Below are positions 1 to 64,000 of a stretch of 64,000 bases of DNA, one piece after another (position 1 is the stretch's first letter; each line of letters starts with the position of its first letter). The notes under the pieces were generated by a model. It made no database searches, was not told the DNA's origin, and saw only the letters and a list, made by a program, of their open reading frames with translations. Both the position numbers and the translations under genes were made by a program. This DNA comes from Nymphaea colorata. Its lineage: Eukaryota > Streptophyta > Magnoliopsida > Nymphaeales > Nymphaeaceae. Location of the stretch: positions 18,864,040-18,928,039 of the forward strand of contig NC_045145.1 of assembly GCF_008831285.2 (NCBI RefSeq). The letters are read 5' to 3'.

Positions 1-351
1 TTAGCTTTTCAGTCACACCATACAGTTCTTTTGCTTTTCTGAAATTATCAGCTCTTAGCTAGCAGCCATTCTGATGTATATCTTGTTGGCTTACTGGTAT
101 GTTGCCAGAAAATAGCCGCTTTGTGCGTGATGTCTGTTTAGGGCTGTCCTGATCGCATACCAACAGAGCTTGCAGTTTGGTTTAGAGGTCTTGGAAAAGT
201 TGAGGTCTTATGAGTTTTCCCTTTCCATTTAGGCTAGCCAGATGTTTTCTGCCTCACCTGATATTCTGTAGTAACACTAGTTATATGTTTTTGGTTCTTC
301 TCATCCATTGCTCATGCCTTCGATGTTTCCGTTTCAAATTTTTATTTGCAG

Positions 352-511
352 AACCCCTGATAAATTGCATACGTGGATACGGACAGTAGTGGATGCATAT
401 CATTTCAGCAGAGAGGGCACTCTCATCAGGGAGGCTAGGGATTTGATGAACCCAACGATCATGCAGAGACTAGAGCAACTGAAAATTATGGTTGAGAAAA
501 ACTTCATGTAG
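352..511 (+). CDS. 3'-terminal coding exon of an unidentified gene (partial)
   Basis: An acceptor (TTTGCAG, ending at 351) is followed by an open frame ending in TAG at 509-511. The first base completes a split codon. The next 52 residues start TPDKLHTWIRTVVDAYHF and end with a charged helix-like segment, EQLKIMVEKNFM. I do not recognise the family. The rest of the gene lies left of the window; bases 1-351 look like intron. The alternative, a chance open frame, is less likely because acceptor, frame and amphipathic composition agree. No other exon is visible to fix its identity. Confidence 0.5.
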
Positions 512-2738
512 AAGCAGCTCCACGTCTCAATCATATAGAAGGTGCTATTATTTTCTGGTACAGAATCAACATCGGCATGAAAATGCAAGGAAAGGTGGAT
601 TGGAGAACTCCAGGGGTCTTCAAAAGCTTGCGTTTATCATCTGATCTACTGTTTGCGAAAGCGATGGTCGGACTTGTCCATTTGCTGATCTCCCATTTAT
701 GCCAATTCACCAGTGCAATTTTCTCTTTTGCGCGAGCACAATGCTTGAACTTGGAAACTTCTTGCTTTAACATAACGTGAAAATTAGTGAAGCTCCCTGA
801 CGAATCATCTTTGCCAATCTTGACCACATTCAGAATTACTTTTTGGCCTAACGCAGATTATGGATGCCACTCCCCATTTGAGTCGATTTTGGTTTCTCTC
901 ATCAAAGTCGTGTACATGGTTAAACATGGAGGAAGCATGATTAAAATCTTCGAGTATGGCTTCTCTCTGTGTTTTTACGTGTGGAAAAGCGATGAAAGAT
1001 AAGAAAAAAGAAAACTACATATAAAAAACTGTTTACTTAAAGGTCAGTCAGAGATGAAATTTCAAATTCCCTAAATTTCAATAGGCAAAAAGATGGTGAT
1101 ACTCAATAAGGAAACCGGTGGATTTAGCAAACCTTAAATTAACACAAAATTGTTGTTTATCTTTGAGGCGCATCAAGAGGTCAAATTTCATTCCCTTCTT
1201 CCTGTTCTAAAGGTTTAGAGCTGCTTTGGAGATTAGGAGATCTGACGACCCAGAAACTTAACTGTCGATTATCTTTGAAGTTTGGTATCTGATCGTTTTA
1301 GAATGGTTGATTATCTGTTAAGCTGAAGCGTGTAGCACAATTTATTGGAATAGCAGCTCGGTAAACTGTGTGGGATGTTAAAAAGTCCCTCAGCGATCTT
1401 GCATGGGAAGTGTGAGAAGACCAAGGGGCTTTACACTCCTGGCAAGCAACCAGCTCGAGGTAGAAAAGAGAGAAAACAAACATGCTCAAGTTGGTAGAAG
1501 AAGACATGCTGTTGATGTTGATGAAGTTAATCACATGTTGATGAAGAAAACAAACATGCTCAAGTCAGACAAGTTTATATTAAAATTTTTTTTTTCGATA
1601 TGTGTCCCCCAAGTTGGTTGAAGATTAGGACTTCAGAGTTCAGACTTGGCTAATGGAACAAGAGTGGCTCGTGTTTGTCCAATGAGGAATCTCCCGGTTC
1701 TAGAGCGAAATGTGCAATAACAGAAACTATGGTAGGAGAAAACATAAACACATTCAAAGCAGCAGCTTGAGGATTAATATCTTCTTAGAGAAATTGGTAA
1801 ATACTAAACCAATTTGGTAAGAGATAATAATCAAACTCATTAAAATAATTATTAAAGTATATTTTTTGTAATTTAATCCGATTTGATGAGGAACATCTAT
1901 TAAGTTAATCATTTTTATTTTAATAATAAAAATATAATTTTTTTATGGCATCAAAATTGTGATAGTAAAAAAATCATTTCTTTATAAAAATAAATTGAAG
2001 TAAAACATGATTTATATCGAGTTAATTGTTTATAAAAATAATGGGACGTTCACATTTTATCTGAAATAATTTCCAATATAAATTTAAGTGATCATTTAAC
2101 AATTAGTCCATGTTACACCTTTTCTAATTAATACATTTATTTTTCCTATATGTTCCGTATTTTGCAAAAGTCTCCTTGGAAAATGGGAGCACATTTATCA
2201 ATTCTTCCGCGATGTCATCTGCGGGATGATGGCGGGACGCTGCTTTTGTTTCTTGTCTACCGTTCCGGTTCCAGTCGGAAGGAGACAGATGCGACCCAGC
2301 GGATTCTTCTCGACCTCGTGAAATCTAATTAATTTTTTACCTATTCGTATCGTCCGACAGCGAACGGTACTAAATCCGCCAGTTACTTTTATTCGACTGT
2401 TTGTCTTCTTAACGCATAGCTGACCTTGCTGTTCATGCCTCCATTAATCCAACGGGTGGAGAAACAAGGTGAAGGTGAACGAGGAAGAGGAGGGGGAGAG
2501 AGTGAGAGAGAGGAAGAAGGAGGAGGGAAGAATAAAGCCAACTCAACTGTCAATTGTAGCGCAAGGCAATAGAGTGGTCTCTCTCTCTCTCTCTCTTTCC
2601 GTTTCTGTTATCATAACTTCATTAGTTCATTATTATTAGAAGCTTTATTGGGAGAGCGAAACTGCTTGCTTCTTACTTCCTTTCTTCTTTCCATTTTCCT
2701 TTGTCTATTTTGTCTTTCCGCAATACTGGGAGAAGTGA
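512..2738. other. Spacer: 3' flank of the left-edge gene and Alfin-like promoter region
   Basis: No gene recognised. 512-1000 is probably 3' untranslated sequence of the left-edge gene. 1790-2140 is strongly AT-rich. 2450-2740 is purine-rich and then pyrimidine-rich, and probably holds the promoter and 5' leader of the downstream PHD gene. Open frames here are short, overlap on both strands, and show no family resemblance. Confidence 0.5.
2578..2597. repeat. (TC)10 microsatellite in the Alfin-like leader region
   Basis: An uninterrupted TC tract about 140 bases before the start codon. It probably lies in the core promoter or 5' leader. Pyrimidine-rich tracts at this position are common in plant promoters and can bind GAGA-binding (BBR/BPC) proteins. 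That function is inference. Confidence 0.7.
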
Positions 2739-5700
2739 ATGGAGTCCACTCCGTACAACCCGCGAACTGTGGAGGACGTCTTCAGGGATTTCAAAGGACG
2801 CAGGGCCGCTTTGATTAAGGCCCTCACAACCGGTCTCTCTCCCTCTCTCTGTGGATGTCTTTTTAGTTTCTCTCTTTTGTTGTCGTGGTTGTCGGTGTTT
2901 CTTGAGGAAAGTAACACCTACTAGTTTTTGGCTCTTCTGCTTTTCATTAATTCGTTTAATTTTGTTTTATGTGTTGTTCTCCAGAGGTGGAGGATTTCCA
3001 CCGGCAGTGCGATCCAGGTTAGTAGCTTCTCGTCGCTTTGATTTTTTTTTCCAGACTTGTTGTTTGTTTCTCTGAGTTTCAAGTTTTGATTCGCAGTGTG
3101 GTTTGCTTGTTGGTGTGCTTGTTTTGGACTTTTGTACGAGTTTTTGCTGCTCCCCTTCTTACTGTCCATTCTGTGGCATCATGATTTTTCTCCTTGCATG
3201 AGTTTTTAAGTTACATTGCGAGTGGCTTGTTGTTTTCTTTTGGCACATAGATTTTTATTTTTTATGTAGACATATTTGCAAAACTTCGTTTTCTTTCTTT
3301 TTTTGGTGGTCTTTCATAGCAACTCAAAATTTGAAAAGTTATGGAATGTGTTCCTTTTCTTTTTTTCTCCTTATCCACTCAATGCTTGCATGTTATTTTA
3401 GACTTCGAAGTGCATATTATGTGAAACACTTTTGTATAGGAACAGTTAGCTTCTTTTTCTTTGAGGTTTCAATGAAGCTTATTTTCCCAATTTCTGAGCA
3501 GTTTGCATATAATGGTGTTTTCCTTTTTTTGTCTTGTGGGGAAGGGACTAAACCTTCAAATTTGAGTTCAGGGATCATTTTTTTCATTGCGTGCTACCAG
3601 ATTGTAGTTCTCGTGCTTTTCCTTTTTTTTTTTTCTACAAAGATGTCGTAACATAGGTTTGCAAAATGAAAGTAAATTTACTAGTAGTAGATGTAGCGGT
3701 CACCACTATGCTCCATGCTGTCACTTCTCATCACCATCTCTATTCTTATTTTTCCTTATATTATTCTGGATACTGTTCTTGTGGTGGTGGTGGATTATTT
3801 TTAGGAAGAGAATTGTTTATTTTATTGGGTTTGGATGAGTTTTACAACTATGCAGAGAAGGAAAATCTATGCTTGTATGGATTTCCTTCCGAGACATGGG
3901 AAGTTACCTTGCCTGCAGAGGAGGTGCCGCCTGAGCTTCCAGAACCTGCATTGGGCATCAATTTTGCGAGGGATGGAATGCAAGAGAAAGACTGGTTATC
4001 TCTTGTTGCTGTACACAGTGATGCATGGTTGCTTGCTGTGGCATTCTATTTTGGTGCTCGGTTTGGGTTCGATAAGAATGACAGGTAATTGTAGTCATTT
4101 TGTTGCATACAAAAGTATGCACCCAAAATCTTGGAACCTATGCTGTTTCCCTTCAATCTTTGAAGTCACATATTGGATCAATGCTCTATTGTCTCTTTTT
4201 CTCTTAGGGGTTGTGTAACATTTAAGCTTCCTAGCAGAGAAATATAATTCTGGTGATATTTTGTTTCTTCTAATTGGTGCACGTTTACAAAGTTAATATA
4301 GAGATTATGACCGTCTTATGTTCTGTTAATCCCCATCTAAATTTTTATCTCATTTTTTATGTGCTTTCCTTTGGCTTATGGTGCTTTATTGGTACACTTG
4401 TAATGCAGTGTATCATGTTAATCTTTATTGCCATCTCTGAAGATTAATTAGCAAAGAAGCTTCATCTTTTCCATGTAGTTTTGTGCATGGAGCTTGCATG
4501 AACATTTTTCACCTGCATTTCCAGTACTTTGGTTCGTGGAGTTACATTTTCACTCACACTTGCAGTACGTTGCTTCACCCTGTCACACATTTAAGCAGAA
4601 GGTATTGCACCTACATGCAGCTTGCATTGGAAGAGGTGGTGGGTATAGTTGGTAGCTTGACAGCTTCTTTCAACGTGAGCATCTTCTTTTGGCTCATTAC
4701 AATGTGTTGCATTGGTGCATGAGTTGGCAAACTTTCAGGTTAGTCTGCAAGCTAATACGTGAGAAACACCTATTGAGGAACTACTTTTAATGGCAACAGC
4801 AGTAAGCTTACTGCTAGAGACCCTCCATCTTGATCCTGAGGATGAAGCCTATGCAACAAGTATCTTGAGTATATTCATGCCTTGGTTCCTGTTATTGGCT
4901 TGCAGTGCAGGCAGATGTGAGCATTAATACATGCACTTAGCATGTGTTGCTGAGCCTATGTGAAGGAGGTCAAGCACGGGCTCTTGGTGTGTGCATGCAG
5001 AATACAGAATGTGCAAACTAAGGGGAAATGCACATGGGCTGCCTGGCTCATGGGAAATTATGGTTCAAATGGCCCTTGCATATTGGGAGACACCTCTGAG
5101 TTTGAAAGACTGAAAGAATAGTGAACTACTTAGGTGTGGCTGGAATGCCACTTGTCCTCTTGAGTCTTGTACTTGTTACAACAAAGGCTTTGTACATCAG
5201 ACCTGGCTTGACCTCTGTGTGCATATAGGAACAGAGTGCAACTGGCAGACCTGTGCATTTCATAAAATGATTCCAATTTTTTGTATTTTGACTTGTAAGG
5301 AAATGAATTTAGCAACAAATTCCTGAATGGTGGAAAGTATGATTTTGGTGATTTGTTGGTCCATGTGCCAATTTCATGTCTGAGCTTTGCTATAGCCTAG
5401 AAGCTAATTGATTAAGTGAATTGTCTCGGATCAATTTTGTGCAATAAGTGAATTGTTTTGCATTAGTTCCTGGGCAATCATAATGTCTGCTTTTGGTTTC
5501 AACTATGAAAAATTTGCCTCCTTTGTCATTGCTTTTGGGTTTCTTGCCATGATCTGTACTATGTCTATATATGAGAAACAGTACCTTCTTTAATATTGAC
5601 AAATATTCTGGTATATCACTTTTTTCAAACTTCGAGTTATTTTCATTGTTAGGGTTCTGTTGTTTTAATATAAGTTCTGGTGACGCAGGAGGAGACTCTT

Positions 5701-6151
5701 CAATATGATAAATGACCTCCCAACCATATTTGAAGTTGTGACAGGGACTGCACAGCTAGTGAAGGAAAAATCATCAGTCACAAGCAATGGCAGCAACAAA
5801 TTGAAGCCAAATGCTAAAGTGGTAAAGTTTGAGTCCTTTTCCTTGTTACCAAGTTTGGCATTGGTAATCATCATTGTTTCTCTTTCGCAGCCACATTTGA
5901 CTGAATCTCAGACCAAGTACCCTAAAGGAGTGCAGCAAAAGGAAGTGGACGAGGAGCTAGAAGAAGAGGATCATGAAGAAACACTTTGTGGTGCATGTGG
6001 TGAGAATTATGCTGCTGATGAATTCTGGATCTGCTGTGATATTTGTGAGAGGTGGTTCCACGGAAAATGTGTGAAGATCACTCCTGCACGTGCTGAGCAC
6101 ATTAAGCAATATAAGTGCCCCTCTTGCAGCAGCAAGAGAGGCCGCCAATGA
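2739..6151 (+). CDS. AL: Alfin-like PHD finger protein
   Basis: A nuclear chromatin reader: plant Alfin-like proteins bind histone H3 trimethylated on lysine 4 through a C-terminal PHD finger. Exons are 2739-2832, 2985-3017, 3856-4084, 5689-5821 and 5891-6151. All junctions are GT-AG and join in frame to 249 residues, the usual family length. The N-terminal Alfin domain (about residues 6-133) shows [18 protein letters not shown], the exon 2-3 join [13 protein letters not shown], and the near-invariant [20 protein letters not shown]. An acidic linker ([10 protein letters not shown]) precedes the PHD, whose zinc ligands are C196, C199, C212, C215, H220, C223, C239 and C242. It ends SSKRGRQ. The start was chosen by family alignment ([12 protein letters not shown]). 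Intron 4 is 69 bases, a multiple of three, with no stop, so its retention would keep the frame. Confidence 0.95.
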
Positions 6152-8972
6152 AAAATTCTAGTCGACAGATGTTAATATTATCAAACTCTACTAACACCAT
6201 CTAGTTTTCACTTTTCTGTTAAGGTCGTCACGTTGTCTTCCGCTCTTCCCCTAGTGAATAGTGCAGTCTAGTTTTTGGAACTTCATGTGCAGCTATGTAT
6301 TCCTTGACGAAGACGTTTGTATGCCCTTCTATGCTTTTCAACATGTTAGGTATATGGATACTGAACAAGGCGCCAGCCTTTTTACTCTTTCAGTGGGCTA
6401 ATGATCAGGAAACATTGGAACAATTCTGTGGAATCCGGAGCTTTTCATCACATTCGGCTACACGACAAACAGCAGGTACTGGTCTTGGGATGACATTGAG
6501 ACCAACTAATTAAATCGTCTACCACCACATATCAGTCAGAACTTGCAAGTGCACTAGCAGCAACTGTTCCGACCTCCGCTGCTGCTCTGGACTGACGCTA
6601 TTCTTAGAAGTGCAAATGCCATGGTGACTAACTATGATTCGCCACACGCAATCGAGGCAGAAATGGCGGAGTATCGAAGCATCCAAACAACCTTCATGGA
6701 GTGAAGGAATCCACAGTTTCCACGTTATATGCGGAATACACAAATCCATCACCATCCTTGCTTTCAAGAATAACCTTACGAGTCGATAGCCGTCTGCTCA
6801 ACGTGATCAATATACCAGCAACAAGGACGGTGCTCAAAGTTGTCATCTGTATCCCAAACCTGTCTCGCACCGAACCTTAATTTAGCAGGAGAAAGAGTTC
6901 CTCCTGGTTGACAATTCCACTGGCAGTATAATTCATGATCTTGATGGACTAGAAATATGGTGATGCCCTGTTCCTAGTACACAGACAAGCACACACATAG
7001 AAAGAGAGGGAGAGAAATGTCTTGGAAAAGATCCAGGCAAGTGGGAGAAAAAAGAAGGATTATGGGGTCCTCAAGCGGGTCCATGAAAATGATAGCTCAA
7101 TGTCTGAAAAGGTTGCAGTTGTTCCCTTTTACATTACAGAGGCTTTCTTGATTTTTCTCGAGGTAGGAGGGTGGAGTTGGCCGACGTCTGAGCTTTTGCT
7201 TGTTCACGGGATTCGATTTCCGTGTGATGCTTCGCTTGCCGGCGCACATGCATGTTGAACATCACGGAAAAGTGATCAATTCACGGATGCATTTGTTACT
7301 TTGGCGTGTTTCAAGTGGTAGAAGAACCGAACTTATTGTATTTTGTTTCCTTGTCCGAGATTTGGTGTCGATATTTTGCTTCTGGTGTTTCTACCGATGA
7401 ATAAAAATCATGATGATGGTGGCTTCCGTATGGCTGTTCGACTTGGGGTAGATTGACATAACAAGGTGAAATTGGTGAAATAAGCACGGGAGTTTAATAA
7501 TAGTCTCCCTGTGCCTGAAACAACAATTACAAATAACATTCTTCTTATAATTTTGTTTCACGTTTTTTCTATTCCATTTACGGACGATAAGAAGCAGTTT
7601 TTGATCCAAATTCAAAAGACATCAAGCGGCCATGAGATGTACTAGTGTTGATTTATGGTATAGCAAGGGTTTCTGGTGTCTTTAGCAATTGTTTATGGTG
7701 TTTTCAACAACTGAGTGTAAGTTTTAGTCGTCCAGCAACATCGAACAGTCCGCTGATTTCAATTCTTCTATATTTTTTAAACCTTTTCATTTTTCCATCG
7801 CAAGCTTGCATATAGCCTAAATACTAAGTCTTACAAAGCGCAGCCAAGTGTATAATTAGTTAATTAAGCTAGACCACCGGCCACCGGCTGTTTGAAAATA
7901 CTACAAAAGCTTAAGATTAGGTTAATTAGAGTCCGATCCACTCGAAAGTAAAAGAAGGGTCTTCCTTTTCTTTTTCTTATCAAATAACGACGAATGTGGG
8001 ACCGGACAGTACAGAACCATAACAGGAAAAGGAATGGTAGGATTGAGTCTTGATTTAAAGGCTTTAAAAAACTTGCTACTCTTCACAATCCCTTTCTTGT
8101 TGTCTACCGGTCATGATAAAGTAGAAAGCTGTGATTTAGAAGAATTAGGCGTCAGTTTCTTTTTCTGAATGTTTCTCCCGCACCCCTTCCTTAACTTGGG
8201 CTTCACCAAAAGACAACTGAGGATCAAGTTTTCCTCGTTCAATCCAAGTTTCTTTTAATCTATTTTCTAATGCATTTTCATTAAAAATAAATGTTTTCGA
8301 ACAAATTAGTCTGATTGAAAAAGTGTACCATTTACAAGTTAATGTAATCTAAGTTTTTCCAACACTCAGTAGAAAGGAAACATACGTAAACGTTCAAAAG
8401 AGTTGATCTAATTCACGTCTTCTACGAAAAAACATCTATCAAATTCTATTCACCAAAATCACCTTATATTTTTTATTGTGTCCTAATTTGAAACCGATAT
8501 CTCGATTAAAGCATGTTAAATACATAAGATTACAGACATTTCAGTGTCTTAAGTTTTTTATCCCGAGTTTTTAGGAGCAGTGATCAGGTACCCTTTCCGG
8601 AGTACTCCATTAGGAGCAGCTCTGAGAAGAGCGTGTTGAAAGGGCCTACCCTGAGTCCATGACCTACAACTCGCGTCACCTGCGGGACTCTCTCTCTCTC
8701 TCTCTTTGGCCCCTTGCCCTCTAGCTTCCCATGGAAAGAAACGAGCTGGCCTGGTGATCTCTTGTGCATCTGTGCCAATCTCTCATCACCCCATGAGATC
8801 GCCTCTGCTTGTCTTCAATATTTGATCCCGATTGCAGCAAAGAAGGGAAAAAGAGGTGAAAGACAGGAACGGAAAGAGAGTGTCGGAGGGAGATAGAGCG
8901 AGAACGAACAAGAAGCAAGGCGAGAAGTACCTCGTCCTGAAGTGCAAGGGGGGTGGTGGGGAGGGGCAGAAG
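6152..8972. other. Spacer between the Alfin-like gene and WAV2
   Basis: No gene recognised. 6152 to about 6500 is probably 3' untranslated sequence. The rest is AT-rich with short unrelated open frames. A pyrimidine dinucleotide tract at 8688-8706 lies about 270 bases before the WAV2 start codon and marks the probable promoter or leader. A purine-rich stretch (8836-8935) immediately precedes the start. Confidence 0.5.
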
Positions 8973-11900
8973 ATGGTGAATTACGTAAACGCCTTGTTGT
9001 ATGGGGTAGGAGGGATCGTGGTGGCGGGGATGTCACTGCTGGTGGCTCTTCAGGAGAAGTTGGTCTACGTGCCCGTGGTCCCTGGCCTCACCAAGGGGTA
9101 CCCAATCACCCCGGCCCGCCTTCATCTCAAGTTCGAGGATGTCTGGCTCCGATCCTCTGATGGCGTCCGCCTCCACGCCTGGTTCATTAAGCTCTTCCCA
9201 GATTGTAGAGGTAAAGGGAACCCTACCTCTCTCCCGCTGTTTGTCTCTTCCTTCGCCTGTCCCTTTTTTTGTCTTTGGTTTCCTTTCTGTATTCGACTTG
9301 CTTGGGGTAAGCCAACAAAAGGTTTCATGCTGGATCACGGTCTCTGCGTACTCAGTGCCAGCTCTGAACTCTCTCACATTGCTGATTTCATGCATTTTTT
9401 CCTCTCTATCTTGCCTGCTCTGATTTGTTGCATTTGTTCTCTTGCCTTCTCTAAAGTGAATCCGTCATGTCTCGTAGTTTTGGGGGAAACGAGTAGTTGT
9501 GAGATATTGAGTTGCGACGGAGCAACAATTTTCTTGGTAGAGTGTTCTGTAAATGTATTCCCAACTTTGAAGAGGATGTGACGAAAATATGGTTAGGATT
9601 TTCATTTTGGAACTTTTGCAGCTGAGACAAGCGCATGGAAAGGCCTGGTAATGTTGTGAAGAGTTTTGAATTGGATATTACTTTCACCCACCAGATGTTA
9701 ATGTGGCTTGTACGGATGTTTCCAGCGTTGATCATTTTCTAGTGGAATGGAGATACCAATTGAATCTGAAAATTTTATTCAAATGTGCTGCTGGAATTTG
9801 TTGTCTGATCATATGCTTACTGTAAGAATGTTAATAGTCTGTTGAGTGGGCATCCAATGGAAGGGTAGTTCATGATTGAATGTCTAGTTGCTTCCAACTG
9901 AAAGACACCGTACAGGATCTATGATTCTGAAAGTTATCCTAAATGGATAAAGCTACTTTGGAGGGTCGTTTCTGTTTTTCTTTCACTGATGAACATTGCG
10001 AAAGTTATGTTCTGTAATGTTTTTAAAGCGTCCAAATGTAGGTTGACATGATAACTTGTTGAGGTTTGACTTTGGCTTCATTCTTACAATTTTATAAGTC
10101 GGCCCCTTTTGTCACTCTTTAGACAACTTTCTTCATCAAAAAATGCCCTCAGACGATATAAAAATAAATATCACTGCACTCGATTACCTTTACAATTATA
10201 TACAAGAAGAAATTCAACATTATCAAGTCTGCCTCTAATAACAGGTCTAACTTTAAAGGTATACAAGTTTAACTGCCTGTCCAACTCAAGATGGTGCAGT
10301 GGATACCATGTGGTCTGTTTTGTGAATGTACTAATCTAACTTTTAAGTTGTTCTCAAAGATTTACCAGATAGACTGGGTTAGGTGCAATCACAACCTATC
10401 TTGCCATAAGATTATATAGAAACCCAACCAAGATATCACCAGGTAAGCCAAAGTATGAAACTATCGAATAGCTGTCTGCATACTCTACGGTCATCAGGCA
10501 ATTTTCCTTCTGTATATTGAGCTTGTGACTGTTAAACAGGATGATATCCAAGGTCTATATAATATTTGAGTCTAGTTGGACTATCAAAATTGCTGAGTAC
10601 TTTTGTGAGGAGAGTTAGCAATGCAGTGTGTTTAGATCCTTTGTTTCAAGAAGCTTTCCAAGTTTTTGTTTCACCTGCTCAATATCACACATCCTCTCGT
10701 GTAATTTGATAACTTTGGTTGATTCTAGGTTGTTTTGTTGTTGATCTAAAATTTTCAAACCATGCTAATCGTTACTCCTTATGGCCATGCAATTTCCTGG
10801 CTCGATGGCATATATTCCTCAGGATCATTCACCCTTGGAATTTTTTCAATGCATCACTCAGATTGTCATGAGAAGAATGTCTCTTACATTAAGTTGCCAA
10901 AGCATCTATTCTAATTCCTGCAACTGCAAGCAATTTATTTCTAGTGATTATGTCTGCGACATGAATTTTTTATACATAGTCAATGTCAATCTATGGAGTG
11001 TGCCCTTTGAAACTTAACATCTCTTCATGTCTTTAATTAAGATACTCATCTACAAAGTATAAACCATTGCTGTCCCTGAACAAGTAGTCATTGTTATCTA
11101 TAAAGAAGTAATCCAACTAAATTTCATGTATATCTTTCCTTGGACATTGTCTATTGCCACTCAAAGATTATTTGACACGCTAGATGACAATATGAAGCAT
11201 ATTCGCAAATGCACAAACCTGAAAAGAAGAAAATCGGGAACATGATTAGACAATCCATGATCAAACAATCTTTTCTGGAATTTGTCATGACCTGAGCTTC
11301 CTTAATATTGGCAACTTTTTCCTTAGCATATCGTATGGAATATTTTCTACAATGGAGTAGTGAGTTATGGCTTCTAAGATGTATAGTATTTCAATGGCAC
11401 CATTGTTTTTCAAAGATGCAATGACATTAATTTTAGGGTGTTTTTTTTTTTTGCTAATAAGGGACTGTTGCAATAGGATTTTATTACATATTTATGCCTT
11501 GAATTTGGTGTGTAAGTTGCACATAGGCTCAGAATAGAAAACTATTCTGGAATATCAGAAAAATTCACTGCCGCTTTCTATTTTTGAGCATAAAATCATA
11601 CATGTATACTCTAAGTGCATTGTACATTTATGTATGTCTGCTCCTATGCTTTAGATACAAAAGTTTGTTGTCCTACTCATTTGTCATTTTCGTTGTGGAT
11701 AATATTGTTGTATGAAAATTTCTTATTACTTTTGGTTCACTTTTGTGATGTATCCCTGGTGTCTTGTACTTCTAAACATAGAAAAGTTTCATCTTTTGAT
11801 ATTTGCAGGGCCAACGCTCCTTTTCTTTCAAGAAAATGCTGGCAGTATCCTATGCGACCAATTTAAAAAATCTTTCGATAATTTGCTTGCAAATAAAAGA

Positions 11901-14209
11901 TTTGTCATTCCTGGTTCTTGCAGAAAGGCCTTTACTATTTTCCTGTAGATATTGCTCATCGTCTGGAGTACATTCGCATAATGCTGCAACAATTGCAATG
12001 CAATGTTTTCATGCTATCATATAGAGGGTATGGATTTTCTCCACACTGAATGGTTAACTAGGAATTTTTGCCTTTTAGCATTCATTCCATGATATTTTGT
12101 TAATGACCTTATTACTCATGCATATCAGATATGGAGCAAGCGAAGGCTATCCTTCCCAACATGGTATTATTAAAGATGCCCAGGTTTTGTTTTCCCATCC
12201 AAATGTTTGCAAACCACGTACTTTACCTTTTTTAGTCTGGAGTAATGGCAAATTTGCTAAGATATGTTTGACTCATAAATATTTTCCATCAGGCAGCATT
12301 GGATCATCTAACTCAACGTACTGACATTGACACTTCTAAGATCATTGTGTTTGGAAGATCTCTTGGAGGTGCTGTTGGTGCAGCTCTGGCAAAAAACAAC
12401 CCTGATAAGGTGCTCACTCTTTATCCTGTTTTTGTTGTTGTTCTTTTGTTTCTTTCTTTATTTGTTGGCTGCTTTCCCGTGTTAGTGCAACTTCTGATCA
12501 TATGAAAAGGAAAAACATTTTTTTTTTGTTTTTTGTATAAATTATTGTCTATAAAGCAGTTCAAATACCTATTTTCATGTTTGTTTCCTGGGACAAAAGC
12601 ACTTGCGGAGCCAAGCATCAGGATTCCAGGACAGAGGCTACGTGCAAAAGAATTCTGCATTTCTGTAAAATATTCTGGGGCAGAAGCTGTTGCATTTATG
12701 AGCGTGACTCATTTTGGTCTTTGATTGTTTTGAGTTACTTTATGTGTCATAAGAAATATCTTTTACTTTCCATTTAGATGCATTATTCTAGTCTGGAATT
12801 TTTTTTGGACCATTCATTTATTTATGTTTATTATGTTTTTTAGTGTAACTGGAGTGGACTACATGCTGTTGGGTCATATCCATGTTTTCTGTCTTTGATT
12901 TGCAATTGCTGCCAATGGCCAGTCTAATTGCTGCATATTTGGATTTCACTTTCAGAAAAACCGTGGATAGCATGACAAAGATTATTAAGCATCTGCAGCC
13001 CATTATGTTGATTGCTTCTTCTGAGTCCACATACCAAGTTGTTGAACCTCAAAAAGTGTTTACTTTTTGCCAGTAAACAGTTTGATTTCAGTGGAGAGAG
13101 ACAAACGAAATGGTACTGAAGAAGAATTGACAAGAAAATGAAAAACAGTTGTCCCTGATGGGAGACGTTATGCTGCTGAACTCATGTCTTGTTGGTGCTG
13201 ATAAATTTGATAATCTTACATGTCATGGCATGAGTTCTTATTCACAAAGGGTTATAATGAATAGTTATCTGGCAAACCTTTTTCTTGACTCATATGAATT
13301 GTGATGATTGTCATAATTTTTTTTTTTCTTGTGTCTAATGTTGTTAATGCTTGACACTAGAGTATCTCTCGTGGAATGGGGTGGTTAAACATAGCATCGC
13401 TACTGAAAATTGGAGAACAACATTCACGTAGCAAAAGCAGCAAACTTTAACTAGGCCAACTCTCATATATTCCTATTTACAGGTTTCGGCATTGATATTG
13501 GAGAACACTTTCACTTCTGTCCTGGATATGGCAGGCGTTCTTCTACCTTTCTTGAGGTGGTTCATTGGAAGTACTGCATTCAAGGGGCCAAAGATTCTCA
13601 ATTTTCTTGTTCGCTCTCCCTGGAATACGGTTGAAATCATTGATAAGGTGCAATTTCATTGTACTTTTTTTTCTATGTCGACGCCTCCATCTTTTGTTGA
13701 GCAAAACTTGAACTAGTATCACACTACTGAGATTTAGCTGTGGTGCATCTCTGCTGGATACCAAAAGCTAGAATGAATCGAAGAGCGTTTTTCTTTATTT
13801 CAATCAAAATTTAAGCATTTGAGGCATTTTCCTATTCCTCTTTCCTTTATAATCATGTATTTTGTAGAAACAGGGAACTCAATGGCTTCTGCAGAGCTTT
13901 CAGTCCCAGGGCTTTACATTGACTTGTTTGGTTTTATTTGTTCAGATCAAACAACCAATCCTCTTCCTATCCGGCTTGCAAGATGAGATGGTGCCTCCAG
14001 CTCACATGCGGATGCTTTATGAGAAAGCGTCTTCAAGTAATTCACGTACTTTATTTGTAGACTTCCCCGATGGGATGCACATGGACACTTGGTTGTCAGG
14101 TGCAGAGCGTTATTGGAGATCAATTCAGTTATTTTTTATGCGATATCTTCCACAGGCGGAGGCGCAGATGGTGCGCCCTGTAGGTGATTCCATACATGAA
14201 GGTACATAA
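8973..14209 (+). CDS. WAV2: Alpha/beta hydrolase, WAV2/ABHD13 (Bem46) type
   Basis: A membrane-anchored serine hydrolase. In Arabidopsis, WAV2 restrains root bending in response to touch and gravity; its substrate is unknown. Exons are 8973-9210, 11809-11844, 11949-12027, 12129-12183, 12293-12409, 13483-13647 and 13946-14209, joining in frame to 317 residues, close to the roughly 310 usual for the family. The N-terminus has one hydrophobic segment (about residues 7-27, LLYGVGGIVVAGMSLLVALQ). The nucleophile motif FGRSLGG gives Ser159. Asp243 (GLQDEMVPP) and His275 (GMHMDTW) complete the triad. FFQENAGN and YRGYGASEGYPSQ are family signatures. The start MVNYVNALLYG matches the family; an in-frame upstream ATG at 8832 would add 47 charged residues and is less likely. 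Intron 1 is 2.6 kb, while most others are near 100 bases. The gene converges with PUR2. Confidence 0.95.
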
Positions 14210-14513
14210 AGTATATGCTCGCTATTTCAGCAAAACACTCTTGGTTCTTAAAGAACCGAAGATACTAGAAAGAAGGAAAGAAAAACTATAAGGCGGTCTA
14301 TTTATTTTAAGATTTTAGTGTCTTCAATGGAAGGTTACTGTGAACAGCATAATATCTTACCCGCCGATCTCCTGTCTGACTGGTCTCTCAGGGGCATGTC
14401 TTTTTAGGCTTTTTGTGACAGCCTCTTAAATGGGCCAAAAGCTTTGGTCCCATTATGTCTTTTACTGAGAATTTGATCTTAATAGTCTTAATCTTTCCAT
14501 GCGACAGTTGTAG

Positions 14514-14567
<54 letters not shown>

Positions 14568-15814
14568 GGTTCTGGTGGAGCTCTAGGTACCAACTCATGA
14601 TGAAATTAAGCTATTTCTGTATTCATTTAAAAAAACTACTTTTCTTTTCTTTCTCATTGGAGATAGTTCTACATTTCTCAATAAATCTTTTATCCTTACA
14701 ACTCATGCTCCCTTTTTTATCCTCGTGGAAAAGTGCTCCCAAATGATGCTCATCACTTCAAGGCTTAGGCATTTAAGATCCTTCTAACTTAGACTAGGTA
14801 AATTGCTAGAGGAAGTGGTAAGAGGGATTCTGTACCTAATTAACTATTTTCCTTACAAATGCTAAAGCTCGGTATTTAGTGTTTGACTTATTATAGCGGG
14901 TAGATCCATCAATTGAACTTTTGCTTTCTTTGTGTGACAAATTTCAGACATTCAAGAAAAGTTATGAATGGTTCAAGACAGCTAACGGAAGTGTGAATCA
15001 TGAAGATCTAGCGCACCAAAACCTGCTACAATGCTTTAACGATTGCAGAACCCATAAGATCTCTCTGGAGAAAATTCCTTTTTCCCTTGGGCTCCTCCTT
15101 TTATGTGAAGTCCAGGTTTGTAATGCAGATGCTGAACAGAGATGTTCCCCGCCAGTGTTCTCTTCACATCTCTGTAAAATGTTATTAATTGTGTTCCGGA
15201 ATGTTGATGACAAAATCACGATTTGGAAACTGCCATTATTTGATTGTGCTGTATTGTTCACGACAAGATGCCGTTCCATCATATTGTTTACTTCCTATTT
15301 GTTTCTCCATTCAAGCACGCAAATACCCAAGGGCCCAAATCCAGAGCCACGGTCCAATCTTCAATATCAAACCGTCTGAAAGCCTTGAATTCCTACCTTT
15401 TGCTTTCTATGTCGAGTATCCAGTGTTGGCCATATAAATACTGATGAAGGTGGCATTTCATTCCTTTCAACAGACCCAGATGTTGGATCAAAGCGGTTCA
15501 GACTCGGAGATAATCAATTACAGGATGCTGGCTAATGGCACTGCTAATCATGCCGCAACTTAAGATCTAAAAAAAACATGCCGACTTTTGAGTTTCAAAC
15601 TTCTGAACACGTGAAAATTTTAACACGGGATGAACAGCATTGATGAAGCTAAAGATATTGCTTCTCATTCAAAACCACTTATTGACGTTCTCACTAGGGA
15701 AAGGGCCGGTCTCCACGAGACTTGAAGCACTTTTTTTTCTTGCACGGAGACAGCAGGAGGCCAGGTACAAGGCGACAGACTTCATAACCACAATGTTGTA
15801 TCAGGTCAATTATT
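14210..15814. other. Spacer between the convergent WAV2 and PUR2 3' ends
   Basis: Contains the 3' untranslated regions of both flanking genes and a long TC microsatellite. A 152-residue open frame at 14921-15379 on the plus strand, just after an AG, matches nothing I know and has no start context or splice partner. I treat it as non-coding or downstream transcribed sequence. Confidence 0.5.
14521..14564. repeat. (TC)22 microsatellite
   Basis: 44 bases of uninterrupted TC, about 310 bases downstream of the WAV2 stop codon. It is the longest pure dinucleotide tract of the window and is likely length-variable between individuals. Confidence 0.95.
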
Positions 15815-18800
15815 TTATACTGAGAGAGGCGAATCCTCTTTCAGCGCCCGCCAGCCAATGTCTTTCCGGAAGAAGCCCTCCGGCCAGTCTACTTCATTCA
15901 CGGCTAAATATGCTTTATCACGTGCCTCGGATATGTTCTTCCCCGTGGCTGTCACTCCAAGGACACGCCCGCCGGTTGCTATAAAATTCCCGGCAGCATC
16001 CACTGAAGTTCCTGCATGAAAAATCTTTACATGTGGAGCCACAAGCTCGGCCTCGTCCAGGTTCCTGATGATGGTACCTTTCTTGTAATCTCCAGGGTAC
16101 CCTTTGCTTGCCATGACTACCACCATGGCTGGCTCTGAAGACCAACTCAACGACACATCGGACAACCGGCCTTTGCACGCTGCAACTAAAGCTTGAGCAA
16201 GATCTGATTCAAGTCGCATCATCAAAACCTGCGCACGGCGCCTCAGGGTCATTGGAGCTATCATAAAGCAAGCAAACAAAAGCATGCGATGACGTTCAAA
16301 GGCTTATCGTTTCGCTGTAAAAGTTTTACAAAGAAAACTGAAAAGAAACATATTTTGAACATTTACAAAATATGCAACTCCTTTACACGTAAAAAATTCA
16401 TGGCATTAAAATAGATACATTTTTTTGGACATCAGCATTTTACATCTTTTGTGCATGATATCATACTTCTCTGGGAAATTGTGTGGAAGTATCCCCGACC
16501 CGGGTCTCAGAAAAAAAACAAAGAAAAGAACAAACAAAAACCCGTGGCCAGTTCGTGAAATGGTGAAATGGAGCCACACTATCATGGTGAGAGATGCGTT
16601 AAGATTAACACTCATGCGTCTAAGAGAAAGCAAATGCAGTTGCAATCTAAACACGACATTAGAATCCACAACAGGTTGTATTTCGTTTTAGAAGCATAAG
16701 ATTCTTTGATGATAAGAGACTCATGCAGTTTAACTTAAACAGGTTTACCATTAACATGAGGTTTAGCTTCTAAGTTCTAAGAAGCTCAACTGCTCAAAAT
16801 ATAAGTATCATTCAAATCAAGGTGTAATGCATTCGTTTTCAATATTTGTTCAATGTGAAATTGAATCCCTTATAGATGTTTAACTAAGTGAAGATATATT
16901 CGTGATTGATATACATTCGTCATTTGCTTTACACAAATCGAAGATAGTAGCTTCTACTTTTCTCCCGTTTGTCTTGGACTGGTAGTTCAGATGTATATAT
17001 CATACTTAAATACAGTAAGCATCTTCTTAACCCTCCCCTAAGTACAGTATCTTGTATATGAAATGTATCTTGAAATTGTCAGAACAGTTAGCTTTCTAAA
17101 GCGACATAGGAGTACAGGAAAGAGTTTTTTTTTTTTTTTGCTGCAACAAGTGGATGACCATCAAAACAAGATTAGTTCAGTCCTTATGAAATGAAACCAA
17201 TAGTGACATACATGATACTTCCACATTTTTAGTTTAAGTTAACAGAAATCACAGATTTGTGATCCACGATCACCAGTCAAGATATCATGCAGGATGGTGT
17301 AGGGGAAGTTTTCATGAAAGACAACAAGCCAGTACACAAAATGGTACACATTTCAACAAGGTAAACTATTAACAAAAATAAATAGAAGAGAACAAATTCC
17401 AAGAAACAAGTAAAAACTCCCCAAGTAATAAAGGAAAAAAAAAAAATTAAGCTAATTAACATTTACCTGGCATTCGGGATCTCCAAACCGAACATTATAT
17501 TCAACAAGCTTTGGTAGACCAGACTTCTTATCAATCATCAACCCTGCGTATAAAACACCCACAAATTTGTGGCCTTCTGCAGCCATCCCCTTTACAGTGG
17601 GAACTATAATTGTTTCCATTACAAGTGACTGTAATTCTTTTGTCAACACCGGGGCAGGTGAATAAGCTCCCATTCCACCAGTGTTTGGACCAGTGTCACC
17701 ATCACCCACTCGCTTATGGTCCTGTGCAGATTCAAGAGGTATGGCATTCTCACCATCCACAAGAGCAAAAAATGAAGCTTCTTCTCCTTCCAAGAATTCC
17801 TCAATAATGACTTTGCCCCCAGCAGAACCAAAGATTCCTTTGACAAGCATATTGTCAACAGCTTCATAGGCCTCCTCTAAGGTCATAGCAACAACGACGC
17901 CCTTCCCTGCTGCTAATCCATCAGCCTTCACAACAATAGGTGCCCCTTGCTCCTTGATGTACTTTTTAGCATCCAACGGATCTGTAAAAGTTTTGTACTG
18001 CATATTTTATTACAGTAAGAAAAATTAACCATAGTTGATAAAATTCATGAAACATAATAACGTGCATGGTAAATGAAAAGTAACACCCAGCTTTTGAAAG
18101 TCCCAATGGTGCTTGTAGATCAAGCAACAAGACACCCTCTAAGCACATCAGATGTTCAGCGACAGATAATGCCTGACATGAGAATTAAAACATTATTGAG
18201 ATCTATTTTTGCTATCATAAGATGGCTCCTAGCCAGAAAATTGGGCAGGCTAGCCCAGATTTAGGCATATACAATTGCATATATTCCTTAGCCCCTGCAA
18301 AAGGTCCACCTAAAATGCTTGTACAAAATGAAAAACCAACCTACAATTCCATGCCCATGGTCCGAACAAGTTATAGTCTTAACTCATACACCTAAATCAT
18401 CTAATATGCATGAAGTCCAGCATTAAAGAAATTTGGAAATGCAACAGACAGATCTGATAAATGTACAATATTTAATGTAAATGTAATCTGCAACACAAGC
18501 AAGAACAACAAGGCCAACAACAAATAATAGGATAATCCACGAAAGTCCACATTTTTAACCCAACCGTAATGATCAAGGAATTGTAAAGTAAGTCGGTAGT
18601 AACAATAACAAAAGACCACTACTGGTTGCCCTTTCCATTATCAAATCCATACTTTACGACCACAAAATGGAAAATATTGAAACATACTCATCTAGTTACA
18701 GAGAAATTCTTGACAGGATAGAACACCTTAGCAGTAGGAATCCCGTATTTATCACACAACTTCTTCATGAAGTCTTTTGACCCTTCTAATGCTGCAGCCT

Positions 18801-20161
18801 CTGACGAAGGGCCAAAGGTCGGGATTCCAGCCTTAACAAGATCATTTGCAAGACCAGCAACCAAAGGAGCCTCTGGGCCTATCAAAACCAATCCAACTGA
18901 CCACTTCTGACAGAAAGCTACAACAGCTGAACTGTCTGAAACATCAAGGTCTGGTACACAAGTCGCATTCCCTGAACTGGAAATGCCTGCATTTCCAGGT
19001 GCACAAAAGACTGCATCACAAGATGGTGACCGTTGCAATGCGTAACACAAAGCATGCTCCCTACCCCCGCCTCCAATGACCAATGCAACAACTCGGTCTC
19101 CTGTAATGTAAACACCCAATTCAACCATCTGTCTTTGATTTGCCAAATGAAGGGAAAGGGAAAATTAAAAAGCAGACCCGAATTGACATAAGAAAAAAAA
19201 AGAACAAGATAAGATCTCTGAGATATAACAAGATAATTTCTTTCTTCGTATGCCCACCTCTCCTAGTTTTCTGGAAAAGTGGTTCATGTAGCTTTACTCA
19301 TCTAGGCAATGCTTATGCAATATAAGCTGATGAAAGTCTTACCCATATAGTAATAATCAATATAAGGAACAAATACTTCAAAAAAAAAAAGTCCAAATCT
19401 ATAGTTAGTTCAATCAAGCTACGGCAGCAACCTCCGAATCTGACGTATAGGTATAGGTTGAACTTGAAGTGTTGAATCGTCAAGAGCATCAGAATTAATA
19501 TGTCGTAAGGACGCAATGAGAGGCCCAAAGGAATCAGGAGCCGCCTCGTTAAAGGATCAGACACAACAGTTCAGACATAATTTAATTGGATTGAATCAAA
19601 TCAGTCGGACTCGACAATGCAAAAAAGCGAAACTTATAGCAGAATGTGTGAAGAACACATCCTGCATGTGAAAAAGAAATTACTTCACACAATCTAAAGA
19701 ATGAAAACAGATTACCTAAGGATCCTCGAAACTGTTGAACAACATGCACCGAACAAGGTCGACGATAACAAGCAGAAAAAACTTCAGAACCATATAAACG
19801 AAGTAAGGAAAAGTAACTTGGTCAATCAGAAGAAGAAAGCAAGTTCATCAGAATGGGACGGCCTCGCCGCTTTCCGGCACCCACGAATCCACCACCCAAG
19901 TTTGCACTATGACTCACCAGAGGAACCATTTTCGGCCTTAACTGCGGCCCCCGACATGGACCTCACCACCGGGAAACCCATGGGCAGTCGCCTTGAGAAG
20001 CTTGCTCCGCCGCACTGCAACTTCTTCACCCCACCAAAGCACGACTCTTGACTCTCGCCAAAGAACGCCAAAGAATGCCGGAGCTTCCCACCATCGTACT
20101 TCCGAGGGAGGAGGCTTCCTTGGAAACCCACAACCCTAACGTTGCAGGAGAGGCTAGCCAT
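15815..20161 (-). CDS. PUR2: Phosphoribosylamine-glycine ligase (GAR synthetase), probably plastid-targeted
   Basis: Catalyses the second step of purine synthesis: phosphoribosylamine + glycine + ATP to glycinamide ribonucleotide. Exons in transcript order are 19918-20161, 18727-19100, 17467-17997 and 15815-16228, joining in frame to 520 residues, near the plant norm. Residues 1 to about 80 are Ser/Arg-rich with few acidic residues, consistent with a plastid transit peptide ([20 protein letters not shown]). The GARS N-domain starts [15 protein letters not shown] (G91-L99). [10 protein letters not shown] follows. The ATP-grasp domain has [16 protein letters not shown] (227-242), [34 protein letters not shown] (297-316) and [12 protein letters not shown] (372-383). 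The C-domain has [11 protein letters not shown] and ends [13 protein letters not shown]. All key motifs are intact. Upstream it faces the SDR gene head-to-head across 5.3 kb. Confidence 0.96.
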
Positions 20162-22266
20162 TCGACAACAGCCGCCGAAGGAGAGACAATCTTGAGATTT
20201 GACTAATACTATCTATTTGGGATAATCAACAAGGTATGGAGAGAACCCTGTTCTCGTCAGAAGCTCCAGCAAACCTCCTTACCACGCAAACACGAAGACT
20301 AGAACAGAGGAAAGGACCGAAGTATAAGTAATACAAATAATACGAAGATATTGGTCGATGGGAGGAGCCAGGAAAATCCCCAACTTTCGTTTACTCTGTC
20401 CCAGAGAGAGGCGGGTTGCCTGTAGAAGAAGAAAATGGACGGGGAAACACGGACTGGAGAGAGGTTAACTTATAAAAAGTATAAAGGAAACAATCAAAAT
20501 CCTAAATCCATGGAGCTTGCAAGTTGCAGAAAACGACGACGACGAGGCGCCGGCGCTCCGCCCTCGATCAAAGAGACGACCTTTCCCGCCCTTCCAGTCG
20601 CTGGAAAACGATGGCGCCACTGGTATTCTTGCAAAATAGCGCCCGCAGGAACCTCTCTGTATGTGCGCCTCGCACGAGCTCCTGCAGCGCGCCCTTTCCC
20701 TTTCATTTTTTTTTATTTCCTTCGAGTTTGGGATGGTTTTATAATAAAATCATCTTTCTAGCTTGATCCACTACTCGTAGGTAATTAACATATAAATCTT
20801 CTCTTTATTGTTATTGACGATATGCTCCCTGATGTTTGCACTTTAAAGATGGATTTTCCTTTTCGTATTGTATCCTTTATTTATATTAATAATTTCTATT
20901 ATGATATCTAGCACTTACCTGAAAAACTATTATGCTCTTGTGACATTTCAGCGGAAGAAAGACAGAGAACATGATTATCTTTAGAAACTCACAGTAAAGA
21001 GAAAATTTGTCAGAGGTCAAACTAAATTAAAGAGAAAATCTCCTTTCCTAACATGTTCTACATTAGGGTTTGTAACATTGCCAATCACTGTATGTTTGAT
21101 AGATTACTTGCAAATTCAGCATTCATTTATGGTCACATGAGCTAGGCAGGACTTAGTTGAGCGACTCACCTAAAGTGCCCTATAAATTTGGTAGAGTAGA
21201 TAAAGAATCCGCTCTCTAAAAGAAAGAAATTTTTTTTATATGATGTGTGTTGCCAAGATGTGTTTTGACATGAAAATTTTGCCTCAGAGAATTGAGTAAC
21301 TCAACCCTTTGTTTGGAAAAATATTGTAGTTAGGAGAAACAAAACCTGCAAATAGATCATGACATTAGTACTCATCTTTAAGCAAAATATTATGTTCACA
21401 GTGCAATTCAAAGTAGATATTTTTACATGATCACAACATCAATCGGGTTATATGGAGTTAGTGGTCGTTTGACAATAATAACAGAAATGTTACCATTCCA
21501 TGCAATTTGCTCCAAAATTGGGACGGGGCAGATACATGAAACACCTTTAAAAGTATTCAATGAATCTGCTTCATTTTTTAGGGTACTTGAATTCAGCTTT
21601 TTAATTGGGTCTAGTAATTAGTTCACAACTTGGTTCAATTTGATTTAGTTTTGAGTGTTCCTTGGATTTTGAAGCTGTAAATGAATCGATTGAGGCGATT
21701 TAGTGGGTTTGTCTATATGTGAGCCCTGGGTTCGGGTCCAAATCTCTGATCAGCTCATGTACTCTACTTGGACATTACGCTTGCACTCCAGTCGGGTCAA
21801 ATCAGCCCACAACAAATTTTCCAGAGATCCAACAGCAACAATGCTCTTCGTGAGGAGAACAAAGAGAGAGAGAAGGAAAAAAAAAAAAAAAAAAAAAAAT
21901 TGATGCCGATTTGAATTCTTATGGTTAGTTATATTTTGGATCCATATTTTGAGTGTCATTATCCATTTAACTTTTGGATATGACTTATATTTAGATCCAT
22001 ATTTTGAGTTGGATTCAGAACTAGATTAACCTGTTCACCTTATTTGTATCGGATCAAAAAACGCTGCGATATTTATTGAGTTATGGAATTCAATTATTCT
22101 AGTATATTGATCTTAGTATTCGTTTATGAGGTTTTCCTGAATGTGGCAAGGAGTCAGCTTACATTAACAAATGATCTATAGCGCATGTAAAATCAGAGGT
22201 CCTAAATTTGATAAGTTGAATAACAGTTTTATGCATATGCATTGGGTACCCAAGACCCAAAGAATC

Positions 22267-22397
22267 AAATTGTTTCATGAAACTTTGTGAATCATTCAGA
22301 GTAGAGATGTGGAGTTCTTGGAATAACTAAATTGTTTCATGAAACTTTGTGAATCATTCAGAGTAGAGATGTGGAGTTCTTGGAATAACTAAATTGT
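22267..22397. repeat. Perfect 62-bp tandem duplication
   Basis: Copy 1 is 22267-22328 and copy 2 is 22329-22390, with a 7-base start of a third copy. The unit begins AAATTGTTTCATGAAACTTT. I see no mismatch between copies, so the event is recent. It is not in a gene. Confidence 0.95.
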
Positions 22398-23151
22398 GGA
22401 TATAGTGACTCTCTTGAAGATCAATTTGCACTACTCGGATAATTTTTTATGAACAGCTTGGCAAAGAACTGGCTATGGATCGATTAGGCAAATGACCAAC
22501 TGAGTCCGAATTATCTACTTCTCAGACCATGACAGGTCATAAAAGTCTAGAGCTCCTTAATTATGTTTGAATGACTATTATTTGTTCATCAATAGACCTT
22601 AACGTCTTGGTTGATTCTGACATGTTAGGAAGCAATTAATTCGCATGTTATGACCTAGATTGGACATATAAACCACCTTTAAAATGGAGAGTTAGAAGAA
22701 AATTGGAAAGGTATATTAGACAGGTCGGAAAACGCCATATATGGTTTAAAACAGTCTCCAAAACATTGATGCTTTGCTTTTTATGAAGACATAAATGAAT
22801 TAGACTACTCTTCGGCAGTTCTTTTAAGTTGACATCCAGGCGGACATGAGTAGCAAGCAATAAAAAGTATTTTTGTCTATTGATATAATTGCCAGCATTT
22901 TGATAAAAGGAATTCTGATGACAAATACACATTCAAAGTACCTGTGAATACGTTACGATGGATAAACCTGAGTATGGAAAACCTCATTAACTTTCCATAA
23001 CAATAGAGTTATGAAGAAAAACATAACCACATAACCATCTTTGAGAGAAACTCATAATAGTTGGAGCTGGATGGCAATCTCATGGCCAAATGAGAGTGTT
23101 GGTTTATGGCCATAAGTCATGCCTTTTTTAAAATGGTTACCATAGCGTTGG

Positions 23152-23175
23152 TATATATATATATATATATATATA
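23152..23175. repeat. (TA)12 microsatellite
   Basis: Uninterrupted alternating TA tract in the spacer between the PUR2 and SDR genes. No sign of function. Confidence 0.9.
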
Positions 23176-23367
23176 AATAAAAGGATAACTCTGGTTATCT
23201 AAAGTCACCCAGTCATTTAACTAATGTTATTGATCTAAGACGAATAGTTGAGAGAAAAACAAAGATAAATATTAAATGATAATTCTCTTTATTTTTCTTT
23301 TAACTGTCCATTATGTTGATTAAATGGTGCATATTAAATAGCTGGAAAAAAGCTAGAGTCCCCATTG

Positions 23368-23368
<1 letters not shown>

Positions 23369-23421
<53 letters not shown>

Positions 23422-23436
23422 GTGTGTGTGTGTGTT
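23369..23436. repeat. Compound (CT)n(AT)n(GT)n microsatellite
   Basis: A CT run, then an AT run, then a GT run directly abutting over about 68 bases. Such compound tracts usually arise by step mutations at repeat boundaries. Confidence 0.9.
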
Positions 23437-25383
23437 GGTAGACCAAATTCTTTAGATCACAAAGGGATTACAGAACTTCGCTAACTCCAATGTGCCACGG
23501 CAACACCACTCGAAGAAAACACATGCTCTTACCGAGTTCTTTCAGTCCCAATTTGATTTGCAACAGATGAAAAGCGACAACCTACATGAATCCAAATTCA
23601 GTTATGCGTCTAGTCACAGTATCAACCTTTTCGCCAATGCAGATCAAATCACGACTCTACTTAAAAGGATGGCACACCACTACATCTGCTCATTAATTTA
23701 TGTTGTATGTCAATTTATCTTTATCAGGACACTGACAAATTGGAGACGACCAAATCTCTGGGTTATAATATTACTTGTGGGCCTTTTTACTTGAAATGAT
23801 TGATGCTAAAAAGGTGTATATGATAAGAGTATTTAGTAAGCTCATGGGCAGGCTTGCGGGAGATGTAGTCATTTGAATTACATAGTCTCCATTTCCGTGC
23901 ACAAGTTAAAATAATTGGTATGGGCATTACATTCAAGAACTGAAATCTTTCAAATATCCTATCTTGTCTTCATTGCTGTCAAATATTGAGAAGGATCCTT
24001 TTGGGTATGGAAATAACTTGCAGATCTTGTTGACTCTACTCCTTCTGCTTCAGGGCAATCTTCCTTTACTTATTTTTCAACATTATCCGGCCATAAAAGT
24101 AGCATTTCTTAAAGATGCATGCCTAGAAAAAGAAGACAAACCATTTAGTTTGGGATGTTTAATTATTTGAGAGCATGGTAGCTTCTAAACGTGTATGCTG
24201 TCACAAACTTTTACATATTAAATGAATGATACTTAATGCCCATACCATTTTTTTAAAAAAATGTTCTAACTAAAGAAAAGTTATGGACAATATAACATTT
24301 CAATATGGGCTAGAATCTTTCAGGCGTCATGCATATCTTCATTTAAACCCAAAAAGGGTAACTGATATTCAAGTAATTTTTATAAGATATTGAAACCTTT
24401 TAAATGTGTAGTAATTTGTTTCTCAAACTAAAGAGCGAGACTGCTTGGCGCGAGAGGCATGCATAAGAGTTAGGTTTTCGCTAATCTAAGTCTATCCAAA
24501 GCCAGACTCAGAGGTTCGGATCACTTTTGATCCAAAGTGGTCGGTTTAGAAGAGCTAAGAGAACCTCGGTTGCATTACTCCGGCAATCTTTCTAGGAGTG
24601 TCTTCGAAGCCGTTGGAAAAGAAACATAGTAAAAAACAATAATTTTTTTAAGTATACTTTAAGAGCAGAAAATTTTTTGAAGGACAAATTTCCAACATGT
24701 TTGTTTGTCTTACTTGTTTCTAGATTAAAAAATTAATACAATTTATGCTACCATGGGGAGAAAAAAATTCACTCGTTTACCAAAATACAAAGTGAGCATT
24801 TACTCGGGTGTATCTAGTTTAATTGCTTTCCAAAACTTCAACTTGACTGTCCTATGTTACAGAATATATTTATGTGCGCAATGAAACACTACATGAAAAG
24901 AGGAAGTTAGTCCCACTTCAGTAGCCAAATTTTGTCCGAATGTTCGCAAATGGTTTATTCATGTAAGGTGCGTAAGACTTAGATAACGAAGTTTACAAAT
25001 GATGTAACTAAACGAAGAAGAAAGTGCAACAGATGGAAAATGCAGAACGGCGGCGAAGTAGAATTTTCTGCGGAATCTGCAACAGACAGAAGTAAATGAG
25101 ATGATGCGTGAATCAGAATAATCATAATCGGCAGCCACGAGGGACAACCTCAGTAGCGAAGGAGGGCCCCGATAGCAACAATCGAGGCTACCATATACAG
25201 ACAGTTGTGAAGGGGGCCGCCATTTTTCCGCGTGAGTTTGTTGCCACACATTGTTGGCCTGCCCTTTTCCCTCCAACCAAACAGGGCGTTAACGTCCGAG
25301 GCGGTTGATTGCTTCTACTGATTTACTACGCAAACTCGAGAAGCCCTGCATATTTGTGGAGCCACCGAGCCCCTCCCCATCTC

Positions 25384-25390
25384 TATAAAT
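25384..25390 (+). promoter_or_regulatory. Candidate TATA box of the SDR gene
   Basis: TATAAAT about 105 bases upstream of the ATG at 25495, in otherwise GC-richer sequence. The spacing suits a short 5' leader of roughly 75-80 bases. No transcript start is available to confirm it. Confidence 0.5.
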
Positions 25391-25494
25391 CTCGAGCCCA
25401 ACGATGGGGGATGGGAGAAAGACGAAAGGGAACGAATAAGAGAGTGAAATATCAGACGACGTAATCGTCCTGTTCGAAGAGGAAGGAGAAGACA

Positions 25495-28400
25495 ATGGGC
25501 AGTGGTGATAGCGAGTTGGTGGTGTTGATAACCGGGTGTACTCTCGGTGGCATAGGCCATGCTCTGGCGGTGGCGTTTGCATCCAAGGGTTGCAGGGTTG
25601 TGGCCACCAGCAGGTCGCTGAACTCCATGGAAGCCCTCGATCGCACCAACGCCGGCATCTTTCTGGAGGAATTGGACGTCTCTTCCCCGGACAGCATTGA
25701 TCGGGCTATCAACAGTGTTATGAGCAGGTACGGCAGGATTGATGTGCTTGTTAATAATGCTGGGGTTCACTCCGTCGGCCCCCTTGCTGAGCTTCCCTTG
25801 GAATCGTTGCAGAGCACCTTCGATACCAATGTCTTCGGTATAGTCCTCGAACCCATATCTCTGTCTCCCTCCCTCTCTCTCTATCTCATCCATTTTTGCT
25901 GGCTGGCCAATTTTTACTATTTTCTGATTTGGTTTTCTTATACGACCATTTGGATTGGAAAGTCTGAATTCGCATTTATATGATTCGTTAACAGTACCCT
26001 TTCTGGTTTTTACTGTTCTTTTGCACCTCTTGCAGTCGTTTAACTTTGCGTTTCAAGATCAACTCTAGTCGACCAGGGTTTAAGAAACTTGATCCGTTAG
26101 TCCTGATCTGATAAATGGTTTGGGTTTTTGCGTTCATACCTGGTTTTTCCAAGATTTTCGCGCCCAGTAACGAAGTATTTCGGTACCAAACTCTTATCAC
26201 ATTCCTTTGCTGAAGTTAATTGACTCGGACATCATGCTCTCTCTCTATACACACACATTCTTGGTGCCACTGGAGGAATAAAAATTACACGTTTTCCAAA
26301 TACGTGTAATTTTTGTCAAGTATATTGTGACTAATTTTTGGAGTTGTGGTTTGCATGATCCGTTTAGAAGAGGAGAAATCGTGAGATCTTTGTTGAAAAG
26401 AGTAATAACGTGTTTTCCTTCTCTGATTAAAGGGTGAAGACAGATATTTTCGTGTTATGCTTTTTAACACCACTTAAGGGATAGTCTGATGGAAATTTGT
26501 GGGTAAAAGGAAATACAGGCATTTGTAATCAGCCTGTCTCGGAATCTGAGTTCCTAAAATAGTCATGGGCTGCAGCCTACTAAGGTAATGATTTTATTCA
26601 GAATTGCTACTCTGCTCGATCGTACTTGCTTGTATTTCAATCGTGCTACTTTTAATGAGGGCAGGTTCCGTTCTCTTTCCATGTTCATTGTTAATTATTA
26701 GGTAGAAAGCAACGACAAGAGTGCCAAAACATGGGAAAGCTTCCTTTTGGATGACCACAGAGAACAAGTTTCGACAATCTTTAGAGATTTTATGAGATTC
26801 TTTCTTGAAGGAAACAAGCAACCAAATGCAGGTGGTGATGAGCACATGAGAAATGACTCCTAGTTATATTAAGAAGCTGAAATTCAGAAGTTGGTCAGCT
26901 GGGAAAAAAAAAAAAAGAATAAAGAAAATAATGGACTCAAGGCTTGTGAATGCATATGTTGGAAGTTATAAACAAGGAAACCTAAACCAAACATTGCCGA
27001 ATGCTAATCAAATTTGGCATCAAATAGCTCATCAAATAAAAACACTGAAAGATTGGGAAGCTCAAGCTCCAAAAGTTAACTGGAGAGCAGCATCCATGGA
27101 GTTTTACATGCTCAAGGATTTCAAATCATTACTGGATTTTCCTGAGCCTTCAAAGAGAAGGAACCATGAAATTTTTACAATACTGCAAAGGATAAAAAGT
27201 GGTTGTGGGGTAAACAAGGAAATTGTATCCACTGAAGAGTAGTTTGGGTTGCTTTTGTTTTATAGGCCTTTTGGATTACAAACTATATTCTAATCGTCTT
27301 ATGAGCAAAGAACAGAGATAATTCTCGATGTCTTACACCTGCACTTTTTCTCTTTTCTCTCTACTGCTAGCAGCTAATTTCTTTCTATTATTGATTCTGT
27401 CATTCCTGTTTCTTATCCATTTTATACGCCAAATCAACAAGCCAAAGTATGAACATCATTTTCTGACAAATTGGCAATCCGTAGCTTTGGAAAGACGAGC
27501 AATGTTACTCATGGGTTCTTTTTCTTCTAGTTTGTTCATCTTCATGCTACCTTGTGTAGTCTTACAGGACACTATTATATTACAGACTTCTTCACTAGTA
27601 GAATTATCAAAGTTCCCTATCATAGGAAGCAGCATTCTTCTATGAAAATTGGCCTCTCTGAATGAAGTTATGTGGATAAATACCACTAGATTGTGGAGTT
27701 TCAAAGTTTGTTTGCACTTATATTTGCTTTGTCCTATCATACCTCTGTTCATTGTGCCCTCTTTATGCATTTTGTTTTTGTTTTGCTCTACTTTTTTCCT
27801 TACAGGCCCCATGAGAGTTATTCAAGCAGTGACCCCACACATGCTGAAGAGAAGGTCAGGCAAGATAGTAAATATTGGAAGTGTTGTTGCTTTGGCACCT
27901 GGACCTTGGGCTGGTGCTTATTCTGCATCTAAAGCTGCGCTTCATGCTTTGACTGACACCTTAAGGTTTGCAACACTTCCTTATTTTCCCCTGCTCTCTC
28001 TTTTATTCTTTAACACATTGCATTGCTTCGAAAATGTGGACCTTTGTTAGGTATTTTATTCAATGAGTGAAAAAAAGGTTGCAACTTACACTTTCTTGCC
28101 AACAAGACTTAACACGACGTGTTTTCCATGTCAATGGAAATAGAATTCTTGAACCAATTCTTCTGATTGGGGAATGCAAAAAATAGTGGAGCTTAGCAAA
28201 TCATTGTGGCATTAAGTCACGCATAGCTTGGTGAACTGATTTACACACCTATAAAGATGAATGGAAGCATGGTACTAACTACTAAGACATGTCCAAGTAA
28301 TTCTTGTACATTTTCATGCAACAGGCATTTCTCTTTAATTACAATGTAAACACTAGTATGCAAAGATCCAGATTGGGCAGGATAACCAAGCAGAAATTCT

Positions 28401-29771
28401 ATCTATGAGTACTGTATATATTCAGGTGATAATTAGAATTTTTTGTGCATCAATAAACGGAAACTGTAAATAGTTCAAGCAGGAGAATTGTGACATGCCT
28501 ATGGCAGTGGTAAGTTATGAAATAGCTTCATGAGACTTGCGTAAAACTCTGGATTGTGCATTCTCACAGTCAGGCTTAAACGTCAATAACAATACGTGGT
28601 TACAAATTGGCTAAATCACTGTATACTATAAATTGAAAGGTATGGTTTACTTCACATTTTTCAGAAAGGATAAAATTGTGAAATATGATTGGTATTTTTA
28701 TAGCACGTATCAAGTAGTGGATTTTTCCTAATGGCGTCAACTCTAATGAGACATTAGTGTCGGACAAAAAGCTTTTAATGGGCATTTCCAAAGGGTTCTG
28801 CTACTGCTCCATCAAGGCTACAGGACCAAAATTTCCTTCCTAACTGATTAGGAAAGGCATGCACATATTCCTTATGCCACTTCAGAGACTACTGGAAGTT
28901 TTTATATTTACACTTCCTTCCTTTTACGTTAGTCCTTTATATAACTACTGTAGCAATTCTATGTGAATTTTCTCATAAGATGATGATGATGATAAGTAGA
29001 CTAATTTCGTTCCTTGTTGTGTTTGGAGGATCCATTCCTTCGATTGTTATTATGTCTCTGGGCTTTTTTATTCTCATTATTTTGAATTTGAGATGTGGTT
29101 TCACAAAAGGGTTGTAGCTGAATCTCGTCACAACTGTTGGGGGAGAAATCAATTAGAAGTGTCTTAAATTTGAAAATACTCCACTTGCAACACCTTGCAT
29201 CACCCCTTTATTTTCCAGTTGCATCATCCTGGACTCACGGTTGGCGTTAAATGTTGGGTACCTGAAGATTGGATGAATGAATAAATAAGCGAAGTCTTCA
29301 ACTATGGTTCAAAGAAGAAATTTCATCCTTTCTCCTTTATTTACAATATAGAAGATTACTTAGTTGCTTATTAGTGTCTTACATGTTTATCCTCGTCTTA
29401 CTAAAGCCAAAACCATTTTATTTTCTCATTGCAGAATGGAACTGAAGGGTTTTAACATTGATGTCATTACTGTTGTACCTGGAGGTATTAAAACAAATCT
29501 TGCAAACAATTCATTAACCAGTTACTCTAAGTTGCCTGAGTGGAAGTTCTACAAGCCATTTGAAGCGGCCATTCAAGCAAGGACCCATGCCTCACAGGGC
29601 AAGAAATGCACTCCAGCAGAGGAGTTCGCAGAGAAGACTGTGACTGTTGTGCTTCGAAAAAATCCACCAGCATGGTTCTCTTATGGCCGATACTCCACTA
29701 TGTTTTCCATTCTATACCATGTTCCTCTGTGGGTGCGTGACTCGCTATTCAGACAGATAATGAAATGTTGA
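25495..29771 (+). CDS. Short-chain dehydrogenase/reductase, AYR1-like (1-acyl-DHAP reductase family)
   Basis: An NAD(P)H-dependent oxidoreductase. The nearest characterised relative I know is yeast Ayr1, which reduces 1-acyl-dihydroxyacetone phosphate in ether- and glycerolipid synthesis; the plant substrate is inferred only. Exons are 25495-25837, 27806-27965 and 29435-29771, joining in frame to 279 residues. The Rossmann fold is at the N-terminus with the subfamily motif [13 protein letters not shown] (13-25), DVSS (61-64) and NNAG (87-90). Catalytic residues are S140 ([10 protein letters not shown]), Y153 and K157 (YSASK). PGG follows in the usual place. The C-terminus ([18 protein letters not shown]) is hydrophobic and basic, consistent with membrane association. 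The start ATG follows a TATA box and purine-rich leader. Introns are 1.97 and 1.47 kb; the first contains a coding-like relic. Confidence 0.93.
26702..27242 (+). pseudogene. Coding-like relic in SDR intron 1, unidentified
   Basis: Two adjacent open stretches in different frames look more protein-like than the surrounding AT-rich intron. The first (26702-26863) includes [20 protein letters not shown]. The second (26853-27242) runs 129 residues and includes [20 protein letters not shown] and [18 protein letters not shown] purine tract separates them. I do not recognise either. It could be a frameshifted gene or transposon fragment, an unannotated alternative exon, or chance. Composition and length favour a relic, weakly. 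Confidence 0.3.
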
Positions 29772-31569
29772 TATGTGGCTGATTAATATCGGTAGGGCAG
29801 AGTGTTCGGTCACGAACTAGTCATCAGATATTTTGGCAATGGTAATCGCAGCATTATCCCTTAATCAATAAGATGGTTTCCTTTGATTGAAAATCCAGAG
29901 AGTGGAGACAAGGAGAGGCATAAATCTATTATTGCCTCTCAGCAGGTCTCTATAAGATGGTCACTCTGGTTCTGGTTGTTTATTCTCGGTATCTAAGATG
30001 TCGTTTAAGACATTGTAATAAAAGGCTCTTTTATGGAGTTTTGGCGTTGGGAACCTTCTATTCGTTGTTATTGTTTGAAAATAAGATTAAAGAAAAGCAG
30101 TTGGACGTTTTCTTTGCTTCTGATCTGAAGAACATTGTGTCGAAGGGGGCCACCCAAAACGTTTATGTGCTCCAGTAAGATCTTTAACAGGTTCAGAGCA
30201 TGTTACCTGATGCATAAGCTGGAAGATGTATCCGTAAAATGAAAAATCATATTTTCTTTGTTAGGAGGCATTTGAGCAGGTGAAATTTGTCTTGAACAAG
30301 TTTATATTACTACTTATATCCAATCTGAGGGTGAAAATAGTCCCTGACTCGGTGAGCATCACACTGCAAGATCATAACAATTGGAAGTACATATAAGATA
30401 TCGACAATTAAGAGATATCACTACATCAGTAAATTTTCAACATATTTCTTAAAATTGTTTAAGCTTAAAACATAATTGTTTGCTATTGGATCTCTAACTT
30501 TCCAAATCAATTTCTTACTTAAGGTTGGCTCTGTCGCCTCAAGAGAAATTTGCTTTCCTCTTGAAGTCCCACACTTGAAGGACTTGCTCCTTTGTGGAAT
30601 CTTGAGACTAGTGACCATTTTTCTTTTTCTTTCTTGCGATTAGTGACAATTTTTCTTTTTCTTTTTTTTTAATAGAAGACTTGTTCCTCGCCCTTAGCAG
30701 GTCATGCTCCTTGCGTGCTATCATTGGTCACCACCTTTAAGCAGCCCTTGCAGCCAATCATGATAGAGACTTGCTGAAAGTTTTATTAAAATTCTCATAT
30801 GAATATGAACTATTCTAAGATGACTGCTTTCTCACCAAACAAACCTTCACAAATATAATGAGGCAAAACATCTTCAAATAGCTATGACATCTAAATTTCT
30901 ATTTGCTTAGCATAACTTATCAAATCATGAAATTAGTAAGTATAGCAAATGGAGCATGATAGGCATCTTGAAGATACTATTCTTCTCATTTGAGATACGA
31001 GAGAGTGGGGAAAGTTTTTACTCGTGTTTGACTAAGGAACAGAGACTGCTCAACCCTATGGTGCAATTTGACGAAGGTGGCAATTCTTCTTACTTCCAAA
31101 GCACCCTCCTTCACATTGGAACTTGTTTATTGAGTAACTGGAAATCGGAGCTCATCCCCTTTCTCAAATTGAAACCATTCCCACTGGGCAATTAGACTCG
31201 AGTTAAGTGTTGGACCAGTATAACTTTTTATGTTCCGTTAATTCATTAAGTAACCGGACCTACGATCCAGTTTGAGTATTCATTACGCCCCTATTATTTC
31301 CAACTGCAGATTGTATGGAACTCTTCTTGACACCTTTGCTTTGGTGCTGGATGATGAGGACAGCTAATCACTGGTCAGTTTGCTTCTCAAAACTAAGCAG
31401 AGAAGAGGGGGAAAAGAGGAACTTCCGAGGGCTTGTTTGACTGACTAAGCATTAAGTTCATGTGCAAAAAACTTGGATTTTCTGTCAGACCCTTTCAAGG
31501 CCTATTGAAAGTTCAGAAAAACTTTACTAACTTGTATCAAACCAGATGCAGAAGTTTTATTCTTTCTAA

Positions 31570-31817
31570 GGGGGCGTTTGGATGACACCCTCTTCTAACC
31601 CAGTTTTTTAAAGGTTTAGTTTATGAAAACCAAGTTTTTTAATGAATTTTAGAAACTTGTTTTTCTTGTTTGGGTGACACATTCTAACCTGATTTTTAAA
31701 TAACCTAAAGGGAACCAGGTTTAAACTGAGTTTTTCTTCAAGCCCAGTTTTAATGGCACCCTAAAAACATGCTTTTGCTTTCAAAACCTGGTTTTTGAAG
31801 TGTCAACCAAACACCCC
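31570..31817. mobile_element. Tourist-like (PIF/Harbinger) MITE, 248 bp
   Basis: The left end reads GGGGGCGTTTGGATGACAC. The reverse complement of the right end reads GGGGTGTTTGGTTGACAC. These form imperfect terminal inverted repeats of about 18 bases. The trinucleotide TAA flanks both ends (31567-31569 and 31818-31820), the target-site duplication of PIF/Harbinger elements. The interior is non-coding and rich in AACC and TTTT blocks. It cannot move without a transposase supplied elsewhere. Confidence 0.75.
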
Positions 31818-32409
31818 TAATTCATTTGCATTTCCATGAGTACTACTGTACATCTCTCCACCGACCCACCTTCAAATAAGGTGGACCAAGATATTCTGTT
31901 TCTTTTTTCCCTTTTTAATTGAAAGGTTATGTTTATCAAACCGATGTGAGATCAATACAGTTCCGTGGAAACGAATGGTGGACACTAAGAAGGGACGTGA
32001 AGGCTGAGTTCATGTTAGGCAGCTGTAAATGCTGTGATTGCTTTACAGAGTTTATGGAAAAGAGACAAGGTTACGGATGAAAGGATTTCTCAAAAGAAAA
32101 GAAACTTAAAAAAATGTTCCCTTCACAAAGCTGTCCGGCGGGGCGCTGGTTCCAAAAAAGATGAAGAATGAAGAACACAAAGCACCAAACATACTTTCTC
32201 TCGGGATCTTCAAAAGAAACCGAAACATCCAATTAAAAGAAAGGAGTTCTTCTCTCTTCTGCGAGAGCGGAACGCGACCAGTGGGGAATGGCAGGAATGT
32301 GGGATATCTAACTCGCTTCTTTACATGCAACCAAAGCTGCCATTTTCATCTGTTGCTGCTGCGGCTCTTGTGTCAGTTAAGTTCTCCCTTTTCCCATTAG
32401 TGGACTAGT

Positions 32410-32617
32410 ACTTGAGCTTTGGGAGTATTCTCGTCCTTCACCTTTCTTTCCTTGCACTGTTCGTTATCCTCACACTTTTTTCCTCGCTGTTCCTCCCTCT
32501 CTCTCTCTCGAGAACTTGAGCTTTGAGAGTATTCTTGTCCTTCACCTTTCTTTTCTTGCACTGTTCGTTATCCTTTCGCTTTTTTCTCAACCTCTCTCTC
32601 TCTCTACGTGGGTGGCT
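32410..32617. repeat. Imperfect 104-bp tandem duplication
   Basis: Copy 1 starts ACTTGAGCTTTGGGAGTATT at 32410 and copy 2 starts at 32514, period 104. Both end in a CT-rich run. A few substitutions and a small length difference separate the copies; the right boundary is approximate. Confidence 0.8.
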
Positions 32618-32977
32618 CGCTTCTTTTGCTGCGGTTACTTAGCTGCGGAGCCTTGAGACGTGCAGCACATCAGATTTTGAACTTGAAATAAAGCCAAAAG
32701 AACAAAAGGAAAAGTAGTCTAGAAGGGAGGGAATGTGATGGAACGGATTGGACTGGTGCTTCTTTTTCCCTGATGCTCTTGAGAAAAAATTACGATTTAC
32801 GATGGCGGTAGGGTGGCCACACCACCACACTTCACGGCATGCGATGGTTCCTGTGCAGCTGTGCTAGAGCATCTCCATAGAAGAACGATTGCTCATCAAC
32901 GATACATCACTGCAGCATCTGGAATTTGCTTGAACCCCCTTCATCTGCATTACCAACGTGTCTATAAGTTCTTTTGA

Positions 32978-33069
32978 TCTACATGTTGAGGGAATCCAGT
33001 GACGTCTTTCAGACTCTGTTAGTTCTACATGTTGAGGGACTCCAGTGACGTCTTTCAGACTCTGTTCGT
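32978..33069. repeat. 46-bp tandem duplication
   Basis: Units 32978-33023 and 33024-33069, each starting TCTACATGTTGAGGGA. I count two mismatches, so the event is recent. Both lie in the spacer downstream of the BIG GRAIN 1-like gene. Confidence 0.9.
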
Positions 33070-33987
33070 TCACAAGAATATCGTACATGACATTAAAAAG
33101 AATTACAAGGACGACCAATCTCTTCCCCTGACCTCATACTGGTTTTGATGAGTTGTATCTCAGTGTAAAATGGCGTCTATTAGCTGCCAATCAGCCGATC
33201 TTACAAGTATACCGGATATCATTGTTCTAATTAAGACGTGCAGAAACGAATTTCAATTGCCAATATGAGTCCAAAACTTGAGTTTCCTTAGCATTTCTGA
33301 ACGATGCACGGTCATGAAAATGACAAATGAACAGAAACATATTTTCACATTCATCGAATGGACCGTGTAGTGATCTAGAGTACTGGAAAATACAGAGTTA
33401 CAGCGCAAATAAGTAGCCAATCTAGAGCACTAATAAACGCTGACATTTCCTGTTCCTAATCAGCACGCATTTACTGGTGGGCGTACCGTTACAAAGTAAC
33501 TGAGAAGCCTATCCGTGTCAAATCAGGTCTATTACTGTCACGCTTCCACTAATGAACTTGATTTGAAGCCACCGAAACGCAAATTTTTTTCGTTTGAATA
33601 CATACCAAACGAGGACAAATTTCATAACTCTGCCAAAAGTAACTGCCGGATAAACCCCAGCCGTCATTCAGTAGATCACTAGATCAGACAAGATCTTAAA
33701 ATATTTCAAGGATGTGATCGTTAGATCTTGTCGCGGCTGTTCCCATCTGATCTTGATGTGAAGGGTGAGAGAGAGGACACAGGCGTTTTCAGAACATGGA
33801 ATTCCGTTTCCTTAGCCACCGATACGATGAAAAACTCAGATCAACCGATAGTTATTGCGTACCAACAATAATTTTTTTCGCCCAAAACATAGGGAGCCCT
33901 TCGCACTAGTTGAAAGCTTTGAGTAAGAAGAAAATGGAAAAAGAGAAATTAAGCAAGCATGGTTATTTTTAGTTCTACCCACAATAG

Positions 33988-35208
33988 TTACAGAATCAAC
34001 CCCTTGGCGATGGCGCAGTTCGTCTCAAGACTGGTGGTTTCGTAGACGGGCAGCTCCGTCAGATTCTCCAACTCAAAAAGATCGGAGCTCGAACAGCTGG
34101 ACGCGTCAAAGTCTTCGTCCTCGGCCGGTTTGGAGCTCGGCGAGAGGTCGAACAGGAAACCGGCGGCCGTGCTCGATTTCATTTGGTACTCGGCGATGAG
34201 GTCCTTCACTTTCACATCCTTGCGCGGCAATGGCAACGGTGAAGACAGCAGCTCCTCGTAGAGGCACTTGTGGCCGCAGGGTCGCGAGTTTTCCCTAACA
34301 GTAACGCTCGTCGGGAAAAACCGAACCGACCTCTTCATCCCGTCACCCCTCGTCGACGGCGTCTTGCTCAGGCAGGACCTCGACGACGGCGTCATGGTGG
34401 TCGTCGGCGCCGTCGACGACGAGCGTGAAGCAGGCCGCTTGAACGTGTCAACGGGCAAGGAGGAGGGCGGCTTGCTCGGCGAGTTCAAGGTGGTGGTGGT
34501 GGTGGTGGCGGTGGCGGAAGAACGTTTGGCCTTCTTGGCGGTGGCAAAGAGGGAGTTGAGGAAGCCGGCGATTCGGCTACCGGGGGAGATGGGCTGCTTC
34601 GCCTTCTTCAGTTCGTTGTAGAGCTTTGACACGCGAGCTCCACGGCTCTTCTCGGGTTCTTCAGTCTTCTTGTTCGCGAAGAAGTCAGGGGCGGCGATAG
34701 GGTGGTGCTTCTTTGGCGGAATGATCACCGGAGGAGGGCGGCTCTTCTGCTCATACTGGCTCTCTTTTGCCGCCAGTTTCTTCTCTGTGTGGGACAATAC
34801 AGAGTCGGCCTCAGAGGAGGAGAAGCCGCTCGACTCGGATGATGAAGAAGCGGTACTGGAGTTGGCGCGGGAGGCGTTGGACTTAGAATTCAGCCTGTAC
34901 CAACCTGTGGCGTCAAAGACGCCGAGCTCGGAGACATTGGGGCGTGAGGGATGCTTCTCAGCTGCTTTCTTCCCGTCGGTCGTCCACTTGAAGAGGCGTG
35001 GGGTTTGCTTCGTGTTGTATTCGTTCCGGTTGGTCCTATCATGCATGACGGTGGCGATGGTCGTGGCGTTCATCGTCTTCCGGCAAACACAGAGGCTTGC
35101 ACCCACGTCGTCGTCTGTGGACCTATAGATGGCGTCGAGCAACGCAGAGGAGAAGGATGTATTCCTCGGGTACCTTTCTGCTTTCATTTCTGAACTCCAT
35201 TTCTCCAT
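33988..35208 (-). CDS. BG1L: BIG GRAIN 1-like protein
   Basis: Plant-specific family. Rice BIG GRAIN 1 is a plasma-membrane-associated protein that promotes auxin response and grain size; the role here is inferred from family. A single exon of 406 residues. Family blocks in order: SFSSALLDAIYRS (18-30), a Ser-rich region (about 110-140), SKLYNELKKAKQPISPGSR (about 194-212) followed by IAGFLNSLF, SRSCLSKTPS (about 276-285), KRSVRFFP (292-299) with RPCGHKCLYEE, then DASSCSSSDLFELENL (about 368-383), ELPVYETT and the C-terminal AIAKGLIL. Low-complexity Ala/Thr and Ser/Pro stretches lie between blocks. The start was set at MEKW by family pattern; an in-frame ATG at 35238 would add ten residues. 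No transmembrane segment is evident. Confidence 0.9.
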   Translation of the reverse strand: MEKWSSEMKAERYPRNTSFSSALLDAIYRSTDDDVGASLCVCRKTMNATTIATVMHDRTNRNEYNTKQTPRLFKWTTDGKKAAEKHPSRPNVSELGVFDATGWYRLNSKSNASRANSSTASSSSESSGFSSSEADSVLSHTEKKLAAKESQYEQKSRPPPVIIPPKKHHPIAAPDFFANKKTEEPEKSRGARVSKLYNELKKAKQPISPGSRIAGFLNSLFATAKKAKRSSATATTTTTTLNSPSKPPSSLPVDTFKRPASRSSSTAPTTTMTPSSRSCLSKTPSTRGDGMKRSVRFFPTSVTVRENSRPCGHKCLYEELLSSPLPLPRKDVKVKDLIAEYQMKSSTAAGFLFDLSPSSKPAEDEDFDASSCSSSDLFELENLTELPVYETTSLETNCAIAKGLIL

Positions 35209-35486
35209 CCTCTTCGCCTCACATGTATATATGTACATGAGACGACAGAGACACGGAAGAAGACAGAGGAAGATGGTGTCTGCTGAGATGGAGTCAAAAG
35301 CTGCACAGAGTCGTCCGGTGGCAGCAAACCGGAGGACTAAGAGTGGGACAAGGAGACATCCCGGCGTCTATTTTCTTAGACTATATGATGATCGATGAGA
35401 AGAAAAGAAAGCAAGGGCTGCGCCCGCAGGTCGCGCAGCAGGCTCGCGCGATGGATCACACTCGCAAACCAGACGGAGTGAGTTAA

Positions 35487-35505
35487 AGAGAGAGAGAGAG
35501 AGAGA
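35487..35505. repeat. (GA)n tract upstream of the BIG GRAIN 1-like gene
   Basis: About 280 bases 5' of the ATG, reading CT on the coding strand. Probably in the promoter or leader. Confidence 0.8.
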
Positions 35506-37255
35506 ACAGCATAATAAAAGCAGAGAAGCTCACGCTTTGGTCCTTTCAGAATCTTAGAGCGATCGCGTTTTTTTCTTTCCGTTTTTTCTCTTGCAATTTC
35601 TGAAAACAACACATCTTCTTCTGCCTTTTGCTTATTTTCTACATAAAGCGGCTCTATACTGATCTCTCTCTCTCTATATACATATATATATATCTCTCAG
35701 GTCTGCCCGAGATATTCGGTCAAGTGGGGAGGGAGGAAGGATGGCCTTCCAACTCAGCCCTGCCCACCAACATTCCTGGCTCTTCTGCTTTCTTCTTTTT
35801 GACGGAATGGTTGTTTGGTTGCTTGGGAGTGCCTTTTCCAACGCATGTGTGGCTCCAGTAAAAAGTTGGTGGGAAAAGAAAGAGGTGTTAATGAATGAAT
35901 GAATGAATGAATATGCAGGAAGAGGCCGAGTTGGAGGGAGAAGCGGAAAAGGGTGGAGACGTCGGAAGTTCGAGAAACGAACCGTCTCCTCGGCGGCGGT
36001 TGCAAGGGTCAGGTGGCCGCTGCCGCTGTCGTTCGTCGTTGATGAGACGATCTACGTATCTGAGCTATTCCTTGTAATAAACTCCGCCCCCTTTTGTGTA
36101 CTTGCCACTGCGCTTGTCTTCATCCTCTGCAATTCCTTGTCAGTCACTCCCCCATTCCTGTCCTTTGTGTAACTTTGTCTACAATTCTTTTGCTTTCTTT
36201 CTTTTCACATCAGTAACGTAAAACAAGCTGCGGGATTCAGTGAATCATCCCAATTCAGCTCGATCCTTGGCGAACGACACGTATTGTTTTATTTGAAAAT
36301 AAACAATTAAAGATGAAACAAGAAATATTTAAAAACATTTAAAAATCATGAATACATAAATACATAGTATGTGGACGGGAGTTTATGATTGGAATCGATT
36401 AATATTCACCGATTTCGTTTTCAATTGGTTTGATTCAGTCTAATTTTTACGACGACGCCATAAAATTATACCCGTCAACTAAGTGCCGGGCACCCAAAGA
36501 GTCGGTGTGTGTATTTGATTGCCTCTCAACTAAAATATTCAAATTTGAAAACTATGGATTTAAGATCAAACCCTCTCTTCTTGGATCTTAAATTATGTCA
36601 ATACAATCAATTCTAGCACTAGAGATGTTTAATCACTGCCGCAAGCTCCTTCCACAAAAAAAAAAAAAGAACAATTGCAGTCCGAGCCCTGGCGCTACAA
36701 TAGCACTGGCGATCATGTTCAGTGATGCTATTTGAGCGCCAGATATGATGTCAATTGCTGTAGTATTTGCATTTCCTATAGATCTTTAGCCACATCAACA
36801 AAATCGTGCAATATCAGATCCATGCATTTCAAATGTGAAACAATGAAACGCCTCTTCAAGCTCTAATGTCAGGCTCTAACGTCAGGATGGACCTAATGCT
36901 TCCCCAGTTTTTGTTGTCTTTCTAAATTGTAGATGGTGTCTCTCCCAGACTCTTAACTCAAATGACAAATGACTAAAAAGGGTGTTTAAGAAGGAACATC
37001 TTAAACAAAAAGTTTGAGACAGCTACCATCTGTTCCTCACTTGAAATAAAACATCTTTCCAAACAAGATTTAGTGAAAAATATCATAAACGTCCTCTACT
37101 TCATTCAAATTATACGGTTTGCGTTTGACAGAGAACGTTAGTAGGCTCTTCTCTACCATTCAAACACTAGGTAGGTGACTCAACAGTTTATAATGGTTGG
37201 GCAGTGTGAATCCCTGCTGCTGTTGCAGGTGCAGTGGAGATTGTTTGTGATAAAG

Positions 37256-37283
37256 AAAAAAAAAAAAAAAAAAAAAAAAAAAA
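37256..37283. repeat. 28-base A homopolymer
   Basis: Uninterrupted A tract in the spacer. I found no upstream retroposed gene or SINE body or target-site duplication to explain it as a retroposon tail. Confidence 0.9.
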
Positions 37284-37586
37284 GGTACACAAAGGCCCCA
37301 TGGATGCTGTGCTGCACGACCCAAATCACTAGAGGAGAGTGTGCGGCCATCAAAATAAGAAGATGAAAGGTGGATCCTTTTGAACCAATCGCCAACCCGC
37401 AGTGCTTGATTTCTTTTCTTATGGCAGTGGCAGTGTGGAAGACTTGGATTGAGGATGCATCACACTCAGAAACCCAACTTGGTTGTGGTCCGGGCGCGTC
37501 TATTAGACTTTTTTGACTTGACTGATCATGAAAAGAAGAGAAGAGATGCTAATGGGCCTGACTGCTTTCTCACTAATTTGCATACA

Positions 37587-37610
37587 AGAGAGAGAGAGAG
37601 AGAGAGAGAG
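37587..37610. repeat. (AG)12 microsatellite
   Basis: Uninterrupted AG tract in the spacer, with no adjacent recognised gene. Confidence 0.9.
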
Positions 37611-40600
37611 GGAGAGGTCTAAGCCCACGGTTCCTTTCAGTTCCATACGAAGTCTGTCGGCCACCAACTGTTCTGATTCTCAGTGTGTTAACATTGACCT
37701 TGTTCAATGGACTTCAAACTTGAGAGTAATATCATATATCGAATTTTGAAGCTTTGCCAGCTTTGCTCTCTAAGAATTTTATAAAATAAATAAGCAGACC
37801 GTGTCTTAGGAGGATCAGGATCAGATATTGTGGTGAGAGCTTTCGCTGAACCAGAAATAAGCAATGGTGATCGGCCTGATATGAATAAGAGGCAAGTGCA
37901 GTTGAAGGACTCGGCTGTATGCCATGAAGGGAAGGCACACGTGCCGTGGGTGACCCCTTGGTGGCCCATTTCTGCAAAATGCAAACTTAGTGCGCACTCA
38001 GTGGAGATGACCTTTCCAGCAAAAATTATAGGATAGAGATCAAACATCATCCCACGGTTAGATCCTTTTTCAGCCTCCTTCTTGATAAGCATACTGCGAT
38101 CGGCCGGATCTCCATCAGATTATGCTAATGGTGACGCGTCTTGATATTGAACCCTTCACCTTCTTCAAGGCTTAGTTAACTCCATTAAGCTCCCAGCCTC
38201 GGGTCCTTTTGGCTGCCGATAAGTGCAACAAAGTTTCATAACCCGATTTCAGTACCCTGGAAAAGAAAGTTTAACCTGTTAACTACGTTGATCTAGATCT
38301 TGTTGGGATCTAAAGTTAGAGTTCAGATTGCTAAGTTTAAAGAAAGCAAAAAAATTCTGCTGGCTGTAAAATTGTACAATAAATTAATATAATAATAACA
38401 CTGATAGTATCACCCACAACAGTAATAGTAATGATAATAATAAACAGAGAAGTTGAACGTGCTACGTTTCCCTTCACTTTTATATCCACTTCTGATATGT
38501 TGGTAGTTAATTAATTGGTGCCTTTACAACGTCACCGCACTGGTGTAACATAAGCTAAGATAATTGGGAAAAGAGAAAGGCCATTGAAGAAGAAAATATG
38601 GAGAAGCAAGAGCACTGACGAAAGCAACGAGAAGTGATGCTAATCGGCCATAAGAAACAATAAAAGTGAGACCTAATGGTTAGACCTATAAAACTAATCC
38701 CAGATGGTTGGGATAAAAGATTGACAACGGTACTGGTTATTGATGTCGAGGTAGTTTTAAAAGGCTTGCTTATACATAAGTAAATTATTGTAGCTCATGG
38801 CGGCTGACCTAATAAAGCTGAAGAGATCATAATGGCAGATTGAATTAATACAGTTTTCTCCTTTTACTTCCCTCAGAGAATAAACTCGAAAAGAACAATT
38901 CTTTTTTTCCCCCTTTTTATTTTGTTGGTGGAGTTGACAATGGTGGTTGATTGAAACAATAAACAGTAGCTAGGAGTCTATGAGCAGAATGGCGTTAGCT
39001 CTCATGCTTAGAGTGAAAGTGGGGCGTCTACTTTTGACCTGTAAGATTCTCTGAATGACTTCAAACAGAAATGTCAACGGATGGGATTCGGGTGGCATCA
39101 AGGCATTACCATATCCCACTTGATCTGATTTTATGTGATCCAATTGGGACTAAGCTGAATCTTATATGGAATTACGTACTTCTTTTACTTGGTTCATATA
39201 CATGTGGAGAAAGCAGTAGAGTCATAACCTCTTATAACCTGACCCTCTTGAGTGGGATCATGTTTCATTATGGGCATAACAGCTCCCACATGGAAAGAGC
39301 AGCCTCCTGAATCTATTTAATACAAATGGAACTGCAGATTATCCTTTTCGAAAAGTTAGATATAATGAAAAGGGAGAAAAAGTGGTATCGAGTCCCCATC
39401 CACGACACCTAGCTAACCATCATTTCAAAATGCAATGAACCTTTTCTTTGCCGATTCTCTTAGAGAAAAATGGATCCAAAATCTTTGTTCAGCACATAGC
39501 ACAGCATAGCTGGTCGGGTCAGTTCGATTTCCATGAGCACTACTCTATACTGCAAATAGTAGCAAACCACTTTCAAATTGAACAAAGTAACTATAAGTTC
39601 ACCATGTCCCAAAGCAGTCTGCATTTTACATGCGAGGAGAATGGAGAGGAGATTCAGCCTCTTCGGTTACGTCCCCCTTCCAAAATATTTACTCACTTAA
39701 GTTTTCATGGTTTTATCTTGTAAAGGGTTTCGCTGGTTGTGGCCCATACCATGTGAGATAATAAGCATGACTATAGCAGAAGCATGTGTTCTGTAAAAAA
39801 CGAATTTGTGGTAACAAAGAAATAGGAATATGCAGGATAAAAAAACGGATCCATTTCAAACACATGGTCTGCCTGTATGAAGCTGGTAAACGATCCAAGC
39901 AACTCACTGCTGGGTCCGGCAGGTTCGTCGGAAGCTCGTTGGCTCATCTAACCTTAGTAAATGAGCTTAGCATAAATGCAGGGTCTTCATATGGGTTTGG
40001 CTCTTTCTGACAAACGAGCTAAGCCCAACATGGCTTGTTCGAGTTGTTTGTTAGCCCCACCATCCACTAGCGGTCTTGCTCCATCCTCTCTTTTGATCAG
40101 TCCACAAACAATGGTCAGCGCTCAATAAAGATGTGGGCATTGGGTGAGTGGGTTTGGCACCTGGATCTCACTGTATGGTTGGCATCACTGGGAGGCCGTG
40201 GCCATCCATTTGGGCGATATTTTCCACTAGAAATGATCCCATCAAAACCCTACATGAAAGTCTTTTAGTTTTTTCATAAGGTGGGCTGTATATGAAACCT
40301 CATGTCATGGTTCATACACGTCATTTTCCGCATGACTTCCTTTGGGACGGTCGTTATCCCTTCAAAAAGTACTCTACATTCACCATGATCATCCTATCAC
40401 AAGAAAAACTTTCAATAGGAAAAATTCCCCAATTAATTAAACGAGGAACAATGTGGAACTCGTCTTCTTTAGTTATGTCCTTTCTCTAGATCTATATTGT
40501 TAGGTGAGCAGGGTTATCTATAGTTTGGATGAGGCCCAAACGCCTTCTGTCTCATCTTCCTTTGGGGTCCTGGACTGTATCGGGGCTTGGGTGGGCAGCA

Positions 40601-42491
40601 GACCACCTTTAACTTGATGGACCTTTAATGAACCAAGAGAGTCGCACCCACAGAAATCAAAACAGAAACATGTCAGCTACGAGCCTTAGCTCCAACCAGC
40701 TATGCTACCCTCCTTGAATCTCTCTTTGATTTATATTTGTTTATAACTTTCCTGATAGCATAACGATTCAAGTGTTTAGCCTACGGCTTTTCTGTCATCG
40801 CTTTCTGTGCTTGCAAATTGTGTCTTAGTTTATCTCTCATGATTCAATGCATGTTCGATAAAGGCTTAAAAAAAGATGGGGTCACATTTTTTTTGTATAT
40901 AATTGGATTCAGGAACATAAAGAACGTGCATTATCATCATTGAATCAATAAACCTAGTTGGGTGGGTGGGTGAGTTTCAGAAAAAAGTTGAGGACCATAC
41001 ACTTGCTTTCACTGTTTCTGTTTGCCCATCAAAGTGGGGCATCGCGCATGATGCCTGCACAAGTAGTGACATTTATGGGAATTAAATTTGGATCAATTAA
41101 ATTTCGATCGGCCGAACGATAGTCAATGTCATTAACACTGGTGATTCAACAAAACTTCCAATGAAAAGCTTTCCCATTATTAAAAAAGAATAACCTGTGA
41201 ACAGAAAAGAAAGTTTACATCATCCAAATAAGAAAAGCTACTAAAACCTGTAGTTCCCTACAAGGTAAATAGAAATAGCAATCTAAAGCGAATTACTTTC
41301 AGCTCACCTTTCCCCAATCCACTATACTATCCAAAATCATATCTACCACCAAGAGTTCGACCCTTCATGGCCACCAAACCTACTCTCATGCTGGTAGGTT
41401 CATTTACCAAAACAATGCTGCCTGCTATATTCTTAATATCCATCCATCTTGATCTCCAAGGTCTTCTGCCTTCCAACAGCCCTCTAATTCTTCTAATTCA
41501 CCTCCTATTCTTAGACACTACCATCATTTTCTCAATTCCACCCCCTCCCTCAGCCAAACACCATCTTAACAGCATCAACCCCATCTTGCACCTCTCTCCA
41601 AAACTTTATTCAAAATCCTCGACACTTTCAGCAACTTTAATAACTTTACAAGGATTATGGCTTATGTACTTGCACAACAGTGATGGTCTCACATAAGTCA
41701 GACCTTTGATAACTTCCAAGGGTCAAACTCACGCAAGATCTTAACAGAAGATCTTCCATAAGTCCATGCCTGACTGCCACTTACCACCTAAGTGATCATG
41801 AAAGCATATACATTTGCCAAATCCTGCCGGAGACCCTTTGCCTTTTGTTATCTTCTTGAGAAGGGTGGTTCTGTGCAAGGATCCTCTTAAATCTGAACGG
41901 GATAACGAAAATGCAAAATCTTCCAGCGTCCGACCGATCACTTCCGGGACTCGAACAACAAAAGAGATCGAAGATTTAAACATACAGAAGGATCCTTTAC
42001 ACGTTACAGCAACTATGGAGGAAAGAACAACCTACAAGTTCTACGCAGAGCAGACTAAACTTGAAGGGATGCTAACGAACAATTTGAAAGGCCGTCGAAG
42101 ACATCCTGAAATAACCCAGAGTTAAATCCCGTCGGATTAAGGAAAGGGAGAAGAACACCTAGAGGAGGCAAGAAAACAAAAGGTTATTTTCCGATTCTGG
42201 AGAAGCTGACAACAATGAACACACGATCTTTAGATTAACAATTGAATGCACGTTACTGCACTTTGTTTAAGGAACAAGGAAACAGGTCAAAACTTTATTT
42301 TACAGACTCGGGGCAAAACTCTCTCAGAAGTCATCTTTTGGGGTTGTGACTCAGTGGCCTCAAATGGCAAGCTCACTGTACGAACAGCAAAGCCAGTTTA
42401 CAATACGTGGATGATAGCTAAGCGTCTTGGGTAGGTTGTAATTATTGTAAATTTATGAACAGTCATGCAAGATGTACAAAAGTTATATCTA

Positions 42492-45400
42492 TCATGTGAT
42501 AATTCCTGGTTTGTTATGTACATTTTTCCCGTTCTTGCCTGTCAATTTGACATACTGCTTGGATGTTGGTGGTGTGTGTGTTGCAGCCAGCTCTCTCACT
42601 CGTACAAGGATTTGTGCCGGAATTGGTATAGAAGAATGCTTCCTCGAACTCTTGAACTGTGGATCAAATAAACTTTAGTTACAGGAGTAACTTTAACAAT
42701 TTTTGGTCGCCAGACACTGTAACACCACCGTAACAACAGAACGTGAAACTGCCAAATATTACTTCACCATGAAAGACAGGCCCATTTATCTGTAATGCAC
42801 ATTAAAGGAACTCACCGCTCTGTCCGTCAGTGCTTGAGCACTTGCCCTCAGTAGGTTCCTCCATTTATCCTACATATGACAACATTTTGCAGTCATTCAA
42901 TACGATCCAGCTCCAGGATACACAGAGTCATCATACGGCTGAGAAAAACCTACAAGTTGGCTTTCCAAACTCCATAATTGGCTGGAATTGTTTGCTTGAA
43001 CTTCAGGTTCAGTCATGGTAACAAAAAAGGCCTCTATCCAAAGTACAGATTTTTTCAAATGCTTCATAACTACAAGATTATGAACAGACAAACCTTTAGA
43101 TCAACGGATGTACGGTATGCACATGATGCAAATGCAAGCCTTTTGATCTCAGACCATCTTCCAGCTCCACAGCGAGATACACCTTCAACAAGCCTCATTA
43201 CCTCAGATAGAGTCCAGGCACGATGATGTTTCCGTCTAGTCCCACCTTTTGCAGTCGGGACCGTCAAAGGATACTCCTCCAGATCCTTTACTGGATCTAG
43301 TTTTGTAACCTCCAGACCTTGCTGTCTGCGTCCCAAATATGGGACCAAGGCAGTTTCATTGTTTGAAGCTTCAACACCAGCCTAAAGGAAACATTAGATC
43401 AAAGTTTCAGGTGAAAGCTAAATGTCGTTTAGTTTAAAAGCTAATTATGATCATAAAGCTACCAAGAGGCCATAAAAAGTAAATGATTCCACCATGAGAT
43501 GACCCTCACATTTCATCTAGAACTCCATACTCAAAGATGTGACTTCATAAAAGACATAAAAACACAAAAAAATGTCCTATCTTTCATATCATTTTGTAAA
43601 ACAAGCAAAAATATTATCATATAAAATTCCAGGTTCTTGTAATGTTTTTCGCAACATTTTAAACTTTTAAAGTATGAAAATATTGCTATCTTTCATAAGA
43701 TTTTGTACTACAAGCAAAAATATTATCACTAATATTCAAGGTTTTTGTAATGTTTGTGATAACATTTTAGACTATTACAGTATAAAAATATAACCAATGA
43801 AAAAACATACATGTATTAAAGATCATAAGCTGACAGTGTAACACACGAATAGGTAAAATGGTAAAACACCAAAATTTCAACAGATGTGGAATATGCAGTC
43901 AGAAATAGAGCCCGTGGGGAATATACCTCACAGCAAAAAAATTCATATATAAAGATATAAACAACGACATGTACATGTGCTTGCTAACAATCAAATACAA
44001 CGAGTCTGGCAAGGAAAAACATAAGTTCTAATGATCACATGAAAAGTAAAGTGCTTGAAATCTTTAGCATCAATTTATGGATATTTTAGTGTGTGCCTAC
44101 ATGTCAATGCTTTAGTATCAGTGCCTCACTACAAGTAAAAATAATATTGCAGACTACCCATAACACATCGGATTGATGTTTCAATAGCAAAAATCCAGAA
44201 GACAAACAGGAGAGCTGTGCCCATAAAATGATGCCAGTTAATTTTAGTACTTTCTGTTGCACAGGAGCTGAAAGAGCTTTCGGCTTCCATGATCTATTGT
44301 AAGCTTCGGCATCTTGTCGCCTACTTCGAGTTCCACGGGCTTTTTTAACTAATGTGGCAGACATGCCATTTTGATGCTTCTGCAATTTTTACACCACCGA
44401 AGGCATCAGGAAAAAGAAAAAGCAAAAAGAGATAACTACATCATCTGTAACGAGAAAACAGCGAGAAGGTAAACCATATGGAGCACAGCATTAACAGGCA
44501 TATGCCCATTTTTAACGAAGTATCATGCAAAACACTGTAACAGAATAAGTGGGGCAATTGTATTGCCTTCAACCATTGAGACCTAGCACTAATAGTCACG
44601 CTAAAAAATGAAAAATGGAAAGTGAGAAAATGACAGAGAAGTTAATTTAATATTTTAGCAGCTGCCACTGCTTTTAATAGTTTATGTCCTTTTGATAAGT
44701 TCCAATAGAAAGCTATGTCACCTGGGTGCTTCTAAATGGCCGCCGCACCCATGTCGACACTGGTGCTTCTCTAACACAGCACATTCGGTTCAGTCAGCTG
44801 AACCAGGTCAAAACTGACCACTTTAAATGAACACATAACTAAATTATCTTTAATACAAAATTTATATATAAATATAAATGAATAAGGCTACTAAACAGTT
44901 AAATAACTATGTAACAAATCATTTATATACATATACACACACACACACACATATATATACACACCGTCACTGCACCCGCACCTAACCTTTTTCTGAAAAA
45001 TTGCTGCATCTGCACCCGCATCTGCACCCACACTCAGGTGACATAGATGGAAAGTTTAAATCCCTTTGATAAGTTGATAACGACTAGACATTCTAACGAT
45101 TTAATTCATCTGCCTAAAATTTGTGAATCATCCAACATAAAATTTTTACATTATATTGGACCGCCAAGAAAAAAACACCAAAAAATATGTTCACAAAAAA
45201 TTATTGAAGTCCACATCAGCAAATTTATGTATCAAGGGAAATAAATAATTATCCACAGCACACAACATGTTCATGCAGCTTTTCTGATACTACTTCCAGT
45301 GAAATTTGCAATCAAAGAACAACAAACAAACACCTCAAGTTTGAAAATAAAATGACATACCAGAAGACCCATGAAATTTTTTCTTGGACGACCTCTTCTT

Positions 45401-48400
45401 AATCTTGAGACATATGGAACTTGAACCCCAGAACCTCCAAAGGAGTCTTGCCTGGTCAAGATAGCCGCCACTTCTGCTGATCCAGTACTACAGACAACCG
45501 TTGATCGAGATTTTTGAGAAGGGTACCGATGTGCAGATTTTTTTCCTGTTAAACTTGACTTCTCATTACTTTCCTTGGTATCAGCTTCTGACAACTCTTC
45601 TATATAGCGTTTTGTTGGTTTCCTGAGTCTTTTAGCTCCTCTTTGCTCCATTTGTGGATCTTCACTTGAATAATTTTCATTCTTTGCTGCCGTTGATTTC
45701 CTCTCTGGACCAGCTAGTCTACCTTCATTTTCACTATCAAGTGCCACTGGCATTTTACAGCTCTCCTCCTTAACAACATTATCCCCAAGTTGAGCATCAT
45801 CTAGCTTGTTATCATTTGCAACAACATTCAACTCATCACAAAATAACAATGACTTGTCTATGATAAAGCCAGTAGCAGAGACATCACATGAGTTAGACAA
45901 ACCCATTGCAATGCGGCGCTTGAGCCACAATTTGTCCTTAACAGATGTATCTCGCCCAAAAGTTGCCCGGAAAGTTTGCTGAAGTTCTCTTATGGACAAG
46001 TTATCCAAGCAAATATCACCTTTGGCAGAAGAAACTTCCGATTTTGTACCTTCAGAACCATTTGAAACAAAATTTCCATTCACAACTTTTTCAATTTTGG
46101 GCTGAACACATGCTTCAGAGTGGTTCTTTAGATTTTCAATTGAACTGGTAGGGAATGAAGGAAGGGTTGCCATCACAACAGAACTGGGTAGGAAGCTTGC
46201 ATCACCAACAGGCAACTGTTCACAATGATCAGACGATATTGCAACAGAACTTGCAAATTTTGGAGCATCATCAGATACGCCATGCAACAGCCGAAGCCTC
46301 TCCTCTTCTTTGACCTTTTTCAACATGTCCTCAATATACTAAAAGATGTTAAAGGTGATGAAAGATAAGAAACAATAGTATAGAAAACTGGGCAATAGAT
46401 TCCCCAATAAAACAGCTGCAAGGCACAATACTGGACAGCAGAAAACAATACTCATCCTTATGGAGAGATGGCCTTTGTTAGAACAACCAGCATGAGTCAG
46501 GACAATTTAACTAAACAGTTCGCACTGTGCCCATCAGGTATACAACTTCAATTAAAAAATAAAAGGGCAGAATACAACAAAGTTTTGTTTCTTAAAAAAT
46601 ACCACATTCAAGTATCTCAAGAAAGAAAAATTTCAAAAATACATATCAGATTGCTGGAAATGGTAGGCTGCCACAGCTAATAAATACTTGGAAGCAACAG
46701 AAATAACCAAAACCTACAGTAGCTAATATACATAACAAGAAACTGTAAATACAAAGTATACGTAGCTACAATATATGTATGTATAAAAGCAAGTGAGACG
46801 ATACATGATTCAATCGTCCAGGCTCTAACCAAGATGAGAAAAAAAAAAAAAAACAACAACAACCATAATAGAAGATCAAAAACATAACAATGGTACTGAC
46901 AAATGCAATGATATTCCAATGCAGGTGCATATGATGCAAAGTTGCAAATGTAACACGCACCTCACGTCTAGCATTCCGTTTCTTGGGACCAGAATCCAAA
47001 CTCTCAGACTGAGCAAGCCCTGTCATTAAAAACACACCATTTTACCATCAATTTGTGCATGCAAAACAAAATAGTCTACCAAAATAATGTGAACATGACA
47101 GATGATGTTGTTGCACTGTCCAACTCTTTTAATTTGTTCTGTGGAGAGCTGGATAAGACAGACTATCACGAATTCAGAAGAAGCAAATGTACATGTCAAA
47201 GTTCCCTGAGATGGAGACCCAAGTTCAAGTATTTAAAAGAGACCCAAGTTCAAGTAGTCAAAATATTGCATATGCAAGGAAAAAAGAGTTCAAAAGGAAT
47301 TCAGTTACAAACAGTTTATTTGGAGGTATGCTTGAACTTGTAAGAGACTTAAGGGGCTCATTATGAACTTGTTGCAATAGCACAAGCATATTGTGATATT
47401 TCCAAATTAATCAACTAAGAGCAAAATGCATATATTCAAGGGCAACATCAGTAAAATTTTTGACATATAGGTTATGCAGTCAGCAAGTGCACACAAGATT
47501 TGTTTTGAAAAATCACAAATGCAACAATGTTGTGTCACTGATATTGTGCATCCACTACAATTTAGGAGGCATATTCAAATGAAGATTAGAGAAGACATGT
47601 TCATAAACCATTGGATCATATCCATACTCCTCAATTAATCCTAACACTTTCGAATCTAAAAGAACCCAAGTATAATGCGCCATGTTCAAGGGCAACATCA
47701 GTAACATTATTTTATCAAATAGGTTATGTGGTTAGCAAGTGAACACAAGATTTGTCTTGATCAACCACAAAAGCAACAACGTTTCATCACTGATGTTGCA
47801 CATTCAATAAATTTAAAGGGAAAGAAAGTCAATATGCACATTCAATGAAAATAAGGGAAAACATGTCCAGAAAACATTGAGTCCTAGAAAAGACAATTGC
47901 AACAAGAACAACCTTCCGAATCCTCATCATCACCACCCCTATAAGAGAGATCATCACTAGAAATGAATCTTTCATTCTGCCCAGATGCTTCAAGTAGTGG
48001 CTGCTCAACCTTGTCTTCTTCAAGCAAATCCTCAACCTCTATAACCTCATCATCTGTAGCAGGAACTAGAGTTCCATCACCTTCAACCTAAAATATACAT
48101 GCAACATAAGCACAATCAGTAGATATTCAGGGGACAGAATAGGCACAACAAGTCACCGATTGCAATCCTCCACACTAAATAAACTACAACAAGAATACAA
48201 AATATTATGTGTATATGGTCTATAAAGATAGATCAATGAATAGCTGCACAAAGTTCAAACAGCAGGAATGTAAATAAGCTCATAAGAATTTCGAGTTTGA
48301 TTTACGAACAGCAGTTCCAAGTGTGATCGCTAAGCTAGAATTATGTACGATACTGGATTCAATGATGGCCATAACCCAGTACACAACAAAGAATAAAAAC

Positions 48401-51078
48401 AAACAGAAATAAATGCAAGCATTGTCAACACTCCAAGATTCACTAGTCTCCAAATCTCTAATATATTTGCTGCAGTTTTTTTTTGTTTAACTTCCAGGCA
48501 AATAAACAATTAAATTGAACTAAACTTGAACTCTTATATTTACATGTGGGTTGTTTATATGGAAAAAATAACACATAAAGAATATCCAAAAATAATTGCT
48601 AACATGCTGAACTCTTGTAATTTCTCTACCATAGAAAACCTTCTCACTAACTCCCTCATCAACACCCTACCATTTCATCTCTCTCTCTACACAGCCACAC
48701 CCACAGTAACTTCCACTCTCCATCTTTGTTTTCTACTCTCCCCATCTATTAATCTTTTTATCTCCACCAGTTTCTCATTTGAATACAAGAGAGCACCAAC
48801 TATTCTATCTACTTGAGATCCATATGTGCTTTTATGTAGCATCAAGTGGGCAGACTTTACACATTTCTCCCTTCTCCAATAGGCACTACCATATTTTCTA
48901 ATTGAGAACAGCCACACATTCTCTCATTATCTAGAGGCTAGGCATGCATTAAGCATGTGAAATGTCATCTTTCCCCTGCTGAATCACCTGTGGTACCAAT
49001 TATTTCATTCAGGCAATCCACACACTATTGAATGGTGAGGTGCGAATTATTTGTGCTATGTGCATGTCAAACCAAAGAAAGGGTGAGAATGAAATATTCA
49101 TCAATGGAGGACGCTTCCAAGGGCAAGCATAACAAAGAGTAAGTTCATCCCAAATAACATATTCAATAGAATAAATTTGTTTCATAATTCATTTCTTCTC
49201 AAAGATTATTACTGTATAGTGTATGTCACTTACGAAAAATTGTCACATAAATTTGTTATTTGTTTTATGTAATATGTATAAAAAAACTTTGACAACTACA
49301 TGTGAAATTTAGGCCCTACTAGAGTTTCATGCCTAATGGGCAATGGGATATGTAAATCATAGAGAAATTTAAATTTGTTTTATGTAAGATCATATAGGCA
49401 CGATTAGATATTGAAATCACAAGCAGCATTTAACTCCTCAGTCTGTGCAGGTTGATCTGCCAGTTAATAGCTCACTTAACTAATGATCCTAAATGAGTTA
49501 AGCCCGAACAGCAACAATCTGTTCATTACGTCAATAGACCAGTTGAGTTTTCAAATGTTTAACTCATTTAACAGAGTTGAGACGAGCTTTGCATGAGCTG
49601 AACCAACCAATTCAAAACAGGACCTACATGATCGAAGCACCAGACCTTAGTGAGAAAGGTTACATGGGATATTCATGCTAGCGTGCAAAATCAGATGACA
49701 GCATTAATAACAGGAGGATGGAAACTGAGAACAAGACCAATGATAAGTCGACAACAAACATGAGAGAGAGTCTTGAGGCAAACGAGAAAACAGAAAAATC
49801 ATGATGATAAGGACTGTGTTCATAATACAGCAATAATAACAAGAAGAGGAATGACAATGATGTTGATGATGATTACGGTCTAGTTTTGGTATGTAGAAAA
49901 AATTTTCAGAAGAACTAGACACAAGAGAAATCTGGAAGTTATCAAAACGATGAAAGCCAATGACAACCATTTCAGAAATGATAAAGAGATAAAGAAGATG
50001 CTTATTGTGATTTCCTTTGTAACCACAAAGCCATCACTTCTAAAAGGTTATTTATCTAACACATTAACAAAAAATCATAATGATTAAGAAAATGTGGCCA
50101 AAGTGACACTCATACGATACAGATGAATCAACATAGTAGGAAATCCCACCTAAAATGTTTTATCCAAATAAAAAAGGTTAATGATAAGGCTCGAATTGAA
50201 CTATAGATGAATGGGGTGGTGCAGGGGCGCATTAAAAAGATCAACCGGAGTAACAATTGATAGAAATCCTATCGACTTGTTTTCATGAGTATGGGACAAT
50301 CAATAAGCGAATAATAACCTGAGAGCCCATCCTGTATTGTGTCTAACAAATCCCGCTGGTAAAACAATGGACTTAAGAATGGAAAAGAAGCTCAGAGAAT
50401 GATAAAAGAATGGATACGGTGGAGAATTCTCTCCAACATTTAAAGCTGATGAGCAAGTTAAATGGTGAATCCCCATCATCTGTAGAGAAAAACATGGGCA
50501 AGTTCTCGACCTTCAATTTCAATTCTCGTCGACGGGACGTTGATAACACCCACAAACATATACATAAACACACACAAAGCTAAAGAACAAAGAGTACGCC
50601 CTGATTCTTGCATTGCAAAATATAGCTGCTTAGTGAAGAAACGATCAAGAACTTAAAACCGACAGTTGTTGCATGATACGTAATTTTATACTCATCCCGG
50701 TGCATTGCTTACTGCAAAAAAAGCAGAAACTCGTTACACCATTAAATGAAAAAAAAAAAAAAAAGATTTCCTCCACAAGCATCTTTCAACTAAAGTACCG
50801 AAAGTCACAGCACAAAGTTCATAAAAACTGAAAAAGGAAAAAAGAAGACGAGAATTGAGTCACTAATAAAAATTGCAGTTTCACCGAAAGCTAAAAAAGA
50901 AAAAAAGTGTCATCAAACCAGCGGAGGAAGAAGAAATTACCCGAACAAGTTTATAAACAACCGGGTCGGCAATCGGCTTCGACGACGCCAGGGACCCATC
51001 GGTCCGAACTACACTCTCAACGTCGAGATGCTTCCCGCCACTCCCAACTTCGCCGCCCGCCATTTCTTCCATGGCCAT
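42492..51078 (-). CDS. TRFL: TRF-like single-MYB (telobox) DNA-binding protein
   Basis: Nuclear protein of the plant TRF-like family (Arabidopsis TRFL3/TRFL6 type), whose C-terminal MYB binds telomere-type DNA in some members. Exons in transcript order are 50941-51078, 47913-48087, 46961-47019, 45361-46338, 44251-44379, 43094-43381, 42816-42869 and 42492-42656, joining in frame to 661 residues. The N-terminal two thirds are acidic, Ser-rich and probably disordered, with basic patches (GAKRLRKPTKR, SRLRRGRPRK) resembling nuclear signals or AT-hooks. The MYB/telobox covers about 546-598: HHRAWTLSEVMRLVEGVSR, GAGRWSEIKRLAF, YRTSVDLK, then DKWRNLLRAS after the family's conserved intron. The tail resembles TRFL ends (IPIPAQILVRVRELA). 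Start MAMEEM follows an in-frame upstream stretch that is not family-like. Weak points are the donor after exon 2 and the short exons 3 and 7. Confidence 0.88.
43577..43795. repeat. 109-bp imperfect tandem duplication in TRFL intron 5
   Basis: Units start CTATCTTTCATA at 43577 and 43686, both followed by ACAAGCAAAAATATTATCA and a TTCTTGTAATGTTT-like segment. The several mismatches and small gaps show an older duplication. Confidence 0.75.
44713..45046. mobile_element. hAT-like non-autonomous element (MITE), 334 bp, in TRFL intron 4
   Basis: The left end reads CTATGTCACCTGGGTGC. The reverse complement of the right end starts CTATGTCACCTGAGTGTG. The flanking 8-mers are ATAGAAAG (left) and ATGGAAAG (right), matching at 7 of 8, as expected for an aged hAT target-site duplication. 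Subterminal sequence is rich in GCACCCGCA-like motifs and the middle is AT-rich. No coding capacity. A Mutator-like origin (9-bp sites) is less supported by the flanks. Confidence 0.6.
44935..44950. repeat. (AC)8 microsatellite within the hAT-like element
   Basis: Short AC run followed by an AT run inside the element in TRFL intron 4. Confidence 0.8.
47421..47870. repeat. 250-bp-period imperfect duplication in TRFL intron 2
   Basis: ATTCAAGGGCAACATCAGTA near 47434 recurs 250 bases later as GTTCAAGGGCAACATCAGTA. It is followed in both copies by TAGGTTATG, CAGCAAGTG/TAGCAAGTG, ACACAAGATTTGT and CACTGAT.TTG. The second copy fades out near 47870, just before exon 2. Confidence 0.7.
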
Positions 51079-52141
51079 CCCAAAGCATGCAGCTCTCCAG
51101 CATGGAAAACTGAAGCCCCTCCCCAAAGAAAACAAGAAAAAACAAAACAAGACCAAATTTTACAAAAGAAGCTATGCTGCAAGATTTTTTTTCCAAAAAA
51201 AAAAACATAAAAGAAAATAGACTACCCACTCCACAAGCGGGAGGAACTCACCATAGGACCAAAGCGATCAACGCACCACAAACGCTAAAAGACACTCTCC
51301 AGGGAAGAGATTCACATTCTTCCCCGATGGTCGGACGACAAGAAGCAACTCATCGAAAAATCAAGAACTTAGAGGTGGCCGGAATTTCAAACGATCGGAC
51401 AAACCGACTCCCTTCTCAGTTATCTCTTGGAAGGTGGGAAAAAGGAAAATGAAAAGAAGAGAGTTGGGCGTCTTTCCCTCTGCGGATTTCAACCACGCTA
51501 TTACATCGATTTAACTTTTCGTTGAGAAGTCCACTAATAGACGACGATCGTACCTCCCTCGGCCTCTCTGCTCCCGGGAACTGCAGTGACCCTAAGTTTA
51601 GCCGACAAAGTCTCTTAAATTACCATCACTGCCACCATTCACTTGCCAGTCACCTCTATAGTGCCGAAACTTTTTCTTTTGTGTGTTCCTTTTCTTCTCT
51701 TTCACCTTCGTTTTATTTTACATGCTCTTTTTTCAATGTGCCATACAACATGTTTGATCTCACACATGCAATGTCAGGATTGATCTAAATCTTTTCCTGG
51801 ACAGATTACAAATTCATGACTTTTGCTTTTGAACCAACTAAATCGAGCAATCGAACTTGGCCTTAGTTTAATCGCTTGATTGTAAAATAAATCATAAAAT
51901 CCATATATTTCCAAATCATTAGTGTAAGCTTATATTCATCGGTCACGTCATTTTCTTGGCAAAATCTAATCAAGCCCCATGTATTCAAAAGAGTGACTGA
52001 GCGTCTCATGGCACTCAATCATAATCTACGGCCTTGTATCTTGTGGGTAGCTCAAAAGAAAGTTCTTGTTAGTCTTCAAGAGCAGCCTGCCCAATGCTTT
52101 CTTTGCTTGTGTTCCATACCCAACTCATTCTCCCTCCGCAT

Positions 52142-52603
52142 TTAGTAAGGCAGGCATAGATTTTCAGTAAACGCCACGACCCCCTGCCAAAAGCAGCTCC
52201 AAAGAACAGGTGTTCTGTCGACGACGCAGACTTGCTTCTGTAAATGTGGCAAGATGCAAGTAAATATCCATCCTTGTGAGGTTGGTGGGTCGGTTTTCAT
52301 GAAGCAGTCCTCCACTTGTTGGGTCCGACTGGTCGAACTGTTGCCCTGATAACGTCCACTTTTGGTGTCAGTATCTGGAAAAATCAGTGAAACGCAAAGT
52401 GATGGGGCATTATCCGGAGAATCTATCTTTTCCCACTCGACAGAGAATCCCTGTTCATCTTTTTCAATATTAGATGCACAGATCATGCCCACTTCGTCTG
52501 TGAGCTCCTGCAAGACATTAATTGGATCATGACTGCAGGAAGCATGGCAATTTTGAGAGAGATGAAGAGGAGTTGGTGTTGTCAAGACTCGCGTGATTTG
52601 CAT
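52142..52603 (-). CDS. Unrecognised 153-residue open frame
   Basis: ATG to stop without interruption, with balanced composition (for example VGMICASNIEKDEQGFSVEW, PSLCVSLIFPDT). Inside it a plausible acceptor (CTTGCAG before the ELTDEVGM segment) suggests part could be an exon of a split gene. I know no family match and see no clear partner exon. It could be a gene fragment or chance. Low confidence. Confidence 0.25.
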   Translation of the reverse strand: MQITRVLTTPTPLHLSQNCHASCSHDPINVLQELTDEVGMICASNIEKDEQGFSVEWEKIDSPDNAPSLCVSLIFPDTDTKSGRYQGNSSTSRTQQVEDCFMKTDPPTSQGWIFTCILPHLQKQVCVVDRTPVLWSCFWQGVVAFTENLCLPY

Positions 52604-52817
52604 GGATGATATTTTCCGTGCTGTCTTTCTTCTTTTCCTATGAGATCCAAAGTGAACCTAATTAGATTATTGGGGCTTGTTTGTTTCCAGGTAAATGGAT
52701 AAAAAAATGTTGAGTTGGCTGAGAAAATTTTAGCACTTTCCCACCAGCTTTTGGAACATTACCAGAAAGTTTCAAGTTGGCCAGCTAGTTCTTTTCTGCC
52801 TTGCAAACCTCATCAAA

Positions 52818-53459
52818 GTGGAGCTACCTCTGTTTGGACGTTCTCAATTGAATCCCGATAGTAAATGCTTGGGGCATCATTTTACTTTCACCTTTCCTTT
52901 TTCACTGGTTGAGCATCAGCATGTTAAAAAATTAGATCCAAATCTGACCGAATTGATGCGGATTCACATCATGCATGGTATGAGGACTGTCAGGCAAGAA
53001 AAGTTATTGAACTTTACTTTGAGAAAACATTCACTGACATTTTCAGATTGGCTTCATGAAAGAGAGCAAGTAGCCATTGACACCTCAAATTTCTGGTTGG
53101 TTCTTTATAAATATCGTTTATTTGTTCCACTCCTCCCATGGTGCACTCTGGTTTTTGGCAATTCACAGCTGGGTTGGCGGAGGGAAATTGTTTATCCATG
53201 CCTTCTATTACAACCTCACACAACTGCGTCTGGAACTTTTATTAGATACTGCGGTAGGATGATACATTTACCTCAGGCAGAGAACATCTGTGCGAATATT
53301 TCAAGTGGTTTAGGACTCGCCTTTTATTTGCTATGCATTTTCCCACACAATCACCTAAGCTCACGCGAGAAGTCAAATGTACATGGCTCCAAACAACTGC
53401 TTTTGTACAAGATTCCTTTGCTGATCACTACGCTGAGGCTTTTTCCAGTAGCTAGCTAA
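52818..53459 (+). CDS. Unrecognised 213-residue open frame
   Basis: The longest uninterrupted plus-strand frame in the region, from MELPLFGRSQLNPDSK to LRLFPVAS. It has hydrophobic stretches (FWLVLYKYRLFVPLLPW, LGLAFYLLCIF) that could be membrane segments. No family motif is recognised, the start context is unremarkable, and a second frame is also open across part of it (53077-53262). Probably not a conserved gene; listed because of its length. Confidence 0.2.
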   Translation: MELPLFGRSQLNPDSKCLGHHFTFTFPFSLVEHQHVKKLDPNLTELMRIHIMHGMRTVRQEKLLNFTLRKHSLTFSDWLHEREQVAIDTSNFWLVLYKYRLFVPLLPWCTLVFGNSQLGWRREIVYPCLLLQPHTTASGTFIRYCGRMIHLPQAENICANISSGLGLAFYLLCIFPHNHLSSREKSNVHGSKQLLLYKIPLLITTLRLFPVAS

Positions 53460-53897
53460 TGGGGAAAAGAGGTTAGCCACCTGTTTCTGCTTCAAAGTCT
53501 AATGAATGTTGTTCTACGGCATGTTTCTATGCATTTCTTTCCAAGAATGTTGTGATGGATGCTTATTATTGACTAGTCACTTTTGAATGACAACCATGTC
53601 ATAAATCATAATGCTCTGTCCTGCACATTTATATGGAGGAATCTGTTTGACAGTTCATGACTGGCTGATCTACTTACCATTATGGAAGTCAGACGCAACA
53701 AAGTTGAACCAGGGTTGAGATCAGCTTCTAAGAACTCAAAAATACTGCACGGGAGTGCCACCAAGTGCTCATGATGCAAAAGAGTACAGGATACCATTTT
53801 CTCTTCAAAATATTTTACAGTCAGTTTAGTAAGAACGACTATCATTACTTTATTCCAACTATAGCACCTGAATAAAACTAGCTACCCAAAGTCTTCA

Positions 53898-56800
53898 TTA
53901 GTCAGACTTGTCACGATTTACTGCTGCAGCATCAGAAACGTTCACTGGCTTTTCAGAGGTTCCTAACTGTTGCAGAAAGGATTAAAATAAGTCAACATTT
54001 AAAGGAAAAGGAACAAGCGAGCACAGAGACATTGGAAATGCAGTCTCCCAGGGGCTCATACTAACAAATCATGGAGCAATAGAGCAAGTCTAGAGAATCA
54101 TGGATCATAATTTAGTCATGACTACAAAGAAAGGTGTATTTTCACGTGCGTGTGCATGTGCTCGTTGGTGCTCACTCATGTACATGATCCTATCATATAG
54201 ACACTAGAAAGTTATTCCTGGGATAGTCCTATGCAGAAGGAGAATCAAACACAGACATGGACAGGCAATATGGCGTTTAGCAATTCCTGAACTCAAGCCC
54301 CATAAAGGTTCTTGAGAACATTAATTCATAGTTTCATATCATATGCAACTTGGATCTTATGCACCATTCCAGCTGACAAGCTTTGGACACTTGAAACAAG
54401 TAGACTCGCCCAACCATAAGAAGTTCCCGTTGCCTGATCAATGGTGTTGTTAATGACGGGACAACTTCCACTAGTTGTGACGCATATAGCAAATGCTCAT
54501 CATCTTCTTAGATGCTTCAGTATCTAAAATCCATAACATGAATTTCATGGCCCATTTTAGTCATGGATCAAAAGTCTTAAGTATAGAATATTTTAATAAT
54601 TTTCTCATTTTTTTCTCAAGAGTCAACAAACGGTGCCTAACTGCATAAACAAATTTTATAAAATCCACAAGTTGCAGAGAGTTAGAGTATGAATGCAAAA
54701 AACATGTGGTTGCAGACCAAGTAAATATAACCAATGAAGACAGCTTCAAAATAACAAGGGCAAGACCAAGCTGTGTTATGTGAAAGTCATAACTTGCAAA
54801 TATTCAATGATGATATCTCTTCAGGACACAAGGAGGGCACTAGCAGATATTCATCTTACATATTTGGAACATCCTCAGTGGGTCTTCTGCTTCTACCATA
54901 AGCCAGACTTTTTAGAGCAGAGAAGTAATGGAGAAAGATCGGTAAAACTAATTTTGTTTACAGGTATCAGCACAAGATTAATCACCAATCGTTGACTTCT
55001 TGAGATTTTCTTTTCTAATAATTTTTTTTTGTTTCCCTTTAACTAGCAAAGCGGAGATTTCCATTAAAATGTTACAAATTCTGTTGTAAATGAAGCACTT
55101 GCACAAATACAAGCAATAGTGTAAAGCATCATAACCCTAGTCTTTTGAGGAATTTCAAGTCACTAACACGTAACTTGGATAAAGAAATGAAGAATGGATC
55201 TTTTGAGATTGCCATATTTGGTGGAAAAAAAGAGGAACAAACACAAGGTGAAGGATCCAAGGTAAGCAGGGCTGCAGGGCATTGGAAAAAAAAAAAAGAA
55301 ACAATAGTTTATATTTTATTCATAAATTTACAATTTATCCAACCAATTGTTACTATAAATGTTTAAATTAAAATACCATAAGTGCAGGAAGCAGTAGCTA
55401 AAGCATGCCCAAAGAAAGGAAACAAAGAAAGAGTATTTGCTATGTGAAAAGGTAGGAAAGAACAGCCAGGGGAATAAAATGCAAACACAACACACAAGGA
55501 GTATAAGAGATCACTAATTTTTTTAAAAAATGAGTCCCAAGCAGATGCAACAGGACAGTGCTGCCGAGGGGGGGAAATAAAATAGCAGCTGTCAGTTCAC
55601 AGGAACTTAAACATTTGATAAAGCAGAAGCTATCAAATCCTAGTTTTTGTAGCTACCAAGTCTTTAAGGTTAAAATGCTAAGTCCATCTCCCAATGGAAA
55701 TGCAAAGGTAAGAGGGCCTCACTTCCATTTCCAAATGAATTAGCTAACGAGGAAGCTGCCATCTCCCAAAGGACCATCATCAGTTAGTTTAACAAACATT
55801 TTACCAAATGCACATACTTGCATCCCTGATACTAGTTTCAAAACAAAGCAACAATTTCTTAGACGGGATAACTGCATTACCATTTACTGTTTCCACAATA
55901 TTTGTATTTCTCCTACTATGCCAGAGGAAAGCGCATTCTTTAAGGGCAAGTTTGATAGCAGGGAAGAATTTAACGTGATAAATTTACCATAGTAAATTTT
56001 TCTGAAAAAATTTACAGGATGAAATTTCTCCCTCTTCCAATCTGAGTTCCTGTTTGATGCACAGGAAGAATCTAACCTGGTGAATTTAACTATGTTTGAT
56101 GCACAAGGCAGTTTTTTGCAAGGTAAAATTAACCCTGTTTGATGCACAGAATAGAAAAATTGAGAGACTTTTTCAGAACTGTTAGTAGTAGTTGTCTTTT
56201 TTCCTTCTCCTCCCCAATTTAGACCTCCAACTCGATCCCTAGAGCTTGTTGGTTCACCTATATTGCCAGCTTTTGCAGGCTGCAAATGGAAGCTAGGGCT
56301 CAACGGCGGTCTGGTATTGCCTTAGCTTGTAGATGTGCCATATGCCACTGCGGCAGAGGAACCAAGTCGCTTGCTTTTTTTATGCTACTTTGCCAAATCT
56401 ATTTGGTGGCACATTTCCACTTGGTTTGAGGTTCCAAGAATTCCAACCAAGGATGTCTATATGTGCTGAATTATGGTGGTGGTTTAAAGGAAGATTTTCG
56501 TGTGTAGAAATTAAAAAGTGCTGGCGTCCACTTGAGAGGGGCAGCGACGATGTGGCATGGTTCGGCAATGGTGGCCACTTGTTGGCATACTGTTAATGAT
56601 TTGATCTCTTGTGAATCTCAGCTAGGCTGAAAGGGAACTCCTGCGAATTAGTGTGAAATGTCGGGTTTCTTTTCTTAACTACGGTAAAATTTAGCTTGTT
56701 GCGGTGTCTAGAAAATCTGAAAGCGTCATTTATGTCTATTAACAATTTAACATCTAACGGAGAGATCAAACGGGCTTTCTGCCTTTATCTAAAGATTTAA

Positions 56801-59374
56801 ACACGAGTGATGGACAAGATCCCCATGCCGCCAAGGCGCAAAGGGGAGCTTGAGTCGGTGAGGGAGTCCGTGAGAAAAGAGCGAGGGATGGGGGAGGAAG
56901 GAGGTGGGTCTCGCCGGTACTGGCTGGTGAAGACGGAGGCCGGCGACTGGTCTTGGGCGGATCAAGCGACCAACGGTGGCGTTTCTCGATGGGACGGCGT
57001 AAGAAACACGCAGGCCCAAGGGTTCATGAAGGAGATGAGGGAAGGCGACTTATGCTTCTTCTATCACGGGCGGCAAGGCCAGGGAGGTTGTCGGAGTGAC
57101 CAAAGTCATCAAGGAGTGGTATCTCTGCGAAGGCAATGACTGAGGAGCGGTGGACCTGGAGGCCTGTGGAGTGCAGCGAGAGAGGAGCCCTTCCGTCGAC
57201 TGTGAGGGTGTAGCGAGAGAGAAGAGGGGAGACATTGAGAGCCCTAATGGCTCTAAAAAATGTCTCCACCAAAAAGTCGGTCCTGTGAGGACCGACTTTT
57301 TCACGGGCGAAATTTCACCCGATGACAAAGTAAATTTCGGGTGAAATTTCACTGTGTTTGTTGCTAAGAAGGGTGAACGGGTGGAATTTCATCCTTTCGT
57401 ACGATTTTCAACCGATACACAGGATTTTTCTTGTGCATCAAATGGGCCCTAAATGTTTTTTCTGCCACTAGTTTTCTTCACAACTTCCAAATGATGTTCT
57501 AGTTTGTTAGTGACCTTCAAACCCCTGCACACAAACCTTTTACATCCACCAAATCCTCCAGGTTATGAATCTGCAATATCTATCAGCAAATAAATATTCT
57601 GAAGTAGCCCTTAGTGCTTCCTGACCTTGTGGGTTGCCTAGGAAGACTTTCTGTGAACTAACAAATCCTTAAAGTTGCATTAACTCTCCAAACTAGATCA
57701 AAATACATGCAGAGTTCTTAAGTTAAGCTATCCTAATTTGATGGTTATACAAGAATGACTCAATCACGGTTTGTCAAAAACTGGCGTAGGCCAAAATACC
57801 ATGAATTGTGAAATTCTTAAATCCATTTATAATCATGCAACATGGAAGTCTTCCAAGTTCCAAGCTAAGAATTATTCTGTAACAGTACTATGTGCAATAA
57901 ACAGTAACTACACAGGATAGCAGTCAGCACCTACTGCACAGGATAGCAGTTAGCACCTATATTGTCAATTGGTCAACCGCTTGAACTAGATGGTACTACA
58001 TCGAAGAGATCAAATATATATATATATATATATATATAATGAATAAGAAGAAAAAATGAGCAGAGAGACAAAACAAGAAACAACAAAAGGGGAAGTTGTT
58101 CACATGAATTTCACGGTAAGAAAGGGCAGTTCATATTCATGTTGCATCTTATGCAGTTAAAAGCGGTCGCGGGTCTAGGCAGAAGAACCCATAAAAGGAC
58201 GTAACTTGCGCTTAAGCAGTTCTGCTCAAAAGAAAAAAATGGAGAAATAAGAGAAGGGGCGTGAGGGGAGGCAAAGTGGGGGTGTTGGAAAAACTGCACC
58301 GCAGTCAATATATTAGAAGATAGAACAAGCAACAAAAAATTTTAAGAATAATATTTATTTGGCCGACTAGGTGCCTCGAACTAGGCGTCTAGATTACCGC
58401 CCAGTGCCTAGCTATACCTTTAACTACTACAGTAAACCCAAACGTAAGTAGAAGGGAAGATCTTGCATGAATGGCCCTCGTCGACTATTAGAAAAGCAAA
58501 GTCAACCTTCAGAAAAAAAAAGTAAATTCCGTTGTTTTTCTTCAAAAAGGATAAATATGAAAACTCAACAGAATACTTGTGTTTTGACAGCAAACAAATA
58601 GAATAAGTAGAATTTCAGATTCCTAAAGATACCATTTTCAGCCACTTTAATGTTTCACATCCTTACCGTCTTGAACTGTTGAAATTCAAGGGAAATGACC
58701 ACTGACCCGTTAACAAAAGTTCAAGAAATCTATCAGGAATCAACACACATCTCATATGTGGGTTAATTCAATGTTCAACTAAAAATCCACGAAAGGAAAA
58801 CCCTTTCTTTTTGCTCGGCTGCAACAGCAAGTCTAATTCAAATGCAAACACCAAACGGCGACAAAACCAACATACGTCAACTCATGAAATACAGGCAATT
58901 TCGTGCATAGCCAAAACCACAGCGAGGGTTATTGATTTTTAAGATCGAATGAACAAAAATCAGATGAACACGAAAAATTATGTCCCATGGCATGAAAAAG
59001 AAGACATCCATGAATACCTGTGCTGGGTGGGCGTTTGTAATACCACCCGTGGCTTGAGAAGAAGGCCGATAGGGACAAGCAGGTGGCGCCCTCTCCGGCT
59101 TCCTGTACTCCCAACCGAATAGTTTATACACCCTCGCCTGTCGGAAACACGAATCCGTTTAGACAGCATAGAATCGGAAAGAGAGAGAGAGAGAGAGAGA
59201 GAAAGAAAGGTTACCATTAGGAAATCGAACAGGAGGGGTAAGATATTGACAATAGGCACCAAGAAAAGTGGCAGCAGACATGCCAAGCAAACCTGCAAGA
59301 TATCCCCGTCAACCTATATCAGATAGCAAAAAGAGAGAGAGAAGGAAAGAGAGAGAGAGAGAGATTCGCACCAT
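53898..59374 (-). CDS. Small membrane protein, UPF0729 (C18orf32-like) family
   Basis: A short hydrophobic protein resembling the MVC-type start of human C18orf32, an endoplasmic reticulum and lipid droplet protein. That relation is by memory of the family pattern and is inference. Exons in transcript order are 59372-59374 (ATG only), 59215-59292, 59018-59137 and 53898-53966, giving 89 residues, all junctions phase 0. The N-terminus [20 protein letters not shown] is one membrane segment, followed by the conserved block [20 protein letters not shown] and a polar tail ending AVNRDKSD. Introns 1 and 2 are 79 and 77 bases and largely CT repeat on the coding strand. Intron 3 is 5.05 kb and hosts a transposon. 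Least certain are the ATG-only exon and the link across the long intron. Confidence 0.7.
56807..57176 (+). pseudogene. EVE-domain (THYN1-like) gene fragment, broken
   Basis: Intact THYN1-like proteins carry an EVE fold, a YTH/PUA relative thought to read modified DNA or RNA. Here the frame from 56807 contains the N-terminal half of the domain: [45 protein letters not shown]. Near 57068-57071 one extra base shifts the frame; similarity continues as [12 protein letters not shown] in the next frame. A stop at 57141-57143 then interrupts the AVDLEA segment. The C-terminal third is absent. The purine-rich lead ([12 protein letters not shown]) may be captured host N-terminus. No intron is visible across the fragment. 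It lies wholly inside the TIR element, so capture by the transposon is the best explanation. Confidence 0.8.
57271..57301. repeat. Perfect 14-bp inverted repeat with 3-base loop
   Basis: AAAAAGTCGGTCCT, GTG, then its exact reverse complement. It lies just downstream of the EVE fragment in the right part of the transposon and would form a strong hairpin in single-stranded DNA or RNA. Confidence 0.9.
57308..57351. repeat. 13-bp inverted repeat next to the hairpin
   Basis: GAAATTTCACCCG (57309-57321) and CGGGTGAAATTTC (57338-57350) are exact reverse complements. Related GGAATTTCATCC sequence follows near 57381, suggesting subterminal repeats of the element. Confidence 0.8.
57911..57960. repeat. 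26-bp tandem duplication
   Basis: CACAGGATAGCAGTCAGCAC at 57911 recurs at 57937 with one substitution. In the last UPF0729 intron, outside the transposon. Confidence 0.8.
58014..58038. repeat. (AT)12 microsatellite
   Basis: Pure alternating AT tract in the last intron of the UPF0729 gene. Confidence 0.85.
59179..59202. repeat. GA tract forming the body of UPF0729 intron 2
   Basis: Reads CT on the coding strand, inside the 77-base intron 59138-59214. A matching tract (59331-59363) fills intron 1. Confidence 0.85.
59331..59363. repeat. GA tract forming the body of UPF0729 intron 1
   Basis: On the coding strand this is a CT-rich polypyrimidine stretch directly after the donor of the 79-base intron that follows the lone ATG. 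Confidence 0.85.
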
Positions 59375-62073
59375 GTCTAATAACCTCCAAAGACCAGCAG
59401 ATCAGAGAGTGAGAGAGGAAGCCCCAAATCTGCACGGCCTTCCGATCGCAAATCCCTTTGGAAACGACCTGAGACAGCAAAAAGTCAGCCCCTGCCGTTT
59501 CCCTTACGTGAATAATGCCTTGGCCGTAGCTTCCACAAAGGTGCTCAAGATCTTAGGATATTCACAAAAGTACGCTCAACATTTGCACTATTTTGTTAAC
59601 CTCTTCGTTGAAAAAAATTTACACAGGAGGCCTGAGTGTCACGGGCCGACTCCTTCGACCCGTGCGGCGCGGCAAACTCTCGTTAGTAAGCCGCAAGCCT
59701 TCACCTTCGTTTAAGTGGGCGCAGATCACTTGAACGCTTTCTCAAAAACAAAGACACAAAATACACAAGAGTGTCGAAAGAAAACTCGCAATATATTCAT
59801 TTTAACAAGATAGTACATTACGAGGGAAGCAAGTAAGCTTTTCACTTCACTTACAAAGGTTGGCTGAAGCCACTTACAAAGTTCCCAAGCCGACCAACCA
59901 AAGCTAGAAACCCCAATATGAACAATTACAAAGGACCTTGGGAGGGTACTCCTACACAGATGAACACTCAAACTTACACCAAGATCCAAACATACACAAA
60001 AGAAATCAACTAAAACAAAAGGAAAGACTGTACAACCTCAGCCTCCGCCTTATTTGGGCTGACATCTCAAGCTCTAAAGAGTTCACAGCAAAGAGCCTGG
60101 CTTAATAATGAGCAATTAAGTCAGTGGCCATTAACCAAAACGCCAAAAATGTCACCTTCACTCTATTTTTTACTGAGATCCACTAAATGCTCATGCAAAA
60201 GGTTATTTCTAAATATTTTTAAACTTAGATTTATTTTAAGAGTTGATAGACAATTGGCAATGTCGATAGTGACAACACAACAGTTAAAAGCCTATGAAGA
60301 CTTTGGAGGCTGATTTTGGTGGTGATGAAGCATTGGACAGAGGGAGTTGGATTTGGTATCAATTTGCCACCTTTTACTGTCTGGAATCTGATTCTTACCT
60401 ACCTTCCAATGCATTCAGCTGTCCCATATCTGGGCGGATGCGAAAATAATAGCGAAACTGCTGTGAATTTCAAGATGGAAACTTGGTTCATGGAAGCCCC
60501 TTCTTTTTTACCCAACAAGCTGCTCCCATCACTCTCATTTTCTTCCTCTTCAAACTCCTACCACCTTCGGCGATGTTGGAAAACTTCCGGCCAAGTTGGT
60601 TGATGATGGCTGGAACGGGGACCTATGAACTGAGTAATGTCGGTCCGGTCATCGTCCGGCCAGCCATCAACCAGAAACGATAAAGAGAAATTTGCATGTA
60701 GTCACATGAACCCTTTTTTCCTTTGGCCAATGGGTAGCCAGAAAAGATATCCCCCTTCTTTTCCAAATTTTCACTTCACAATGTTGAAACTCTGCTTGCG
60801 GACTAAGAATACCATTCCAAGGACATTTTCGTGGAATATGTAAGACAGTTTTTGATGGCTCCAGTAACTTTTCTACAGATGCATTTTCTTAAAACAATAA
60901 TACCAAAAGGTCATCACCATGGTATAATGGCTATGTTTAGTTGGTATGGATCAAGTACTTAGATTTTCCTTTTTCTTGCGTTTGACCTAATGGAGATAAA
61001 ATATATATCACCAACTACACCAAGCACTGACCTTCTACTCATTTACAAACTGGCCTGTTTAAATCAAATATGAAGATGGGGAGGTCTCTCCCAGCAGATT
61101 TGCATCGGAAAATAACAAACATGAAGTCTGTGAGGTTAATGGCTCACATCACATTTGGTGGGAAGTTTTTGTAGATTAGCTTCTTGGCAGAAGCGAGCTA
61201 GCTCCAGTCGGTGAGTGATGGCAGACCGAGCTTTCCAATCTAATTTTCATTTCTGACATCCTGAGGCCATTGCACTTAGTTGCTTCTGTTGTTGTGGTCT
61301 TCCAGAATCCTGCTCCTATAACTTTGTGGAGCAAAAGCAACTCATGAAGAAGAGAAGCAAGGGTTCTCCTCTTAGTGAATGAAGATTTTCTAGATTTTAT
61401 TTGCTCAGAGTAAGAGATGAGGAACATGGACAAAGTAATGCAGTATTTACTTTTGAGATATAGACAAAACAATGACGAAATAATTTCGTTTGGAGAACAA
61501 AGGACTAATAGCAGCAAATGTTTGCCGAATTTTCAGGAAAGCCAAAGAAAATAACACCTTTTTGTTAAGCATTAATACGGGTGTAGTAAAAATAAGCTTT
61601 TAGGGGGAAATAACTAAGATGTTTGACTGTGGTGCATTATTCTGAAAAATAAGACCATTTGCTAACAATCTGAAAGCTGACTGAGTCAAGTTCAGATGAC
61701 CCAAGAAAGGGAGAACACAGAGAAAGAAAGACTGGAAAGCATAGTCATTGATGTATATCTATTTGAAAGCTACTTTCCCATGTAATATGATCACATAATG
61801 GCAAATACTGCAAGTTACCACATCCGTTCCATAGCAGATCTCCTTCTATTACATCACTGATTGGTCGTCTGCTCAAAAACACAACAGAGAATGGGAAGAA
61901 CGATCAAAGAAAACATTGGGGACTCAGAATTTCAATGTTGGAATTTTATGCTGTTAGGATTGGGCATAAAAAAATCCTGGCATCGTGTCCTGTCACTGGT
62001 AGTTGGTGAGAGCTCCAGGCGGCTGGCCAAAAGGGATCAGTCTTCCCTTGGCACCGGAGAGATAGTACCATCA

Positions 62074-62098
62074 GGAGAGAGAGAGAGAGAGAGAGAGA
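62074..62098. repeat. (GA)12 microsatellite
   Basis: Uninterrupted GA tract in the spacer, not near a recognised gene start. Confidence 0.9.
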
Positions 62099-62974
62099 CC
62101 AAAAATTCACCTACCACCGGTGCTGGCAGATGACTATGGGCTATGCTCCTGTATCAGGAAAAGAAGTGGATCTTACATGCAAGTTGCTCGCAGAAATTTC
62201 ACCACCTGGTGCCAATTCAACGGACACTAGGGAAAAGGAGAAGGGACAAGGGACAAGGGAGAAGGGGTTTCAGCTTGACTTGGGCGGTGGCATTAATCTT
62301 CGTGCTCACCTTACTAGGAGGTCAGTAAGGGCAACGGGTTCCAATCAATGCAATCCAACTTAATTCACTCGCGATTAACAAAGCTGTAAGTTATGCATGT
62401 CTTCATGATTCGCGCTACTGCAGGTATACTATCGAATTCATTTTGTCTGATGCATCAAAGACACGTTATGTAGACATTTGATTACTCTAGATTCTAGATC
62501 CTAAGATCTGATTTAACAAAGCGTTACCTTATGTTCTAACACACTGAATTTGAAAAACAATGAATTTAAGACCAAGGCCATCATTACGTCTTAAATCCAA
62601 AGACATTTCGCGGGAAGTATCTTAGCATGGAAAGGAAAAGCTATGCATTTACGCTGAAGGAAGGAAAGATTCTCACTACATAAAGAAAGCACGTGGTTTC
62701 AGTCTTACGAAACCACGCTGCCCTGTAAAACTAGCTTCGCTTGTGAAAACATGGAAACAGAGAGAGTGCAATTTAAAAAAAATCGAAAACTGTAAGACTG
62801 CATCGTCTGGCTCTAAGAGCCGGTCATTTTCCTGCCGGCCATCGATTGGAAATGACAACATCAACAACCTTAGCTACATCACATCTTCCACCCGGTGAGT
62901 GGCCAAAAGTTATTTAACATTTTTTCCGAAAAAGACTTCCTTTTTTCTACAACATTCGATTTTCACATGTAAAC

Positions 62975-63084
62975 GAAATTAAAAACCGGTTTTAGGCAAA
63001 CCTGGTTTAGGAAAAACCTGGTTTGTAGGCAAAACCTGATTCATTATACCAGAAATTTTTGCCCTTTATCATCCAAACGGAGCC
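62975..63084. mobile_element. Truncated Tourist-like MITE end
   Basis: The segment ends TTTATCATCCAAACGGAGCC followed by TTA. Its reverse complement starts GGCTCCGTTTGGATGA, close to the terminal repeat of the 248-bp MITE at 31570 (GGGGGCGTTTGGATGA). The adjoining AACCTGGTTT blocks also resemble that element. I could not find a matching left end upstream, so this is a truncated copy; the left boundary is a guess. Confidence 0.4.
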
Positions 63085-63283
63085 TTAGCATGATTAGCTA
63101 ACTCCAAAGTCCAAGCCGCATGTGTGGATGCCTGTGCCCGCGCGCACACACGAACATTGCAAGCCAAATAAAACGAAAATTCAATCGTTTGATGAGTGAA
63201 GTAGACACGGAGAAGTCACCGAACGGAGAGGCGAGGAACATCACCTAAGTTTTCTGAATCACAATCAAATTACCAGAACTGTT

Positions 63284-63317
63284 GGGTCGGGTCCAGCCTC
63301 AAAAGAGGACCCGACCC
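63284..63317. repeat. 11-bp perfect inverted repeat at the LTR start
   Basis: GGGTCGGGTCC (63284-63294) and GGACCCGACCC (63307-63317), 12-base loop. It immediately precedes a 22-bp palindrome. Confidence 0.9.
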
Positions 63318-63318
63318 G

Positions 63319-63340
63319 GCCCGTCACTTAAGTGACGGGC
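63319..63340. repeat. 22-bp perfect palindrome in the LTR
   Basis: Left half GCCCGTCACTT is followed directly by its reverse complement, with no spacer. It lies in the U3 part of the putative LTR and could bind dimeric proteins or form a cruciform. Confidence 0.95.
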
Positions 63341-63970
63341 GGGTGAAGGAGAAGGCACCCGATGGTGCCCCTCCCTCTCGCGACGCCTCACACATCTCTC
63401 TCTCTCGTTTTTCATTTGGGGAAAAAGAAGAGGGTTTCCTCTTGTGGCTGCTCACATCAAGAGGAGAGGAAGAAGAGAAAGGCAAGGAGGAGAAGAAGGA
63501 GAAATCGCAGCAAGGTGCGTGGGTCGATTGGCACGCCAAGAAGAAAGAGGAAAGACAAAGAAGAAAGAGAAAATGAAGGGAGTCTTCATTGGGTGATTTC
63601 TTTCTTGAATCTTTGGAGCTCTTTCTTTCATTCGTATAAGAGATATATATTGCTCTCTTGAGTTCACTGTTTTTCTTAAAACAGTAGGGATATTGTTGCT
63701 CGTGTATTTGGCTCCTTTTCTTGATATATAGAAAGTCTCTCTTGCCCGTGGTTTTTTACCCCATTATTGGGGGTTTTTCCACGTAAATTGGTGTCTCCTT
63801 TTTCTTGCATCTCTAGCATATATTTTGATATATATTGCTGCAACATTGGTGTTGGAATCTCGATCTTATGCACGCTGCCCTGTAATTCCGTTTTTCAGCA
63901 GTTTTGTGGTGGTTTGCCCTATTTTATTGTTGTTCAAGCATTCTTGTTGGGGGACACGACTATAACAAAG

Positions 63971-64000
63971 TGGTATCAGAGCCAGGTTAGCACCAGGTTA
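63971..64000 (+). mobile_element. Primer-binding site and internal start of the retrotransposon
   Basis: TGGTATCAGAGC followed by CAGGTT: the classic primer-binding site complementary to the 3' end of plant initiator methionine tRNA, from which minus-strand cDNA synthesis starts. The gag-pol region would follow beyond the right edge. Confidence 0.9.

Follow-up and report, generated by a model that had tools for sequence, protein, structure and literature searches.

A non-autonomous PIF/Harbinger element of Nymphaea colorata carrying a broken EVE gene fragment, with an apparent donor elsewhere in the genome

Introduction

How does the broken 5' part of an EVE-domain gene come to lie between the ends of a transposable element? 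The question is raised by a segment of 1506 bp in a 64,000-nucleotide stretch of Nymphaea colorata DNA (contig NC_045145.1, positions 18,864,040 to 18,928,039, hereafter the window). The original prediction, made from the sequence of the window, saw here a Harbinger-like transposon that had captured a THYN1-like gene fragment and come to rest inside an intron. The account that we consider very probable is that a PIF/Harbinger element took up EVE DNA from a locus on C4 and inserted at the present locus.

The nearest recognisable gene, found by eye and with a crude codon score trained on the window's own frames, is a Myb-like gene on the minus strand, which we take to be TRF-like. Its coding sequence appears to start at 51078, and the exon 51078-50941 connects in frame, through GT/AG, with that from 48087 onward; a weak Myb match at 43070-43381 (23.6 bits, just below the cut-off of 24.4) would belong with them to one minus-strand gene. 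The element lies about 4.9 kb upstream of this ATG, and its intronic position is thus unproven: it would hold only if the gene had a long 5'-UTR intron. The window also contains short duplications of 91-95 % identity at 22260-22383 (62 bp), 32407-32586 (76 bp, spaced 104) and 32973-33064 (46 bp).

The element and its repeat family

The predicted boundaries, with TAA at both sides, turned out to be exact (Table 1). The outermost bases read GGGC from 55944 and GGGCCC up to 57449, and the terminal inverted repeats (TIRs) pair without gaps, the left one being degenerate. Judged alone, these outer ends are weak evidence and not conclusive, since shuffled windows often hold comparable pairs: a GGG...CCC pair with matching TWA duplication at 10/13 or better occurred in 12 of 100 dinucleotide-shuffled windows, a comparable pair at 9/13 or better in 42 of 100, and a PIF-core pair in 14 of 300 shuffles of the window. 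A subterminal inverted repeat (56053-56072 and 57423-57442, 18/20 identity) was equalled by none of 60 shuffles of the element ends. The 64-kb window holds no second copy of the element.

Table 1. Features of the element and its flanks (window coordinates)
Feature	Position	Strand	Remarks
Non-autonomous PIF/Harbinger element with gene fragment (putative Pack-PIF)	55944..57449	+	ends, target-site duplication, repeat family
Left target-site duplication, TAA	55941..55943	.	
Right target-site duplication, TAA	57450..57452	.	
Left TIR GGGCAAGTTTGAT	55944..55956	+	10/13 identity to right TIR
Right TIR GGGCCCATTTGAT	57437..57449	-	compared with left TIR and relatives
Left arm, family repeat, 277 bp	55944..56220	+	at least 29 other places in the genome
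Three TTTGATGCACA subterminal motifs (56053, 56095, 56138)	56053..56148	+	spacing 42-43 bp
17 nt at left junction, outside the family arm and not clearly from the donor	56221..56237	+	
Cargo from C4:9901582-9902621	56238..57163	+	88-90 % identity; alignment to donor
Donor upstream DNA inside cargo	56238..56809	+	alignment to donor
EVE coding fragment, codons 1 to ~118 of 176	56810..57163	+	2-nt deletion and stop
Right arm, family repeat, 290 bp	57160..57449	+	at least 10 other long places; 4-bp overlap with cargo match
Three back-to-back hairpins, right arm	57226..57355	+	DNA folding

What settles the element as real is the repetition of both arms elsewhere with the same ends. The whole element was searched against the genome (407.8 Mb, 783 contigs) with 40 of 660 candidates scored; copy numbers of the family are therefore lower bounds. 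The search returned 47 rows, one of them the element itself: the left arm recurs in at least 29 places at 82-90 % identity, the right arm in at least 10 long matches (some partial) and 4 short ones, and the remaining rows comprise one hairpin match and two cargo matches. The possibility that no other copies would share the ends is thereby refuted; as had been anticipated, they resemble this one in their ends, most are bordered by perfect 3-bp duplications, and their interiors differ.

From these matches a sample of 19 places (L024-L042) was drawn up, and both ends could be located in 13. When these 13 relatives and the present element were compared (plus strand, E 1e-8), element positions 1-277 and 1217-1506 were each matched by at least three of the 13, and the interior, 278-1216, by none. 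The left end reads GGGCC[AC]GTTTGATG in 11 of the 18 relatives in which it was located and is best preserved in L037 and L041 (GGGCCCGTTTGATGCACAGGAAGAATT). Perfect 3-bp duplications flank nine of the 13 two-ended relatives, counting L028, whose left end was reset by eye (eight otherwise), and the other four show one mismatch; the perfect ones are TAA in four cases, TGA in two, and TTA, TAG and CAA in one each.

Five open frames from relatives, all fragmentary, were searched for protein domains, two of them without a match. DDE_Tnp_4 (PF13359) fragments were found in L024 (7.6e-12) and L040 (1.5e-11), and a Myb_DNA-bind_3 (PF12776) ORF1 in L035 (1.1e-10), that is, fragments of both the DDE_Tnp_4 transposase and the Myb/SANT ORF1 expected of autonomous PIF/Harbinger members. 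The TAA/TAA duplication is of the 3-bp kind usual in this superfamily (TTA or TAA), and the TIRs are of the type GGGCCYGTTTG by comparison with those printed in PMC2213677 and the available part of PMC6327408. By its sequence features the family is thus classified as PIF/Harbinger. It begins like ZmPIFa GGGCCCGTTTG (PMC6327408); the first 11 bases of the ZmPIFa TIR, GGGCCCGTTTGTTT, given in Table 2 of that paper, equal those of the L037 and L041 TIRs, and the rest differs.

Of seven relatives singled out for an unmatched interior, that of L029 was searched (757 bp; 799-1555, C3:2388498-2389254). It partly matches elsewhere (24 rows including short matches), at 91 % in C8:23424314-23424833 (query 214-735) and C13:14944802-14945168 (326-681), and L029 may represent a second capture in the family.

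Subterminal motifs and hairpins

As to the repeated subterminal motifs that had been noticed, all four exact copies of TTTGATGCACA in the window fall inside the element; with one mismatch allowed there are 7 copies against 2.82 expected. They are probably binding sites of the transposase or ORF1 protein. Among 19 left arms, this element's counted, 11 hold three copies in register (at most two mismatches) and most of the remainder retain one or two, which led us to reject a nested insertion as the origin of the three left motifs. The left end is also duplicated 102 bp inward at 82 % (55950-55986 and 56052-56088). A 20-base motif scan of viral contigs gave no match, and a literature search with the motif string returned no plant-transposon paper, as judged by title.

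The right arm contains three hairpins, and the region 57200-57449, folded as DNA, reaches a z-score of -7.61, with none of 200 shuffles folding equally well. Right arms of relatives have low folding energies too, these being raw energies from RNA parameters, without a shuffle control.

The cargo and its apparent donor

Among the 40 of 660 candidates scored, the cargo DNA matches one other place, C4:9901582-9902621. The open frame there is intact, with 179 codons (176 from the ATG) in a single exon, and its product covers the full EVE domain (PF01878, 130.9 bits, profile 1-145). It is the apparent donor, an intact EVE gene of the kind that the original prediction had looked for elsewhere in the genome. 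When the donor EVE protein was searched against the genome, with all five candidates scored, the matches were the donor (one row), the fragment in the element (two rows) and a broken relic on C6 (two rows; C6:16301100-16301428). Compared with the C4 gene together with its 3' flank, the relic shows 76 % DNA identity (L051 = C6:16299000-16304000, 2104-2633), and no arm matches were found in the 5 kb around it; nor did the arms match the 9 kb surrounding the donor at E 1e-4. Just upstream of the donor gene lies an open frame of 212 codons (L023, 2776-3414). A LINE or retroelement relic had been suggested there by eye, but the frame has no Pfam match and none is claimed.

The EVE fragment in the element is genuine (PF01878, profile 1-50 of 145, E 8.4e-17, 62 bits against a cut-off of 23) and it is broken, as had been supposed, by a 2-nt deletion at ~57066/57067 and a TGA at 57141-57143. 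EVE homology beyond 57163 was considered and rejected, the 3' stretch being family arm. The cargo lacks ~137 bp of donor sequence near 56529, and its upstream part measures 572 bp where the donor has 684 bp. Since the donor is a single exon, introns cannot tell a capture of DNA from a retrocopy; the upstream DNA taken along in the cargo fits capture of DNA.

Upstream of the coding region, cargo and donor differ at 43 of 535 positions (JC 0.085) and by 8 indel events; in the coding region they differ at 17 of 354 (JC 0.050) and by the single 2-nt deletion. Of the 17 coding changes, 12 are non-synonymous or create a stop, and the cargo-donor comparison gives no sign of selection on the cargo. 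At little more than half of the upstream value, the divergence of the coding part agrees with constraint on the donor and neutrality of the copy, as would be expected if the cargo had decayed neutrally. Plant substitution rates of 5-7e-9 per site per year would place the split, as a rough guide, at about 6-9 million years.

The label THYN1-like is doubtful, as the closest solved structures are proteobacterial: in a PDB search, four chains, all of them bacterial (E 1.3e-10 to 1.2e-8), outrank THYN1 (1.9e-4). The top chain, PSPTO5229, is presumably from Pseudomonas, a gamma-proteobacterium, and two of the others we take to be alpha-proteobacterial, in each case from the prefix. The better of two matches in a search of genome_contigs was an alphaproteobacterial MAG (66 %). 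In the available part of PMC7641849, most EVE proteins of higher plants fall into an alpha clade and those of some plants are nearer to the gamma/metazoan type; the present one is likely an alpha-type plant EVE.

Probable origin of the EVE segment

For the very probable account, in which a PIF/Harbinger element acquired the C4 DNA and carried it to the present locus, the following course can be proposed. A non-autonomous element would have exchanged its own interior for ~0.93 kb of the C4 EVE locus, with copying in the direction from C4 to the present locus. The new element would then have inserted at a TAA site of the present locus, where the cargo would have decayed neutrally. The duplication and the relatives suggest cut-and-paste movement in trans, with transposase and ORF1 supplied by autonomous relatives. 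As to the manner of uptake, granted this account, the odds lean slightly towards template switching in gap repair: excision would leave a gap, the broken ends would copy from the unlinked EVE locus, and they would then be rejoined. At the right junction, donor ...GGAGG(C) is joined to arm (C)CTGTGGAG, with a CTGT patch in both. The junction traces are slight, amounting to 1-4 shared nt on the right and, on the left, 17 nt not clearly assignable to either source.

The uptake could instead have occurred by fusion, two family members having inserted on both sides of the 5' part of EVE and then moved as one by their outer ends. Catoni and Gisby put this model forward for Pack-TYPE elements of every superfamily and give a maize Pack-PIF as an example (section 9 of PMC8903248), but for the present element we think it rather unlikely. 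In BLAST comparisons the closest match of the left arm is L032, which has a right arm of another type (72 %), and this ranking suggests mosaic arms from two subfamilies. The trees do not support such a split: they allow both arms to be grouped with L025, L026 and L034, as for one progenitor, although the trees are weak (2 of 16 inner branches starred for the left arm, 3 of 11 for the right). Because of the weak left-arm tree and the divergent right arm of L032, a single progenitor of both arms is permitted but not demonstrated by these comparisons. A left-type unit in direct orientation within the right arm (57341-57367) could be read as a footprint of fusion, matching two reference units at 19/27 (0 of 1000 shuffles) and 18/27 (5 of 1000); right-arm matches in several relatives cover the same stretch, however, so that it is probably ordinary family arm. 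Moreover, the 9 kb around the donor show no arm match, though insertions there may have been lost. On the strength of the junctions, the armless donor and trees that do not divide the arms between subfamilies, gap repair is mildly favoured over fusion of neighbours.

Accounts that dispense with uptake by an element fare much worse. A duplicated EVE segment may have entered, on its own, an element already in place whose interior was lost, and relatives such as L025 do have an interior that is absent here; but this requires an insertion plus a matched deletion, and the alignments reveal no duplication at the cargo borders, which makes it very improbable. Still harder to credit is a long-standing EVE gene or pseudogene of this locus that transposon sequence later came to flank or interrupt. 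EVE relics are not confined to elements, as that on C6 illustrates. Here, in contrast, the cargo lies between the arms and is truncated at both, homology to the donor ends at the border of the right arm and within 17 nt of that of the left arm, and the duplication and TIRs lie outside the cargo. As for an effect of the captured piece, the transduplicated EVE start beside the three hairpins might yield small RNAs that act in trans on the intact gene, whose product is presumably a reader of modified bases; this we regard as highly unlikely.

Relation to known elements

The element is non-autonomous and holds host coding DNA between its TIRs, with a donor elsewhere; by these sequence features it is classed as a Pack-PIF. 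Capture of the Harbinger type, thought less familiar when the locus was first noticed, is better documented than supposed. Pack-TYPE elements are described for each of the main plant superfamilies, that of PIF among them (available part of PMC8903248), and transduplicated sequence in grapevine PIF elements (available part of PMC2528002), so that the kind is already known; the word 'Harbinger' does not occur in the main text of a gene-capture review (PMC13317346). Gisby and Catoni (2022, PMC8903248) describe Pack-PIFs in maize and rice, which are likewise non-autonomous PIF elements with TAA/TTA-type duplications and a gene fragment between the TIRs. The cargo of the maize examples in section 9 of that paper, 163 bp and 58 bp, is smaller than the present one, and the maize copies have multiplied, whereas one cargo-bearing copy, with its duplication, was found here among the 40 of 660 candidates scored.

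Grapevine Pifvine-3 is also a PIF carrying sequence common to host exons and introns; according to the available part of PMC2528002, its additional sequence forms a 5' region, at most 3.5 kb long, that is distinct from the regions of ORF1 and transposase. Unlike in Pifvine-3, no transposase or ORF1 region remains in the present element. In Medicago (MtPH-A6-4/MtPH-E, PMC2213677) the MtPH-E TIR, GGGCCTGTTTG, is close to that of the element, the repeat unit is 60 bp as against a motif spacing of 42-43 bp here, and the main text does not contain 'captur'.

For annotators the locus is a caution that this EVE frame is not a gene. Beyond this, it offers what appears to be a clean single capture of the Harbinger type, in which one genome contains the element with its arms, relatives that bear transposase, and also the apparent donor in intact form, so that the junctions can be compared directly with models of capture.
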